Source: Lachnospiraceae bacterium (GTDB lineage Bacteria > Bacillota > Clostridia > Lachnospirales > Lachnospiraceae). Taken from it: a stretch of DNA of 48,493 nucleotides. Below are positions 1-48,493 of the stretch, piece by piece. Location of the stretch: positions 1 to 48,493 of the forward strand of contig JAFSIS010000061.1 of the NCBI GenBank assembly GCA_017439665.1. The letters run 5' to 3'. Each line of letters starts with the position of its first letter. The first letter of the stretch is position 1. Below the pieces are notes generated by a model. That model was not told where the DNA came from. It saw only the letters and a program-made list of their open reading frames with translations, and did not search any database. A program made the position numbers and the translations under genes.

Positions 1-294
1 GATGCAAACGCCAGCAGGCATTTCCAGTCTCTGAAGAGCTTCTACCGTCTTAGGGGTAGGAGTGATGATGTCGATCAGTCTCTTGTGGGTTCTCTGCTCG
101 AACTGCTCTCTGGAGTCTTTGTACTTGTGTACCGCTCTAAGAATGGTAACAACCTCTTTCTTGGTGGGCAACGGCACGGGACCGCTCACCTGAGCTCCGT
201 TCTTCTTAACTGTTTCGATGATTTTCTTGGCAGATGCATCTACTAAATGATGATCATAAGCCTTAAGGGTAATTCTCATTACTTGACTTGCCAT
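1..294 (-). CDS. rpsJ: 30S ribosomal protein S10 (3' end outside window)
   Basis: The reverse strand from ATG at 294 reads [20 protein letters not shown] and continues through the S10 signatures [10 protein letters not shown] and HKRLIDI to MPAGVCI at the window edge. S10 is usually 102-105 residues; 98 are present, so only the last few are missing. It is a component of the 30S head and, as NusJ/NusE, of the antitermination complex. The start is preceded by AAAAGGAGGCGAC. In Firmicutes rpsJ is the first gene of the S10-spc-alpha operon, so the rest of that operon should lie beyond position 1. The long leader upstream supports its being the first gene. Confidence 0.97.
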
Positions 295-580
295 AAAAAA
301 AGTCGCCTCCTTTTCGCACTTTTAATTGATAAGTACGACAAGCGGTGACTGTACACTCTCCCGTGTGTGTCCTATGAAAAATTTCAATGCAGGTCGGGTT
401 ATTCCTGCTCCTTTTCACAGTCCGTCCAGTGCTGTAAACCCGGACCTCACACGTTCTGCTATGTTTGTACAGTGACTTGTCGTCAGATTCTTAAAGCCTT
501 GCGGCTTTCTTGACATTCGCTCCACGGAAAAACCTGCCGGCAGGCAGCAACCTCACGCTTCACAGCTATCATGCCACAGC
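295..580 (-). ncRNA. structured leader of rpsJ, candidate ribosomal-protein autoregulatory RNA
   Basis: Nested complementary blocks close on one another. Positions 337-354 can pair with 467-481 (GACAAG..GTGACTGTAC against GTACAGTGACTTGTC). Positions 362-372 (CGTGTG.GTCC) pair with 442-453 (GGACCTCACACG). An inner hairpin GCAGG/CCTGC lies at 389-408. A separate small hairpin AAAGCC..GGCTTT is at about 497-512. Leaders before the S10 operon are known to be targets of r-protein feedback in several bacteria. I see no obvious terminator, so control of translation or a long-range fold is more likely. The fold is inferred by eye. Confidence 0.5.
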
Positions 581-587
581 AATTAGT

Positions 588-616
588 AGTATAGCGAAAC
601 TTTTCTGCCTTGGCAA
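588..616 (-). promoter_or_regulatory. promoter of the rpsJ operon
   Basis: On the minus strand TTGCCA (611-616) and TATACT (588-593) are separated by exactly 17 bases. Transcription would start near 580, giving a leader of about 285 nucleotides before rpsJ. The hexamers are seen; their use as a promoter is inferred. Confidence 0.75.
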
Positions 617-688
617 GGAAAATTTCGCTATTTCTAAAATTCATATTGTATTTTTTTTAATACAATCCAGAATCCGCAGTCTGTCCAT

Positions 689-858
689 TTATAATAGGAA
701 GATAATCCCACAGAGGAAAAGTCCACCGATCACACAGGCAAAGGCAAGGGAAAGGGCCACCCAGATAAAGTGTCCTGAATGCTATGGAAGAAATCCCGTG
801 AAGTCGAAAAATGTGCTGTGGTTACGCGCAAACTGAATGAAAATGTCTCCCTGTTCAA
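689..858 (-). pseudogene. possible decayed small membrane-protein gene
   Basis: Between the rpsJ promoter and the methyltransferase gene no intact gene is visible. On the minus strand one frame ends with a convincing hydrophobic helix (HFIWVALSLAFACVIG, then GGLFLCGIIFLL and a stop at 689-691). That frame has no start codon and meets a TAG just upstream, while the neighbouring frame carries a basic stretch from TTG at 858. This would fit a frameshifted remnant of a short membrane protein. It could also be chance composition. A 26-base T-rich tract precedes it. Confidence 0.22.
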
Positions 859-877
859 AGTATGATTGGTGTCACCA

Positions 878-907
878 TTGACAAAGAGACTTAATTATTG
901 TTAATAT
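878..907 (+). promoter_or_regulatory. promoter of the methyltransferase gene
   Basis: TTGACA at 878-883 and TAATAT at 902-907 with an 18-base spacer (or TTAATA with 17). The start site would fall near 913, just ahead of a hairpin at 928-953. Confidence 0.6.
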
Positions 908-927
908 GTAGCTATTCAGGACAAGGG

Positions 928-953
928 GCTGCTGCAAAACTTTTTGCAGCAGC
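928..953 (+). promoter_or_regulatory. strong hairpin in the 5' leader of the methyltransferase gene
   Basis: GCTGCTGCAAAA at 928-939 and TTTTGCAGCAGC at 942-953 form a perfect 12-bp stem with a minimal loop, followed by TCTTTT. It lies directly after the inferred transcription start and before GAGAAAGGAT, the ribosome binding site. It resembles an attenuator or leftover terminator; the T-run is short. Confidence 0.45.
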
Positions 954-981
954 TCTTTTGGAGAAAGGATAGGGATTCATT

Positions 982-1845
982 ATGTGGATTGCTGATGGTT
1001 GGAAGGACTATGAGGTACTGGATACCTCCTCGGGAGAAAAGCTGGAAAGGTGGGGAAAATATCTGTTAGTCAGACCCGATCCCCAGGTCATTTGGAGTAC
1101 CCCTAAGACAAACCCCGGATGGAAGAAAAAAAACGGGCATTACCATAGAAGTAATGCCGGTGGCGGAGAGTGGGAATTCTTTCACCTTCCTCAGGAATGG
1201 AGTATCCACTATAAGGAGCTGACTTTCAACCTGAAGCCCTTCAGCTTCAAGCATACCGGTCTTTTCCCGGAACAGGCTGCCAATTGGGACTGGTTTGGCA
1301 ATCTGATCAAAAAGGCCAACCGCCCCGTTAAGGTTCTCAATCTTTTTGCTTATACCGGCGGCGCTACATTATCCGCTGCAGCTGCAGGAGCCAGCGTGAC
1401 CCACGTAGATGCTTCAAAAGGTATGGTTACCTGGGCCAAAGAAAATGCAGCCTCTTCCGGTCTTTCGGATCGTCCTGTAAGATGGCTGGTTGACGACTGT
1501 GTGAAATTTGTGGAAAGAGAACTCCGCCGTGGCAACACCTATGATGCCATTATCATGGATCCTCCTTCTTATGGGCGGGGGCCCAAAGGAGAAATATGGA
1601 AGATTGAAGAAAGCATCTTTCCTTTTCTTCAGCTGACTACAAAGCTGCTCTCCGACGATCCTCTGTTTTTCCTCATTAACTCCTATACTACAGGTCTGCA
1701 GCCTGCCGTCCTGTCCTATATGATTCACGAGACTGTCTGCAGGAAATTGGGCGGAAAGGTTGAATCATCTGAAATCGGACTGCCTGTCAGAGAAAATGGA
1801 CTAATCCTTCCCTGCGGTGCCAGCGGACGCTGGACTGCAGAATAG
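982..1845 (+). CDS. class I SAM-dependent methyltransferase, RlmI-like (rRNA or other nucleic-acid target)
   Basis: The 287-residue protein has a Rossmann-type SAM site around 117-150 (LNLFAYTGGATLSAAAAGA, then VTHVDASKGMVTWAKENA) and the catalytic DPPSYGRG motif near 194. This DPPSYG form is typical of the COG1092 family (RlmI/RlmK, 23S rRNA cytosine or guanine methyltransferases). It lacks the N-terminal PUA domain of RlmI, so the exact target is uncertain. ATG at 982 follows GAGAAAGGATAGGG. It is transcribed alone from a promoter at 878-907 and ends before a bidirectional terminator. A DNA or protein target cannot be excluded, but the motif order favours RNA. Confidence 0.85.
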   Translation: MWIADGWKDYEVLDTSSGEKLERWGKYLLVRPDPQVIWSTPKTNPGWKKKNGHYHRSNAGGGEWEFFHLPQEWSIHYKELTFNLKPFSFKHTGLFPEQAANWDWFGNLIKKANRPVKVLNLFAYTGGATLSAAAAGASVTHVDASKGMVTWAKENAASSGLSDRPVRWLVDDCVKFVERELRRGNTYDAIIMDPPSYGRGPKGEIWKIEESIFPFLQLTTKLLSDDPLFFLINSYTTGLQPAVLSYMIHETVCRKLGGKVESSEIGLPVRENGLILPCGASGRWTAE

Positions 1846-1871
1846 ACTTTTTCAAAAAAGATAAACGCACA

Positions 1872-1898
1872 AAAAGGACTTCCCCGTGGAGTCCTTTT
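1872..1898. terminator. bidirectional terminator between methyltransferase and HAD genes
   Basis: AAAAGGACT (1872-1880) pairs with AGTCCTTTT (1890-1898). A T-run follows on the plus strand and an A-run precedes it, so the hairpin can stop both convergent units. Confidence 0.85.
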
Positions 1899-1918
1899 CT
1901 TTTTAAGTGATTGGTAAT

Positions 1919-2587
1919 TTAATTGGGGATTTCGATGTCCAGCCATTCCATTCGAAATTCGGTAAAATCACGAATGACATAGCCAGCACCGGCATGAATC
2001 AAATCATTTTTAACGGAATCTGTCCCTACCCCCACGATCATTCCCGCTCCATTACTTTTTGCGTGTGAAATCGCACTCAGGCTGTCTTCCACCACTATAC
2101 ATTTTGAAAGGGTAACACCCAGCCGTTTTGCAGCTTCCACATGCATCTTCCCCTTGTCTGCATAACTTCCATCGTCATAAACACACTGTTTTTGATCGAA
2201 CCAGCGGTTCAAACCAAACTGTCGGAAGTAGAATTCTATATTCTCCTGTATGGAAGCACTGGCCAAAATAAAAGGAACCTGACGCTCCTTTAACTCTCCA
2301 AGCAGCCTTTCGGCTCCGGACACCAGATGTACTTTATCAGCATTTTGAAGACAGATCTGCCGATAGAGCGCTTCCTTTTTCTGAGAATAGATATCCCTTT
2401 CTTCAGGTGTAAGCCATGGCGCCATTTTTTGAATGATCTCATCATTTCGTGGTCCACAGTAAAAACTGCTTCCCGGTTCATTATCCGTATTTTCACAAAG
2501 CTCTCTGTATATTTTGCCCCAGGCTTCCAGATGGAAGCCTGAGTCAAAAAATAGAGTACCATTAAAATCAAGGAGTACTGCTTTCAT
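1919..2587 (-). CDS. HAD-superfamily phosphatase / beta-phosphoglucomutase-like hydrolase
   Basis: About 222 residues. Motif I is DFNGTLFF near the N-terminus, with the first aspartate of the usual DxDGT but asparagine at the second acidic position. Motif II is ILASAS, followed by a lysine in the GKMHVEAAKRLG stretch, and motif III is VVEDSLSA. The pattern fits subfamily IA phosphatases and mutases acting on sugar phosphates. DxN rather than DxD suggests altered or weak catalysis, or phosphonatase-like chemistry. I chose ATG at 2587, five bases after the EIID stop; a GTG at 2620 inside the EIID gene is an alternative. It is the last gene of the PTS block and probably dephosphorylates or isomerises a sugar phosphate from that pathway. 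Confidence 0.8.
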   Translation of the reverse strand: MKAVLLDFNGTLFFDSGFHLEAWGKIYRELCENTDNEPGSSFYCGPRNDEIIQKMAPWLTPEERDIYSQKKEALYRQICLQNADKVHLVSGAERLLGELKERQVPFILASASIQENIEFYFRQFGLNRWFDQKQCVYDDGSYADKGKMHVEAAKRLGVTLSKCIVVEDSLSAISHAKSNGAGMIVGVGTDSVKNDLIHAGAGYVIRDFTEFRMEWLDIEIPN

Positions 2588-2591
2588 CTTC

Positions 2592-3428
2592 TTAGAAGAG
2601 TCCGATGAAAGGAAGAGCACCTACAAGACCGATAACAATCAGTAAAATAATACATTTAACAGGTGTCCAGCCTTTCTTCTTTAATAAGAAATAAAGCAGC
2701 AAAGTGAAGAATAAAGGAATCATCTTGGGAAGAACACCGTCCAGAATACTCTGGATTACGATAGGACTGTCACCATTAGCGATTTCCAGTTTTACGGTAG
2801 TTCCGCCATAGTTGGAGGTCAATGCACCTACGATAAATACACCCAGCATAGAAGCTGCACGGGTAAATTCCTTTGCGTTTTTGGTAAGAAGCTCGATTGC
2901 CTTGGTTCCCAACTGGTAGGACCAGTTCATCAGCCAGAAACGAACCAAAAACTGTACCAGGTTGAAGATTACAAGGAACAGGATCGGACCGGCTATAGAT
3001 CCGCCAATGGCCATATTCGATGTAATACCTGCAGTGATCGGAACCAGAGTGAACCAGAAAATAGCATCTCCGATACCACCCAGAGGTCCCATGGCAGCAA
3101 CACGCACCGCACGGATCGTGTTGATGTCAGCCTTCTGCTGCTCTAAGGATAATACGATACCCATTACGAAGGTTACCAGGAAAGGATGGGTATTGAAGAA
3201 CTCCAGGTTGTGCTGCATGGAAGCAGATAAATCATCTTTATTGGTGTGGATCTTCTCCAGACCGGGCAAGATGGAGTACAACCATCCATTAGCCTGCATT
3301 CTTTCATAGTTGAAGGAACCCTGTAAGTTACAGGAACGCCATACCATCTTATTAAGAGTTGCTTTGTCAAGTGGCTGAGCCGGTGTTAAATCTTTGTACT
3401 GTAATGCATTAGATGCCATCTTCGTCAC
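2592..3428 (-). CDS. PTS mannose/galactosamine-family EIID component
   Basis: 278 residues starting MTKMASNALQYKDLTPAQPL. It carries the EIID hallmarks: WRSCNLQGSFNYERMQANGW near the N-terminus, a long cytoplasmic part with GPLGGIGDAIFW, and C-terminal membrane segments ending PFIGLF. With EIIC it forms the membrane translocator of mannose-family PTS (Man, Aga, Sor, hyaluronan disaccharide types). The gene overlaps the end of the EIIC gene by 20 bases, indicating translational coupling. The subfamily substrate cannot be read from EIID alone; the neighbouring agaS- and nagA-like genes suggest an N-acetylated or free hexosamine. Confidence 0.93.
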   Translation of the reverse strand: MTKMASNALQYKDLTPAQPLDKATLNKMVWRSCNLQGSFNYERMQANGWLYSILPGLEKIHTNKDDLSASMQHNLEFFNTHPFLVTFVMGIVLSLEQQKADINTIRAVRVAAMGPLGGIGDAIFWFTLVPITAGITSNMAIGGSIAGPILFLVIFNLVQFLVRFWLMNWSYQLGTKAIELLTKNAKEFTRAASMLGVFIVGALTSNYGGTTVKLEIANGDSPIVIQSILDGVLPKMIPLFFTLLLYFLLKKKGWTPVKCIILLIVIGLVGALPFIGLF

Positions 3429-4221
3429 CTCCTGTAGATCCTGCTCCTAATCCGGCAGATTTCATTGCTGTACGTGTCTGGAAGTCATACAGAGCAATTG
3501 CAATACCAACGAATGCAATCAAGAGTAATGCGGAACCACCCAGACCATCAATGTAACCGATAACGGTTGCCAGAGCAAAGCCTGCAAAATAGATTCCCCA
3601 AAGGTCGTTGGAAAGCATCATTCTAAGTAAGATAGCGAAACCTACGTAACGCATCATACCGCCTGCTGCACTTAAGCCGTTCATGATCCATGCATACTTT
3701 TCAGAAATAGCGGTCAGGGTATCGCCAAGTGCGTTACCACCGATAAGACCGGCTACACAAACAAGACCGAATAAAAGACCCAAAGCTGCCATAGCCAGCC
3801 AGTTGATCCGAACAATACCCTTGGTATCTGCGTTCTCTGCACACTTGTCAGAAAGAGACATTACGGGAGACATTACGGTAAACAATAAGGTTACCATGTA
3901 CTGACCGATCAAAGCGAAAGGTACTGCAAGACCTACTGCTGCAGAAGGGTCAAGGTTAGAAGAAATGGCAAATACGGTTGCCATGATACCACCGATAACC
4001 GCGTTCGGAGGCTGAGCACCACCTACCGGCATGTTACCGATTGTCATTAACTGGTATGTACCACCAACGATAAGACCGGTCTGTAAATCACCGAGAATAG
4101 CACCGATAATAGCACCGGTTACGATGGGCTGGTACAGAGATTCCAATAAGTCAAACTGGTCAATCGCAACGATAAACGAAACGATGAACACCAGGATAAT
4201 CTGAATTGCATTAAAATCCAT
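3409..4221 (-). CDS. PTS mannose/galactosamine-family EIIC component
   Basis: 270 residues, hydrophobic almost throughout, starting MDFNAIQIILVFIVSFIVAI. The family sequence GAIIGAILGDLQTGLIVGGTYQLMTIG, which lines the sugar path, is at about 37-65 and is followed by PVGGAQPPNA. It forms the transmembrane permease with EIID. The gene lies 37 bases after EIIB and runs into EIID. Its acidic C-terminus (GGDEDGI) is coded within the overlap. As with EIID, the substrate is inferred only from the neighbours. Confidence 0.93.
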   Translation of the reverse strand: MDFNAIQIILVFIVSFIVAIDQFDLLESLYQPIVTGAIIGAILGDLQTGLIVGGTYQLMTIGNMPVGGAQPPNAVIGGIMATVFAISSNLDPSAAVGLAVPFALIGQYMVTLLFTVMSPVMSLSDKCAENADTKGIVRINWLAMAALGLLFGLVCVAGLIGGNALGDTLTAISEKYAWIMNGLSAAGGMMRYVGFAILLRMMLSNDLWGIYFAGFALATVIGYIDGLGGSALLLIAFVGIAIALYDFQTRTAMKSAGLGAGSTGGDEDGI

Positions 4222-4258
4222 AATTGTTCTAATCTCCTTTCCACTGATGTAAACTTAC

Positions 4259-4735
4259 TTACTTGAACAATTTGTCAATGTTCTCTGCGGCTTCAGACGG
4301 AACTCTTCTGATTTCGAGTTCAACACCCAGGTCGCGTAATTTTGCAAATGCAGCTACGTCAGCATCATCTACTGCAACCGATCCGGCTACCTGACGCTTT
4401 CCGTCTGCCATGTGCATATTACCAATATTCACTTTTTTGATCGGCACACCGCCTTCCACCAGCTTCAATACATCCTGGGGATTCTCACATACAATGAAAA
4501 TCAACTGCTTGTCAGATGCTTTGTGGATGGTGGAAATCGTCTTCTCAAGGGTCCAGTAACGCATAGATGCGTAGCTGGGAGCAGCCATGTCCATCAGGCC
4601 CTGACGAAGTGTGTTTCCTGCTACTTCATCATTAGCTACCAGAATGAGGTTTGCACCAATACTTCCACACCATTGTGTTGCTACCTGACCGTGAACCAGA
4701 CGGTTGTCGATTCGTGTTAAAACGATATTAGGCAT
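4259..4735 (-). CDS. PTS mannose/galactosamine-family EIIB component
   Basis: 158 residues. The phosphorylated histidine is His15 in RIDNRLVHGQVATQW, the hallmark of mannose-family EIIB. It accepts phosphate from EIIA and passes it to the incoming sugar. It is a stand-alone domain, not fused to EIIA as in E. coli ManX; the likely partner EIIA is coded 3 kb away at 7738-8172. ATG at 4735 follows AAGGAGGGAAAA. First gene of the EIIB-EIIC-EIID-HAD block, divergent from the AraC regulator. Confidence 0.94.
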   Translation of the reverse strand: MPNIVLTRIDNRLVHGQVATQWCGSIGANLILVANDEVAGNTLRQGLMDMAAPSYASMRYWTLEKTISTIHKASDKQLIFIVCENPQDVLKLVEGGVPIKKVNIGNMHMADGKRQVAGSVAVDDADVAAFAKLRDLGVELEIRRVPSEAAENIDKLFK

Positions 4736-4952
4736 ATTTTTCCCTCCTTGATTATGATTCTCTCTGAAAATCCCCTTCAGAGTGTGTTAATTATACTACA
4801 ATTCTACATTATTGTCGTTATAATTTTTAATATTTTATTTATTTATTTTAGTTTTTGTTAATTATTTTTTGGTGGTTTTTAATTACTTTTTCTTTAGATT
4901 CATGGATATTTTTAACAATTTCTGCTATACTTATACGTGTTTGGAGGGGTTT
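4736..4952. promoter_or_regulatory. divergent control region between PTS block and AraC gene
   Basis: For the PTS block, TATAAT lies at 4790-4795 on the minus strand with a weak -35 (ACGACA) about 17 bases upstream. Its leader contains a CTCTGAA..TTCAGAG hairpin at about 4762-4782. For the AraC gene an extended -10, TGCTATACT, lies at 4923-4931 on the plus strand. The middle is an AT-rich tract with TTTATT runs. The region is the likely binding site for the divergently coded AraC protein, but no clear direct-repeat operator stands out. Confidence 0.55.
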
Positions 4953-6152
4953 ATGCAACGTAAAACATCAATGAAAGAATTCGAGCCCTATGGCTCCGTT
5001 TATGAACAACCGGTTTCTTTTGAAAAAGAAGATATGATCAGCCGGGTATACAATCTGGTTCCCCAGCGCAATATCAACCAGCTGCTCCATTTTGACTGTC
5101 CCGTCTATCTGGAAATGGAAAGCGGAATGGCTGCTTTAGTGGTGGGCTTTTCCACCGAGCTGGACAAGCTTAAGACCTTCTCCATCCATCGAAAGGTCCA
5201 GCTTAAGCCGGGGGTACGCTTCTCCCTTACTGCCATCGGCAAGGAGGCCAGCTGCCGGCTGATCACGACTAACGGCTTTGCCATGGTCTGTGATGAGCTT
5301 CCCGTTCCCTTTTTCTTTAATCGTATCCTTCCCAGAATCCAGATCAAGGAGATTCTCGGTTATTATTACAATATCCGTAATTCGGGCTATCGTTTCCGCG
5401 GAGAAAGCCATGATTACTATGAAATAACTTATGTGGACCGGGGCTGCCTTAGAACCACGATTGAGGATACTGAATATATTCTGCAGGAGAAGGAGCTTTT
5501 GGTATACGGTCCCGGACAGTTTCATACCCAGTCCATTGCAGAGGGAGAGTCCTGCTCCTACGTGACCATCATCTTCTCCATGGAAAATCTGATTTTACGG
5601 GATCAGGATGAGGAAAATAAGCTGCTGCTGAATAAAATCTTCCCTTATGACAAAAAGATTTACTCCCTGATCAAATCCTTCGTTCAGGAAAGTTCCAGCC
5701 AGCTGCCTTATTTGAATACCCTTTTGCTGTGCCTTGTGCAGGAGATCGTCATCCGGCTTTTACAGAGTGAGTTTTCGGATCATAAGGAGGAACGCCCCAT
5801 CGCCATTACCCGGCAGCATTATCAGGATGAGCTTTTGGAAAGGATCCTCTCCCACATTGAGGAAAACATCTGCGAACCTCTTACCATTGCCGAAATTTGT
5901 CAGCGTTTTTCTCTCTCCCGCTCTTCTCTGCAGCTTTTATTCAAGGAAAATCTGGATCAGACGCCCAAAAAATATATCAGTGATCTGAAACTGGAAAAGA
6001 GCTGCCAGATGATCCGGGAAAATAAATACACCCTAAGCGAGATCGCCCTCATGCTGGGCTTCAATTCCATTCATTATTTTTCCCGGGCATTTGCCCAGAA
6101 GTACCATATGGCACCCAGCGAATACTCCAAGCAGATGTTCGATCAGATATAA
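4953..6152 (+). CDS. AraC-family transcriptional regulator
   Basis: I place the start at ATG 4953 (MQRKTSMKEFEPYG), seven bases after GGAGGGG, rather than the in-frame codon at 4869. The 399-residue protein has an unusually long N-terminal part, a cupin-like sensing domain around 155-250 (RGESHDYYEITYVDRGCL, LVYGPGQFHTQ), and a C-terminal pair of helix-turn-helix motifs at about 300-395 (EPLTIAEICQRFSLSRSSL and YTLSEIALMLGFNSIHYFSRAF). The cupin resembles sugar-sensing AraC proteins. Divergent placement from the PTS block suggests it activates that block and perhaps the following dehydrogenase in response to the sugar. Confidence 0.92.
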   Translation: MQRKTSMKEFEPYGSVYEQPVSFEKEDMISRVYNLVPQRNINQLLHFDCPVYLEMESGMAALVVGFSTELDKLKTFSIHRKVQLKPGVRFSLTAIGKEASCRLITTNGFAMVCDELPVPFFFNRILPRIQIKEILGYYYNIRNSGYRFRGESHDYYEITYVDRGCLRTTIEDTEYILQEKELLVYGPGQFHTQSIAEGESCSYVTIIFSMENLILRDQDEENKLLLNKIFPYDKKIYSLIKSFVQESSSQLPYLNTLLLCLVQEIVIRLLQSEFSDHKEERPIAITRQHYQDELLERILSHIEENICEPLTIAEICQRFSLSRSSLQLLFKENLDQTPKKYISDLKLEKSCQMIRENKYTLSEIALMLGFNSIHYFSRAFAQKYHMAPSEYSKQMFDQI

Positions 6153-6185
6153 GGAGCAGTGCTCCGGAAAGGATAAACGATAACC

Positions 6186-7151
6186 ATGAAAATCGGTGCA
6201 GTAGGAACCAGCTTTATTATGGATACTATTTTGGAAAATATGCAGGCCGAAGAGGGAATGGAGTGTACAGCCATTTACTCCCGGAAGGAAGAAACCGGAA
6301 GAAAGCTGGCAGACAGATTCGGCATCAGACAGGTCTACACTTCTCTTAAAGAGCTGTGTGCAGATCCCACACTGGACTGGATCTATATCGCTTCTCCCAA
6401 TTCGCTCCACTATGAGCAGGCCAAAACCGCTCTTTTGGCCGGAAAGCATGTGCTCTGTGAAAAGCCCTTTACTACTACCTCAGCCCAGATAAAAGAGCTG
6501 GTGGAAATCGCCCGAAGCAAAAAGCTGTTTCTGTTTGAGGCGATCTTGCCCCTCTTTCATCCGCATTACCAGAAGATTCGGGAATATCTTCCCCAGATCG
6601 GGAATCTGAAGCTGATCTTAGGTACCTTCTGCCAGTATTCCAGCCGCTACGAGGCTCTAATGGCAGGAAATGTTCCCAACGTGTTCAATCCGGAATTTGC
6701 CGGTGGGGCGTTGATGGATCTGAACCTGTATAATATCTATTTTACCGTAGGACTCTTCGGAAAGCCGGAGTCCTTACAGTACTATCCCACACTGTTTGAA
6801 AACGGCGTGGATACCAACGGCATCCTCATCCTCAAATATCCCGGCTTTCTGGCCCAGTGTACCGGTGCCAAGGATGCCTTCTGCGAAAACAGTATGCAGC
6901 TTCTGGGTGATGAGGGCTACATCAGGGTAAGCCCCACTGCCAGCAACTGTCAGGAGGTAAAAATTGTCCGACGGGGAAAAGAAGAACTCTCTTTTTCCAC
7001 CGATACCAACCCCTGGGCCTATGAAATGCGGGGACTGGCAGAGCTGGTGAAAAATCAGGACTATGAAGAATGCTATCGCAGACTGGACACCGCCATCCAG
7101 GTCGTAGAAGTGCTGGAAGAAGCCAGAAAAAGCGCAAAGATGAGTTTTTAA
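6186..7151 (+). CDS. Gfo/Idh/MocA-family oxidoreductase
   Basis: 321 residues. The N-terminal dinucleotide fold begins MKIGAVGTSFIMDTIL (GxGxxx-like, slightly degenerate) and is followed by the family signatures YIASPNSLHYEQAKTALLAGKHVLCEKPF, with the catalytic-site EKP lysine near residue 97. The C-terminal half matches the substrate-binding sheet domain. Such enzymes oxidise or reduce hydroxyls of sugars or cyclitols with NAD(P). It lies 33 bases after the AraC gene on the same strand, so they are probably co-transcribed. Substrate unknown; the context suggests an amino sugar or a product of its glycoside. The usual second catalytic histidine is not evident to me. Confidence 0.88.
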   Translation: MKIGAVGTSFIMDTILENMQAEEGMECTAIYSRKEETGRKLADRFGIRQVYTSLKELCADPTLDWIYIASPNSLHYEQAKTALLAGKHVLCEKPFTTTSAQIKELVEIARSKKLFLFEAILPLFHPHYQKIREYLPQIGNLKLILGTFCQYSSRYEALMAGNVPNVFNPEFAGGALMDLNLYNIYFTVGLFGKPESLQYYPTLFENGVDTNGILILKYPGFLAQCTGAKDAFCENSMQLLGDEGYIRVSPTASNCQEVKIVRRGKEELSFSTDTNPWAYEMRGLAELVKNQDYEECYRRLDTAIQVVEVLEEARKSAKMSF

Positions 7152-7197
7152 ACTTGAACAAAGCATAGAAGATAAGTAACTATTCAAGACAAGCTCG

Positions 7198-7384
7198 AAA
7201 ATAAATAAAAGCCGGAAAAATGTAGACCGGGAAGGCTGTCCCTATCCATCTGTACGCATCTGCGAAGACGCTGTCGATTGAAGAGCGGACTTTAGTCCGA
7301 TATTCAGCGACAGCGTACATAGCAGCAAGCGAACAGAGGATAGCGACAGCCTTCCCGCCTATACTCTTCCGGCTTCTTTTTATT
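7198..7384. repeat. long palindromic element with conserved CGGACTTTAGTCCG core (copy 1)
   Basis: Three nested inverted repeats are visible. The outer one is AGCCGGAA (7210-7217) with TTCCGGCT (7368-7375), inside wider A/T arms. The middle one is CGGGAAGGCTGTC..CTATCC (7228-7246) with GGATAG.GACAGCCTTCCCG (7338-7357). The inner one is CGCTGTCG (7269-7276) with CGACAGCG (7308-7315). At the tip sits the palindrome CGGACTTTAGTCCG (7286-7299). Positions 7280-7308 are identical to the reverse complement of 12625-12653. It lies between convergent genes and touches the yajC stop codon. Confidence 0.85.
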
Positions 7385-7670
7385 TTCCCTGGGAAATGCC
7401 CTGCACAGCGTAGCGGTCGATCTTGATCACTGTGCCTTTTGCAATTTCCACATTAAGGGTATCCTCCTCAATTCCTACTACTCTGCCGTAGAGGCCTCCG
7501 GCAAACATGACCTGACTGCCAATAGCCAGTCCGGTATGGATTTCCCGCATCTGCTCTCTTCTGGCACGCATATTTTTTGCAGAAATAAAGCCCAGGATCA
7601 AGGCAAATATACCCATGATCACCGCCAGGGTAATACAGGTCCAGGCGATAACTTCCCAATTGATATTCAT
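7380..7670 (-). CDS. yajC: YajC-family membrane protein linked to the PTS
   Basis: 96 residues: one N-terminal membrane helix (about 8-28, WEVIAWTCITLAVIMGIFALILGF), a basic stretch (KNMRARREQMREIHTGLAIG), and the YajC domain with SQVMFAGGLYGRVVGIEEDTLNVEIAKGTVIKIDR. YajC is best known as an accessory of SecDF. A YajC-like gene also accompanies mannose-family PTS genes in other Firmicutes, including the streptococcal hyaluronan-disaccharide operon, so a role with the PTS permease is plausible here. There is no secD or secF nearby, which favours the PTS association. It follows EIIA by 67 bases and ends in the outer arm of the palindromic element. Confidence 0.88.
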   Translation of the reverse strand: MNINWEVIAWTCITLAVIMGIFALILGFISAKNMRARREQMREIHTGLAIGSQVMFAGGLYGRVVGIEEDTLNVEIAKGTVIKIDRYAVQGISQGK

Positions 7671-7737
7671 TTAAGATCCTCCGTTTCTATGAAGAGTCGG
7701 GCAGATCTAAGGAAATACCGATTCCATCAGCCTTTCC

Positions 7738-8172
7738 TTAAATACCGTCTTCCTCTGCATTATCTTCATGTTTTTCCAGCTCGAAACGGATAATGTAATC
7801 CTTTCCGGTGGGAATTAAAGCATCCGACATTTCCAGGGGATCATCAAAGGCTCCCATCATCATACCGCCTTCTACCAGCATGGGAAGGTTGGTTCCTGCA
7901 ATCACTTCGATTTTTTCCTCAGGACGCGCAAACTTACACTCTACAGCACATTTAAAAGGTGAACCGCCTGCCAGATCAGACAACACCAGAATACCATCAC
8001 ATTCCTTCAGTTCATCCATAGCCTTATTGATATTGGCGGTCAGGGTATCGGTGGAGTGGTCTGCTTCAAAATCCACCAGTACCACGTTTTCGGTAATACC
8101 GGTGATCAGCTTCAGACTGGAGCCCAATCCGGTTGCAAAATGTCCATGTCCTGTAACTAAGATTCCTACCAT
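7738..8172 (-). CDS. PTS mannose/galactosamine-family EIIA component
   Basis: 144 residues starting MVGILVTGHGHFATGL. His9 in TGHGHFA corresponds to the EIIA phosphohistidine. VLSDLAGGSPFKCA is the second family signature. The protein takes phosphate from HPr and gives it to EIIB (4259-4735). It lies 12 bases after the SIS gene and before yajC, apart from the EIIBCD block. This split arrangement suggests that both minus-strand units belong to one regulon. An acidic tail (EDNAEEDGI) follows the domain. Confidence 0.93.
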   Translation of the reverse strand: MVGILVTGHGHFATGLGSSLKLITGITENVVLVDFEADHSTDTLTANINKAMDELKECDGILVLSDLAGGSPFKCAVECKFARPEEKIEVIAGTNLPMLVEGGMMMGAFDDPLEMSDALIPTGKDYIIRFELEKHEDNAEEDGI

Positions 8173-8184
8173 CTGTTTTTCCTC

Positions 8185-9369
8185 CTATTTCACACTATAC
8201 GGATATAAGGTTACGCCCTTAACCACACGGTTTACTTCTCCCGTAGGACAGGGATTGTCCGGAGTAATATCCAGGGAAAGGGATTTCAATACTGCAAGAG
8301 TCTGTGCAAAGGTAATAAATGCAAAGCCCAGCAGCACATTTTCCATAGCCTTGCCGCAATCCATGGCAAGCTGATAATCCACCAGATCCCCCAGGCCTTC
8401 ACAAGGAGTATTAGACACCACTGCAATGCGGTTCTTCTTTCTCTGGGGACCCATCTCTTTGATCAGGTCGATCTCATACTGCCTCTTATAAGGATCGTCG
8501 CTTAAATATACAACAGTCAATGTGGTATCGTCAATAATGGATTTGGGACCATGTCGGAAACCTAAGGGAGAATCGTACATGGTTGCTACCTGTCCCGCAG
8601 TCAGCTCCAGCATTTTCAGGGCAGATTCCTGGGAAACTCCCTTCAGGGCAATATTGCCCAGATAAACGATACGTTCAAATTTAAATTCCTCTACAATTTT
8701 CTCTACCAGGCTGTAACCACCTTCCAGGAAACGCTCAGTGGCTACACAGATTTTTTCAATTTCGGCCGTCAGCTCCTCCAGGCGGTCCAGATTGAAGGCC
8801 AGATAAGTAGCCATATACATATTGGAAAAGCTGGAAGTCATGGCAAAGGACTGATCATGGGTCTCCGGAGTCAGATTCAGGGCAAAGCAGTTCTCCCGGG
8901 TATCTGCCAGCTTGGAAAGCGTTCCTTCATGGTTGCAGGTCACAAAAAGATGGTACAGATTTTGGCACACTGCCTCTGCTGCCTCTACTGCTCCCAAAGA
9001 TTCCGGAGAATTGCCGGAACGGCCGAAGCTCACCAGAATCGTAGGCTTGGTCCGGGAAAGAAAATTTTCCGGTGCAGGAACAATATCCGTCGTTGCATAG
9101 GATTTTACTTTGTGATCATATTTTTCATTTAAAGCCTGGAAAAGAGAATTTCCAACGAACTCACTGGTTCCTGCCCCTGTCAGTACAATATCAAAATCCT
9201 CTGCCTTAACCACTTTGTCCAGAAAAACCTGAAGCTCATCCCTGCAGGCTGCAATCTGGGCACAGGTCTTTCTCCAGGTTGCAGGCTGCTGGTAGATCTC
9301 CTGCAAAGTGAACTGGGAAGAGGTGTCTTTCATTCTGTCTTCTGAAATTCCGAAAATGTTCATCTTCAT
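8185..9369 (-). CDS. agaS: SIS-domain galactosamine-6-phosphate deaminase/isomerase, AgaS-like
   Basis: 394 residues with two SIS (sugar isomerase) lobes. The first has VLTGAGTSEFVGNSLF and VSFGRSGNSPESLGAVEAA (sugar-phosphate-binding serines) in the first half; the second has YLGNIALKGVSQESALKMLELTAGQ and PLGFRHGPKSIID. Unlike GlmS it has no glutaminase domain, and its length matches AgaS. AgaS converts galactosamine-6-phosphate to tagatose-6-phosphate and ammonia. The presence of PTS, deacetylase and KbaZ-like genes supports this over a glucosamine role, but the latter cannot be excluded. First gene of its unit, ahead of EIIA and yajC; ATG at 9369 lies next to GGGGGTAATATG. Confidence 0.88.
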   Translation of the reverse strand: MKMNIFGISEDRMKDTSSQFTLQEIYQQPATWRKTCAQIAACRDELQVFLDKVVKAEDFDIVLTGAGTSEFVGNSLFQALNEKYDHKVKSYATTDIVPAPENFLSRTKPTILVSFGRSGNSPESLGAVEAAEAVCQNLYHLFVTCNHEGTLSKLADTRENCFALNLTPETHDQSFAMTSSFSNMYMATYLAFNLDRLEELTAEIEKICVATERFLEGGYSLVEKIVEEFKFERIVYLGNIALKGVSQESALKMLELTAGQVATMYDSPLGFRHGPKSIIDDTTLTVVYLSDDPYKRQYEIDLIKEMGPQRKKNRIAVVSNTPCEGLGDLVDYQLAMDCGKAMENVLLGFAFITFAQTLAVLKSLSLDITPDNPCPTGEVNRVVKGVTLYPYSVK

Positions 9370-9398
9370 ATTACCCCCTGGTTTTGTTTTTATGTTTT

Positions 9399-9554
9399 GT
9401 AATTATTCAGAGCCAGGCAAATTCATACAGAAATCTGTGATGAACGCTTGCATTAAAGCACAGATTTCTGCATGAATTTATTTGGCGAGAAGCCAACATG
9501 AGCGAAAGGAAAGCTTCGAAGAAGCGATTTTGCGAATTAACTCTGAATAATTAC
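9399..9554. repeat. palindromic element of the CAGAGCCAGG / ATTTGGCGAG family (copy 1)
   Basis: Perfect 14-bp ends, GTAATTATTCAGAG (9399-9412) and CTCTGAATAATTAC (9541-9554), enclose a second inverted repeat of 21-bp arms (9419-9439 with 9459-9479, one mismatch). ATTTGGCGAG lies at 9479-9488 and a small hairpin AAGCTTCGAAGAAGC is near 9511-9525. The block order matches the element at 24796-24911. It fills most of the 344-base spacer between the divergent SIS and deacetylase genes. Confidence 0.8.
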
Positions 9555-9639
9555 TGTTTTTTCTTATCATAGCCCACAAAATGAGAAAAAACAATGGACA
9601 TGGTAAAAGAGATAATAGATAATTTAAAAAATGCAAATT

Positions 9640-9673
9640 CTTTTTTTCTTTCCAGAGTTATGATATATATAAT
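9640..9673 (+). promoter_or_regulatory. probable promoter of the nagA-kbaZ unit
   Basis: TATAAT at 9668-9673 in a TA-rich tract (TGATATATATAATG); the -35 region is poor (TTTCTT near 9645). The spacing to the strong ribosome binding site AAGGAGGA at about 9700 is normal. A weak -35 suggests the need for an activator. Confidence 0.5.
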
Positions 9674-9713
9674 GATTTAAATAAACTATTTAAAACCCCA
9701 AGGAGGATTTTTT

Positions 9714-10853
9714 ATGATCATTCAAAGTAAAAAAGTATGGATCGCAGATCAGTTTTTTCCTGCTGCCATCGAAATGGAAGAAGGCAGGATCGTCAGCGTA
9801 CTTCCTTATGGAAGCAGGCCTGCAGATGTAGATTATGGTGATAAACGTATCGTTCCCGGTTTTTTGGATGTCCACTGCCACGGTGCTTTTGAATTCGATA
9901 CCAACGATGCACAGGAGGAAGGCCTGCGCCGCTGGACAAAAAACATCGTTTCAGAAGGAGTCACCGGCTTTCTGGCCACCACCATCACCCAGAGCGAAGA
10001 GGTGCTGACCAAAGCCCTGAAAAATGTAGCCAAAGTAATGAAGGATGGCTATGAGGGTGCCGAAATCCTGGGCATACATTTTGAAGGTCCTTTCCTGGAT
10101 ATGAAATACAAGGGTGCCCAGCCTGAACCCTATATCGTACAGGGAACCATCGAACAGTTTGAGCGTTATCAGGCTGCTGCCGGAGGCAACATCAGATATA
10201 TCACCATGGCCACGGAGCATGATCCTGATTTTGTCTTTACCAGATACCTGTCTGCCCAGGGCGTTGTGGTAAGTATCGGCCATTCTGCTTCCACCTATGA
10301 AGAAGCGGTTCTGGCTTTTGCCAACGGTGCAACCTCCATGACCCATGTGTATAACGGCATGACTCCCTTCAACCACCGTGCCAACGGCCTGGTAGGTGCA
10401 GCCTTCCGTCTGCGTACCATGTATGGGGAGATCATCTGTGATGGCAACCACTCCACCACTGCTGCCCTGAACACCTACTTTATGTCAAAGGGCCCTGATT
10501 TCGGTATTATGGTTTCCGATGCTTTAATGGCAAAGGGTACGCCCATCGGAAGCAAATTCCTCTTTGGCGGCAATGAGATCGAGATCTATCCTGACGGAAG
10601 TGCCCACCTCACCTCTACCGGAGGCCTTGCAGGCTCTACCCTGAAGTTAAATGACGGTCTTCGCATTCTGGTGGAAGAAGCCAATGTACCTTTTAATTAT
10701 GCCCTTAACTCCTGCACCATCAATCCCGCCCGCTGTCTGGGAATTGATGACCATAAGGGAAAGATCGGTGCCGATTACGATGCCGATCTGGTAGTTCTGG
10801 ACACCAACTACGATGTTCTTCAGACCTACTGTAAGGGAACAGCACAACTATAA
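9714..10853 (+). CDS. nagA: N-acetylhexosamine-6-phosphate deacetylase (NagA/AgaA family)
   Basis: 379 residues of the amidohydrolase fold. Metal and catalytic signatures are present: FLDVHCHGAFEFDTND near 52, HFEGPFLDMKYKGAQ near 122 (EGP glutamate), VSIGHSAST, MTHVYNGMTPFNHR, CDGNHS and SDALMAKGT with the catalytic aspartate. It removes acetate from GlcNAc-6-phosphate or GalNAc-6-phosphate after PTS uptake. The KbaZ-like and AgaS-like neighbours favour the GalNAc branch (AgaA role). ATG at 9714 follows AAGGAGGATTTTTT. It is first of a three-gene plus-strand unit, 28 bases before the next gene. Confidence 0.92.
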   Translation: MIIQSKKVWIADQFFPAAIEMEEGRIVSVLPYGSRPADVDYGDKRIVPGFLDVHCHGAFEFDTNDAQEEGLRRWTKNIVSEGVTGFLATTITQSEEVLTKALKNVAKVMKDGYEGAEILGIHFEGPFLDMKYKGAQPEPYIVQGTIEQFERYQAAAGGNIRYITMATEHDPDFVFTRYLSAQGVVVSIGHSASTYEEAVLAFANGATSMTHVYNGMTPFNHRANGLVGAAFRLRTMYGEIICDGNHSTTAALNTYFMSKGPDFGIMVSDALMAKGTPIGSKFLFGGNEIEIYPDGSAHLTSTGGLAGSTLKLNDGLRILVEEANVPFNYALNSCTINPARCLGIDDHKGKIGADYDADLVVLDTNYDVLQTYCKGTAQL

Positions 10854-10881
10854 ACCTCACACGATACAAGGAGATGCAAAC

Positions 10882-12180
10882 ATGAAACATCCGCTTCAAG
10901 AAATGATGGACAGACGAAAAAAAGGAGAAATCTGTGGAATTCCCTCCTACTGCAGTGCCAATGAACTGGTTCTGGAACAGGCCCTGAGACGGGCAAAGGC
11001 ATTAAATACGCCTACCCTGATCGAAGCTACGGCCAATCAGGTAAACCAATTCGGCGGTTACACCGGCATGGTGCCGAAGGACTTTTACGATATGGTTCTT
11101 AAGATGGCACAAAAAATAGCTCTGCCGGAAAACATGATCATTCTCGCCGGCGACCATCTGGGTCCCCTGACCTGGCAGAATCTTCCCGAAAAAGAAGCGA
11201 TGGAAAATTCCATCCAGCTGGTCTACCAGTATGCCCGTGCCGGCTTCACCAAAATTCATCTGGACACCAGTATGAAGGTAGCTGATGATCCCGAGGGACT
11301 TCTTTCCACCGAAACCATCGCCCGCAGAGGCGCTGTTCTTTACAAAGCAGCCATGAAGGGCTATGAGGAGCTGAAGGCAGAAAAGCCGGAGGCTATGCGC
11401 CCTGTATTTATCATCGGAAGTGAGGTTCCCATTCCCGGTGGAGCTCAGGAGGAAGAGGATTCCCTGGCGGTAACCAGTCCCGATGCTTTCAGAGACACTG
11501 TAGCCACCTACACCCGGGTATTTGCTGAAGAAGGCATTGCCGGGGGAATGGAGGATGTGATCGCTGTAGTGGTTCAACCCGGTGTGGAATTCGGTGATGA
11601 ACAGGTATTTTTATATGACCATGATGCTGCTGTCGAGCTCTGCAGCACACTAAAGGAATATCCGGGATTCTGTTTTGAAGGCCATTCCAGCGACTATCAA
11701 AGCCCGGAATGTTTGAAAAAGATGGTTCAGGACGGAATTGCTATTTTGAAGGTAGGTCCTGCTCTGACCTATGGCCTCAGAGAAGCCCTTTTTGCCCTGA
11801 GCATGATGGAAAAAGAACTGGTTCCTGATGAAAAGCAGGCACATTTTATGGAAACTCTGGAAAAAGTAATGCTGGAAAATCCGGGAAACTGGCAGAAGCA
11901 TTATCATGGTGATGACAGGCAGCTGGCTCTGGCAAGAAAATACAGCTTTTCTGACCGTGCACGCTACTATATCGGCCTTCCCCAGGTTGTGGCTTCCATG
12001 AACAGGCTTTTTGATAATCTGAAGGAATATCCTATTCCTATGAATATGCTTCACCAGTACATGCCCCTTGCTTACGCAAAGGTAAGGGACGGACTTTTAC
12101 CTCTGGATGCACGTGAGCTCGCATTGGACGGTATCCAGACCTTTATGAGCGATTATGAATATGCTGTAGGCCTTGTTTAA
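10882..12180 (+). CDS. tagatose-bisphosphate aldolase non-catalytic subunit-like protein (KbaZ/GatZ/AgaZ family)
   Basis: Start chosen at ATG 10882 (MKHPLQEMMDRRKKGEICG), behind CAAGGAGATGCAAAC. The 432-residue protein has the family sequences GIPSYCSANELVLEQAL, LIEATANQVNQFGGYTGM, ILAGDHLGPLTWQ and FEGHSSDYQ. In E. coli KbaZ and GatZ stabilise the class II aldolase KbaY/GatY; comparative genomics has also proposed that AgaZ acts on tagatose-6-phosphate as a kinase. Neither a kbaY/gatY-type aldolase nor a tagatose-6-phosphate kinase gene is in this window, so here it either works with a distant partner or fills the kinase step. The TIM-barrel histidines DHLG and GHSS are kept. Confidence 0.88.
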   Translation: MKHPLQEMMDRRKKGEICGIPSYCSANELVLEQALRRAKALNTPTLIEATANQVNQFGGYTGMVPKDFYDMVLKMAQKIALPENMIILAGDHLGPLTWQNLPEKEAMENSIQLVYQYARAGFTKIHLDTSMKVADDPEGLLSTETIARRGAVLYKAAMKGYEELKAEKPEAMRPVFIIGSEVPIPGGAQEEEDSLAVTSPDAFRDTVATYTRVFAEEGIAGGMEDVIAVVVQPGVEFGDEQVFLYDHDAAVELCSTLKEYPGFCFEGHSSDYQSPECLKKMVQDGIAILKVGPALTYGLREALFALSMMEKELVPDEKQAHFMETLEKVMLENPGNWQKHYHGDDRQLALARKYSFSDRARYYIGLPQVVASMNRLFDNLKEYPIPMNMLHQYMPLAYAKVRDGLLPLDARELALDGIQTFMSDYEYAVGLV

Positions 12181-12204
12181 TTTTTACAGAAAGGATAAAT
12201 CACC

Positions 12205-12573
12205 ATGGGTTTTGATCTGAACTCTCTTTTTGAGAATTCTACCTTTAAACTTATTTTTCATGAGGTTGTCTGTGTTCTGGGAAGCCTCTATTATCTTGCT
12301 CCTGCCCTTATACGGCTTCGGGAACAAAAGGAGAATAAGCCCTTTTCCACTGCCTGGAATTCTTCTAAAAATATTGTAGCAGTTTATGTGATTCTTGCAG
12401 AACCCATCTTCTTGTATGAGGATATTAAAACAGGTCTGATCACCCAGGTTGAAATTACGGTGATCAGCCAGATTCTGGCGATCATCCTTGTATTGGCTTC
12501 TTATATCATTTTACGGGATCCTGAAAAGAAAAAAGTAACCGGACCGGTGACGAAGCATAAATGGAGCCGATAG
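12205..12573 (+). CDS. small membrane protein of unknown function in the amino-sugar unit
   Basis: 122 residues with three predicted membrane segments: about 14-36 (LIFHEVVCVLGSLYYLAPAL), 52-70 (KNIVAVYVILAEPIFLY) and 82-104 (VEITVISQILAIILVLASYI). It has a basic C-terminal tail. I do not recognise the family. ATG at 12205 follows AGAAAGGATAAATCACC and lies 24 bases after the KbaZ-like gene, so it is the last gene of that transcript. The next element is a long palindrome that probably ends the unit. The position suggests a membrane accessory of sugar uptake, but nothing in the sequence shows it. Confidence 0.75.
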   Translation: MGFDLNSLFENSTFKLIFHEVVCVLGSLYYLAPALIRLREQKENKPFSTAWNSSKNIVAVYVILAEPIFLYEDIKTGLITQVEITVISQILAIILVLASYIILRDPEKKKVTGPVTKHKWSR

Positions 12574-12579
12574 TATGAC

Positions 12580-12702
12580 AAGAGACTATGTTTCCCCTGT
12601 TCGTGTGTTGCTACGAGCATTGTAGCTGAATATCGGACTAAAGTCCGCTCTTCAGCTCTACAATGTCTCCGCAAATACGTACAAGTGGAAACATAGTCTC
12701 TT
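12580..12702. repeat. long palindromic element with conserved CGGACTTTAGTCCG core (copy 2, inverted)
   Basis: Perfect outer arms AAGAGACTATGTTTCC (12580-12595) and GGAAACATAGTCTCTT (12687-12702). Inner arms CATTGTAGCTGAA (12618-12630) and TTCAGCTCTACAATG (12651-12665). Core 12625-12653 is the exact reverse complement of 7280-7308. The arms share no sequence with copy 1, yet pair with themselves. It sits between the convergent membrane-protein and diguanylate cyclase genes. Confidence 0.85.
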
Positions 12703-12778
12703 TTACTATAATCCTAATATAAGTTTGAAGGAGTTCTGTAGATAGATAACAGAACTCCCATTCCTCTAATCAATATAT

Positions 12779-14440
12779 TTATGTCCGGATGCCTTTCATC
12801 TGAGCTTTCTTCCGGTACATGGCTTCATCGGCACGTTTGAAGACATCTTCATAGTTGTGATCCCGCATTTCATCGAAAACAGCCAGTCCGGCGGCAATGC
12901 TTACCCGTTCTTCCGGACTCTCGGCAGACTCACCGATCTCTTTCATTCGTTCATCAAATCTTACCAACAGATTTTCTATGTCATTTAAGTCATCTCCGAT
13001 CAGAAGGACAATAAACTCATCTCCTCCGATACGGAATACGGGACTGCGCTTGAAGGTAGTACAGATCAGCCTGCAGCAGTTGATAATATAGCTGTTTCCT
13101 GCTTCGTGGCCGTACTGATCATTCACCATCTTTAATCCATTGATATCCAGCATCAGTACACCGAACTGATCAAAGCCCATCTGGAGTCCATTGTTTACCT
13201 TACGGGTCTCTTCATCATAGGCGGTCTTACTCTTTACACCGGTCAGGGGATCCCGATATGCCAGCTCATTCATTCTGTCCATATATATTTTAAGACAGTC
13301 CACCGTCTGCTGGAAGCTGGTAGACAACTCTCCCACTTCATCATGAGACTGATTCAGGAGGGTGACCTCCAGATTTCCTTCTGCCACCTGTCTGGCCGCT
13401 CCTGTCAGCTCCTTCAGCGGTTTCACAATAGTCTGTGTATAAGCCACCGTGATCATGATGCAGATAATGGAAATCAGAAATACGGAAACCATCATGCTCT
13501 TTTCCAGTTCCACCTTCTGTCTGTCCGTTTCTACCGTAGGAGCAGTGACTACCAGGCGCATCCCATTTTCCAGATTACAGTAGGTCATCTTCATCTTCTG
13601 ACCTTCATATTCATATCCAAAGACGTATTCCTGCTGTTCATCCTCCTCCAGCTGACTTACAAAAGCCTCCCACTGTTCATGACTGTGTTCAACAGGACAG
13701 GCATTTTCCCCCAGAGGATGGTAGATCATTTCATGATCCTTATCCAGCATATAGGCATATCCCGTATCATAAATCTGAATGGCATCAATTTCCTGGACAA
13801 TGTCATCAAAGAGAATATCCATACCCACCACACCGATCAGAACATCCTCCTGATAAAGCGGCATAACGTAAGAAATGACACGTTCAGCAATCTTCCCATT
13901 GTTATAAGGAGCCATCCATACCGGCTCACCGGCATCCACCGGCTGCTGATACCATTCCAGGGTCTTCATTTCCCCTACGGAATAGCGCGAAAAATCTGTA
14001 TTCTCCTGTTCCAGCATTTCTTCGTTCCGGTTGCTTTTACTGTAAAACAGCCCTGCATTGGAAGGTGCGATCTCCGGATTAAAACGGAGATAGATCGCCA
14101 CTGCTCCCCGGGTACTTCCCGCCGCTCCCAGCAGAATAGGCTCCATCCCGGACAAGTATGCCTCCCGCTTTACTGAATTCTGAAGGATTGCCGGAATATT
14201 CTCCTGCTGCAAAGCATTATGTGCCACAATATTTACCGACTGCTCAATCCTGAGAAACAGGGCATCCAGCCTGGCACCTTCCTCCTGACAGATGAAGTTC
14301 ATGGTTCTGGCGGTACTTTTATCCGTAGACTGGGAAGCATAAAGTAAACTGGTTCCTCCCACTACTCCGGTACACAACAGGATGACTGCCATGGTCAGGA
14401 TACTGAATTTGGTTTGGATAGAATGAAAATAGGTCTTCAT
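12779..14440 (-). CDS. membrane diguanylate cyclase with extracellular Cache-type sensor
   Basis: 553 residues. Membrane helix at about 13-33; extracellular dCache-like domain from about 35 to 315 (SRYSVGEMKTLEWYQQPVDA, GVVGMDILFDDIVQEIDAI and AYMLDKDHEMIYHP are typical Cache strands); second helix at about 320-345; HAMP linker (VKPLKELTGAARQVAEGNLE); and a GGDEF domain from about 385 (DPLTGVKSKTAYDEETRKV) with an intact FRIGGDEFIVLL. It should make c-di-GMP in response to an outside ligand. The I-site RxxD upstream of GGDEF appears absent, so product inhibition may be missing. Transcribed alone; the start ATG at 14440 is preceded by a weak AGAGGCAAAGG. Confidence 0.92.
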   Translation of the reverse strand: MKTYFHSIQTKFSILTMAVILLCTGVVGGTSLLYASQSTDKSTARTMNFICQEEGARLDALFLRIEQSVNIVAHNALQQENIPAILQNSVKREAYLSGMEPILLGAAGSTRGAVAIYLRFNPEIAPSNAGLFYSKSNRNEEMLEQENTDFSRYSVGEMKTLEWYQQPVDAGEPVWMAPYNNGKIAERVISYVMPLYQEDVLIGVVGMDILFDDIVQEIDAIQIYDTGYAYMLDKDHEMIYHPLGENACPVEHSHEQWEAFVSQLEEDEQQEYVFGYEYEGQKMKMTYCNLENGMRLVVTAPTVETDRQKVELEKSMMVSVFLISIICIMITVAYTQTIVKPLKELTGAARQVAEGNLEVTLLNQSHDEVGELSTSFQQTVDCLKIYMDRMNELAYRDPLTGVKSKTAYDEETRKVNNGLQMGFDQFGVLMLDINGLKMVNDQYGHEAGNSYIINCCRLICTTFKRSPVFRIGGDEFIVLLIGDDLNDIENLLVRFDERMKEIGESAESPEERVSIAAGLAVFDEMRDHNYEDVFKRADEAMYRKKAQMKGIRT

Positions 14441-14497
14441 AGGCCTTTGCCTCTCCGTATAGTTTATCTGGGTATTCTATGGTGTAATTTTAACATA

Positions 14498-14536
14498 AAA
14501 AAGCCGAGAAAAAAAGAATAACCTTTTTCTCCCGAC
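14498..14536 (-). terminator. intrinsic terminator after the LytTR regulator gene
   Basis: On the minus strand GTCGGGAGAAAAA and TTTTTCTCGGC form a stem with a GGTTATTC-like loop, followed by TTTTTTATG. It ends the kinase-NfeD-FloA-regulator operon 27 bases beyond its last stop. Confidence 0.8.
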
Positions 14537-14562
14537 TGTCTGCCTCTTCTCCCGATAATTGC

Positions 14563-15309
14563 CTATCCGAATCTCTTTTTCACTTCCTCGTAAACTTTTG
14601 CTGTCATCAGAGCCCAGCTGTCGGTGGATTTAAATTTAACCACATAGGTCCACCTTCCGTAAGGCTCTATTTTGGCTATATATTCCAGGTTGATCAGATA
14701 GGACTTGTGGCAGCGGATAAAACCGCCACCTTTAAGCTTTTCCTCCAGGCTTCCCAATGAAGCCGAGGTTTTATGCTCATCTGCAGTGGTAATAATCCTA
14801 GTTACATGGTCACTTCTCTCCAGCAGGATGATCTCATCCTTATTCACAAATGTTACCTGTTCCCGGCCTTTAATCATCAATTTGTCACTATGAGGCTCCG
14901 GCTGATTCCTTCCTTCCCTGGCTTCTTCCACTATGGTCTTCCTTTTTTCCGATTCACGCTTAAGTCTGGACAGTGTTCTCTGTACCCTGGCCACATCAAA
15001 GGGCTTGACCAGATAATCGAAGGCATAAATCTCAAAGGCATTTGCCATATATTCACTGTGGGCAGTAGCAAAGATAATCTTAAGCTCCGGGTTCAGACTG
15101 GTCATGATCCGGGCACACTCCATTCCACTTTCTCCGTTAAGATCGATATCTACAAAAGCTACATCAGGACGATACTGTGCAAAATTGCTGATGGTGGTGG
15201 CAAAGTCCCCACTCTCTGCCACCACCTCAAATCCATCCTGCCGCTCAATGATCTTTCGAAGCAGCTTCCTTATTTCCGGTTCATCTTCGATCAGGCATAC
15301 TCTAATCAT
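14563..15309 (-). CDS. LytTR-family response regulator
   Basis: 248 residues. The receiver domain starts MIRVCLIEDEPEIRKLL, with phospho-acceptor Asp54 in AFVDIDL, Thr/Ser and Lys switch residues in IIFATAHSEY and YLVKPF. After a charged linker comes the LytTR DNA-binding domain from about 145 (DKLMIKGREQVTFVNKDEIILLE, GGFIRCHKSYLINLEYI). It would bind direct repeats near its target promoters. It is the fourth gene of a unit starting with the sensor kinase at 16824-17567, its natural partner, with an NfeD and a flotillin between. ATG at 15309 follows GTGAGGA. Confidence 0.93.
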   Translation of the reverse strand: MIRVCLIEDEPEIRKLLRKIIERQDGFEVVAESGDFATTISNFAQYRPDVAFVDIDLNGESGMECARIMTSLNPELKIIFATAHSEYMANAFEIYAFDYLVKPFDVARVQRTLSRLKRESEKRKTIVEEAREGRNQPEPHSDKLMIKGREQVTFVNKDEIILLERSDHVTRIITTADEHKTSASLGSLEEKLKGGGFIRCHKSYLINLEYIAKIEPYGRWTYVVKFKSTDSWALMTAKVYEEVKKRFG

Positions 15310-15347
15310 TTGGAAATCCTCACTTTGAGCTTATTTTTCCACCCTGT

Positions 15348-16316
15348 CTATTGATTTCGGCTGTGGGCATAGGCTTCTGCCCCCTTACCGATATTTTTCT
15401 TCATATCCGTATCTGCGAGAACATTCTGCATCTGGTAATAGTCCAGAACACCGATATTTCCATTGCGTAAGGCTTCTGCCATAGCCTTGGGAATCTCTGC
15501 TTCCGCCTGTACCACTGCTGCCCGCATTTCCTGCTCCAGTGCCACTGCCATGGCTCTTTTTTCCTCTGCCCTTGCCTGGGCGATCTTATTGTCAGCTTCC
15601 GCCTGAAGGCTCTGCAGATTGGCTCCTACGTTTCTTCCGATATCCACATCTGCAATATCGATGGAGATGATCTCAAAAGCAGTTCCGGAATCCAGTCCCT
15701 TAGCCAGTACCAGCTTGGAGATATTGTCCGGATTTTCCAACACCTCACTGTGGCTGGTTGAGGAACCTACGGTAGTTACAATACCCTCTCCGACTCTTGC
15801 CAGAACCGTGGATTCTCCTGCACCACCGATAAGACGTTCTATATTGGTGCGTACCGTTACCCTTGCCTTTACCAAAAGCTCAATACCATCCTTGGCTACC
15901 GCAGAGATCAAAGAGGTTTCAATTACTTTGGGGGTAACGCTCATCTTTACCGCTTCAAAAACGTTTCGCCCTGCCAGATCGATGGCAGAGGCCTTTTCAA
16001 AAGAAAGCTGAATGTGAGCCCTTTCTGCTGCAATCAGAGCATTGACTACATTGTCCACATTTCCTCCGGCCAGATAATGGGCTTCCAGCTGATTCACCTT
16101 AAGGCTCAGTCCTGCCTTGGTCGCCTTGATCATAGGTAGTACGATCCTTGCCGGAGAAACCCGCCTTAAACGCATTCCCACCAGATTGAAAATGCCGATC
16201 TTTACGCCGGAAGCAATGGCGGAGATCCAGAGTCCTATCGGTACAAAAACGAAAAAGAAGCAAACCAATAATAAAATTATTCCTAAAACAACCAATTTTG
16301 CAACCATTCCTGCCAT
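15348..16316 (-). CDS. floA: flotillin-like protein FloA
   Basis: 322 residues with an N-terminal hydrophobic hairpin (about 5-35), then the FloA/YqfA sequence [27 protein letters not shown], an SPFII/PHB-like middle domain, and the coiled-coil-rich [45 protein letters not shown] tail with EA repeats. The length fits FloA of Bacillus (331). Flotillins organise functional membrane microdomains and scaffold signalling and cell-wall proteins. The gene directly follows an NfeD-like gene, a conserved pairing. Here both lie between a histidine kinase and its response regulator, which is less usual. ATG at 16316 lies 31 bases after the NfeD stop, behind AAGAGGGG. Confidence 0.95.
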
Positions 16317-16347
16317 AAATAAAATCCCCTCTTTCTTTTCTTATATC

Positions 16348-16821
16348 TTATTTTGCCCTGACCATAATTATGTTTTCATGTATGGCAGAAACCACTACCC
16401 GGCTATCCTTAACCAAAATTCGGTTTTCTGCCCGTACATCAAACTCTATTCCTTCTATACTGCATTTTCCTACCGGCTTCAGATCGGTCACCGTGACTCC
16501 TTCTTTTCCGATCAGATATTCAAGATCCGACTCATTCAGAAAGCCGGAATCGCTCTTCAGATTCTCTTCCAGGATAACCGGTGACTTAACCTGTTTCAGC
16601 ACCAGCATGACCACCGTCAGCATGACGGCCAGAACGGCCACTACGATCATGGTAATGGTCATTCCCTCCTCCACCGTATCGGCGGTAATTACGATGGCCA
16701 GGATCAGACAGGCTATCCCACCGAGTCCGGGAGCCCCGAAGCCGGGAATCACCATTTCAATTCCTACCAGGATAAATCCTGCAATAAACAAGCCTATCCC
16801 TAATATTAGTAAACTATCCAT
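16348..16821 (-). CDS. NfeD-like membrane protein with OB-fold domain
   Basis: 157 residues: two or three membrane segments in the first 75 residues (MDSLLILGIGLFIAGFILVG, GAPGLGGIACLILAIVI, MTITMIVVAVLAVMLTVVML) and a C-terminal OB-type domain from about 95 (LIGKEGVTVTDLKPVGKCSIEGIEFDVRAE, with the typical G-V-T-L-P-G-spaced pattern). It is the short, protease-less form of NfeD that partners flotillins. Its ribosome binding site AAAGGAGG overlaps the last codons and stop of the kinase gene, three bases away, showing translational coupling. It precedes floA by 31 bases. Confidence 0.9.
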   Translation of the reverse strand: MDSLLILGIGLFIAGFILVGIEMVIPGFGAPGLGGIACLILAIVITADTVEEGMTITMIVVAVLAVMLTVVMLVLKQVKSPVILEENLKSDSGFLNESDLEYLIGKEGVTVTDLKPVGKCSIEGIEFDVRAENRILVKDSRVVVSAIHENIIMVRAK

Positions 16822-16823
16822 AA

Positions 16824-17567
16824 CTACCTCCTTTCTTTTGTTGAAACTTCTTTGGGAAAACAGAAGGAAAAACAGGTTTCCTCATCGGTAGAAGACAGCT
16901 CCAGCCTTCCCCTGTATTGCCTTACGATATTTTTTACAATATAAAGCCCCATTCCGTGTCCTTCTTCCTTTTTCGAACTGAATCCCTGCCTGAATATCGT
17001 TTCCTGCAAGGCTTCCGGAATTTTGGGCCCATTATTGGAAACCAGAAAACGATACTGTTCTTTTTCCTCGCCAATTTCCACCCACAGCTTTTTCTCTCCC
17101 TGCTTTTCCTCCAGAGCTGTCATGGCATTATCCAAAAGATTGGACAGTACCCTGCACAGCTCCCAGTCGGCTATGGCCAGCTCCTTCAGATCGGTTTTTA
17201 CTTCAATATAAAAATCAATCCCCCGCTTTTCTCCCTCATCCATTTTGGCTTTTAACAGTGCATTGATGGCAGGCTTGGAGGTTTTCAACGCTCTGCCGGT
17301 TTTTTGCATATTCCGGTAGACAGGAGCCAGATAGGCCTGCAGGTCTTCATACTCCTGAAGCTCCAGCAGTCCGTAAACAACCTGCAGATGATTCAGATAA
17401 TCATGGCGGCTGGTTCGCAGTTCACTATTTAATTGTTCCAGATGATGACAGGCAGACTGCAGATCCTGGTACATCCCCTTCAGGCGGTTATAGGAAAAAA
17501 GAAAGCTCAGGATGCAGATGACCAGGACAATTACCAGAACCAGGCATAGCAACAAACTGATCGTCAT
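16824..17567 (-). CDS. short membrane sensor histidine kinase (Spo0B/AgrC-like H-box)
   Basis: 247 residues. One N-terminal membrane helix (about 4-26), a short coiled linker, then a phospho-acceptor helix with His55 in RTSRHDYLNHLQ, the H-box form of Spo0B, CitA and AgrC-like kinases. An ATPase domain follows with N-box LSNLLDNAMTAL and G-box GHGMGLYIV. It has no extracellular domain, so it probably senses a membrane state or partner protein. NfeD and FloA, coded immediately after, are obvious candidates. The LytTR regulator at the operon end is the likely phosphate receiver. ATG at 17567 follows AACGGAGAACCC. Confidence 0.9.
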   Translation of the reverse strand: MTISLLLCLVLVIVLVICILSFLFSYNRLKGMYQDLQSACHHLEQLNSELRTSRHDYLNHLQVVYGLLELQEYEDLQAYLAPVYRNMQKTGRALKTSKPAINALLKAKMDEGEKRGIDFYIEVKTDLKELAIADWELCRVLSNLLDNAMTALEEKQGEKKLWVEIGEEKEQYRFLVSNNGPKIPEALQETIFRQGFSSKKEEGHGMGLYIVKNIVRQYRGRLELSSTDEETCFSFCFPKEVSTKERR

Positions 17568-17614
17568 GGGTTCTCCGTTTCGTAGTACGTTATTTGTATT
17601 TTTTTCAGTATAAC

Positions 17615-17647
17615 AAAAAACTGCCCGGTTTCCACAGGCAGTTTTTT
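17615..17647. terminator. terminator of the trp operon
   Basis: AAAAAACTGCC (17615-17625) pairs with GGCAGTTTTTT (17637-17647), an 11-bp stem ending in a T-run on the minus strand. It also separates trpA from the kinase operon, whose promoter (TATACT at 17607-17612, minus strand) begins inside its 3' side. Confidence 0.88.
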
Positions 17648-17696
17648 AATTATACACTTTTCAGGTTAAACTGTCTTTTTTTCTTCCTTAACCGGA

Positions 17697-18482
17697 TCAA
17701 GCCTGACCTTTGCAGGCTTCCACCATGCTTATGACATAGTTCTCTACCGGTTCTGTGGCCTGCTCACCATATTCACCGATGCGTTTCACGATGGCACTGC
17801 CCACAATTACTCCGTCTGCTATGCTGCTGCAGGCCATAGCCTGTTCAGGACTGCTGATCCCAAAGCCAATGGCAATGGGGGTATCCGTCACCTGCCGTAT
17901 TTCTGTGATCAGCTCCTTAAGATCGGTGGTGATCTCCTCCCTTACTCCCGTCACTCCCATGGAGGAAACCAGATAAAGATAGCCCCTGGCCTTTTCGGCA
18001 ATTTTACGGATCCTCTCCTTACTGGTGGGTGCGATCAGCGAGATCAGTTCTACATCGTAATTTTGGGCAATATTTTCCAGCTCATCCCTTTCCTCATAGG
18101 GCAGATCCGGAATGATCAGTCCGCTGATGCCCACTTTTTGGCATCGCCTGCAGAAGGCCTCATATCCATATTTAAACACAGGATTTAAGTAGGTCAGAAA
18201 GACCAAAGGCACAGTGACCTTCCCCTTAAGCTCATCCACCATGGTAAAAACCTGTTCGGTGGTACATCCCCCCGGGGCCGACAGGGCTCTGATGTTGGCA
18301 TCCTGGATCACCGGCCCCTCTGCAATGGGATCGGAAAAAGGAATCCCGATCTCGATCAGGGCCGCCCCTGCTCTTTCCATTGCCATGATCAGCTCTTTCG
18401 TTTTTTCCAGACTGGGATCACCCGCCGTCAAAAATCCGATAAATGCTTTCTTTCCCATAAAACTCTCACTGATTCTACTCAT
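17697..18482 (-). CDS. trpA: tryptophan synthase alpha subunit
   Basis: 261 residues starting [24 protein letters not shown]. The catalytic glutamate lies in [20 protein letters not shown] and the aspartate in the same block. Later TrpA motifs are [35 protein letters not shown] and GFGISSPEQ. It cleaves indole-3-glycerol phosphate and passes indole to TrpB. The start ATG at 18482 overlaps the end of trpB by eight bases, the classic coupling of these genes; GAGGAG lies within trpB. An upstream in-frame start would begin inside trpB and is not needed. Last gene of the operon. Confidence 0.97.
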
Positions 18483-19659
18483 GTAAATCCACTCCTCTAT
18501 ATCTGGCGATTGCCGCCACATCCTTGTCTCCTCTTCCTGACAGACAGCAGATGATGATCTGATCCTTATCCATAGCCGGTGCCATTTTCCTTACCTGGGC
18601 AATGGCATGGGAGCTTTCAATGGCTGCAATGATCCCTTCTGTTTTCGCAATGTATTCAAAGGCTTCCACAGCCTCTTCATCGGTAATGGCAACATACTCA
18701 GCCCTCCCCGTATCATGAAGGTTGGCATGCTCCGGCCCGATGCCCGGATAGTCCAGCCCCGCTGAAATAGAATAAACAGGTGCGATCTGGCCGAATTCAT
18801 CCTGGCAGAAATAGGATTTCATCCCATGGAAGATTCCTGCTGTTCCGGTAGCGATAGTGGCCGCTGTCTCCCTTGTGTCAATTCCTCTTCCTGCAGCCTC
18901 GCAGCCGATGAGCCTGACTTTCTTATCGGGAATAAATTCACAGAACATGCCCATGGCATTGCTGCCGCCGCCCACACAGGCCATAACCACATCCGGGAGT
19001 CTTCCTTCCTTTTCCAGGATCTGCTGTCTGGCTTCCCTGCTGATCACACTCTGAAAATCCCGGACGATCATGGGAAAGGGGTGGGGGCCCATGACGGAAC
19101 CCAGGACATAAAGGGTGTCCTCCACCCGCCTGGTCCACTCCCGCATGCATTCATTTACTGCATCCTTCAGGGTCTGTGTTCCCGACTCCACCGGATGTAC
19201 CTTTGCTCCCAAAAGCCGCATACGATAGACATTCAGGGCCTGCCTTATGGTATCCTCCTTTCCCATAAAGATCTCACATTCCAGTCCCAGAAGAGCAGCC
19301 GCCGTAGCCGTAGCCACTCCGTGCTGTCCCGCACCGGTTTCTGCGATCACCCTGGTTTTTCCCATCTTTTTCGCAAGAAGGGCCTGCCCCAGAACGTTGT
19401 TGATCTTGTGGGAGCCGGTGTGGTTTAAATCCTCCCGCTTCAGATAAATCTTTGCTCCTCCCAGATCTTTAGTCATTTTCTCTGCATAATAGAGCAGAGA
19501 AGGCCTTCCCGCATACTCCCTCAGGAGCCCGGATAACTCCTCATTAAATTCAGGATCCTTTTTGAAAAAATCATAGGCTTCTTCCAGCCGGTTCACTTCA
19601 TTCATCAAAGTTTCCGGAATATATTGTCCGCCGTGGATCCCATATCTTCCTTTTTTCAT
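18475..19659 (-). CDS. trpB: tryptophan synthase beta subunit
   Basis: 394 residues. The PLP lysine is Lys85 in [22 protein letters not shown] and the phosphate-binding [10 protein letters not shown] follow, and the C-terminus has [11 protein letters not shown]. This is the classic TrpB1 form that pairs with TrpA, and it makes tryptophan from indole and serine. It follows trpF after a 109-base spacer made largely of a tandem duplication of the trpF 3' end. ATG at 19659 follows GGAAAGGATAAGGGAAAAC, a weaker site than those of the other trp genes. Confidence 0.98.
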
Positions 19660-19699
19660 GTTTTCCCTTATCCTTTCCGGCTGCTTCCCCCAGCCTTTT

Positions 19700-19800
19700 A
19701 CACTTTCTACCAGGTGCTGTGTCTTTATCTCATCCTCTTACCATCTCTACCAGATGCTGTGTTTTGCCTCATTCTCTTACCATCTCTACCAGATGCTGTA
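19700..19800 (-). repeat. 39-bp tandem duplication of the trpF 3' end
   Basis: Three copies share ACAGCATCTGGTAGAGATG (minus strand). The first, about 19779-19799, codes the last residues of TrpF; the second, 19740-19761, is nearly identical; the third, 19702-19721, is diverged. The period is 39 bases, a multiple of three. The first copy contains the live end of trpF; the others form the trpF-trpB spacer. Confidence 0.85.
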
Positions 19801-20389
19801 TCTTCGCTTCATCCTTGACCCGGTTCGTTTCCGCTCCACTGCTGACGTCCAGGCAGAAGGGATTCACCGTGTCCAGAGCCTGACGGATATTTTCTGTCGT
19901 CAGCCCTCCTGCCAGAAAAAAGGGACGGTTTACCTCCTTTAGCAGCTGCCAGTTGAAGGTCTCCCCGCTTCCCCCGTACTGCCCCTTGATATAGGTGTCA
20001 AAAAGCAGGTAATCTGTGGGATAGTCCAGAACTGCTTTTACATCCTTGGGAGAAGATACCCGAATGGCCCTGATGACTTTTCCCTCGCTTTGATCTTCCA
20101 GCCTTTCTTGCAGCTGCCTCACGTACTCTATACTCTCATCCCCATGGAGCTGGATCAGATCGATGATTCCTTCCTTCACCAACGTGACAATAGTGTCAAT
20201 TTCTTCATTGACGAATACTCCTACGGAAAGAATTTCCGGTCGCAATATTTTTTTCAGCTCTGCTGCCTGTTCCCCCGTCACCTGTCTGGGACTTTTGGCA
20301 AAGACGAAGCCCACATAGTCCGGCAGATACCGATTCACATATGCAATATCTTCTGGCCGCTTCAGGCCGCAGATCTTTATTTTCGACAT
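19769..20389 (-). CDS. trpF: phosphoribosylanthranilate isomerase
   Basis: 206 residues starting MSKIKICGLKRPEDI, with the catalytic cysteine in KICGL and the general acid in FDTYIKGQYGGSGETFNW (GGSGETF signature). FFLAGGLTTENI and LDVSSGAE complete the TIM barrel. It opens the ribose ring of phosphoribosylanthranilate. ATG at 20389 follows CCGGAGGAAGAAAAAAG. The spacer before it carries two copies of a 37-base repeat, and its own 3' end is the seed of another duplication. Separate from TrpC here, unlike in E. coli where they are fused. Confidence 0.97.
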   Translation of the reverse strand: MSKIKICGLKRPEDIAYVNRYLPDYVGFVFAKSPRQVTGEQAAELKKILRPEILSVGVFVNEEIDTIVTLVKEGIIDLIQLHGDESIEYVRQLQERLEDQSEGKVIRAIRVSSPKDVKAVLDYPTDYLLFDTYIKGQYGGSGETFNWQLLKEVNRPFFLAGGLTTENIRQALDTVNPFCLDVSSGAETNRVKDEAKIQHLVEMVRE

Positions 20390-20406
20390 CTTTTTTCTTC
20401 CTCCGG

Positions 20407-20480
20407 CAGCTCATTTTGCCCTATTGTTTTTCCTTTTCTTCAACAGCTCATTCTGTCCTGTTGTTTTTCTTCCTAAAGCA
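20407..20480 (-). repeat. 37-bp tandem duplication in the trpC-trpF spacer
   Basis: On the plus strand CAGCTCATT(T/C)TG(C/T)CCT(A/G)TTGTTTTTC begins at 20407 and again at 20444. The two copies differ at a few positions. They make up nearly all of the 99-base spacer, and the copy nearer trpF supplies the region before its ribosome binding site. Confidence 0.75.
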
Positions 20481-20488
20481 CTTTTCTT

Positions 20489-21295
20489 TTATCCGGATGT
20501 CCCTTTTAGCTTCTCCAACATCTTCTTTTTATCCTGGCTTCTCATCAGCGTTTCTCCGATCAGTACAGCATCGGTACCGTTTTTTTGCAGAAGTTCTACG
20601 TCCTCCCGGCTGCAGATCCCACTTTCAGAAACAAAAAGAATGTCCTCCGGTACCAGCCTTCTTAAGCGGACGCTGTTTCGGATATCCACCTGAAAGGTTT
20701 TCAGATCCCGGTTGTTTATCCCGATGATCCGTGATCCAGCCTCCACTGCCTGTTTTACCTCCTTATCATCATGAGCCTCTACCAATGCAGACATACCCAA
20801 TTTATGGACCAGGCCCAAAAATTCTTCCAGCTGCTCCGGCTTTAACAGACTGCAGATCAGCAACACGGCTGAGGCCCCCAAAAGCTTTGCCTCATAAATC
20901 TGGAAGGGATCGATGGTGAAGTCCTTGCGAAGCACAGGAAGAGAAACTGCCTTTGCAATCTCTTCCAGGTATTCATCTTTTCCCAGAAAATATTCCGGCT
21001 CCGTCAGCACGGAAATGGCTGCTGCCCCTGCCTGTTCATACGCCAGGGCAATATCCCTATAAGGAAAAGCAGGGACAATAACTCCCTTGGAGGGGGATGC
21101 CTTTTTCACCTCACAGATGAACTGAATACCTTCTTTTGAAAGAGATTTTTCAAAGAGAAAGGAAAAGCCTCCCTTTTCCCTTTCCTCTGCTGCCTTTTGC
21201 TCCGCCCTTTCCTTCATGGCCTCCAGGCTGACAACCTGTTTTTTATTTTCTATGGCTATGCGCCGTTTTTCTGCAATTTCCTGTAAAATGTTCAT
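20489..21295 (-). CDS. trpC: indole-3-glycerol phosphate synthase
   Basis: 268 residues, start MNILQEIAEKRRIAIENKKQ. Catalytic residues lie in FICEVKKASPSKGVI (Glu/Lys), VLTEPEYFLG, LPVLRKDFTIDPFQIYEA and ALVEAHDDKEV, with IGINNRDLKTFQVD and VSESGI at the phosphate site. It closes the indole ring from CdRP. It follows trpD by 28 bases and precedes a duplicated spacer. Length and motifs are normal. Confidence 0.97.
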   Translation of the reverse strand: MNILQEIAEKRRIAIENKKQVVSLEAMKERAEQKAAEEREKGGFSFLFEKSLSKEGIQFICEVKKASPSKGVIVPAFPYRDIALAYEQAGAAAISVLTEPEYFLGKDEYLEEIAKAVSLPVLRKDFTIDPFQIYEAKLLGASAVLLICSLLKPEQLEEFLGLVHKLGMSALVEAHDDKEVKQAVEAGSRIIGINNRDLKTFQVDIRNSVRLRRLVPEDILFVSESGICSREDVELLQKNGTDAVLIGETLMRSQDKKKMLEKLKGTSG

Positions 21296-21323
21296 TCCTA
21301 ATCCTCATACCTATCATAGACTT

Positions 21324-22349
21324 TTACCCTGCTGCTTTATCAGCCTTCGCCTGGCTGGCTGCGGCAAACTGTTCCAGCTGCCTTAGTGCCGCTCCGGAAT
21401 CGATGGCTTCCCTGGCTTTACTTATCCCCTCTTCAAGACTGCAGCCGGTGGCAATATGGACAGCCGCTCCTGCATTCATCAACACTGCATCCCGTTTGGG
21501 TCCCGGCTCTCCCTTCAGAATCTTCAGTGCCATAGCTGCATTTTCCTTTGGGTTCCCTCCTGCCAGATCCTCTTTTTTGCAACGGGTAAATCCATACTCC
21601 TCCGGAATAATGGTATAGGTCCTAAACTTCCCGTTTATGGCCTCACAAACGAAGGTGGGGGCACTGAGGGAAATCTCATCCATACTGTCCTCCCCGTAAA
21701 CTACCATAGCCTGTTTTACTCCCAGATTCACCAAAACCCGGGCAAGAGGTTCCACCAGCTCCTTGCCGTATACACCCAAAAGCTGCATGCTGGCGCCTGC
21801 CGGATTGGAAAGGGGACCAAGACAGTTGAACAGGGTTCTGACTCCCATTTCCTTCCGTACCCCTCCTACAAACCTCATGGCAGTATGGTATTTCTGGGCA
21901 AAAAGAAAACAGATATTCAACTCCTTCAACAGCTCCCGGCTATCCTCCGGCTCCAGATCGATCTGTACCCCCAAAGCCTCCAGACAGTCTGCCGTTCCGC
22001 ATTTACTGGAGGCAGCCCGGTTGCCGTGCTTGGCAACGGGAATACCCAGGGAGGAGACCACGATGGAAGCCAGGGTGGAAATATTGATGGTGTTTGAACC
22101 GTCTCCCCCGGTACCCACAATTTCCAGTACATCCATGTCGTTTAAAAATCGTTCACAATGAAGGCGCATCACTCTGGCTGCAGAGGTGATCTCCTCTATA
22201 GTCTCCCCCTTCATATTCATAGCGGTAAGAAAGGATGCCTTCTGTGCATCTGTAGCCCTTCCTTCCATGATTTCGTTCATCACTTCCGTCATCATTTCGT
22301 CGGATAAATCTTCTTTTTGTATCACTTTCGCGATAGCTTCCCTGATCAT
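21324..22349 (-). CDS. trpD: anthranilate phosphoribosyltransferase
   Basis: 341 residues. The phosphoribosyl-pyrophosphate site is [15 protein letters not shown], and the anthranilate channel has [21 protein letters not shown] and the basic [30 protein letters not shown] is the metal motif. It joins anthranilate to PRPP. Here it is separate from TrpG. It lies 67 bases downstream of trpG; ATG at 22349 is preceded by GAAGGAGATAAAAC. No anomalies. Confidence 0.97.
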
Positions 22350-22416
22350 GTTTTATCTCCTTCTTTCATAGATTTTATCGCTGTTTGGGACAGGAGCGAA
22401 AATCCTGCAGATCCAC

Positions 22417-22998
22417 TCACCTCGGATATCCATTAATAGAAATAAAGTTTCGTAATATCCTCTTTCCCTCCAGGGTCAGGATGGATTCCGGATGGAACTG
22501 CAGGCCGTATACCGGAAAGTCCTCATGCTCTACGGCCATTACCTCTCCATCTGCAGTTCTTGCCGTTATCCGCAAAGCCTTCGGAAGTCCTGCTTCCTCG
22601 GCTGCCAGTGAATGGTATCTGGCTACCTGTGTTTTTTCTCCCAGGCCTGTAAAAAGCCTGCTTCCCGGACTGAGACTCACCTCAGACTGTTTTCCGTGCA
22701 TCAACTCTCTTGCATAGCTAATCCTTCCTCCATAGGCTTCGCAGATTGCCTGATGCCCCAGACATACCCCCAGAATAGGGATATGCTCTCCCAGCCGCAG
22801 GATTACTTCTTCACATACTCCCGCATCCCCTGGCCGCCCCGGTCCGGGAGAAAGAATGATCCTCTCAGGCTGCAGACTCTCTATTTCTTCCGTGCTCATC
22901 TCATCATTCCGGATCACCCGGATATCCTCATCCAGTTCTCCCACCATCTGGTACAGGTTATAGGAAAAACTGTCGTAATTATCGATCAATACCGTCAT
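22417..22998 (-). CDS. trpG: anthranilate synthase component II (glutamine amidotransferase)
   Basis: 193 residues from ATG 22998 (MTVLIDNYDSFSYNL), behind GGAGGCAAAGAA. The class I amidotransferase triad is Cys79 in ILGVCLGHQAI and His/Glu in QFHPESI. It supplies ammonia to TrpE. A longer frame runs upstream to 23079, but it extends into the palindromic element and is not real coding. The 211-base gap to trpE is unusual for this pair and is filled by that element. Confidence 0.95.
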   Translation of the reverse strand: MTVLIDNYDSFSYNLYQMVGELDEDIRVIRNDEMSTEEIESLQPERIILSPGPGRPGDAGVCEEVILRLGEHIPILGVCLGHQAICEAYGGRISYARELMHGKQSEVSLSPGSRLFTGLGEKTQVARYHSLAAEEAGLPKALRITARTADGEVMAVEHEDFPVYGLQFHPESILTLEGKRILRNFISINGYPR

Positions 22999-23049
22999 TT
23001 CTTTGCCTCCTTCTGCTGCCGGCCAGCCTTTTTCTTTATCATCTCTGCC

Positions 23050-23211
23050 AGTGCAACGGTTTCTAAATAACTGCACCATTCACATAGGATTTTTTTCTGA
23101 GAGTGCAGGACAAAAAACGTAGGCGTAGCGGGCTACGCTGAGGCTTTTTGTCCTGCGCTATCGGGAAAACAGACATGTGATATGGTGTAGTTAATTTAAA
23201 ACCGTTGCACT
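23050..23211. mobile_element. MITE-like palindromic insertion between trpE and trpG
   Basis: The ends are long imperfect inverted repeats of about 35 bases: from GTGCAACGGTTTCTAAATAA at 23051 and, reversed, to AAACCGTTGCAC ending at 23210. Inside is a second stem AGTGCAGGACAAAAA (23103-23117) with TTTTTGTCCTGCGCT (23145-23159). At the tip is GCGTAGCGGGCTACGC (23123-23138). The whole folds as one hairpin. It begins at the trpE stop codon and fills the spacer. No target duplication is clear and no transposase is coded, so a miniature element is an inference. Confidence 0.65.
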
Positions 23212-24667
23212 AGCATTCACTTTGTAGTGCCTTGATGACTGCTCCGGCCTTATTGATACACTCCTGATATTCCTTTTCGGGTACACTGTCCGCAACGATT
23301 CCTGCTCCTGAGCGGACGAATACCTTTCCCTTCTTCTTATAGGCTATCCGAATAGCAATACAGACATCCATATTTCCGGTAAAATCCAGATAGCCAATGG
23401 CTCCGCCGTAGATTCCCCGCTTATTATTTTCCAGCTCATCAATGATTTCCATGGCTCTGAACTTGGGCGCTCCAGACAGGGTTCCTGCCGGCAGAACTGC
23501 TTCAATGGCATCCAGAGCCGTTTTCTCTTCCCGGATTTCTCCTTTTACAGTCGATGCGATGTGCATGACGTGGGAATAACGCTCTATGGAAAGATAGTTT
23601 TCCACCTCTACGGTTCCAAACCGACTGATCTTTCCCAGGTCATTTCTCCCCAGATCCACCAGCATATTGTGCTCTGCCAGTTCCTTTTCATCTGCCAGTA
23701 ATTCTTCTTCTAAATCCCTATCCTCTGCTTCATCACGTCCCCTGGGTCTTGTACCTGCCAGGGGAAAGGTGTGCAGGATTCCGTCCTGAAGCTTTACCAG
23801 GGTTTCCGGCGAGGCTCCCGCCACCTCCATATCGTTGGAACTGAAATAAAACATATAGGGAGAAGGGTTCATGGTTCTGAGCTGCCGGTAGGTATCCAAC
23901 AGGCTTCCCTCAAAGTCTGCTTCCAGGCGGTTGGAAAGGACTGCCTGAAAAATATCTCCCTCCTGAATATATTTTTTTACCCGATTTACCATTTCACAGT
24001 ATTCGGTTTCGGAAAAGAGGCTTCGGATCCGGGAAGTAAGCCGGCCTTTTTCCTCCTTCACCGGCTTTCCCTCAAGGATCAGCTTCCTGATAGCCTCGAT
24101 AGATTCCCGTGCAGTCTCATATTCCTGATCCAGATTCTCTGTTTTACTATTTACGATGATGATGATCTTCTGGCGCAGATGGTCATAAGCGATGACTTTA
24201 TCAAAAAGCATCAGGTCTACGTCCTTAAATCCTTCCTCATCCCGGGCACTAAGCTTCAATCCGGGCTCACTGTACTTGACATAATCGTAGGAAAAATAGC
24301 CTACCAGGCCCCCCGTAAAGGGGGGCAGTCCCTCTACTCTGGGACTTTTGTATTCTGCCAGAATCTGCGAAATAATGGCCTTCGGATGCACATCATCATA
24401 AATGATGGGAAAGGAATCTCCTTTTTTTCTCACCGTAACCATGCCGTTCATTCCCACGATTTCCAACGTAGGCTCAAATCCCAGAAAGGTATATCTTCCC
24501 CACTGTTTCTGAGCCTCTGCACTTTCCAAAAGATAGCAGTGGCTGCTTACCCTTTTCAGAATCTTCAATACTTCGATGGGAGTCTTCACGTCCGCCATCA
24601 TTTCCTCGCTGATAGGAACAACCTGAAAACCTTTACCCAATTCTTTTGCCTGTTCCAATGTAATCAT
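23210..24667 (-). CDS. trpE: anthranilate synthase component I
   Basis: 485 residues. I use ATG 24667 ([16 protein letters not shown]), behind AAAGGAGAGACAGGC; the longer frame to 24742 runs into the tandem repeat and has no ribosome binding site. The N-terminal allosteric site keeps YLLESAE and RYTFLG. The chorismate-binding domain has [47 protein letters not shown] and [12 protein letters not shown]. It makes anthranilate from chorismate with TrpG and is probably inhibited by tryptophan. It is the first gene after the T-box leader. Confidence 0.97.
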
Positions 24668-24694
24668 GCCTGTCTCTCCTTTACTGTTTCTACC

Positions 24695-24820
24695 ATAAGC
24701 AGGTTCGAGACCTTCGGTCTCTTCCCCTTGCTTCTCCCTCACACGAATAAACAGGTTCGAGACCTTCGGTCTCTTCCCCTTGCTTCTCCCTCACACGAAT
24801 AAGCAGGTTCGAGACCTTCG
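24695..24820 (-). repeat. 52-bp tandem repeat between T-box terminator and trpE
   Basis: Units start at 24695, 24747 and 24799 on the plus strand (ATAAGCAGG / ATAAACAGG / ATAAGCAGG), each with GAGACC-TTC-GGTCTC, a six-base stem with a three-base loop. The first two are full and almost identical; the third joins the neighbouring palindromic element after GTCTCT. The repeat unit equals the 3' end of that element plus CACACG, so it probably grew by slippage at the element's edge. Confidence 0.88.
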
Positions 24821-24911
24821 GTCTCTCACTCGCGTTGCTCGCCAAATCTGTTCACAGCAGTCTGCAAGCAAGCTTGCCTCTGCTGTGAACAGACCTGGCT
24901 CTGCTTATTCG
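24796..24911. repeat. palindromic element of the CAGAGCCAGG / ATTTGGCGAG family (copy 2, minus orientation)
   Basis: Outer arms CGAATAAGCAG (24796-24806) and CTGCTTATTCG (24901-24911). Inner arms TCTGTTCACAGCAG (24847-24860) and CTGCTGTGAACAGA (24880-24893), with GCAAGCAAGCTTGC at the tip. Read on the minus strand it has CAGAGCCAGG, then the stem, then ATTTGGCGAG, then a small purine-rich hairpin. That is the same block order as the element at 9399-9554. It starts a few bases beyond the T-run of the T-box terminator. Confidence 0.8.
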
Positions 24912-24914
24912 CGC

Positions 24915-25228
24915 AAAAAAAGTCCTTGACAATAGCTTTAACTATTGTCAAGGACGGTAATACACAAAATACCGCGGTGCCACCTTGATTCATGGAAACC
25001 ACACTCTCAGCAGAATACTAACATATTCCCGGCAACTGACGTATGCCCTCACGTCACGGAATACTCAGGATAAACCATCCCTTTGACCATGCCCTCAGCG
25101 GTCCATTTAATAAATAGCATTCTGCCGGTTCTCAGCAATCCCAGCTCTCTGTAAGTGCCCTGTTTATCTTTATCTCCGCTTCAACGGTTTGACCTTATTC
25201 AATTCATTCTTCAGCCTGTCGCTGAATT
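24915..25228 (-). promoter_or_regulatory. tryptophan T-box riboswitch leader
   Basis: On the minus strand the T-box sequence AAGGTGGCACCGCGGT (24971-24986) is followed by a terminator, GTCCTTGACAATAG (24922-24935) with CTATTGTCAAGGAC (24942-24955) and seven Ts. The upstream Stem I region carries TGG followed by A at 25103-25105 (in AAATGGACC), matching a Trp specifier codon. Uncharged tRNA-Trp would stabilise the antiterminator and allow trp transcription. The position of the specifier is by eye. The roughly 245 bases between terminator and trpE are taken by repeats. Confidence 0.93.
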
Positions 25229-25235
25229 TAGGTTC

Positions 25236-25263
25236 ATTATACTCCTGCATTAAGATATGTCAA
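25236..25263 (-). promoter_or_regulatory. promoter of the trp operon
   Basis: TTGACA (25258-25263) and TATAAT (25236-25241) on the minus strand, both perfect, with a 16-base spacer. It starts about 80 bases downstream of the GGDEF-EAL stop codon. Confidence 0.85.
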
Positions 25264-25341
25264 GAGCAAAAATTTGACAATTTAGGCCGATTCAAAACTC
25301 ACACTCTGCTGCTTTAGCTCCTCCTCGAAGCTCTCCACATC

Positions 25342-26580
25342 TTAGGGAATCATCAGATAGTATCCCTGGAATACATCGCAGCGATACTCCTTTAACAGCT
25401 CAAGCTGTTCCCTGGTCTCCACTCCCTCTACGATCACTTCCATCTTAAGCTTTTTTACCAGATCGATCATCGTCTGAAGGATAACCTGCCCCTTCTTTTC
25501 ATCCTTGCATTTCTGCAAAAACTTCATATCCAGCTTCACCACATCCGCCGAGATATCCTTAAGCATATTCAAAGCGGAATAGCCTGTTCCAAAATCATCT
25601 ATTTCCACGATGAACCCATTTTCTCTCAGCTGATCGATCACCTGAAGGTTCCTCTCAAAATCATCCATCAGCGCAGTTTCCGTTATTTCTATCCTCAGCC
25701 TTCCGGGTAAAATATCATACTGCTTTATCAGATTCATCAATACTCCACAGATATCTATGGTTTCAAAATCCTTGGCCGAAACGTTTACCGCCAGAAACAG
25801 TTCCTCCCGTCCTTCTTTCGACCATTTATGCAGCTGCCTGCAGGCAAGCTCCCAGATATGTTGATCCAATGCCACAATCAGCCCGTTTTTTTCCAGATCC
25901 TCCACAAACATTCCCGCCGGAAGAAAACCTCTCTGGGGATGCTTCCACCGGGCCAGAACTTCAGCCCCTACAAGCTTATCCTCGGCATTATACAATCCCT
26001 GCAGATACATCATCATTTCATCATTATTGATTCCACGGAGCAGATCATTGTACAGATCCTGTTCCCTCACCATCTGCTCCCACATACTTTTTTTGAAGTA
26101 TGCAACCTGATGTCGTCTGTCTTTTTTTATGGTATTTAATGCCATGATCGCCCGGTCATACATCAAAGATGGAGGGATGCTTTTATCTGTAATTTCATAA
26201 ACTCCTATATTTACGTGAACCAGATAGGAGTTGCATCCGTCTACACCAAACTCCGTTTCGGACAGTAGCTGTATCATTTCTTTTCCATACTGTTCCTCCA
26301 GGAAAATGCCAAATTTATCCGATTCGATTCTGGCATATATTCCACCAGGAGCCTTATTGTCCGCTAAAAACTGTCCAATCTTTTTCAGCATCTCATCTCC
26401 GGCAGTAAACCCGAACATTTCATTGATCAATTTAAAATTCTTAATATCAGAACAGATCAGCATATATCTTTTTTCTGATTCCCGATCAAGGATTTCCTGT
26501 ATGGAAGAAAAAAATTTCCACTTATTATATAAACCTGTTAAACCATCCTGTGCTTTCATTTTACATCGCTTCTTTCCCAT
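25342..26580 (-). CDS. GGDEF-EAL protein, degenerate GGDEF, probably c-di-GMP phosphodiesterase or receptor
   Basis: 412 residues, no membrane segment. The N-terminal GGDEF domain (DGLTGLYNKWKFF) has ESDKF instead of GGDEF, so it cannot be a normal cyclase. The EAL domain from about 165 has GAEVLARW (EVL for EAL), NVSAKDFE, RIEITETAL, IDDFGTGYSALNML, VKLDMKFL and EGVET. Most metal and catalytic residues remain, so phosphodiesterase activity is possible. The protein ends at GYYLMIP, where family members continue. In the same frame past the TAA comes DVESFEEELKQQ, a typical tail, so the stop may be a recent nonsense change. Start is ATG 26580; ATG 26559 (MKAQDGLTG) is an alternative. Confidence 0.87.
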   Translation of the reverse strand: MGKKRCKMKAQDGLTGLYNKWKFFSSIQEILDRESEKRYMLICSDIKNFKLINEMFGFTAGDEMLKKIGQFLADNKAPGGIYARIESDKFGIFLEEQYGKEMIQLLSETEFGVDGCNSYLVHVNIGVYEITDKSIPPSLMYDRAIMALNTIKKDRRHQVAYFKKSMWEQMVREQDLYNDLLRGINNDEMMMYLQGLYNAEDKLVGAEVLARWKHPQRGFLPAGMFVEDLEKNGLIVALDQHIWELACRQLHKWSKEGREELFLAVNVSAKDFETIDICGVLMNLIKQYDILPGRLRIEITETALMDDFERNLQVIDQLRENGFIVEIDDFGTGYSALNMLKDISADVVKLDMKFLQKCKDEKKGQVILQTMIDLVKKLKMEVIVEGVETREQLELLKEYRCDVFQGYYLMIP

Positions 26581-26810
26581 CTATTAACCGGCCTGTAAAC
26601 CGGCTGTTTTACCAGAAATAAAAAAGCCAAGATAATCAAATGCAGTCTGCTGCTATCCTGGCGTATGTAAACTGGTTATATTCTATTCGTTTAATTTTTC
26701 ACATTTTAGCATCTGTCTGACCGCTGAATTCAGGTTTGTATTTATCCTTTTTGTCAAATAAATTCTTTGACCAGCCATACAGATTATCCTCTACGTTTGT
26801 AGTAATTTAC
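26581..26810 (-). promoter_or_regulatory. long leader with terminator before the GGDEF-EAL gene, candidate riboswitch or attenuator
   Basis: A promoter at 26817-26846 would give a leader of about 230 nucleotides. Near its end GCCAGGATA (26654-26662) and TATCTTGGC (26626-26634) form a stem followed by TTTTTT (minus strand), about 40 bases ahead of the start codon. Upstream, ATGTAAA (near 26800) can pair with TTTACAT (near 26668). I do not recognise a c-di-GMP-I, c-di-GMP-II or other known aptamer consensus. Alternatively the hairpin simply ends the PadR-HAAS operon. Confidence 0.45.
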
Positions 26811-26816
26811 ATCCTT

Positions 26817-26846
26817 ATTGTAGTCAATAACCATTTTATCCGTCAA
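26817..26846 (-). promoter_or_regulatory. probable promoter before the GGDEF-EAL leader
   Basis: TTGACG (26841-26846) and TACAAT (26817-26822) on the minus strand with an 18-base spacer, just beyond the stop of the preceding gene. Confidence 0.6.
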
Positions 26847-26867
26847 GCAGTTTTTGTATTCTTGTAA

Positions 26868-27434
26868 CTATTCAGGACAGCTTCTGGTGCAATTATAATT
26901 CCAGATATATTCACTGAGCCAGTCTATGGCTTCCTGCCAGCCCCGAAAAACATAGCTTCCCTTTTTTCGCATCAGCTGAGAGAAAAAGGTACTCACGGCC
27001 ATCACTCCTCCACGACTGCCTTTAGCAGTCATTCTGGCTTTAACACCATTTTTTTCCAGAATTTTTCCATATTCCGGCTTTCGATACACAGGGTTTTGGC
27101 TGCTCAACAGGGTAAGGTCAAAATGTCCCCCGGCGAACAAATTTTCCAAGGCCTTTCCCACCAACCGGGGTGAGCGGTACACTCCCAGAGAATAGGATAA
27201 AATCTTTCTGCTTTCGGGATGGATCAGTACACAGAGATAAATTTCTCCGTCTTCTGTGGTTTTATAGGTTCCGATTCCCACATTCAAAAGCTCCACAGGC
27301 GGAAAGGCCGACCTTTTTTCAGGTGCATGCCAGGGCCGCAGCTCTTCATCATTTTTGCGGTAAAATATCTCCTCCGGTACTTCCTCATATTCATGTAAAT
27401 ACAGGATGGGGTTATGAATGGATCCTTCTGCCAT
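26868..27434 (-). CDS. IS3-type integrase-core-like protein lacking the catalytic DDE residues (possibly domesticated)
   Basis: 188 residues. From about 48 the order of an rve integrase core is recognisable: VGIGTYKTTEDGEIYLCVLIHPESRKILSYSLG, then LLSSQNPVYRKPEYGKIL where HSDRGSQY is normal, then AKGSRGGVMAVSTFFSQLMRK where GNCYDNAxxESFFSxLK is normal. The end WLSEYIWNYNCTR matches IEVYYNRxR. All three acidic catalytic residues are replaced and the N-terminal DNA-binding half is absent, yet the frame is open and AAGGAGG precedes the ATG. It is the fourth gene of the PadR-HAAS operon. Its last codons lie in the recurrent ACTATTCAGGAC motif. Function unknown; a non-catalytic binding role is a guess. 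Confidence 0.6.
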   Translation of the reverse strand: MAEGSIHNPILYLHEYEEVPEEIFYRKNDEELRPWHAPEKRSAFPPVELLNVGIGTYKTTEDGEIYLCVLIHPESRKILSYSLGVYRSPRLVGKALENLFAGGHFDLTLLSSQNPVYRKPEYGKILEKNGVKARMTAKGSRGGVMAVSTFFSQLMRKKGSYVFRGWQEAIDWLSEYIWNYNCTRSCPE

Positions 27435-27489
27435 ACCTATACCTCCTTGCTCCTTACTGAATGTACCATATCACTTAGAATCTCATCTT

Positions 27490-28032
27490 TCAATTGCTGG
27501 TCTTTTTTGCAATCACCAGCACATACACTGCCATACCGATGATCGCTTCTGCCACAGTACCCAGTATGCTGATGATCAACCAGGGAGAGTTCTGCCCCGC
27601 AAAAAATAAAGGAAGCCACAGAAGAATGAATATTATGAAAAATACTAACCCAAAACCAGTCATTGCCTTCCTGTATGCAGGAGTTATTTGTGGGAAAGCC
27701 CCGGAAGATTCATTTTGATATTTCTTCAGAATTTTTTTATATGCACGATACACTAAAACGATTCCTGCTATAGTAAGACACAACAAACCGTAACCCACAG
27801 GCGGGAAGAGCAAACAGCCTAGCCCGGACAGGCAATACATAAATCCATATTTTTTATATAGTTCTGCCATTTCCCGATTGTAAGCAGGCACATTCTTCAC
27901 CACCTTACCCAAGGCAGTATCTCCACTCCAGAAATGAATTGGAGTTTGGCTGTTTACATCATATTTTGCCATGATCAAATAAGGAACTGCACACATCACA
28001 CAGGAAATCAAACCAACGATTCGTTCTGCCAT
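27490..28032 (-). CDS. four-helix membrane protein of unknown function
   Basis: 180 residues. Membrane segments at about 4-22 (RIVGLISCVMCAVPYLIMA), 66-92 (GLGCLLFPPVGYGLLCLTIAGIVLVY), 121-142 (MTGFGLVFFIIFILLWLPLFFA) and 150-173 (WLIISILGTVAEAIIGMAVYVL). A basic, coiled stretch (YRAYKKILKKYQNES) separates the pairs. I do not recognise the family with certainty. It follows the HAAS-domain gene by 13 bases behind GAGGAGGATATAGCT. Its start region (ATTCAGT..GGAGG..ATAGxTATGGCAGAA) closely resembles that of the next gene, as if the 5' end had been duplicated. Confidence 0.75.
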   Translation of the reverse strand: MAERIVGLISCVMCAVPYLIMAKYDVNSQTPIHFWSGDTALGKVVKNVPAYNREMAELYKKYGFMYCLSGLGCLLFPPVGYGLLCLTIAGIVLVYRAYKKILKKYQNESSGAFPQITPAYRKAMTGFGLVFFIIFILLWLPLFFAGQNSPWLIISILGTVAEAIIGMAVYVLVIAKKTSN

Positions 28033-28045
28033 AGCTATATCCTCC

Positions 28046-28690
28046 TCACTGAATATACAGACCTGCCAGCTCCATCTTTTGATTAAAGGAAATAGTATAG
28101 GTCACACTAACATGTTCATAGGCCACCTTCACTTGTACCAGGGCCAGCTTCATTCCCAGCTGGGTCACCTCAACGGTATACATCGTTCCCAGAGCTTCCC
28201 GCTTTCCCCAGTCAGGACCAATGATCTCTTTTCCTTCCAGAAATGCTTCCCTGCTGAAATAGCCTGCCAGAGAGCTGATGGCCTCCTCCTGAATGACCGC
28301 ATAGTCATCTGCTTCCACCAGCGAAATGATTTCTTCAGCCTTCTCCTTCACCGCTTCCTCCTGAAAACCCCTGCTTTCCGCCAGGCTTCGGCTTTTTGGC
28401 ATGGCCCAGTAAGCCGCCAGAATGAGGAGCAGCAGCACAGCTGCCAGAATAAGAAGAAACCTGTTTCTTTTTTCCCTTCTATAGCGCTTTTCTTCCTCCT
28501 GGGAAAAGGAGCGGTTAAATTCCTCTGCTATCTCCTCCGGTCTGCCCATCTTTGTAACCACTGTATCTATTCCTTCACCTGATACCAACGCTGCTTCCAC
28601 TTCTGAGGTCAGTTGTTTTTTTATCTCTTTACGCTTTTTTCCTGAGCATCTTAATCTTTTGATCACCTTATTAACATATTTCTTCTGCAT
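28046..28690 (-). CDS. HAAS-domain (DUF1700-like) membrane protein
   Basis: About 214 residues from ATG 28690 (MQKKYVNKVIKRLRC), 10 bases after the PadR stop and seven after AGGGGG. Residues 1-70 form the helical HAAS-like domain (KEIKKQLTSEVEAALVSGEGIDTVVTKMGRPEEIAEEFNRSF), typical of proteins coded beside PadR regulators. A membrane helix follows at about 82-103 (FLLILAAVLLLLILAAYWAM), then an outside domain of about 110 residues rich in beta strands. The MGxPEEIAEEF motif is the best family marker. The pairing suggests a membrane stress or export module controlled by PadR. Confidence 0.85.
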   Translation of the reverse strand: MQKKYVNKVIKRLRCSGKKRKEIKKQLTSEVEAALVSGEGIDTVVTKMGRPEEIAEEFNRSFSQEEEKRYRREKRNRFLLILAAVLLLLILAAYWAMPKSRSLAESRGFQEEAVKEKAEEIISLVEADDYAVIQEEAISSLAGYFSREAFLEGKEIIGPDWGKREALGTMYTVEVTQLGMKLALVQVKVAYEHVSVTYTISFNQKMELAGLYIQ

Positions 28691-28700
28691 ATTCATCCCC

Positions 28701-29048
28701 CTATCCATAAAGGATTCGCCGTACACTGTTGCTGATTTCCTCCCACAAAGCTGAAATTTCCTCCAGGGCAGAAAGCCCTGATTCCGTGATGGTGTAATAT
28801 TTTCGCGGAAGCTTCTTTCTGGAAGTGTTCTCTTCTGCCTCACTCCAGCTGCTTCTTACCAACCCGTCATCCTCCAGCCGATAGAGAATAGGGTACAGAG
28901 TTCCCTCCTTTAACAGGAAATGCTCTCCGCTTTTTTCCAACAGCTCATTGATGATCTGATATCCGTATTTGGGCTCTTCTGCCAACAGCTTTAAAACCAG
29001 CATATCCAGCACACCCTTTTTCATCTGCGTTTCATATTTATCATTCAT
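28701..29048 (-). CDS. PadR-family transcriptional repressor
   Basis: 115 residues: winged helix MKKGVLDMLVLKLLAEEPKYGYQIINELLEKSG, the recognition and wing region LKEGTLYPILYRLEDDGLVRSSWSE, wing strand RKYYTITESGLSALEEI and a C-terminal dimer helix. All are hallmarks of PadR subfamily 1. It is the first gene of the unit and is preceded by a near-perfect 37-bp palindrome over its promoter, so autoregulation is likely. ATG at 29048 follows GGCAGAGAAAA, a moderate site. Confidence 0.95.
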   Translation of the reverse strand: MNDKYETQMKKGVLDMLVLKLLAEEPKYGYQIINELLEKSGEHFLLKEGTLYPILYRLEDDGLVRSSWSEAEENTSRKKLPRKYYTITESGLSALEEISALWEEISNSVRRILYG

Positions 29049-29150
29049 TTTTTCTCTGCCTTTTCCTTTGGATTGTTATCACTTTCGTACAACCATTCAA
29101 CCTTTCCACAGTTTGGTTAAGCTTTTAATATTCTGTTTTCCATTTTAAGC

Positions 29151-29208
29151 GATACAATATATTTAGTATTACTAAACATATTGTATCATCTATGAAATTG
29201 TCTGTCAA
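29151..29208 (-). promoter_or_regulatory. PadR promoter with overlapping 37-bp palindromic operator
   Basis: On the minus strand TTGACA (29203-29208) and TACAAT (29180-29185) are 17 bases apart. The palindrome 29151-29187 covers the -10: GATACAATAT, one base, TTTAGTA, one base, TACTAAA, one base, ATATTGTATC, with every paired base matching. TAGTA/TACTA cores are common in PadR operators. Binding would block polymerase directly. Confidence 0.88.
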
Positions 29209-29458
29209 TTACAGACTTTTAGTCTGCTGACACACTCTTTGTCTACCTTGATCTTGCTTTAATGGGCATATGGAAAAAAATTTGCTTTCTCTGCCCCAAA
29301 CAATGGCCTTCTCTGGGTGTAATACTTATATTTTTTTGTATATACCCCAGCCTAAAATATCAAGCGCCTTTTTTTACTGGTTTTCAGAAAAATGCGGGGC
29401 ACCAGAGCAACTTATTTCCCTCTCCACCCCTCATCCCCTCTTTGCCCCAAATTCCCTG
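29209..29458. other. spacer between two PadR units, no gene seen
   Basis: Open frames here are short and of low-complexity composition, without good ribosome binding sites. The strand shows T-rich and C-rich tracts but no repeat, hairpin or operator that I can support. Confidence 0.5.
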
Positions 29459-29518
29459 TTGACAAATTCTTCCACCTGGCATAATATACAGATAAACATA
29501 TATGTCGTGTATCGACAT
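29459..29518 (+). promoter_or_regulatory. promoter and operator of the second PadR unit
   Basis: TTGACA at 29459-29464 with TAATAT at 29482-29487 (17-base spacer; CATAAT at 29480 is an alternative). Just downstream the inverted repeat ATGTCG-TGTAT-CGACAT (29502-29518) fits the ATGT-N-ACAT operators of PadR proteins. Confidence 0.72.
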
Positions 29519-29577
29519 GTTGCTATAAGATATATCGAGACTAAATAGTGGAGGCTGAATGATTGGCCGGAGGAACC

Positions 29578-29913
29578 ATGGAAGAAAAACTGCAAAAAAA
29601 ATACTGTCCTATGACAGAGACCATTTTTTATACCCTGCTTGCCCTGCTCACACCCAACCACGGCTACGGAATCATGAAATTTGTCCGGGAGCTGACTCGC
29701 GACCGGGTGAAAATGGGAACCGGAACCCTTTACACCATGCTGGGACGTCTGGTGGAGGATAAGATGATCGTTGTCATCAATGAAGAAGACGGGAAAAAGA
29801 CGTATCAGATCACAGAAGACGGAAAGATTCTTCTTTTCAGGGAAGTAGACCGCCTGCGACAGCAATATGAGAATGGAATCAAGATATTAGGGGAATACGG
29901 CGGAAAGAATTAA
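29578..29913 (+). CDS. PadR-family transcriptional regulator (DUF2812-associated)
   Basis: 111 residues from ATG 29578 (MEEKLQKKYCPMTETIFYTLLALL), behind CCGGAGGAACC; an ATG-like start at 29563 has no such site. The winged helix continues NHGYGIMKFVRELTRDRVKMGTGTLYTMLGRLVEDKMIV and the wing KKTYQITEDGKILL. The GTLYTML core is diagnostic. It lies 64 bases before a DUF2812-like membrane protein, a known pairing in which PadR controls the membrane gene. The palindrome at 29502-29518 is the likely target. Confidence 0.93.
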   Translation: MEEKLQKKYCPMTETIFYTLLALLTPNHGYGIMKFVRELTRDRVKMGTGTLYTMLGRLVEDKMIVVINEEDGKKTYQITEDGKILLFREVDRLRQQYENGIKILGEYGGKN

Positions 29914-29977
29914 ATCTTTGCCGCAGCGTAGTTTCCTGAGACAAAAAGCTGCCTGGGCAGCAGAATGGAGTAGGAAA

Positions 29978-31075
29978 ATGAGAAAAATAAGAGTTTTTAT
30001 GAGCTTTATGAAGGAACGGGACTGGCTGGAGCAGATGGCGGCCAGGGGCTGGCTCCTTCGCAATATCACCCTGGGAATGCTGTACCGGTTCGAGCCCACC
30101 ACCCCCTGTGAAAAGGTATATGAGATTGATCGATTTGCCATCACCTCCCATTCCACCATAGCAGACCTTACTGCCAAAACCCGGGCCCTGGATATCGCCT
30201 CCCAGTTTGGCTGGCAGCTGATCACCCATGACGAGGATATGAACTACTATTTCGTTAAGGATAAGGCCGGTGATGAAACGGATGAATTTTATGATGATGA
30301 AGACTCCAGAAGGGAAAGGGCAGAACGCTACCGCAGACGTTTTTGTGTGGATCTGCCAAGCCTCAGCCTGTTGACCCTTTTGACTGTAGGAATCATCTAT
30401 CTGGCTCTGTGTTTTTTCTTTCATCTGATTCCCACTCTCGAGATGGCGGTTCCTGCAGTTACCCATATCCTGTTATGGTCCTATTTCTTCTCTGCTTTTT
30501 TCTTTACTGTCTATACCCTTTACCTGATACATTTGGGCGGGCAATTATACAGTGAATTCAATATGAGCCGTACAGAATGGGAAAAATACCGAAGCTGCAG
30601 TGAGAAAAAGCGCTTCACTACCCTGGGGCAGCTGCGATTTTGGCTGGAGGAAAAAAGTGCATCCGGCTTTGCCCTGAAGGAAGCCAAAAACGGCCGCTTC
30701 TATTTTGAGGAAACTTCCGAATATTACCAATATTTTATTGATACCAAAGCCAACCTGAAAAAACGGTTAAAGAAGGAAGGGCTTTCTCTCCACAAAGAGA
30801 AAAAAGACTGGTATGTCCAAAGCCTGAACTGGTACGCAATGAGCCTTGCTTCCTGCACCTGTCATCAGCTGGAGCCGGTGACAGTAATGAACAAAGCTTT
30901 TCTGCTCTATCGGCGGCCTCTTTCCGGGGAGCCCTCCCCCTGGGAAAACGACAGGGAGCTGATCTGGACCAGGCATCCCCTTGTGAAAACTCTTATTCTC
31001 TTCCTGGGGTGCTATGCCTTTGGCTATATCGTCGGTTTCGTTATCGCCTTTCTTACCAACATGCTAATGTACTGA
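29978..31075 (+). CDS. DUF2812-like membrane protein
   Basis: 365 residues from ATG 29978 (MRKIRVFMSFMKERDWLEQMAARGW), with GGAGTAGG ahead; a TTG at 29918 is possible but has no good site. The N-terminal domain has the DUF2812 pattern: EKDWLxxMAxxGxxL, EPTTPCEKVYEIDRF, GWQLITHDEDMNYYF. Two helices at about 145-165 and 175-200 follow, then a second DUF2812-like half (TTLGQLRFWLEEKSASGFAL, FYFEETSEYYQYFID, DWYVQS) and a last helix near the C-terminus. Thus it appears to be a duplicated-domain form. The stop codon lies within a 15-base tandem repeat. Role unknown; probably a PadR-controlled envelope protein. Confidence 0.82.
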   Translation: MRKIRVFMSFMKERDWLEQMAARGWLLRNITLGMLYRFEPTTPCEKVYEIDRFAITSHSTIADLTAKTRALDIASQFGWQLITHDEDMNYYFVKDKAGDETDEFYDDEDSRRERAERYRRRFCVDLPSLSLLTLLTVGIIYLALCFFFHLIPTLEMAVPAVTHILLWSYFFSAFFFTVYTLYLIHLGGQLYSEFNMSRTEWEKYRSCSEKKRFTTLGQLRFWLEEKSASGFALKEAKNGRFYFEETSEYYQYFIDTKANLKKRLKKEGLSLHKEKKDWYVQSLNWYAMSLASCTCHQLEPVTVMNKAFLLYRRPLSGEPSPWENDRELIWTRHPLVKTLILFLGCYAFGYIVGFVIAFLTNMLMY

Positions 31076-31130
31076 CACATTGGATACTGACACATTGAGT
31101 ATCGACACATTGGATACTGACACAGAAGCA
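31071..31130 (+). repeat. 15-bp tandem repeat at the 3' end of the DUF2812-like gene
   Basis: Four units (31071, 31086, 31101, 31116) of ACTGACACATTGGAT with small changes. The first contains the TGA stop of the upstream gene. Being a multiple of three, it keeps one frame open, but that frame has no ribosome binding site. Confidence 0.9.
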
Positions 31131-31202
31131 CTGCCGCCCTTTGTAAGGGCCTATCCCTGTCAGCAGGCGGCAGGATCACCAATATATGATGAGGAGATTT
31201 TT

Positions 31203-32207
31203 ATGGAAAATACAACCTTACTGAAAGAAGCTAAAAAACAGTTCTCCCGGGTAGGTCTGACCCTCTTTCTGGGAAGCCTGTTGATCTATGCCACCCAGAA
31301 TATTGCTATGGCCATTGCCATCCGTTTTTCTGCTGTCACACAAAATACAAGCCTGTTTTTTATTAGCTATATGCTTCCCACAAACCTGATTGCCTACCCA
31401 CTGGTCATGCTGATGTTTAAAAAAGTGCCCCTGGGTCTTCCAAAAGAAGAGGAGAGGCTGTCTGCGAAAAAAATGCCCTTTTCCCACATTCTGATCGCTT
31501 TTTGCCTTGCCTATGCCGGAACCTTCCTCTTCAATCTGGCCGGCAGTCTGATCACCGTGATCATCGGTGCCATCAAACAGAGTCCGGTGAACAATGTGGT
31601 CCAGGATCTGGTCACCAGCATCAACCCTCCTACCCTGTTCATTTTCGTGGTGATTTTTGCTCCGGTCATGGAAGAACTCCTGTTTCGCAAACTGGTGGTA
31701 GATCGCATACTGAAATATGGAGAGACTATGGCTATTCTGTTTTCCGGGCTACTCTTCGGCTTTTTCCATGGAAACCTGAATCAGTTTTGCTATGCCTTTT
31801 TTCTGGGTTCCTTTTTTTCCTTCCTCTATATCCGGACCCGGAATATCCTCTATCCCATCCTGCTCCATGCCATGCTCAATTTCTTTTCCGGTTTCCTGGG
31901 CTCTTTTGTGTTAAACAGTGAATGGATGCAGGAATATATGCTGACACAGAACCAGGAGGAACTGATCAACAGCCTCCTCACACACCTGAAAGAGGCTGTT
32001 CTGTATATGGGATACATCTTTTTTATCTATGCTGCAATCATTGCCGGATTCACCTTCTTTTTCATCTATAAAAAAGAACTGAAATCCATCCCCCGCGAAG
32101 GAGATGTTCCCAGGGGCATGCGCTTTAAGACCATGCTCTTCAATCCCGGAATGATCCTCTTTTGCCTGCTCTGGACCGGCATGATCATCCTTCAGTTAAT
32201 GCGGTAG
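31203..32207 (+). CDS. CPBP-family intramembrane metalloprotease
   Basis: 334 residues from ATG 31203 (MENTTLLKEAKKQFSRVGL), behind GAGGAGATTTTT; the frame is open further upstream through the 15-base repeat but without a start site. Eight or so membrane segments. The ABI/CPBP motifs are present: FAPVMEELLFRKLVVDRI (catalytic EE and R), FGFFHGNLNQFCYAFFLG (first histidine) and LLHAMLNFFSG (second histidine). Such proteases process peptides or prenylated proteins and are often linked to bacteriocin immunity. Probably in the same transcript as the PadR and DUF2812-like genes. Its 3' end starts a 35-base tandem repeat. Confidence 0.93.
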   Translation: MENTTLLKEAKKQFSRVGLTLFLGSLLIYATQNIAMAIAIRFSAVTQNTSLFFISYMLPTNLIAYPLVMLMFKKVPLGLPKEEERLSAKKMPFSHILIAFCLAYAGTFLFNLAGSLITVIIGAIKQSPVNNVVQDLVTSINPPTLFIFVVIFAPVMEELLFRKLVVDRILKYGETMAILFSGLLFGFFHGNLNQFCYAFFLGSFFSFLYIRTRNILYPILLHAMLNFFSGFLGSFVLNSEWMQEYMLTQNQEELINSLLTHLKEAVLYMGYIFFIYAAIIAGFTFFFIYKKELKSIPREGDVPRGMRFKTMLFNPGMILFCLLWTGMIILQLMR

Positions 32208-32303
32208 AAATCGGCATAATCATCCTTCAGTTAATACAATAAAAATCGCCATGATCATTCTCCAGTTCATGCGGTAAAAATCAGCATGATCACTCTTCAG
32301 CGG
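32181..32303. repeat. 35-bp tandem repeat bridging the 3' ends of CPBP and lipid-kinase genes
   Basis: Units begin at 32181, 32216 and 32251 with a partial fourth at 32286 (ATGATCATCCTTCAGTTAAT and variants). Unit 1 codes the last residues of the CPBP protein (MIILQLMR); the partial fourth codes the C-terminal residues and stop of the convergent kinase. No terminator hairpin is seen between these convergent genes. Confidence 0.9.
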
Positions 32304-33192
32304 AGGGTGTAAAAACAGGCAGCCTTTTATGCAGATTTTCAATCAGAACCTCCCGGTGCTCTCCACCGAATTCTCCGTCCAGCGTCCAGCTTACCGACTC
32401 TTCACAGCGGATACTCAGACGTGAGGTTTTAAAATAGCGGATGCACTGGGAGTCGAATCTGGGAACCACCAGAGAAGAAACCGTACTGTCCAGCTCCACA
32501 TAGGTGACAGGACGTTTCACCAGAATCACCTCGAACTTTCCGTCATCCAAAAGGGTATCCTTTCCGACGATATTTTTAAATCCGCCCACAGAGGTAGAGT
32601 TGGTGACCATTCCCAGAATAAAATCCCCTTCCATCACCTCTTCATCACTTTCAATCCTCATCACATAGGACTTGATAGAGGACAGGCTCTTTACCCCTTC
32701 CAGAATATAGGCCACATGGCCCAGCATATTTTTCATCTGCTGGTCTGTGGCATAGGAAACCTCCGTAAACATTCCAAAGGCCGCCACATACACAAAAATA
32801 CTTTCATTAAATTTACCGATATCGCAGTAAAATACCCTTCCCTTCACAATATCTTCCGCTGCTTCTACCATGTGGGAAGAAAGCCCAAGGCTTCTGGCAA
32901 AGTCGTTGGTGCTTCCTGCGGGGATATAGCCGATGGGAAGCTCTTCACCGGACTGCATCATTCCGGTCACTGCCTCATCCAGAGTTCCGTCCCCACCGCT
33001 GCAGACGATCAGGTCATACACTTCTTTGGGTCTGCTTTTTACCACCTTGGCTGCATCCTTCGGCCCCTGGGTAGAGTGAATGGTCACCTCATATCCTTCC
33101 CGAACGAAGACATCCACAATATCCGACAGCTTATTTCGTATTTTAGCCTTACCCGACCGCGGATTATAAACAAAAAGCATCTTTTTCTTCAT
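32290..33192 (-). CDS. diacylglycerol/lipid kinase family protein (YegS/DgkB type)
   Basis: 300 residues. The nucleotide-binding start is KKMLFVYNPRSGKAKI and the catalytic signature is VCSGGDGTLDEAVTGMM near 82, followed by GYIPAGSTNDFARSLG. The C-terminal beta domain contains GGFKNIVGKDTLLDDGKFEVI and WTLDGEFGG. It phosphorylates diacylglycerol or a related lipid at the membrane face. It overlaps the preceding ArAE-like gene by four bases (ATGA), so the two are translationally coupled. Its C-terminus EGVKSxxx..PSAEE lies in the shared tandem repeat. Confidence 0.93.
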   Translation of the reverse strand: MKKKMLFVYNPRSGKAKIRNKLSDIVDVFVREGYEVTIHSTQGPKDAAKVVKSRPKEVYDLIVCSGGDGTLDEAVTGMMQSGEELPIGYIPAGSTNDFARSLGLSSHMVEAAEDIVKGRVFYCDIGKFNESIFVYVAAFGMFTEVSYATDQQMKNMLGHVAYILEGVKSLSSIKSYVMRIESDEEVMEGDFILGMVTNSTSVGGFKNIVGKDTLLDDGKFEVILVKRPVTYVELDSTVSSLVVPRFDSQCIRYFKTSRLSIRCEESVSWTLDGEFGGEHREVLIENLHKRLPVFTPSAEE

Positions 33193-34094
33193 ATTCCCAA
33201 TGCCTCCAGCAATTCTTCACGTAAAACCAGAATCCGGTCAATGTGATAATTGGTTACGATATCCATATCATCGGCCTCACAGGCTTTCCGCTCATCCTGA
33301 ATATGGGCACCGCACTTCTCCAGCATTTTGCGGTTTTTATCATTCAGCCTTCCGGGACAGTCCATACGGCAAAGTACCTCCATCTGGGCAACCAGCTGCC
33401 TGGCTTTTCCTTCACTGGCACGGAACGCATCATACTCTCTGGCATACCGTTTACGATGGAAAAGAAAACGCTGATTGGAGAAAATTGTCAGCTGTTTGGC
33501 CATGGCATCTATGGTTGCTGCCATTTTTTCCGTGTCCGGCAGCAGGTTGTCCCCATCAAACATCTCCTCTAAAAAAAGCAGCAGCTCTCTGTCCAGACTT
33601 TCTGCCGTATCTCTGATCTGCCGGCTGTTATCATAAGGAAAAACCAGAATATTGACCAGCATACCCACACCCAGGCCGATGGCTGTATCCCAACACCGGG
33701 ACAGGGCATAGAAAAAGGGATCAAGCTCCAGTGTAGTACAGATGATGATCACGATCAGACAGGGCAGGCTGGGTGAAAAATGCACCTGAAACATATTATA
33801 CGAGGTGATCACAATAATAATCCCCACCACCGCAGCAGCCAGATCCGGAATTGGCAGTGAAAGAAGGATCACACCTACCAGACAGCCAAAGAGCACGCCT
33901 ACGATCTGGGTAATACTGGATCTTACCGACTCCCTGAAGGTAGGCTCCATGGCCGTCATGGCACCCAGCATGGCAAAGATCAGCTTGGAGGTGGAAGTCC
34001 CATAGGCGTTAACGATCATCATGGCAATGGTTACTGCTATCGCCGTTTTTAAGGTCCGTAAACCGATTTTAAATTTTTTTCGTTTTCCCTTCAT
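33189..34094 (-). CDS. aromatic acid exporter family (ArAE_1/FUSC-like) membrane protein
   Basis: 301 residues. Six membrane segments fill residues 12-150 (LKTAIAVTIAMMIVNAYG, KLIFAMLGAMTAMEPTFRESVRSSITQIVGVLFGCLVGVILL, AAVVGIIIVITSYNMF, LPCLIVIIICTTLELDPF, WDTAIGLGVGMLVNILVFPY), then a helical cytoplasmic half. The EPTFRESVRSSITQ and RCWDTAIGLGVGMLVNILVFPYD motifs are typical of the DUF939/ArAE group, probable exporters of small aromatic compounds. It is coupled to the lipid kinase downstream. ATG at 34094 is 13 bases after the large surface-protein gene stop, so the three may share a transcript. Confidence 0.87.
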   Translation of the reverse strand: MKGKRKKFKIGLRTLKTAIAVTIAMMIVNAYGTSTSKLIFAMLGAMTAMEPTFRESVRSSITQIVGVLFGCLVGVILLSLPIPDLAAAVVGIIIVITSYNMFQVHFSPSLPCLIVIIICTTLELDPFFYALSRCWDTAIGLGVGMLVNILVFPYDNSRQIRDTAESLDRELLLFLEEMFDGDNLLPDTEKMAATIDAMAKQLTIFSNQRFLFHRKRYAREYDAFRASEGKARQLVAQMEVLCRMDCPGRLNDKNRKMLEKCGAHIQDERKACEADDMDIVTNYHIDRILVLREELLEALGI

Positions 34095-34107
34095 CCTCTG
34101 CCTTCCT

Positions 34108-37100
34108 CTAATTCACTTTATAAATCTTTAAGGAGTCAATCTCCAGATGGGTTCCTTTGGCCATGCTTACCGCATACAGATAGATCTGGCAGCTTCCCGC
34201 CAAACCCGCCTGGTAGGTCACGATTCCCGTGGCATATCTGTCCCCCATGGGTACAATGGGATACCAGCCTGTCTGGCTGCTGTCAAATCCCCATTGACCA
34301 CTGCCCTTTACCGTATACTCAAAACGGTAGGTTGCCCCTGCCTCCAGAGCTGCCGCTGTCCCTGTCAGCTCAGAAAGCTTCAGATAATAGCCTGATTCCC
34401 GGCTTCCGTTGGACATTCGCTCTATCCGGACAACCTGGCCGGAGGGACTTGCCGGGTCCATAAGAATACTCTTTAGCATGGTGTTTGCGGAATCGATCCG
34501 ATAATTTCCCAGAGTATATGTTTTTGTTGCTGGAGTAAAAGATGCTACCAGGGTATCCTCCGGATTATAGGAGCTGTCTTTTCCCAGATAATCGTTCAAC
34601 CGGGTACTTCCCTCCAGAGCCACAGGAATTCTGGCATTTACCTCTCCATTAATGACTGAATCCAGTATACAAACGTTCGTCCCCGCATAATTGACGAAAT
34701 CTCCATTCAGGGTACAGCCGGAGATGGTAACGTCATTAGCTGCGGTGATGATTCCCATGCTTCCCATAGCATTCCCGCTAAAGATACTGTTTGCAATCAG
34801 GATGTGTTCACAGGGATTAGCCGAATGATTGGTCTCAATATCAATCCCGTACTGAGGATTGGTTCCGTTGGCATCCCGGAAGCTGCAGTTATTTACGATC
34901 ACATGATCTGCACTGACGATAGACAGATTGTTCCTTCGATTGTTAAACAGCTCGCAGTCCCGGATATTGATCTGCCTGCAGCCTGCATTGGTATCCGCTT
35001 CATTATAGGAACCAAGATAGATACCGTCTCCCCAGCAATCGCTGATCTCTACTCCGGTAATATTAATATAGCGGCTGTCATAAAGACTGATTCCCATCCC
35101 CCATTCCCCGGTGCTGCCGGAGTGGCTGCTGCGCTCACCTACAATGGCACCGCCGGAAATATTTACATTCCTCACATTGTTTCCGGTGATGATGTGGTAG
35201 CCTGAGCTGGAATTTCCAATGGCTTTAAGGACTGCGCCCTCTTCCATGATCAAATTCATATTGCTTCTTAAATTGATTCTGGTGAGCGCATCAATGTTAT
35301 AGGTTCCCGCCGGAACGTAAAGTGTATTGCAGCTGTCCGTCAATTGACTGATTGCCTGATTAAAGGCTGCTGTATCCTCTGTTTCATCGTTTTCTACTGC
35401 CCCACAGTCCTGGGGAGTGATATAGGCACCGGAAAGGCCGGAATCTTCCTTTTCCTTAACGATGACCAGACATTTTCTCACCACACCGGAGCTGTTTGCC
35501 GTGGCAGTGATCACCGTCATGCCTGTTTTGGATAAAACTACTTTGCCCTCTGCATCTACGGTGGCGATCTGTTCATTACTGCTCTTCCATTGTATGCTTT
35601 TGTCACTTGCATTTTCCGGTAGTATCCGGGTTGCCTCAAGGAAGTGTTCCTCTCCTGCTTCCCCCTCTATCTCCATCATATTTAAGGTAAAGGAGCTTAC
35701 CGGGATAATGGCTACCGTCACCCTGCAGGAGGCTTTCACTCCGGTATCCTGGGAGATTACCGTAATCGTTGTCTTTCCCGGCTCCTTTGCCGTAATGGTG
35801 CCATCCGATGCCACCTCTGCCACCTGTGGATCAGAGGAGGTCCAGACAAGGGTCTGATTCGGGGCATCTGCAGGCTCTATAACGGCAGTCAGCTGATAAC
35901 GATTTCCCGTTCCCAGATAGAGAGTAGTTTCTTCCAGGGAAATCCCTGTCACCCGTTGGGTAAAATACTCTGCCGGCCGGATGTTAAAGAAGCAGGTTCT
36001 GGTTCCTCCATAGCTTCCTTTTCCTCTTAAAATAACCCTTGCCAGTCCTGTCTCAATATTGCGTTCATAGCCGATGATCTCATAGATATTGCCATAAGCA
36101 TCTGCAAGCTCTGCCCCCTGCCGGACATCCTCCTCATTTGCATAAACATGGATATCCTCTTTGGACAGTTCTATGGCTTCTCCGGTATAAACCTGATCAT
36201 CCACAAAAATCCTCAGACTGCTGATACTGAGTTCGTAAATCCCATAAGTGGCAGTCGTTTCCCCTTCATAATAGTTGATTCCGGTGATGGTGACCGTCAC
36301 CTGGGTCCCCTGAGGCGGAACCTCCTCCTGGTCGCTGCCGGAAGCTCCCTCTCCTGACTCTGAGGGCATCCCCGGCCAGCTGTAGCTTAAACTATAGTCC
36401 GTTCCTTCTTTCAGAACCTTTCCGTTCAGATCGATTATGGTCACCGGAGCCTGCCACTCCCGGGGCTTCTCGCTGTAGGGTCTGTCATTCACCCTTATGG
36501 TTCCCTGGGAAATTGCCCCTTTCACTACTTCTATTTCTGCTGCATGATAATAGCCTGCATAATTTCCCTTACCGATAATTACGCAGGTCATCTTTCCCAA
36601 TTTTTTATTATTCATCAGCCTGGTGGTATAGTCGATCTTCTCCTGCAGAACATAAGCTTCCCCATCCCCGGAGGCTTCCACCAGCTGAAACTGCGGTATG
36701 GCCCCGTTTTTCATATAGGGAACAATAGGCTCTCCTCCATCGGTTTTTTCCCAGATGATCTTCAGATCATTATTGGGCAAAATCGTATAGGTTCTGGTCA
36801 CACTTCCCCTGTATCTTCCCATCCCTGTAAAGATAACGGTTGCCTTTCCCGCCTTTTTGTGATTCTGATAGGAAATACGGTAATCTTTTCCTTCAATAAG
36901 CTCCTCTCTGTCCTCTCCATAGACCAGAAGCCCTGTCTGGCTTTGGAAAATCCCGCCGCTCTCCAGGATCTCTTTTTCCGAAAAGACCAGAGCGGCCTGC
37001 CAGTTGTCTCCCGGTAAAGTATCCTTCATTTCCCGGTCTCCAACTACCGTGATCTTTAAGATCTTCTTGCCCCGGTAGCCGGCTTCCCTTCCTGCTTCGG

Positions 37101-38526
37101 AAGGATAGATCTCCACCGTCCCGGTTCCCACATTCTCTGCCTTAATCTGATAAGTATAAAGCTCTGCCGGAAGGGCTTCTCCTCCCAGCTTGACGAAAAG
37201 AATTCCCACATCATCCATGGTCAGCGGTGCTCCACGGTATTCATACCGGGTTTGGTCAAAGGCAATGGCTGCGTTGGAAAAATTCAGTTTTTCATCCGCA
37301 AGAATGGTCATCTCCAGGGTAAGGCTGCCGATAAAATTCCCCTTACCGTTAACTGAATAGCTGTATTCATAAACCCCAGCATCAGGCTCATTCTCCAGAT
37401 CTGCTTCCAGCTGCCCTAAAAGCTCCTCATAGCTACAGGTAAAATCCCGGTCTTCCACCAGCTTCTGCTCTCCAAAATAAATTACAGGTGCCGGAAATTC
37501 AAGCTCTGCCCGGTAGTCTACGGTCTGCTCCTGTTCCAGGGGCTGACAGTCCGAAAGTCGTCTTGGCAGAATAGTAAAATATAACGTTCTGCTGCCGCTG
37601 TAATGCCCCTTCATGGTAATGGTGACAGAAGGGGAATTAAGCAGATTATACTCTCTTGCAGCAATATTGTTTTTGTAGCTTAAGGTATAGTCCAGCTTTT
37701 CCCGAAGTAAAATCCCATGGTGATAAATCTGAAGCTCCTGGGTGATCTCACTGCCCGTATAGGTAAGGCTTTCATCCTCCTGTAAAAAGCCCTCTACCCA
37801 GATTTCCTCTGACAGAAAAATCTTTCCCTCCCCTGTTTCGGTCTGAAGCTGCGAAACCTCTGCACTACTGTATAACCGCCAGGCAGAAGAAGGCTCTTCT
37901 GATTCCCCAGTGACATCAACAGATGCAGCATCTTCAGTCGGTGAGGTCTGCTCTTTTTTCGTTTCGCCGGATGCACCTTCTGACGCCTGCTTTGCTTCCT
38001 GTCCTGTTGATGCGCCTTCTGATTCCCGCACACCTGTGGCCAGAGCAGAGCCTTCCTCTCCGGCTCCTGCCTGATCTTCCTTCCGGGTGGATACATCCTC
38101 CGTATCGCTTGAAGTTTCTTCATTTGCTTCTGCAGATGAGCCATTCTCTTCTGTATCCGGTGAAGCTTCTCCGCCTGCTTCTTCTGTGGATGGGCCCTCC
38201 TCTTTTGTATCCGCTGAAGTTTCCTCTCCGACTCCTTCTGCAGATGATCCCCCCTCTTGATCAGCAGACTCTTTCTGAGAGGCAGAGATATTCTCATTTG
38301 TACCAGCGGTATCCCTCTTTTCAGCCGCCGTCTCTTCCTCTGTAGAAACAGTCTCATCTACAGGCAAGGTCGTACCTGCTCCCACTCCACTGCCGTCTTC
38401 CAAATCTTCCCTATTTACTTCCTGTGCATTTACCTGCAGCCTTCCTGTCGGAAACGCCAAGCCGCTTCCTGCCAGGCTGAGTGCCAGCAAAGCTGCAAGC
38501 ACTCTTTTCCATTTATATTTTCTCAC
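34108..38526 (-). CDS. large secreted surface protein: Ser/Glu/Thr-rich stalk, MBG/Ig-like repeats, Big_2 domains, right-handed beta-helix
   Basis: 1472 residues. A signal peptide (MRKYKWKRVLAALLALSLAG, cut after VNAQE or nearby) is followed by a 190-residue acidic S/E/T/G-rich stretch with an 18-residue degenerate repeat (about 95-150, EETSADTKEEGPST and variants). Residues 240-870 hold several MBG-like modules (LTYTGSEITQ, YSYSVNGKGNFIGSLTL, VIFTGMGRYRGSVTRTYTI). Two Big_2 domains follow (VTGISLEETTLYLGTGNRYQ, VSSFTLNMMEIEGEAG), then a pectate-lyase-type beta-helix from about 1060 (DCGAVENDETEDTAAFNQAI, VPAGTYNI, MGISLYDSRYINITGVEISDC, GDGIYLG) and a carbohydrate-binding-like end. No LPxTG anchor. 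It probably binds or cleaves a polysaccharide; its target is unknown. Confidence 0.88.
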   Translation of the reverse strand: MRKYKWKRVLAALLALSLAGSGLAFPTGRLQVNAQEVNREDLEDGSGVGAGTTLPVDETVSTEEETAAEKRDTAGTNENISASQKESADQEGGSSAEGVGEETSADTKEEGPSTEEAGGEASPDTEENGSSAEANEETSSDTEDVSTRKEDQAGAGEEGSALATGVRESEGASTGQEAKQASEGASGETKKEQTSPTEDAASVDVTGESEEPSSAWRLYSSAEVSQLQTETGEGKIFLSEEIWVEGFLQEDESLTYTGSEITQELQIYHHGILLREKLDYTLSYKNNIAAREYNLLNSPSVTITMKGHYSGSRTLYFTILPRRLSDCQPLEQEQTVDYRAELEFPAPVIYFGEQKLVEDRDFTCSYEELLGQLEADLENEPDAGVYEYSYSVNGKGNFIGSLTLEMTILADEKLNFSNAAIAFDQTRYEYRGAPLTMDDVGILFVKLGGEALPAELYTYQIKAENVGTGTVEIYPSEAGREAGYRGKKILKITVVGDREMKDTLPGDNWQAALVFSEKEILESGGIFQSQTGLLVYGEDREELIEGKDYRISYQNHKKAGKATVIFTGMGRYRGSVTRTYTILPNNDLKIIWEKTDGGEPIVPYMKNGAIPQFQLVEASGDGEAYVLQEKIDYTTRLMNNKKLGKMTCVIIGKGNYAGYYHAAEIEVVKGAISQGTIRVNDRPYSEKPREWQAPVTIIDLNGKVLKEGTDYSLSYSWPGMPSESGEGASGSDQEEVPPQGTQVTVTITGINYYEGETTATYGIYELSISSLRIFVDDQVYTGEAIELSKEDIHVYANEEDVRQGAELADAYGNIYEIIGYERNIETGLARVILRGKGSYGGTRTCFFNIRPAEYFTQRVTGISLEETTLYLGTGNRYQLTAVIEPADAPNQTLVWTSSDPQVAEVASDGTITAKEPGKTTITVISQDTGVKASCRVTVAIIPVSSFTLNMMEIEGEAGEEHFLEATRILPENASDKSIQWKSSNEQIATVDAEGKVVLSKTGMTVITATANSSGVVRKCLVIVKEKEDSGLSGAYITPQDCGAVENDETEDTAAFNQAISQLTDSCNTLYVPAGTYNIDALTRINLRSNMNLIMEEGAVLKAIGNSSSGYHIITGNNVRNVNISGGAIVGERSSHSGSTGEWGMGISLYDSRYINITGVEISDCWGDGIYLGSYNEADTNAGCRQINIRDCELFNNRRNNLSIVSADHVIVNNCSFRDANGTNPQYGIDIETNHSANPCEHILIANSIFSGNAMGSMGIITAANDVTISGCTLNGDFVNYAGTNVCILDSVINGEVNARIPVALEGSTRLNDYLGKDSSYNPEDTLVASFTPATKTYTLGNYRIDSANTMLKSILMDPASPSGQVVRIERMSNGSRESGYYLKLSELTGTAAALEAGATYRFEYTVKGSGQWGFDSSQTGWYPIVPMGDRYATGIVTYQAGLAGSCQIYLYAVSMAKGTHLEIDSLKIYKVN

Positions 38527-38566
38527 AAGAACCTTTTCTCCCTGAGTATCCTTTGTCCTTCAAAAC

Positions 38567-38589
38567 GGGAATGTTGCAGCATTCCCGGG
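38567..38589. promoter_or_regulatory. GGGAATGTTGC hairpin upstream of the surface-protein gene
   Basis: CGGGAATG and CATTCCCG (about 38567-38588) form a stem followed by TTTT on the minus strand, some 40 bases ahead of the surface-protein start. The same core, GGGAATGTTGCAACATTCCC, occurs at 41384-41403. It is probably the terminator of the preceding XRE gene or an attenuator in the leader. Confidence 0.6.
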
Positions 38590-38671
38590 CTTCCCCTATT
38601 TTACCATACACAGGAAGAAGATTCTATCGGTAAAAATCAGGACTGTTTGTTTCACAGCCGGAAATATTTTC

Positions 38672-39595
38672 CTATCTTTTCAGCATCTCCATCAGTCCGA
38701 TGGCTGCCTTGTCCACATCCTCTCCTTCAATCTTTAAGCTTACTCCGGAAAGATCAAAAATCAATTTTCTGCCTTCCCGGTAAACTAAGCGGATTTCTTC
38801 GCGGCAAAAAACATCCAGTGTATATCGGGTAAACATCCTGCCCGAAACGGTCTCTCCACTCAACAGAATCCGTTCATTGGTGACTGCCAGAGCAATGTGC
38901 CAGGGGCCGGGACTGTCGTTTACGGTATAGCTCTCACCCACCAGAGAAAAAAGTCCATATTCCTCTTCTCTCAGATTTTCAGCAATGGTTTCAAAAGCTT
39001 TTCTATACTGCCCAAGCTCTGCCCTCTGACTTTTTCTCGCAAACTGTAACAGCTCCTCTGCTGACTTCATCCTTCTGTTTTCTCCCTTTCCTGTCAGAAC
39101 CTCGATTTCTGCCCTGCTAAAGGTTTTCTTTCTCCCGTCCCGGTTATTTTCATAAAAGCCTGCCACCAAAAGGGCCAGCCCTAAACCTGCCAGAAAAAGA
39201 AGCTCTGCCAGCCCTGCCATGGGAGCATGGCCCAAAGTATTCCTCCAGATTCCCTCATAGAAAAGAAGGCCGATCAGAATCAGACTTCCTCCTCCGAAAT
39301 AAAAATTGATCCTTCTCAGCTTCTTCCTTTTTTCCCGATCCACAAGCTCTACCAGAAGAGTAGCTCCGGCAGTTTCATCCGGCTCTCCTTTTTTTCCGGT
39401 TAAAAGCTCCGTTATACTGATCTCAAACACCTGACAGATACTTTGCATGATCCACAGATCAGGCATGGATTTTCCCCTCTCCCATTTACTGACGGCTTTG
39501 TCGGTAATCTGCAAAGCCTCTGCCAGCTCTTTCTGGGTCCACCCTTTTTCCTTTCGCAGTTTGGCAATCAGATCTCCGGTTTTTTCTGCGTTCAT
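38672..39595 (-). CDS. XRE-type HTH protein with membrane helices and a PH-like C-terminal domain
   Basis: 307 residues. The XRE helix-turn-helix is at 9-62 (IAKLRKEKGWTQKELAEALQITDKAVSKWERGKSMPD). Then come two membrane segments at about 95-115 and 125-147 (GGGSLILIGLLFYEGIW; GLAELLFLAGLGLALLVAG), a charged helical part, and a C-terminal domain with WHIALAVTNERILLSGE and FDLSGVSLKIEGED, resembling bacterial PH/GRAM-like folds. A DNA-binding domain tethered to the membrane suggests sensing of envelope state. It lies upstream of the surface-protein gene on the same strand, with a hairpin between them. Family name not certain. Confidence 0.8.
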   Translation of the reverse strand: MNAEKTGDLIAKLRKEKGWTQKELAEALQITDKAVSKWERGKSMPDLWIMQSICQVFEISITELLTGKKGEPDETAGATLLVELVDREKRKKLRRINFYFGGGSLILIGLLFYEGIWRNTLGHAPMAGLAELLFLAGLGLALLVAGFYENNRDGRKKTFSRAEIEVLTGKGENRRMKSAEELLQFARKSQRAELGQYRKAFETIAENLREEEYGLFSLVGESYTVNDSPGPWHIALAVTNERILLSGETVSGRMFTRYTLDVFCREEIRLVYREGRKLIFDLSGVSLKIEGEDVDKAAIGLMEMLKR

Positions 39596-39743
39596 TCTTT
39601 CTCCCCCTCTCTATCTATTGCAGGATCCGAAGACGAATCCGGCCTGTTTCTTTACCGCAATCATACAGAAAAAACCACTTTCTGTCACCCGACTTGAAGT
39701 AGAATGGACGGGAGGGGAAAAAACTGGGGTAAAAGTCTTCTTT

Positions 39744-40661
39744 TTAATCAAACATCCATTCTAATACTTCTTCGGCATCCATTTCCCTCAGCCCTTCAGC
39801 ATCTGATAAAACCTCATTGCTCCAGCGCATGCGGGAGGAATCGGTCAGGTAACGGTAATCACTGCCGGCTTCCGGGTAACGTTTATACCAGTCAGGATAA
39901 TTGTTTTTCATGTATTTTTCTGCCAGCCTCTCCGCCTGACTTTGGTTCTTGGGTAAACTCCGACCCTCCGGCATCCTCTGATTCTCCGATAAGCTTTGGC
40001 CCTCTGTTTGGCTTTGGCCCTCCGATAAGCTTTGGTCCTCTGTTTGGCTTTGGTTCTCCGGCAGCCTTGTGCCGCACAGCCTCACTCCCGGCGGGCTGGA
40101 ATGGATCAGAACCACACTGCCGTCCTCACAGCTTCCTAAAGCCATCCATACATGACCCTCCATGCTCATAATATCCCCGGCCTTCCAGTCCTTTACCTCT
40201 CCGGCTTTTGTAAACTCTCCAAATCCTCTCTCGGCAAAATCTGCCGCCATTTCCGTCGAAGAAATTACATATCCAGGCTCACCACTCTTCGTTTCCATAA
40301 GGTTATACACCACCCAGCCCATATAGCCGGAGCAATCCAGACCGTTATGAACCTGAAACCGTGTCTTACGATAATCATAGGTTTCATCCTGCTGATCGGC
40401 ATATTTTTTCCAGACCGGACTAAGACCCAGAGTACGGGCCTCCCTCCCTGCTCCTCCATCCTCTTCATTCCATCCCCCACCCCAGATGTACATGGTCTGC
40501 CCCAGGGGCTCCCTGGCCAGAAGGAGAAGGCGGGCGACAGACCGGTCTGCCACGTTTTTTTCCGACTTCCCTCCACTTAACCCGGAAGATAAGATAAAAG
40601 CAAACAGCAAAACATCAGCCAGGATCAATAGCCCTATTCCAAACAGCAATATTTTTTTCAT
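39744..40661 (-). CDS. NlpC/P60-type cell-wall hydrolase with a hexapeptide repeat insert
   Basis: 305 residues from ATG 40661 (MKKILLFGIGLLILADVLL), behind AAGGGAGTACCCG. An N-terminal membrane anchor or signal (about 4-25) is followed by the NlpC/P60-like core: YIWGGGWNEED, catalytic Cys110 in HNGLDCSGYMGWVVYN and His170 in MEGHVWMALG. Residues 202-244 are seven degenerate six-residue repeats (NQSQTE, DQSLSE, GQSQTE...), 18-base units at about 39948-40072, set between core and a C-terminal YPDWYKRYPEAGSDYRYL segment. It probably cuts peptidoglycan peptides. The repeat-bearing loop is unusual within such a domain and is likely length-variable among strains. Confidence 0.82.
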   Translation of the reverse strand: MKKILLFGIGLLILADVLLFAFILSSGLSGGKSEKNVADRSVARLLLLAREPLGQTMYIWGGGWNEEDGGAGREARTLGLSPVWKKYADQQDETYDYRKTRFQVHNGLDCSGYMGWVVYNLMETKSGEPGYVISSTEMAADFAERGFGEFTKAGEVKDWKAGDIMSMEGHVWMALGSCEDGSVVLIHSSPPGVRLCGTRLPENQSQTEDQSLSEGQSQTEGQSLSENQRMPEGRSLPKNQSQAERLAEKYMKNNYPDWYKRYPEAGSDYRYLTDSSRMRWSNEVLSDAEGLREMDAEEVLEWMFD

Positions 40662-40952
40662 CGGGTACTCCCTTCTCAATATTAGGGTAACGGCAAAGTT
40701 TCTGACCCGTTACACATTACCATACCTTATGGGAGAAAGTTCATGGATATAACTAAAAGAGATATTTTCTTCTGTCCTGACATCTTGTATCATGTATACT
40801 GATAAGGGAAAAATAAACAAATGAAAAAATTGTTATCAAAAAAGATAGTTGAGTGAAGGAAATCAAATTGAGATTAGGATATAGTATTTCATCATAAAGC
40901 TTGGCTTTCAGTTTATTGGTACAATAAATTCTTGTTGATGGGGGTACACAAA
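40662..40952. promoter_or_regulatory. divergent spacer with promoter for the VOC gene
   Basis: An extended -10, TGGTACAAT (40917-40925), lies 28 bases ahead of the VOC start on the plus strand, with no good -35. The rest of the spacer is AT-rich and holds no open frame or hairpin that I can support. Confidence 0.45.
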
Positions 40953-41357
40953 ATGAAACTTGACGGTTTTGGATTGTTTGTAGATGATATGCCAACAATG
41001 ATCCGTTTTTACAGAGATGTTCTCGGTTTTGAGATTACCGGGAATGAGAATGCCGTAAACGTATATTTAATCAAAGATGGAACACTTTTCATGCTCTATG
41101 AACGAAAAAACTTTGAGAAAATGACAAGCAGGAAATATGAATATTTGAAAGGCTTCAACGGACATTTTGAAATAGCCTTGTACGTTGATACGTTTGAAGA
41201 AGTTGATCTGGAATATGCCAAAGCGATTGCCAAAGGTGCTTGCTCTATATTAGAACCGACAACAGCACCTTGGGGACAACGCACCTGCTATATCGCAGAC
41301 CCTGAGGGAAATTTGATTGAGATTGGTTCTTTTAATCGTTCCTTTGATCGAGTGTAA
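40953..41357 (+). CDS. VOC-family (glyoxalase/bleomycin-resistance-like) protein
   Basis: 134 residues from ATG 40953 (MKLDGFGLFVDDMPTMIRFYRDVLGFEI), behind GATGGGGGTACAC. Two beta-alpha-beta-beta-beta modules are visible: the first as above, the second GHFEIALYVDTFEEVDLEYAKAIAKGACSI, ending in the classic WGQRTCYIADPEGNLIEIGSF with the metal-binding glutamate. Substrate unknown; the family includes glyoxalases, dioxygenases and antibiotic-binding proteins. Its slightly lower GC than neighbours and lone position suggest it could have moved in, but the evidence is thin. Confidence 0.9.
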   Translation: MKLDGFGLFVDDMPTMIRFYRDVLGFEITGNENAVNVYLIKDGTLFMLYERKNFEKMTSRKYEYLKGFNGHFEIALYVDTFEEVDLEYAKAIAKGACSILEPTTAPWGQRTCYIADPEGNLIEIGSFNRSFDRV

Positions 41358-41382
41358 TAACGAATTCTAATTTATAAAAATG

Positions 41383-41404
41383 AGGGAATGTTGCAACATT
41401 CCCT
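41383..41404. terminator. bidirectional terminator hairpin after the VOC gene
   Basis: AGGGAATGTT and AACATTCCCT form a perfect palindrome between the convergent VOC and carboxypeptidase genes. On the minus strand it is followed by CATTTTTAT. Same core as the hairpin at 38567-38589. Confidence 0.75.
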
Positions 41405-41421
41405 TAACCTGATGATAAATA

Positions 41422-42645
41422 TTATGCCTTAATATACTGGTTATAAATTTCCACATGGTCATAGATACACCGCCAGCTGGTAGTGGAATCCGCAGTCACG
41501 CAGATATAGGGCTTTCCGTCAGCAAAAATACCGTAGCTTACTGCGCAGCTTCCTGACTGAACCACATAGCCTGTCTTGGCACAAAATACATATCCCCCGG
41601 TATCCTTGTCTTCGATCCTCCGTAAAAACCAGTTGGAAATACTGATCCCTTCCGGATGCTCTGTGGTAGCTGATGTGGTGTAGGTATGGGCAGACAGTAC
41701 TTCTCTGCACAATACATTCTGTAATGCCGCCTTCATAATGACAGCCATGTCATAAACTGTACAGTAATGGTATTCATCATAAAGTCCCACACAATTGGTA
41801 AAATGTGCACTGTCAGACAGCCCTAACTGCTCCAGCTTCTCATTCATCAGCTCCACAAAGGCCTCATGAGAACCGGCTACATAAATTGCCAGCCCCAGAG
41901 CTGCATCTGCTCCTGAGGGCAGCACAGTTCCATAAAACAAATCCCTTACCGTAACCGTTTCCCCATCTAAAAATCCTACTACACTGCAGTCATTGACATA
42001 TCCATAATCCGTGATCTCCCTGGTCATCGTAAAGGTATCATTCAAATCTGCCAGGGTCAGCCTTTCCGCAGCCACCAGAATCGTCAGCACTTTGGTCATG
42101 GAGGCCGGTGAGATCCTGTCCTCTGCCCCTTTTTTGGCTACGATCGTATTCGTACTCTCATCGACCAAAATGGCGTGGGTACTTACCACTTCCTCACTAT
42201 ATATTCCCTTCGTTTCCCCTGTGGATGCAAAACTATAGGGAGCCATTTCTGCCGTTATGGCTCCACTGGCATTTACAACCACTGCCGGCTCCTCAGTCAT
42301 TTCCATCTGTCCTTCCGGCGGTGATGCTTCTTCCTCTCCCTTTTCTCCTACAGCCTCTGCGATCTGTCCATCTCCGGCTTTGCTTTCTTCTGCTTCCATT
42401 TCTGTTTTTGCCTTGGCTTCCCTGGAAAAAAGTGCCTGTCCGCCTTTCCAGATCACCGTACCAACAAGTAAAACCACAATCAGGATGAGAGAAAGCCTTG
42501 CTGCAATCCGGATAAAAAGCTTTCTCATCCGCCTCCTCTTGGCCTGAAGCTGCTTTTCCCGCCGCATCCGTTCTTTTCGTTCATTGCTGCGGCGAAGCCG
42601 CTCCTTTTCTTCTTCTCTATGATCAAAAATGGTTCCCATTCCCAT
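41422..42645 (-). CDS. serine-type D-Ala-D-Ala carboxypeptidase (S11, DacA-like)
   Basis: 407 residues. A basic cytoplasmic tail of about 45 residues (rich in EERLRRSNERKERMRRE) precedes one membrane anchor (about 48-68) and an acidic linker. The enzyme domain has SMTK (Ser182) in RISPASMTKVLTIL, a degenerate second motif around DCSVVGF/PSGADAALG, and KTGYVVQSG as the KTG box. It trims the terminal D-Ala of peptidoglycan side chains. The N-terminal anchor with a charged tail differs from classical DacA, which has a cleaved signal and C-terminal anchor. ATG 42639 (MGTIFDHR) has better spacing from GAGGAAG than ATG 42645. Confidence 0.9.
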   Translation of the reverse strand: MGMGTIFDHREEEKERLRRSNERKERMRREKQLQAKRRRMRKLFIRIAARLSLILIVVLLVGTVIWKGGQALFSREAKAKTEMEAEESKAGDGQIAEAVGEKGEEEASPPEGQMEMTEEPAVVVNASGAITAEMAPYSFASTGETKGIYSEEVVSTHAILVDESTNTIVAKKGAEDRISPASMTKVLTILVAAERLTLADLNDTFTMTREITDYGYVNDCSVVGFLDGETVTVRDLFYGTVLPSGADAALGLAIYVAGSHEAFVELMNEKLEQLGLSDSAHFTNCVGLYDEYHYCTVYDMAVIMKAALQNVLCREVLSAHTYTTSATTEHPEGISISNWFLRRIEDKDTGGYVFCAKTGYVVQSGSCAVSYGIFADGKPYICVTADSTTSWRCIYDHVEIYNQYIKA

Positions 42646-42677
42646 CTTCCTCAGCTAAAAATTTATACGAACAAAAG

Positions 42678-42705
42678 AAAAAAGCCCAATCACTCAGGCT
42701 CTTTA
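42678..42705 (-). terminator. terminator after tRNA-Ala
   Basis: On the minus strand AAAGAGCC, a nine-base loop, GGGCTTTTTTCTTTT. It follows the tRNA 3' end within a few bases. Confidence 0.7.
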
Positions 42706-42709
42706 GAAC

Positions 42710-42782
42710 TGGAGCATACGGGACTTGAACCCGTGGCCTCCACACTGCCAGTGTGGCGCGCTCCCAACTGCGCTAATGCCCC
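42710..42782 (-). tRNA. tRNA-Ala (anticodon GGC)
   Basis: The minus strand gives a full cloverleaf of 73 nucleotides: acceptor GGGGCAT with ATGCTCC, D arm GCGC..GCGC, anticodon stem CCACA / TGTGG around loop CTGGCAG (anticodon GGC) and T arm with GGTTCAAGTCC. CCA is not encoded. A terminator follows at once. Confidence 0.95.
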
Positions 42783-42860
42783 TCCTTATCTCGCCAGCTT
42801 TCGCCAACAAATGCATTATACCATTATGCTCTCATCTAAGCAAGAGGCTTGCGGATTTTT

Positions 42861-44147
42861 TCACAAATTTTTGCAACTATTCAGGACGATTTCCAACTCC
42901 ACAATCCTGCTGTATTCTCTCAACGCATAGGTACCGTCATGAGCCTCACCACAGATACTTCTGGACATATTTTCTGCTGAGGTGATCCGCACCACCCCTA
43001 TTGCTGCCAGTGCCATACCTATTATTTCAAACATCTTCCTGTCCCCGGTCAATACTGCTGCCGTCTGCAGATACTGTTTGTATTTTTTCAATTCACCAAT
43101 ACACCCGAAGGGAAGACGCTTTATCCAGACATTCCGATACAGATAAGACAATGTAAGCTCTTCATCCTCACATACCAGTACGCTGACTCCGCCTTCTTTG
43201 AAAATCTGCCTTCCTGTTTTATGCTGATTAAGTCTTTCATGGTAAAGCCGGATGGCACCGGCCGCCTTCATTCCATAATCCACCGGCCTTGCCTCCCTGT
43301 CAGCCTCCTTTAGAATCTCAAAAAAACGTCGGGCAAACTCAAGCTGAACCTGTGGGGAATTGGTATCCACAAAAATCCCCTGACAGGAGGAGCATAACAG
43401 CTGATTGGTGCGGCAGATTTCACGGGCCAGCTTTTTCAGCTCCTCATCCCCGGCATCCGGCTGGGCATAGGCAAAGGACAGCTTATGTCCCCAGGCAATG
43501 ATCTTTGTGTTGGGATCCACCATATTCCTGGCGGCTTTCACTGCCTCATCCCCTCCCCAGACTACTACTCCGTCGGCCAGCTCTGCCAGTTTTTTCAGGC
43601 TGTCCGTTTCTGCAGAAGGCACATCGAAAACATAGACATACTCTTTCAGTGCCGGCTCTATCCGGATCAGCTCATCAAGCAGCCTGACCGAAAGTCCCGA
43701 ATCCCCCGTGGGCAGTTTTAAGATATTGATGTTTCCGGCAAGCAGACCCTCGATTACACTGTAGGCAGGAAGTACATCCAGATTCCCCGCGGCAATATGC
43801 AAAAGTACACCCAAAGGATAACGTTTCCGCAGCACCTTCCCATCAATGATCTTCGCATCATCCCGAAGCTCAATGGCGCATTTATATTCCAGCCCTTCCC
43901 GCAAAAACAGCCTGACCATATCCTGAAAGCGCCCCTCATCCACTTCAAAATGGGATAAAAAAGGATCGATGAGCGTGTCAAATTCACCCCTCAGGATTTT
44001 TGTAGCAAGCCGGTCACAGGCAGCGATCACCCTTTCTGTCGCAAGGCTTTCTCCCCTGAGTATAGGCGCATATACATCCTTTTTCAGAGCATCCAGCAAT
44101 TCCTCCTGCTTATCATTATCCAATACCTCTCCATGATAAAGAATCAT
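42861..44147 (-). CDS. luxC: LuxC-family acyl-CoA/acyl-protein reductase (fatty aldehyde forming)
   Basis: 428 residues matching the LuxC family: RYPLGVLLHIAAGNLDVLPAYSVIEGLLAGNINILKLPTGD near 105 (nucleotide-binding fold of the aldehyde dehydrogenase type), VVWGGDEAVKAAR, KIIAWGHKLSFAY and the catalytic cysteine region NQLLCSSCQGIFVDT. In luminous bacteria LuxC reduces LuxE-bound acyl groups to aldehydes. No luciferase genes are in the window. It lies 196 bases after luxE on the same strand; TTGATT-N16-TATACA at 44221-44248 could give it its own promoter. The C-terminal VLNSCKNL is coded by the recurrent ACTATTCAGGAC motif, suggesting a replaced 3' end. Confidence 0.9.
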   Translation of the reverse strand: MILYHGEVLDNDKQEELLDALKKDVYAPILRGESLATERVIAACDRLATKILRGEFDTLIDPFLSHFEVDEGRFQDMVRLFLREGLEYKCAIELRDDAKIIDGKVLRKRYPLGVLLHIAAGNLDVLPAYSVIEGLLAGNINILKLPTGDSGLSVRLLDELIRIEPALKEYVYVFDVPSAETDSLKKLAELADGVVVWGGDEAVKAARNMVDPNTKIIAWGHKLSFAYAQPDAGDEELKKLAREICRTNQLLCSSCQGIFVDTNSPQVQLEFARRFFEILKEADREARPVDYGMKAAGAIRLYHERLNQHKTGRQIFKEGGVSVLVCEDEELTLSYLYRNVWIKRLPFGCIGELKKYKQYLQTAAVLTGDRKMFEIIGMALAAIGVVRITSAENMSRSICGEAHDGTYALREYSRIVELEIVLNSCKNL

Positions 44148-44343
44148 CCATTTATCCTTTCTTTTGCCCGAAACTACCCTATTTCATGGATATTTAGCCA
44201 AACACTGTTTAACCCCTCTTTGTATAATGAATTCTGGCTGTCAATCAATAAATTTTTACCCTAAATTTCTCTGATCCTCCATCCCATTCCAAAGAAATGC
44301 TGTTTGAGATCTTTCGGCACATTTCGGACAAATACTGCTTGAA

Positions 44344-45456
44344 TCATCCTTTTTGCAGATATTCTTCGGCCCCTGCCGCACAGGTGACAATATCCCGGAT
44401 TCCCACTCTCCCGATGATCTCAAGCCAGGGAGCCTTCGCCCCACAAGGGCATTTTTCCCGGTGTAAAATTCCCAGATCATCCGTCATTACACTTAATAAG
44501 GGCGCGCTCTGCATCATGGGGGTAAGCAGATTGATCAGCCCCGGCTGCCCATCCGGCAGGGGAGAAAAATCATCCGGATTTCGGATGATCACCCTGCTGT
44601 AAGCGGGAATATGGAAATGATGACAGCAGCAGTCGGTATAAAGTATGGGATGCTCAACCGCCCCAAAAAACTCCACCACATGGCTTTCATCAATACCCAG
44701 AACCTTCTCCACCAGCTGGTAAAACTCCTCTTTTTCCACCTTCTGGGCATAAAACTGCTTCCAGCCTCCCCCCAGAGTAACCATGCTCCCCGGGGGCATC
44801 CGGTAACGGATTCCCTTTTTTTCCATTTCCTTTAGCAAAAACCAGGTATAGGCAGGGAAACCGATGGTGCGCATAGGAAAAGAGGATTTAGAAGCCTTCT
44901 CCATAGCCTGAAATACTCTGTCCCATCGCAGCTCATATCCTGACCTTCCTTTTTCCAGTGCGAATGTCCGGCTCCGTGCCGGAGCAAAAAAAGTAAAGCC
45001 GTAGGCCGTCTTACTGACAGCCGTCTTATTCTCTCTGGTAGGCTCATATCCAAAAATAATATAATTAACAGGCTTCACTGACCAGAGCCTGTGGTATTTC
45101 CCCACCCGGATGACCATATCCTTCCCCAGAAGCAGGGTGTTCAGATCAAAACCTATCCTGGACATGGAGCCGCTGGTTCCTGAAGAAGTTGCTTTAATCA
45201 GCTGCTTTTTTTCAGGCACACTCTGTAAGTGGTTATGTTTAAAATAAAGCATCGGAAGAAAGGGAAGCTGCACCAGATCCTCCATCCCTTTTATCTCATC
45301 GGGCCGAAAATCAAACTCCTCCAGGATCCTCCTGTACTCCTCACAATGATGATCGTGAAAAATTGCGTTTTCCTTCATGGCACGAAGAAACAGCCCATCC
45401 GTTTTCTCCGGATCATAGATGTCTTTTGTCTTGAATAATTGTCGGGTGTATTTCAT
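44344..45456 (-). CDS. luxE: LuxE-family acyl-protein synthetase
   Basis: 370 residues from ATG 45456 (MKYTRQLFKTKDIYD), behind GAGGGAAAGC; ATG 45468 is possible. Family marks are LPFLPMLYFKHNHLQSV, the AMP-binding-type loop KATSSGTSGSMSRIGF, YIIFGYEPTRENKTAV, GFPAYTWFLLKEM, SMVTLGGGWKQF and a C-terminal IGRVGIRDIV. LuxE activates a fatty acid with ATP and carries the acyl group to LuxC. CPCG within the end (KCPCGAKAPWLEI) resembles phenylacetate-CoA-ligase-type tails. It sits between a 79-residue gene and luxC, forming a three-gene unit. Confidence 0.88.
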   Translation of the reverse strand: MKYTRQLFKTKDIYDPEKTDGLFLRAMKENAIFHDHHCEEYRRILEEFDFRPDEIKGMEDLVQLPFLPMLYFKHNHLQSVPEKKQLIKATSSGTSGSMSRIGFDLNTLLLGKDMVIRVGKYHRLWSVKPVNYIIFGYEPTRENKTAVSKTAYGFTFFAPARSRTFALEKGRSGYELRWDRVFQAMEKASKSSFPMRTIGFPAYTWFLLKEMEKKGIRYRMPPGSMVTLGGGWKQFYAQKVEKEEFYQLVEKVLGIDESHVVEFFGAVEHPILYTDCCCHHFHIPAYSRVIIRNPDDFSPLPDGQPGLINLLTPMMQSAPLLSVMTDDLGILHREKCPCGAKAPWLEIIGRVGIRDIVTCAAGAEEYLQKG

Positions 45457-45476
45457 GCTTTCCCTCATGCTGTTCT

Positions 45477-45716
45477 CTACAATGCATCCAGCAGCCTTAT
45501 CCCGGCTGCCATCTTTTTTAAGCTGGTGAGCTCACGCTTCATATATCTCTCCTGCTGCTCTACCTCATGTGTTTCAAAGCCGGTATTGGAGAGAATCTTG
45601 CAATCCGGTATTTTTCCCTCTGCCATACGTTTTCCATCGGTAAAAGATACAAAAGCGTACTGCTTTCCATCCTTCACACAGACTGCGGATACAGTCATAT
45701 TTAATTCATTTTCCAT
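45477..45716 (-). CDS. small protein of unknown function ahead of luxE
   Basis: 79 residues: MENELNMTVSAVCVKDGKQYAFVSFTDGKRMAEGKIPDC, a beta-rich first half, then an amphipathic, charged helix (EVEQQERYMKRELTSLKKMAAGIRLL). No membrane segment. I do not recognise the family. ATG at 45716 follows CATGAAGAGGTAGCTTT. It ends 20 bases before luxE, so it is probably co-translated; a role as acyl acceptor or adaptor is only a guess, and no carrier-protein serine motif (DSL) is present. Confidence 0.68.
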   Translation of the reverse strand: MENELNMTVSAVCVKDGKQYAFVSFTDGKRMAEGKIPDCKILSNTGFETHEVEQQERYMKRELTSLKKMAAGIRLLDAL

Positions 45717-45798
45717 AAAGCTACCTCTTCATGCTGGTATAAACAACAAACCATAATATATTCTTCGTCATTCTCGGTCGAGATTTAGCCAGACAACT

Positions 45799-47511
45799 CT
45801 ACAATCTCTGCAATTCCTCCATCATCGCCGGTCTGTTCCGATACTGCTGCTTCCAGTCATCGACTATCCTTTCTACAACCTTCGTACCATCCTTTATTTT
45901 TTTCATAGTTCGGAGCAGACCAACTAACTCCTGATATTTTTTTCTGGTTCCTGTATAAGCGGCCATCTGCCTTACTTCTTTCTCATACTTTGCCAGTATC
46001 TGCCTGGGATAATCCTTTTTCAGCACACTACCGTATTCCTGCAATGCATATAAGCCCGGGCTGTTCACCACATGCGTAAGCAGCCGATCATACAGTTTTT
46101 CTTCCTGATAAAATCGCTCTATCCGTACATACTTAGGAAGGCTTTGAAATACGACCTCCCGTTTTTCAATCCACTCAACCGGTTCATACTGCTTTTTCAA
46201 TTCTCTGTAATCTTCCAGACTACCCGCATGATCCTCCAGCACCAGCTTCCATAGCTGTTTAAGATAGGCTTCTTTATTTCCCTGCAGCAGATATATTTCT
46301 TTCTTCTTTTGGCTGTAATCAGCTATTAATCCTCTGTACTCCTTATCCTTTATCATGCTTTCATCCAAAGCTTCCAGGGCTGCATCATAGTTTTTCTTCT
46401 TTATACATCTGTCTATATAATATCTTCGCACAGATGAGTTTCCCCAGTTTTTCCTACAATATGTTTCTATTTCCTTCTGGCTGCTTTTTTGTGCTTCCAT
46501 CAGTTCCAAATGCCGTATTGCCCATTTCCCAACATGATAGTCTCTGCTCCAATCAGAGCCCTTGTCTCCTGACCTTTCTATCATCTCTTCCGTGAAAACC
46601 AGCTTTTTCTGCACATATTCATTTTCCCCGAACTCTTCCATAATGATCTGCTCAATATACTCTTCCAGATAATTGATCACCGAACCATCTAAATGACTTG
46701 TAAACCATTGAAACATTTTTTCTTTTTGATCTTCTGTAACCTTCGCAAGCAGATCTAACCAGAGCTGATATGCATGATCTGCCAACATGCCTGTACCGCC
46801 ATCCGAGTCATCCATATCCACATCGCCCACCAGTACAAAGATGTAGTTTATCAACTCAAATGCCCCCATGTACTGCCCCTTATCGATCATGCGGCGTACA
46901 TCTGTATCATAAATATCCTCCAGCTCAGAGATAAAATCTCCGGCAGCATAATAGTTGATAAACCGGTCTCTGCCCATATGGCGGTCTGCAATATCGTTTA
47001 CCTGCCGGATATAATGTTTCATATCTTCTTTTTCAGAATTCACACCGATCAGGCTTGTAAAACGAACCAGCAGTTTTTCATCCTCCGCCAAAATTCCTGT
47101 CAAATACTCACGTACGGTATCCATATCTGCCTGATCTACAATCTTTCTGATCGCTGCCTGCTTCTGTTCATATGCTTTTACCGTATGTCCCCTGCCAAAC
47201 ACATTTACAGCTTCTCCATGACTCTCTTCATCACCTGAAGTATCTTCCTTTTCCTGATCAGACCATTCATAAAGTACGGCAGCCATGTGTTTGCAGTTTC
47301 TTCCATCCTCCGCGTAGGGACAGGAACAGTACATCTCTGTAACTTTGCCATGTAAAAGATTTATCTCTACCTCATACTCCTCACTTCCTATCACATCCGC
47401 ACAGATAAAATCTTCATCTACATCCAGATTCTCTACTGCACCCTCACAATAATAATCATACCCTCTGGCGAGGATATGGCTTTCAAACAGCTTTTTCCAA
47501 TTCATACGCAT
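45799..47511 (-). CDS. SWIM zinc-finger protein
   Basis: 570 residues. The SWIM zinc motif CxCxnCxH is at 62-75 (CSCPYAEDGRNCKHMAAVL), after the usual RGYDYYCEGAVENLDVDEDFICADVIGSEEYEV start. The rest is all-helical repeat-like sequence (for instance NYDAALEALDESMIKDKEYRGL, EKYEKEVRQMAAYTG), resembling TPR-type arrays. SWIM proteins bind DNA or proteins; many are coded near SNF2 helicases, but none is adjacent here. It has its own promoter at 47547-47575. Function unknown. Confidence 0.85.
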   Translation of the reverse strand: MRMNWKKLFESHILARGYDYYCEGAVENLDVDEDFICADVIGSEEYEVEINLLHGKVTEMYCSCPYAEDGRNCKHMAAVLYEWSDQEKEDTSGDEESHGEAVNVFGRGHTVKAYEQKQAAIRKIVDQADMDTVREYLTGILAEDEKLLVRFTSLIGVNSEKEDMKHYIRQVNDIADRHMGRDRFINYYAAGDFISELEDIYDTDVRRMIDKGQYMGAFELINYIFVLVGDVDMDDSDGGTGMLADHAYQLWLDLLAKVTEDQKEKMFQWFTSHLDGSVINYLEEYIEQIIMEEFGENEYVQKKLVFTEEMIERSGDKGSDWSRDYHVGKWAIRHLELMEAQKSSQKEIETYCRKNWGNSSVRRYYIDRCIKKKNYDAALEALDESMIKDKEYRGLIADYSQKKKEIYLLQGNKEAYLKQLWKLVLEDHAGSLEDYRELKKQYEPVEWIEKREVVFQSLPKYVRIERFYQEEKLYDRLLTHVVNSPGLYALQEYGSVLKKDYPRQILAKYEKEVRQMAAYTGTRKKYQELVGLLRTMKKIKDGTKVVERIVDDWKQQYRNRPAMMEELQRL

Positions 47512-47546
47512 TTTCTCACTTTTCTGAAGTCAGGTACCAGGTTCCT

Positions 47547-47575
47547 GTTGTAATTTCGACGAAAGAATCTGTCAA
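47547..47575 (-). promoter_or_regulatory. promoter of the SWIM gene
   Basis: TTGACA (47570-47575) and TACAAC (47547-47552) on the minus strand with a 17-base spacer, about 35 bases before the start codon. Confidence 0.7.
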
Positions 47576-47755
47576 AATTATGATATCATACGCCATTGAA
47601 CATTCTCAATGTAAAATTAATGTCACAAGCCTTTTTAGCATCTATTTTCAAGCAAAAAAGGTTCTCCTTTACTGGAAATCCCCATAAAATCAATATAATT
47701 TTTAATTATTCTACGATAGTAGCAACACAACTATCAACATCACGATTGAATATTT
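47576..47755. other. AT-rich spacer, possible 3' remnant of the broken SIR2-like gene
   Basis: No complete gene. On the minus strand a short frame (EIFNRDVDSCVATIVE, then stop at about 47711) directly follows the palindromic element and may be the C-terminal remnant of an interrupted gene. The remainder shows nothing I can support. Confidence 0.3.
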
Positions 47756-47827
47756 CTAGTGTGCTGACACGTTGATTTTTGATATAACAGTACTGTTATA
47801 CTGATTATCAATGTGTCAGTATACTAG
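47756..47827. mobile_element. 72-bp MITE-like palindrome beside the SIR2-like remnant
   Basis: Ends CTAGTGTGCTGACACGTTGAT (47756-47776, shown shortened in the reading) and ATCAATGTGTCAGTATACTAG (47807-47827) pair with three mismatches. The centre is a perfect 18-base palindrome, TATAACAGTACTGTTATA (47783-47800). The inverted ends include ATACTGACACATTGA, also found in the tandem repeat at 31071-31130. It lies exactly where the SIR2-like reading frame is lost, as expected for an insertion or deletion scar. Confidence 0.65.
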
Positions 47828-47999
47828 GATTATTTGATATAAAAATTTTGCACTTCCAATCCCAAATACATTCTTGTGCTGAGGGAAGACCTCACTCTAC
47901 AGAAGCTCCTGCCCCTAACAAAAATGAATACTGCGCATTACTATTCTGTGCAACAGAACGTAAAAACTCATCAAATTGCAATATGTTTTCTGTTATCAT
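47808..47999 (-). pseudogene. 5' fragment of a SIR2-like gene with an in-frame stop
   Basis: ATG 47999, behind GGAAGGTGAATAT, reads MITENILQFDEFLRSVAQNS and then NAQYSFLLGAGASVE before TGA at 47892-47894. The same frame continues GLPSAQECIWDWKCKIFISNN, so the intact text would be GAGASVxSGLPSAQECIWDWK, a SIR2-family NAD-binding start like those of anti-phage SIR2 effectors. A TCA-to-TGA change would explain the stop. Sequence is lost in the palindromic element soon after, so nothing of the enzyme can be made. It follows the Arm-domain gene by four bases, as in an operon. Confidence 0.7.
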
Positions 48000-48003
48000 A
48001 TAT

Positions 48004-48159
48004 TCACCTTCCCACATTTAATTTCTTTTGTCGCTCATACTCAAGAGCTTCACGCTTTGTCTCAAAACCCCTTTTTCTTCGCTTTTTCTTTTCGCCCTTG
48101 GCATTTGTTTCAAACCATTGGGCTGTCCATTTCTTTGTGTCTTTCTCCTTATACGCCAT
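48004..48159 (-). CDS. stand-alone Arm (AP2-like) DNA-binding domain of an integrase
   Basis: 51 residues: MAYKEKDTKKWTAQWFETNA then KGEKKKRRKRGFETKREALE and YERQKKLNVGR. This is the N-terminal Arm-type DNA-binding domain of tyrosine recombinases, with the three-strand W-x-A-x-W/F pattern, basic turn and FxTKREALEYE helix; the core-binding and catalytic domains are absent. The start ATG 48159 has GAAAGGAAGGACATT and a consensus promoter at 48264-48292, so it looks expressed as a small protein. It could be a remnant, or an accessory DNA-binding protein of the island. The next gene overlaps its ribosome binding region. Confidence 0.75.
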   Translation of the reverse strand: MAYKEKDTKKWTAQWFETNAKGEKKKRRKRGFETKREALEYERQKKLNVGR

Positions 48160-48245
48160 AATGTCCTTCCTTTCCTTAATTTGCCATATATTCGTCCTCC
48201 CTTCTTCATTTCTAATTTCGTTACATCTCTTGTATTTTGTTTGTG

Positions 48246-48402
48246 TACGAATTTCGTAAACTTATATTAACGCCATATCTTTTCTTTGTCAACACTTCGT
48301 AAAATAATTTTTACGGTTTTCGTAAATATTATTTTTTGTAATTCCCTCTTTTATGTTTTTCGTAAATGTGGTATTATGGATATTGTAATTATGTTTTTCG
48401 TA
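48246..48402. promoter_or_regulatory. divergent promoter region with array of TTTCGTAAA operator-like sites
   Basis: For the minus strand TTGACA (48287-48292) and TAATAT (48264-48269) lie 17 bases apart. Around them are TACGAA-T-TTCGTA (48246-48258), a half-site CTTCGTAAA (about 48296-48304), the inverted repeat TTTACG-GTTTT-CGTAAA (48310-48326), and TTTTCGTAAA at 48357-48366 and TTTTCGTA near 48395-48402. The spread over both promoters suggests repression by the divergent XRE protein. A possible -10 for it is TATTAT at 48372-48377. Confidence 0.78.
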
Positions 48403-48434
48403 TTTTTTCTATGTATGAATATAGGAGGTTGCTC

Positions 48435-48493
48435 ATGGGCGATGGAAAGAAATTAAAAGAACACATTGATAACAAAGGTACCAATGTGCGTAA
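48435..48493 (+). CDS. XRE-type regulator (only the first residues in window)
   Basis: ATG 48435 follows ATAGGAGGTTGCTC. The visible part, MGDGKKLKEHIDNKGTNVR, matches the first helix and turn of short phage-type XRE repressors (LKExIxxKGxxVRxIA). Only 19 codons are present, so the call rests on this start, the strong ribosome binding site and the operator-like array upstream. Confidence 0.6.
   Translation, partial: MGDGKKLKEHIDNKGTNVR

Follow-up and report, generated by a model that had tools for sequence, protein, structure and literature searches.

Does the end of this contig hold a new two-gene defence unit, or the relic of a mobile element? The window, meaning the whole stretch of DNA that was analysed, is the entire contig G000:C34 (48,493 nt) of a draft genome in 87 contigs that is 89% complete, and position 48493 is therefore an assembly end. 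The earlier note had placed the edge of an XRE-controlled island here and proposed that an Arm-domain peptide and a SIR2-like gene form an operon behind a phage-like control region. We consider it very probable that 47631-48493 is instead a remnant of a family of integrative mobilizable elements (IMEs) found at the 3' end of tuf, with the xis-like gene down to three codons, the integrase gene cut after its Arm domain, and a broken fragment, probably from a fused SIR2-APAZ-pAgo defence gene, between the integrase stub and a tuf-type core. The window end is likely an ordinary genomic relic and not a new defence system. Legible in the DNA itself are the XRE start, a site array and a promoter-like site, all of them also present in intact relatives, a 183-bp gap, the integrase stub, the SIR2 fragment and its stop, a palindrome, a core, and a stretch resembling an IME left end. 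From the contig end inwards, the features are as follows (loci of relatives carry the prefix L):

48435 to 48493, plus strand: start of the XRE repressor gene, running off the contig end; aligned to the 160-aa XRE gene of L003, L004, L017 and L049
48252 to 48404, no strand: array of TTTCGTAAA-type sites, exact and looser, likely XRE operators
48264 to 48292, minus strand: promoter-like TTGACA-17-TAATAT reading towards xis/int, predicted by consensus alone
48176 to 48187, minus strand: what is left of the xis-like gene, namely three codons with a stop; intact relatives have 183 bp more
48004 to 48159, minus strand: integrase stub (the 'Arm' ORF), 51 aa; homology to an integrase of about 358 aa covers 48016-48159, codons 1-48
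47892 to 47999, minus strand: SIR2-type gene, first 35 codons to an in-frame stop; PADLOC pAgo model PDLC02384 at 2.2e-9 for this piece alone
47817 to 47891, minus strand: frame continuing past the stop, still SIR2-like; PDLC02384 at 7e-24 when the two pieces are joined by an X in place of the stop
47757 to 47826, no strand: small palindromic repeat with CTAG at both ends (imperfect palindrome 47749-47834), marking the end of SIR2 homology
47706 to 47726, minus strand: tuf-type attachment core, reading VATIVE-stop like the end of EF-Tu
47631 to 47705, minus strand: 75 bases past the core, resembling an IME left end with terminator; score 46 to L030

The 51-residue Arm ORF is real and matches PF14657 at 3.4e-7, but it is a truncated integrase and not a gene of its own. 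A scan of genome contigs with the Arm peptide gave 61 loci, 50 of which (L002-L050 and L055) form the close family counted here; the other 11 (L051-L054 and L056-L062), more distant integrases or pieces, were left out of these counts. The ORF is 84-98% identical to the integrase starts of the close family, where the tyrosine integrase is near-full in 36 loci, broken in 12 and cut by a contig end in two; XRE is present in 46 of the 50 and the xis-like gene in 47. At a threshold of 1e-8, the peptide matches in three of the 61 nearest genomes, its own included, and in the other two the match opens frames of about 370 residues that are full integrases. At the DNA level, the window agrees with L003, L004 and L017 at 97-98% of positions in the integrase part, where the match ends after integrase codon 48, and at 95.6-96.2% on the XRE side; the xis-like gene is absent between these two blocks. 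Since the XRE/control/Arm stretch is 95-98% identical to these three loci and L049, the match is not due to chance, and common descent with the XRE/xis/int block of the IME family is supported. The edge of an island is borne out. The catalytic domain of the integrase is absent from the window, and because only codons 1-48 are left, we class the element as a remnant and not a working IME.

The Arm ORF was also compared with 115 short Arm proteins from a protein search restricted to near-query lengths, some of which may be contig-end cuts. Their integrase homology breaks at 49 different residues, many have unrelated tails, and none of the 115 shares the last residues of the window's ORF. Arm relatives were found in neither viral contigs nor plasmids; the window end gave two weak partial matches among phage records, on the XRE/integrase side, in unannotated fecal records. 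Under the proposed operon, a stand-alone Arm peptide and a SIR2 effector would be co-transcribed under XRE and broken in this strain only, a reading suggested by the 4-nt spacing of the two frames, which holds, and by their common control region with repeated sites. We regard this as extremely improbable: the ORF is the start of an integrase that is full-length in most of the close family, the junction DNA is absent from viral contigs, and the stretches around the 61 Arm loci contain no SIR2 relative. An intact adjacent Arm-SIR2 pair, whose absence from relatives the earlier note had itself named as the result that would count against its proposal, occurs nowhere in the material searched, and with the pairing at 0 of 61 loci and in 0 of 115 short Arm proteins we rejected the operon. 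A false lead is thereby removed, namely a defence system with a 50-residue Arm protein among its components; such peptides look like integrase stubs rather than a conserved small protein.

On the other side of the stub, the window differs from its relatives by a deletion. The xis-like gene of the relatives encodes 64 residues and lies between XRE and int; its label comes from this position and from weak helix-turn-helix matches, both below Pfam cut-offs. Among the 44 loci in which the XRE start was read, the distance between the XRE and int starts is 438-460 bp in 42, 420 bp in L050 and 368 bp in L039. It is 276 bp in the window, shorter because the 183 bp missing from the DNA alignment hold the xis-like gene except for three codons. 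The edges of the deletion share an 8-bp near-repeat, identical at 7 of 8 positions and so not exact, in the four aligned relatives.

The divergent XRE start and its phage-like control region with repeated sites are present as described, with the gene opening at 48435 on the plus strand. The XRE protein of L003 has helix-turn-helix domains, and no other XRE was found in the window's own assembly. Exact TTTCGTAAA sites begin at 48252, 48318 and 48358, and these are the only three in the window (0.31 expected; none of 100 shuffles reached three). The count of at least four sites given earlier holds if the looser copies at 48295 (one mismatch) and 48396 (two mismatches) are included; the exact sites are just three. 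In 44 relatives, with overlapping forms counted apart and L038, L040, L045, L047, L048 and L055 left out, there are 99 site starts in 11,880 bp of control region against 32 in 388,912 bp elsewhere. Three or more sites occur in 18 of these relatives, one in 20 and none in six, so the exact TTTCGTAAA word is strong in only part of the family. The consensus promoter noted before, TTGACA-17-TAATAT at 48292-48264 on the minus strand, is also present as a promoter-like site, one of seven such sites in the stretch against 4.2 in shuffles. The array around this site is likely the XRE operator set of the xis/int promoter. An Rfam scan of 47000-48493 gave no match.

Behind the stub, the SIR2-like frame has its start codon at 47999 on the minus strand, 4 nt past the Arm stop, and is interrupted by an in-frame TGA after which the frame is open again. 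With X at the stop, its 61 residues match a related SIR2 model of the same PADLOC group at 3e-11 and plain SIR2 at 0.0018, against 7e-24 for PDLC02384; no Pfam or NCBIfam model matched. The continued frame is therefore SIR2-type, and the assignment to a defence family whose gene is broken in this strain, by the TGA and by its end at the palindrome, stands. The SIR2 N-terminal segment of the fused SIR2-APAZ-pAgo family is what is present; the APAZ and MID-PIWI parts are absent from the window.

Relatives of the fragment provide further insight into what the gene may have been. One, in an unannotated fecal record labelled bacteriophage (L066), is 53% identical to the fragment and matches PDLC02384 with 768 bits up to the end of the record. 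A search from the first 300 residues of the L066 protein returned 1350 proteins at 1e-10. Among the 120 matches listed, about 100 are 1041-1056 aa long, three have a Piwi domain, one is named Protein argonaute by a source, and the best are 55-60% identical to the window fragment over 52-60 residues. Because of the pAgo-model match, the L066 relative and these relatives of about 1040 aa, the fragment most probably once opened a fused SIR2-APAZ-pAgo gene.

Relatives of the fragment at E<=1e-6 occur, among 397 family genomes, in its own genome alone, and the pAgo model at 1e-20 matches in 10 of the 397, its own included; one of these (G294) spans nearly the whole model. SIR2 relatives were absent from viral contigs and appear in two plasmid records at 34% and one phage record at 53%. 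No IME genes were found near 14 SIR2/pAgo stretches, many of which are short, and no intact element of the IME family carrying a SIR2-pAgo gene was found. The nearest known system is SPARSA, SIR2-APAZ with a short pAgo, whose SIR2 effector acts in phage defence by depleting NAD+ (PMC10781750). The N-terminal SIR2 of the fragment resembles it in fitting the pAgo-model proteins of about 1040 aa, but in the systems that this source describes SIR2-APAZ and pAgo are two proteins, whereas the relatives of the fragment are fused. The window differs further in keeping about 60 codons, with a stop, and no sensing part of a SPARSA-like protein is left in it.

The promoter-like site, the array and the stub all lead into the SIR2 start at 4-nt spacing. 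A deletion may thus have set a then-intact SIR2-pAgo gene behind the XRE-controlled xis/int promoter, giving a regulated defence gene for a time before decay. This is improbable in our view: no strain was found with the junction and an intact gene, and the stop or the palindrome may have preceded the deletion.

The SIR2 gene does not resume beyond the palindrome, whose arms at 47749-47834 are imperfect, being 77% complementary. Within the same genome, a related full-length copy lies on contig C40, a shorter diverged copy on C7 and half copies on C12, C39 and C3, while none was found in 60 related genomes at 1e-4. The palindrome looks like a small inverted-repeat element in a decaying SIR2 gene, and it resembles palindromic repeats of the MITE-like class. 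The likeness lies in a palindrome of about 70 bp that is bounded by CTAG and recurs, whole or halved, several times in one genome; it differs in that no parent transposase was recognised by eye in the ORFs around the half copies on C39 and C3. These two half copies share further one-sided sequence, as if they were ends of a longer element.

The same repeat bears on whether the junctions are chimeras of metagenome assembly or binning. The genome is a fragmented and incomplete draft, the contig breaks off within a gene belonging to a widespread element, and tuf was not found in the assembly, all of which fit an artefact. We nevertheless judge it very unlikely. Near-identical short repeats bound the xis-like deletion, a common trait of real deletions, and the palindrome copies on other contigs of the same genome, with none in the 60 relatives, tie the region to this genome.

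To place the remnant, we turned to its intact relatives, in which the Lachnospiraceae IME gene order is XRE, xis-like gene, int, AAA ATPase and Mob_Pre relaxase, the relaxase being seen in L035. No relaxase gene lies between XRE and the core in the window. In 32 of the 50 loci, XRE is preceded by the 3' end of tuf (EF-Tu), and in eight more by the core only, so that a tuf end or core stands to the left of the element in 40; neither is in the available stretch of the remaining 10. In L025 and L035 the tuf-end core, made of the last tuf codons, is found at both element ends. The core pattern occurs once in the window, at 47706-47726, on the expected side and strand. A chance tuf-like match at 47706 was rejected by shuffling, as the pattern arose once in 300 block shuffles of the window. 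This is the right-hand att core, and the left side of the element falls beyond the contig end. The residues preceding it are NRDVDSC, against REGGRTVGSGR in most relatives, and L020, L027 and L030 differ too.

The stretch beyond the core, 47631-47705, was scored against IME left ends. The highest of 300 shuffles reached 31, a value that 21 of 42 flanks exceed. Four tuf flanks of further genomes in the family (L106, L108, L112 and L114, which alone of ten fetched fit the core pattern) score 13-19; one of the four, from genome G298, has a second core 3.8 kb on (L120) and is therefore not a bare site. Far-side flanks score 14 in L031 and 17 in L043, against 39 in L025 and 38 in L035. On the simplest reading of these scores, the window core marks where this element meets a second tandem copy that has almost vanished, and the whole is likely an IME remnant in a tandem array. 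Alternatively, these 75 bases could be the tuf terminator of the host itself.

A search for tuf gave nothing in the window's own assembly but succeeded, with an unchanged query, in 10 of 12 other genomes. As it was not found in this assembly, nor in two of the 12 others, a tuf gene beyond 48493 is hypothetical. Chromosomal synteny was also tried as support for a tuf site, and none that was clear emerged from nine tuf-downstream stretches: relatives of just four of the 44 window ORFs occur there, and the best, 982-1845, is 77% identical, is found in two of the nine and lies at the opposite end of the window. The SWIM-domain gene that adjoins the remnant was not found within about 1.5 kb of tuf in 17 relatives. 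None of this counter-evidence revives an Arm-SIR2 system.

Taken as an IME remnant in tandem, the region suggests the following course. Intact elements would integrate at and leave tuf through Int and the xis-like protein under XRE repression, and the window element would have carried a SIR2-pAgo gene as right-end cargo. Deletions would have removed the xis-like gene, between the two near-identical 8-bp repeats, as well as the ATPase, the relaxase and all of int past the stub; the SIR2 gene would have been ended by a stop and the palindromic repeat, and its remainder lost. The core would then join the remnant to another copy in tandem, in a still more advanced state of decay. Of what remains visible, only the XRE regulator might still function, its gene extending past the contig end; the rest is expected to be inactive.

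Decayed elements that have accreted in tandem are described in PMC5704250. With the IMEs and accreted forms treated there, the tuf family shares a site-specific tyrosine integrase, an att core of a gene 3' end, a relaxase (in intact relatives) and decayed tandem copies at the same site. It differs in that int is not the outward-facing end gene, as the ATPase and relaxase come after it. No mention of the tuf 3' end as a site was found in PMC5704250 or in the streptococcal IME survey PMC5357655. A literature search by title and start of abstract, with subscription papers and preprints outside its scope, found no paper on tuf-targeting mobile elements.

The relatives also provide insight into what such elements carry. 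In the 40 loci with a tuf end or core, the gap to XRE is 115-277 bp (an empty slot) in 23 and 1.0-4.3 kb (a filled one) in 17. The PADLOC scan of this cargo covered 12 of the 17 filled loci, with one protein each for L049 and L055, and left out L019, L033, L034, L037 and L041. Seven of the 12 have a match at 1e-5 or better: AbiD in L002 and L025, AbiLi/AriA-like in L017 and L024, a viperin-like model in L026, QueC in L049, and in L014 a methyltransferase with a regulator domain, which may not be defence. L004, L028, L029, L047 and L055 have no PADLOC match at 1e-5. The models matched are in many cases those of broad enzyme families, and likeness to a model does not prove function; at that level, the tuf-XRE slot in relatives appears often to be filled with defence-like genes. 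This makes tuf 3' ends a place to seek unlisted defence cargo in Lachnospiraceae, where the tuf-XRE slot can be read without difficulty.

A wider picture may be sketched, which we hold to be doubtful as a whole. There, a family of small mobile elements would dock at the tuf tail of gut Lachnospiraceae, exchange one phage-defence cassette for another (Abi, AAA-type, viperin-like, QueC-type, Argonaute), accumulate as tandem copies and finally decay. The window would be a spent cartridge in which a deletion wired an Argonaute-type gene to an XRE-controlled excision promoter.

Three further observations concern genes near tuf in relatives. A cassette recurs between tuf and XRE in L019 (1022-5006), L022 (126-2907), L037 (1123-5019) and L049 (1016-4992), alike by ORF lengths of about 125, 447, 214, 220 and 226-251 aa and partial in L022. 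In L019 its 447-aa protein matches nucleoside deoxyribosyltransferase and its 214-aa protein QueC, the other three being without a Pfam match. In L030, the genes at 429-4685, left of the core, include a match to retron III-A phosphoribosyltransferase models (3e-21) and are likely the right end of an upstream tandem element. Directly after tuf in a same-genus genome (L116, 816-2155) lies a candidate AbiE-type toxin-antitoxin pair, read by eye.
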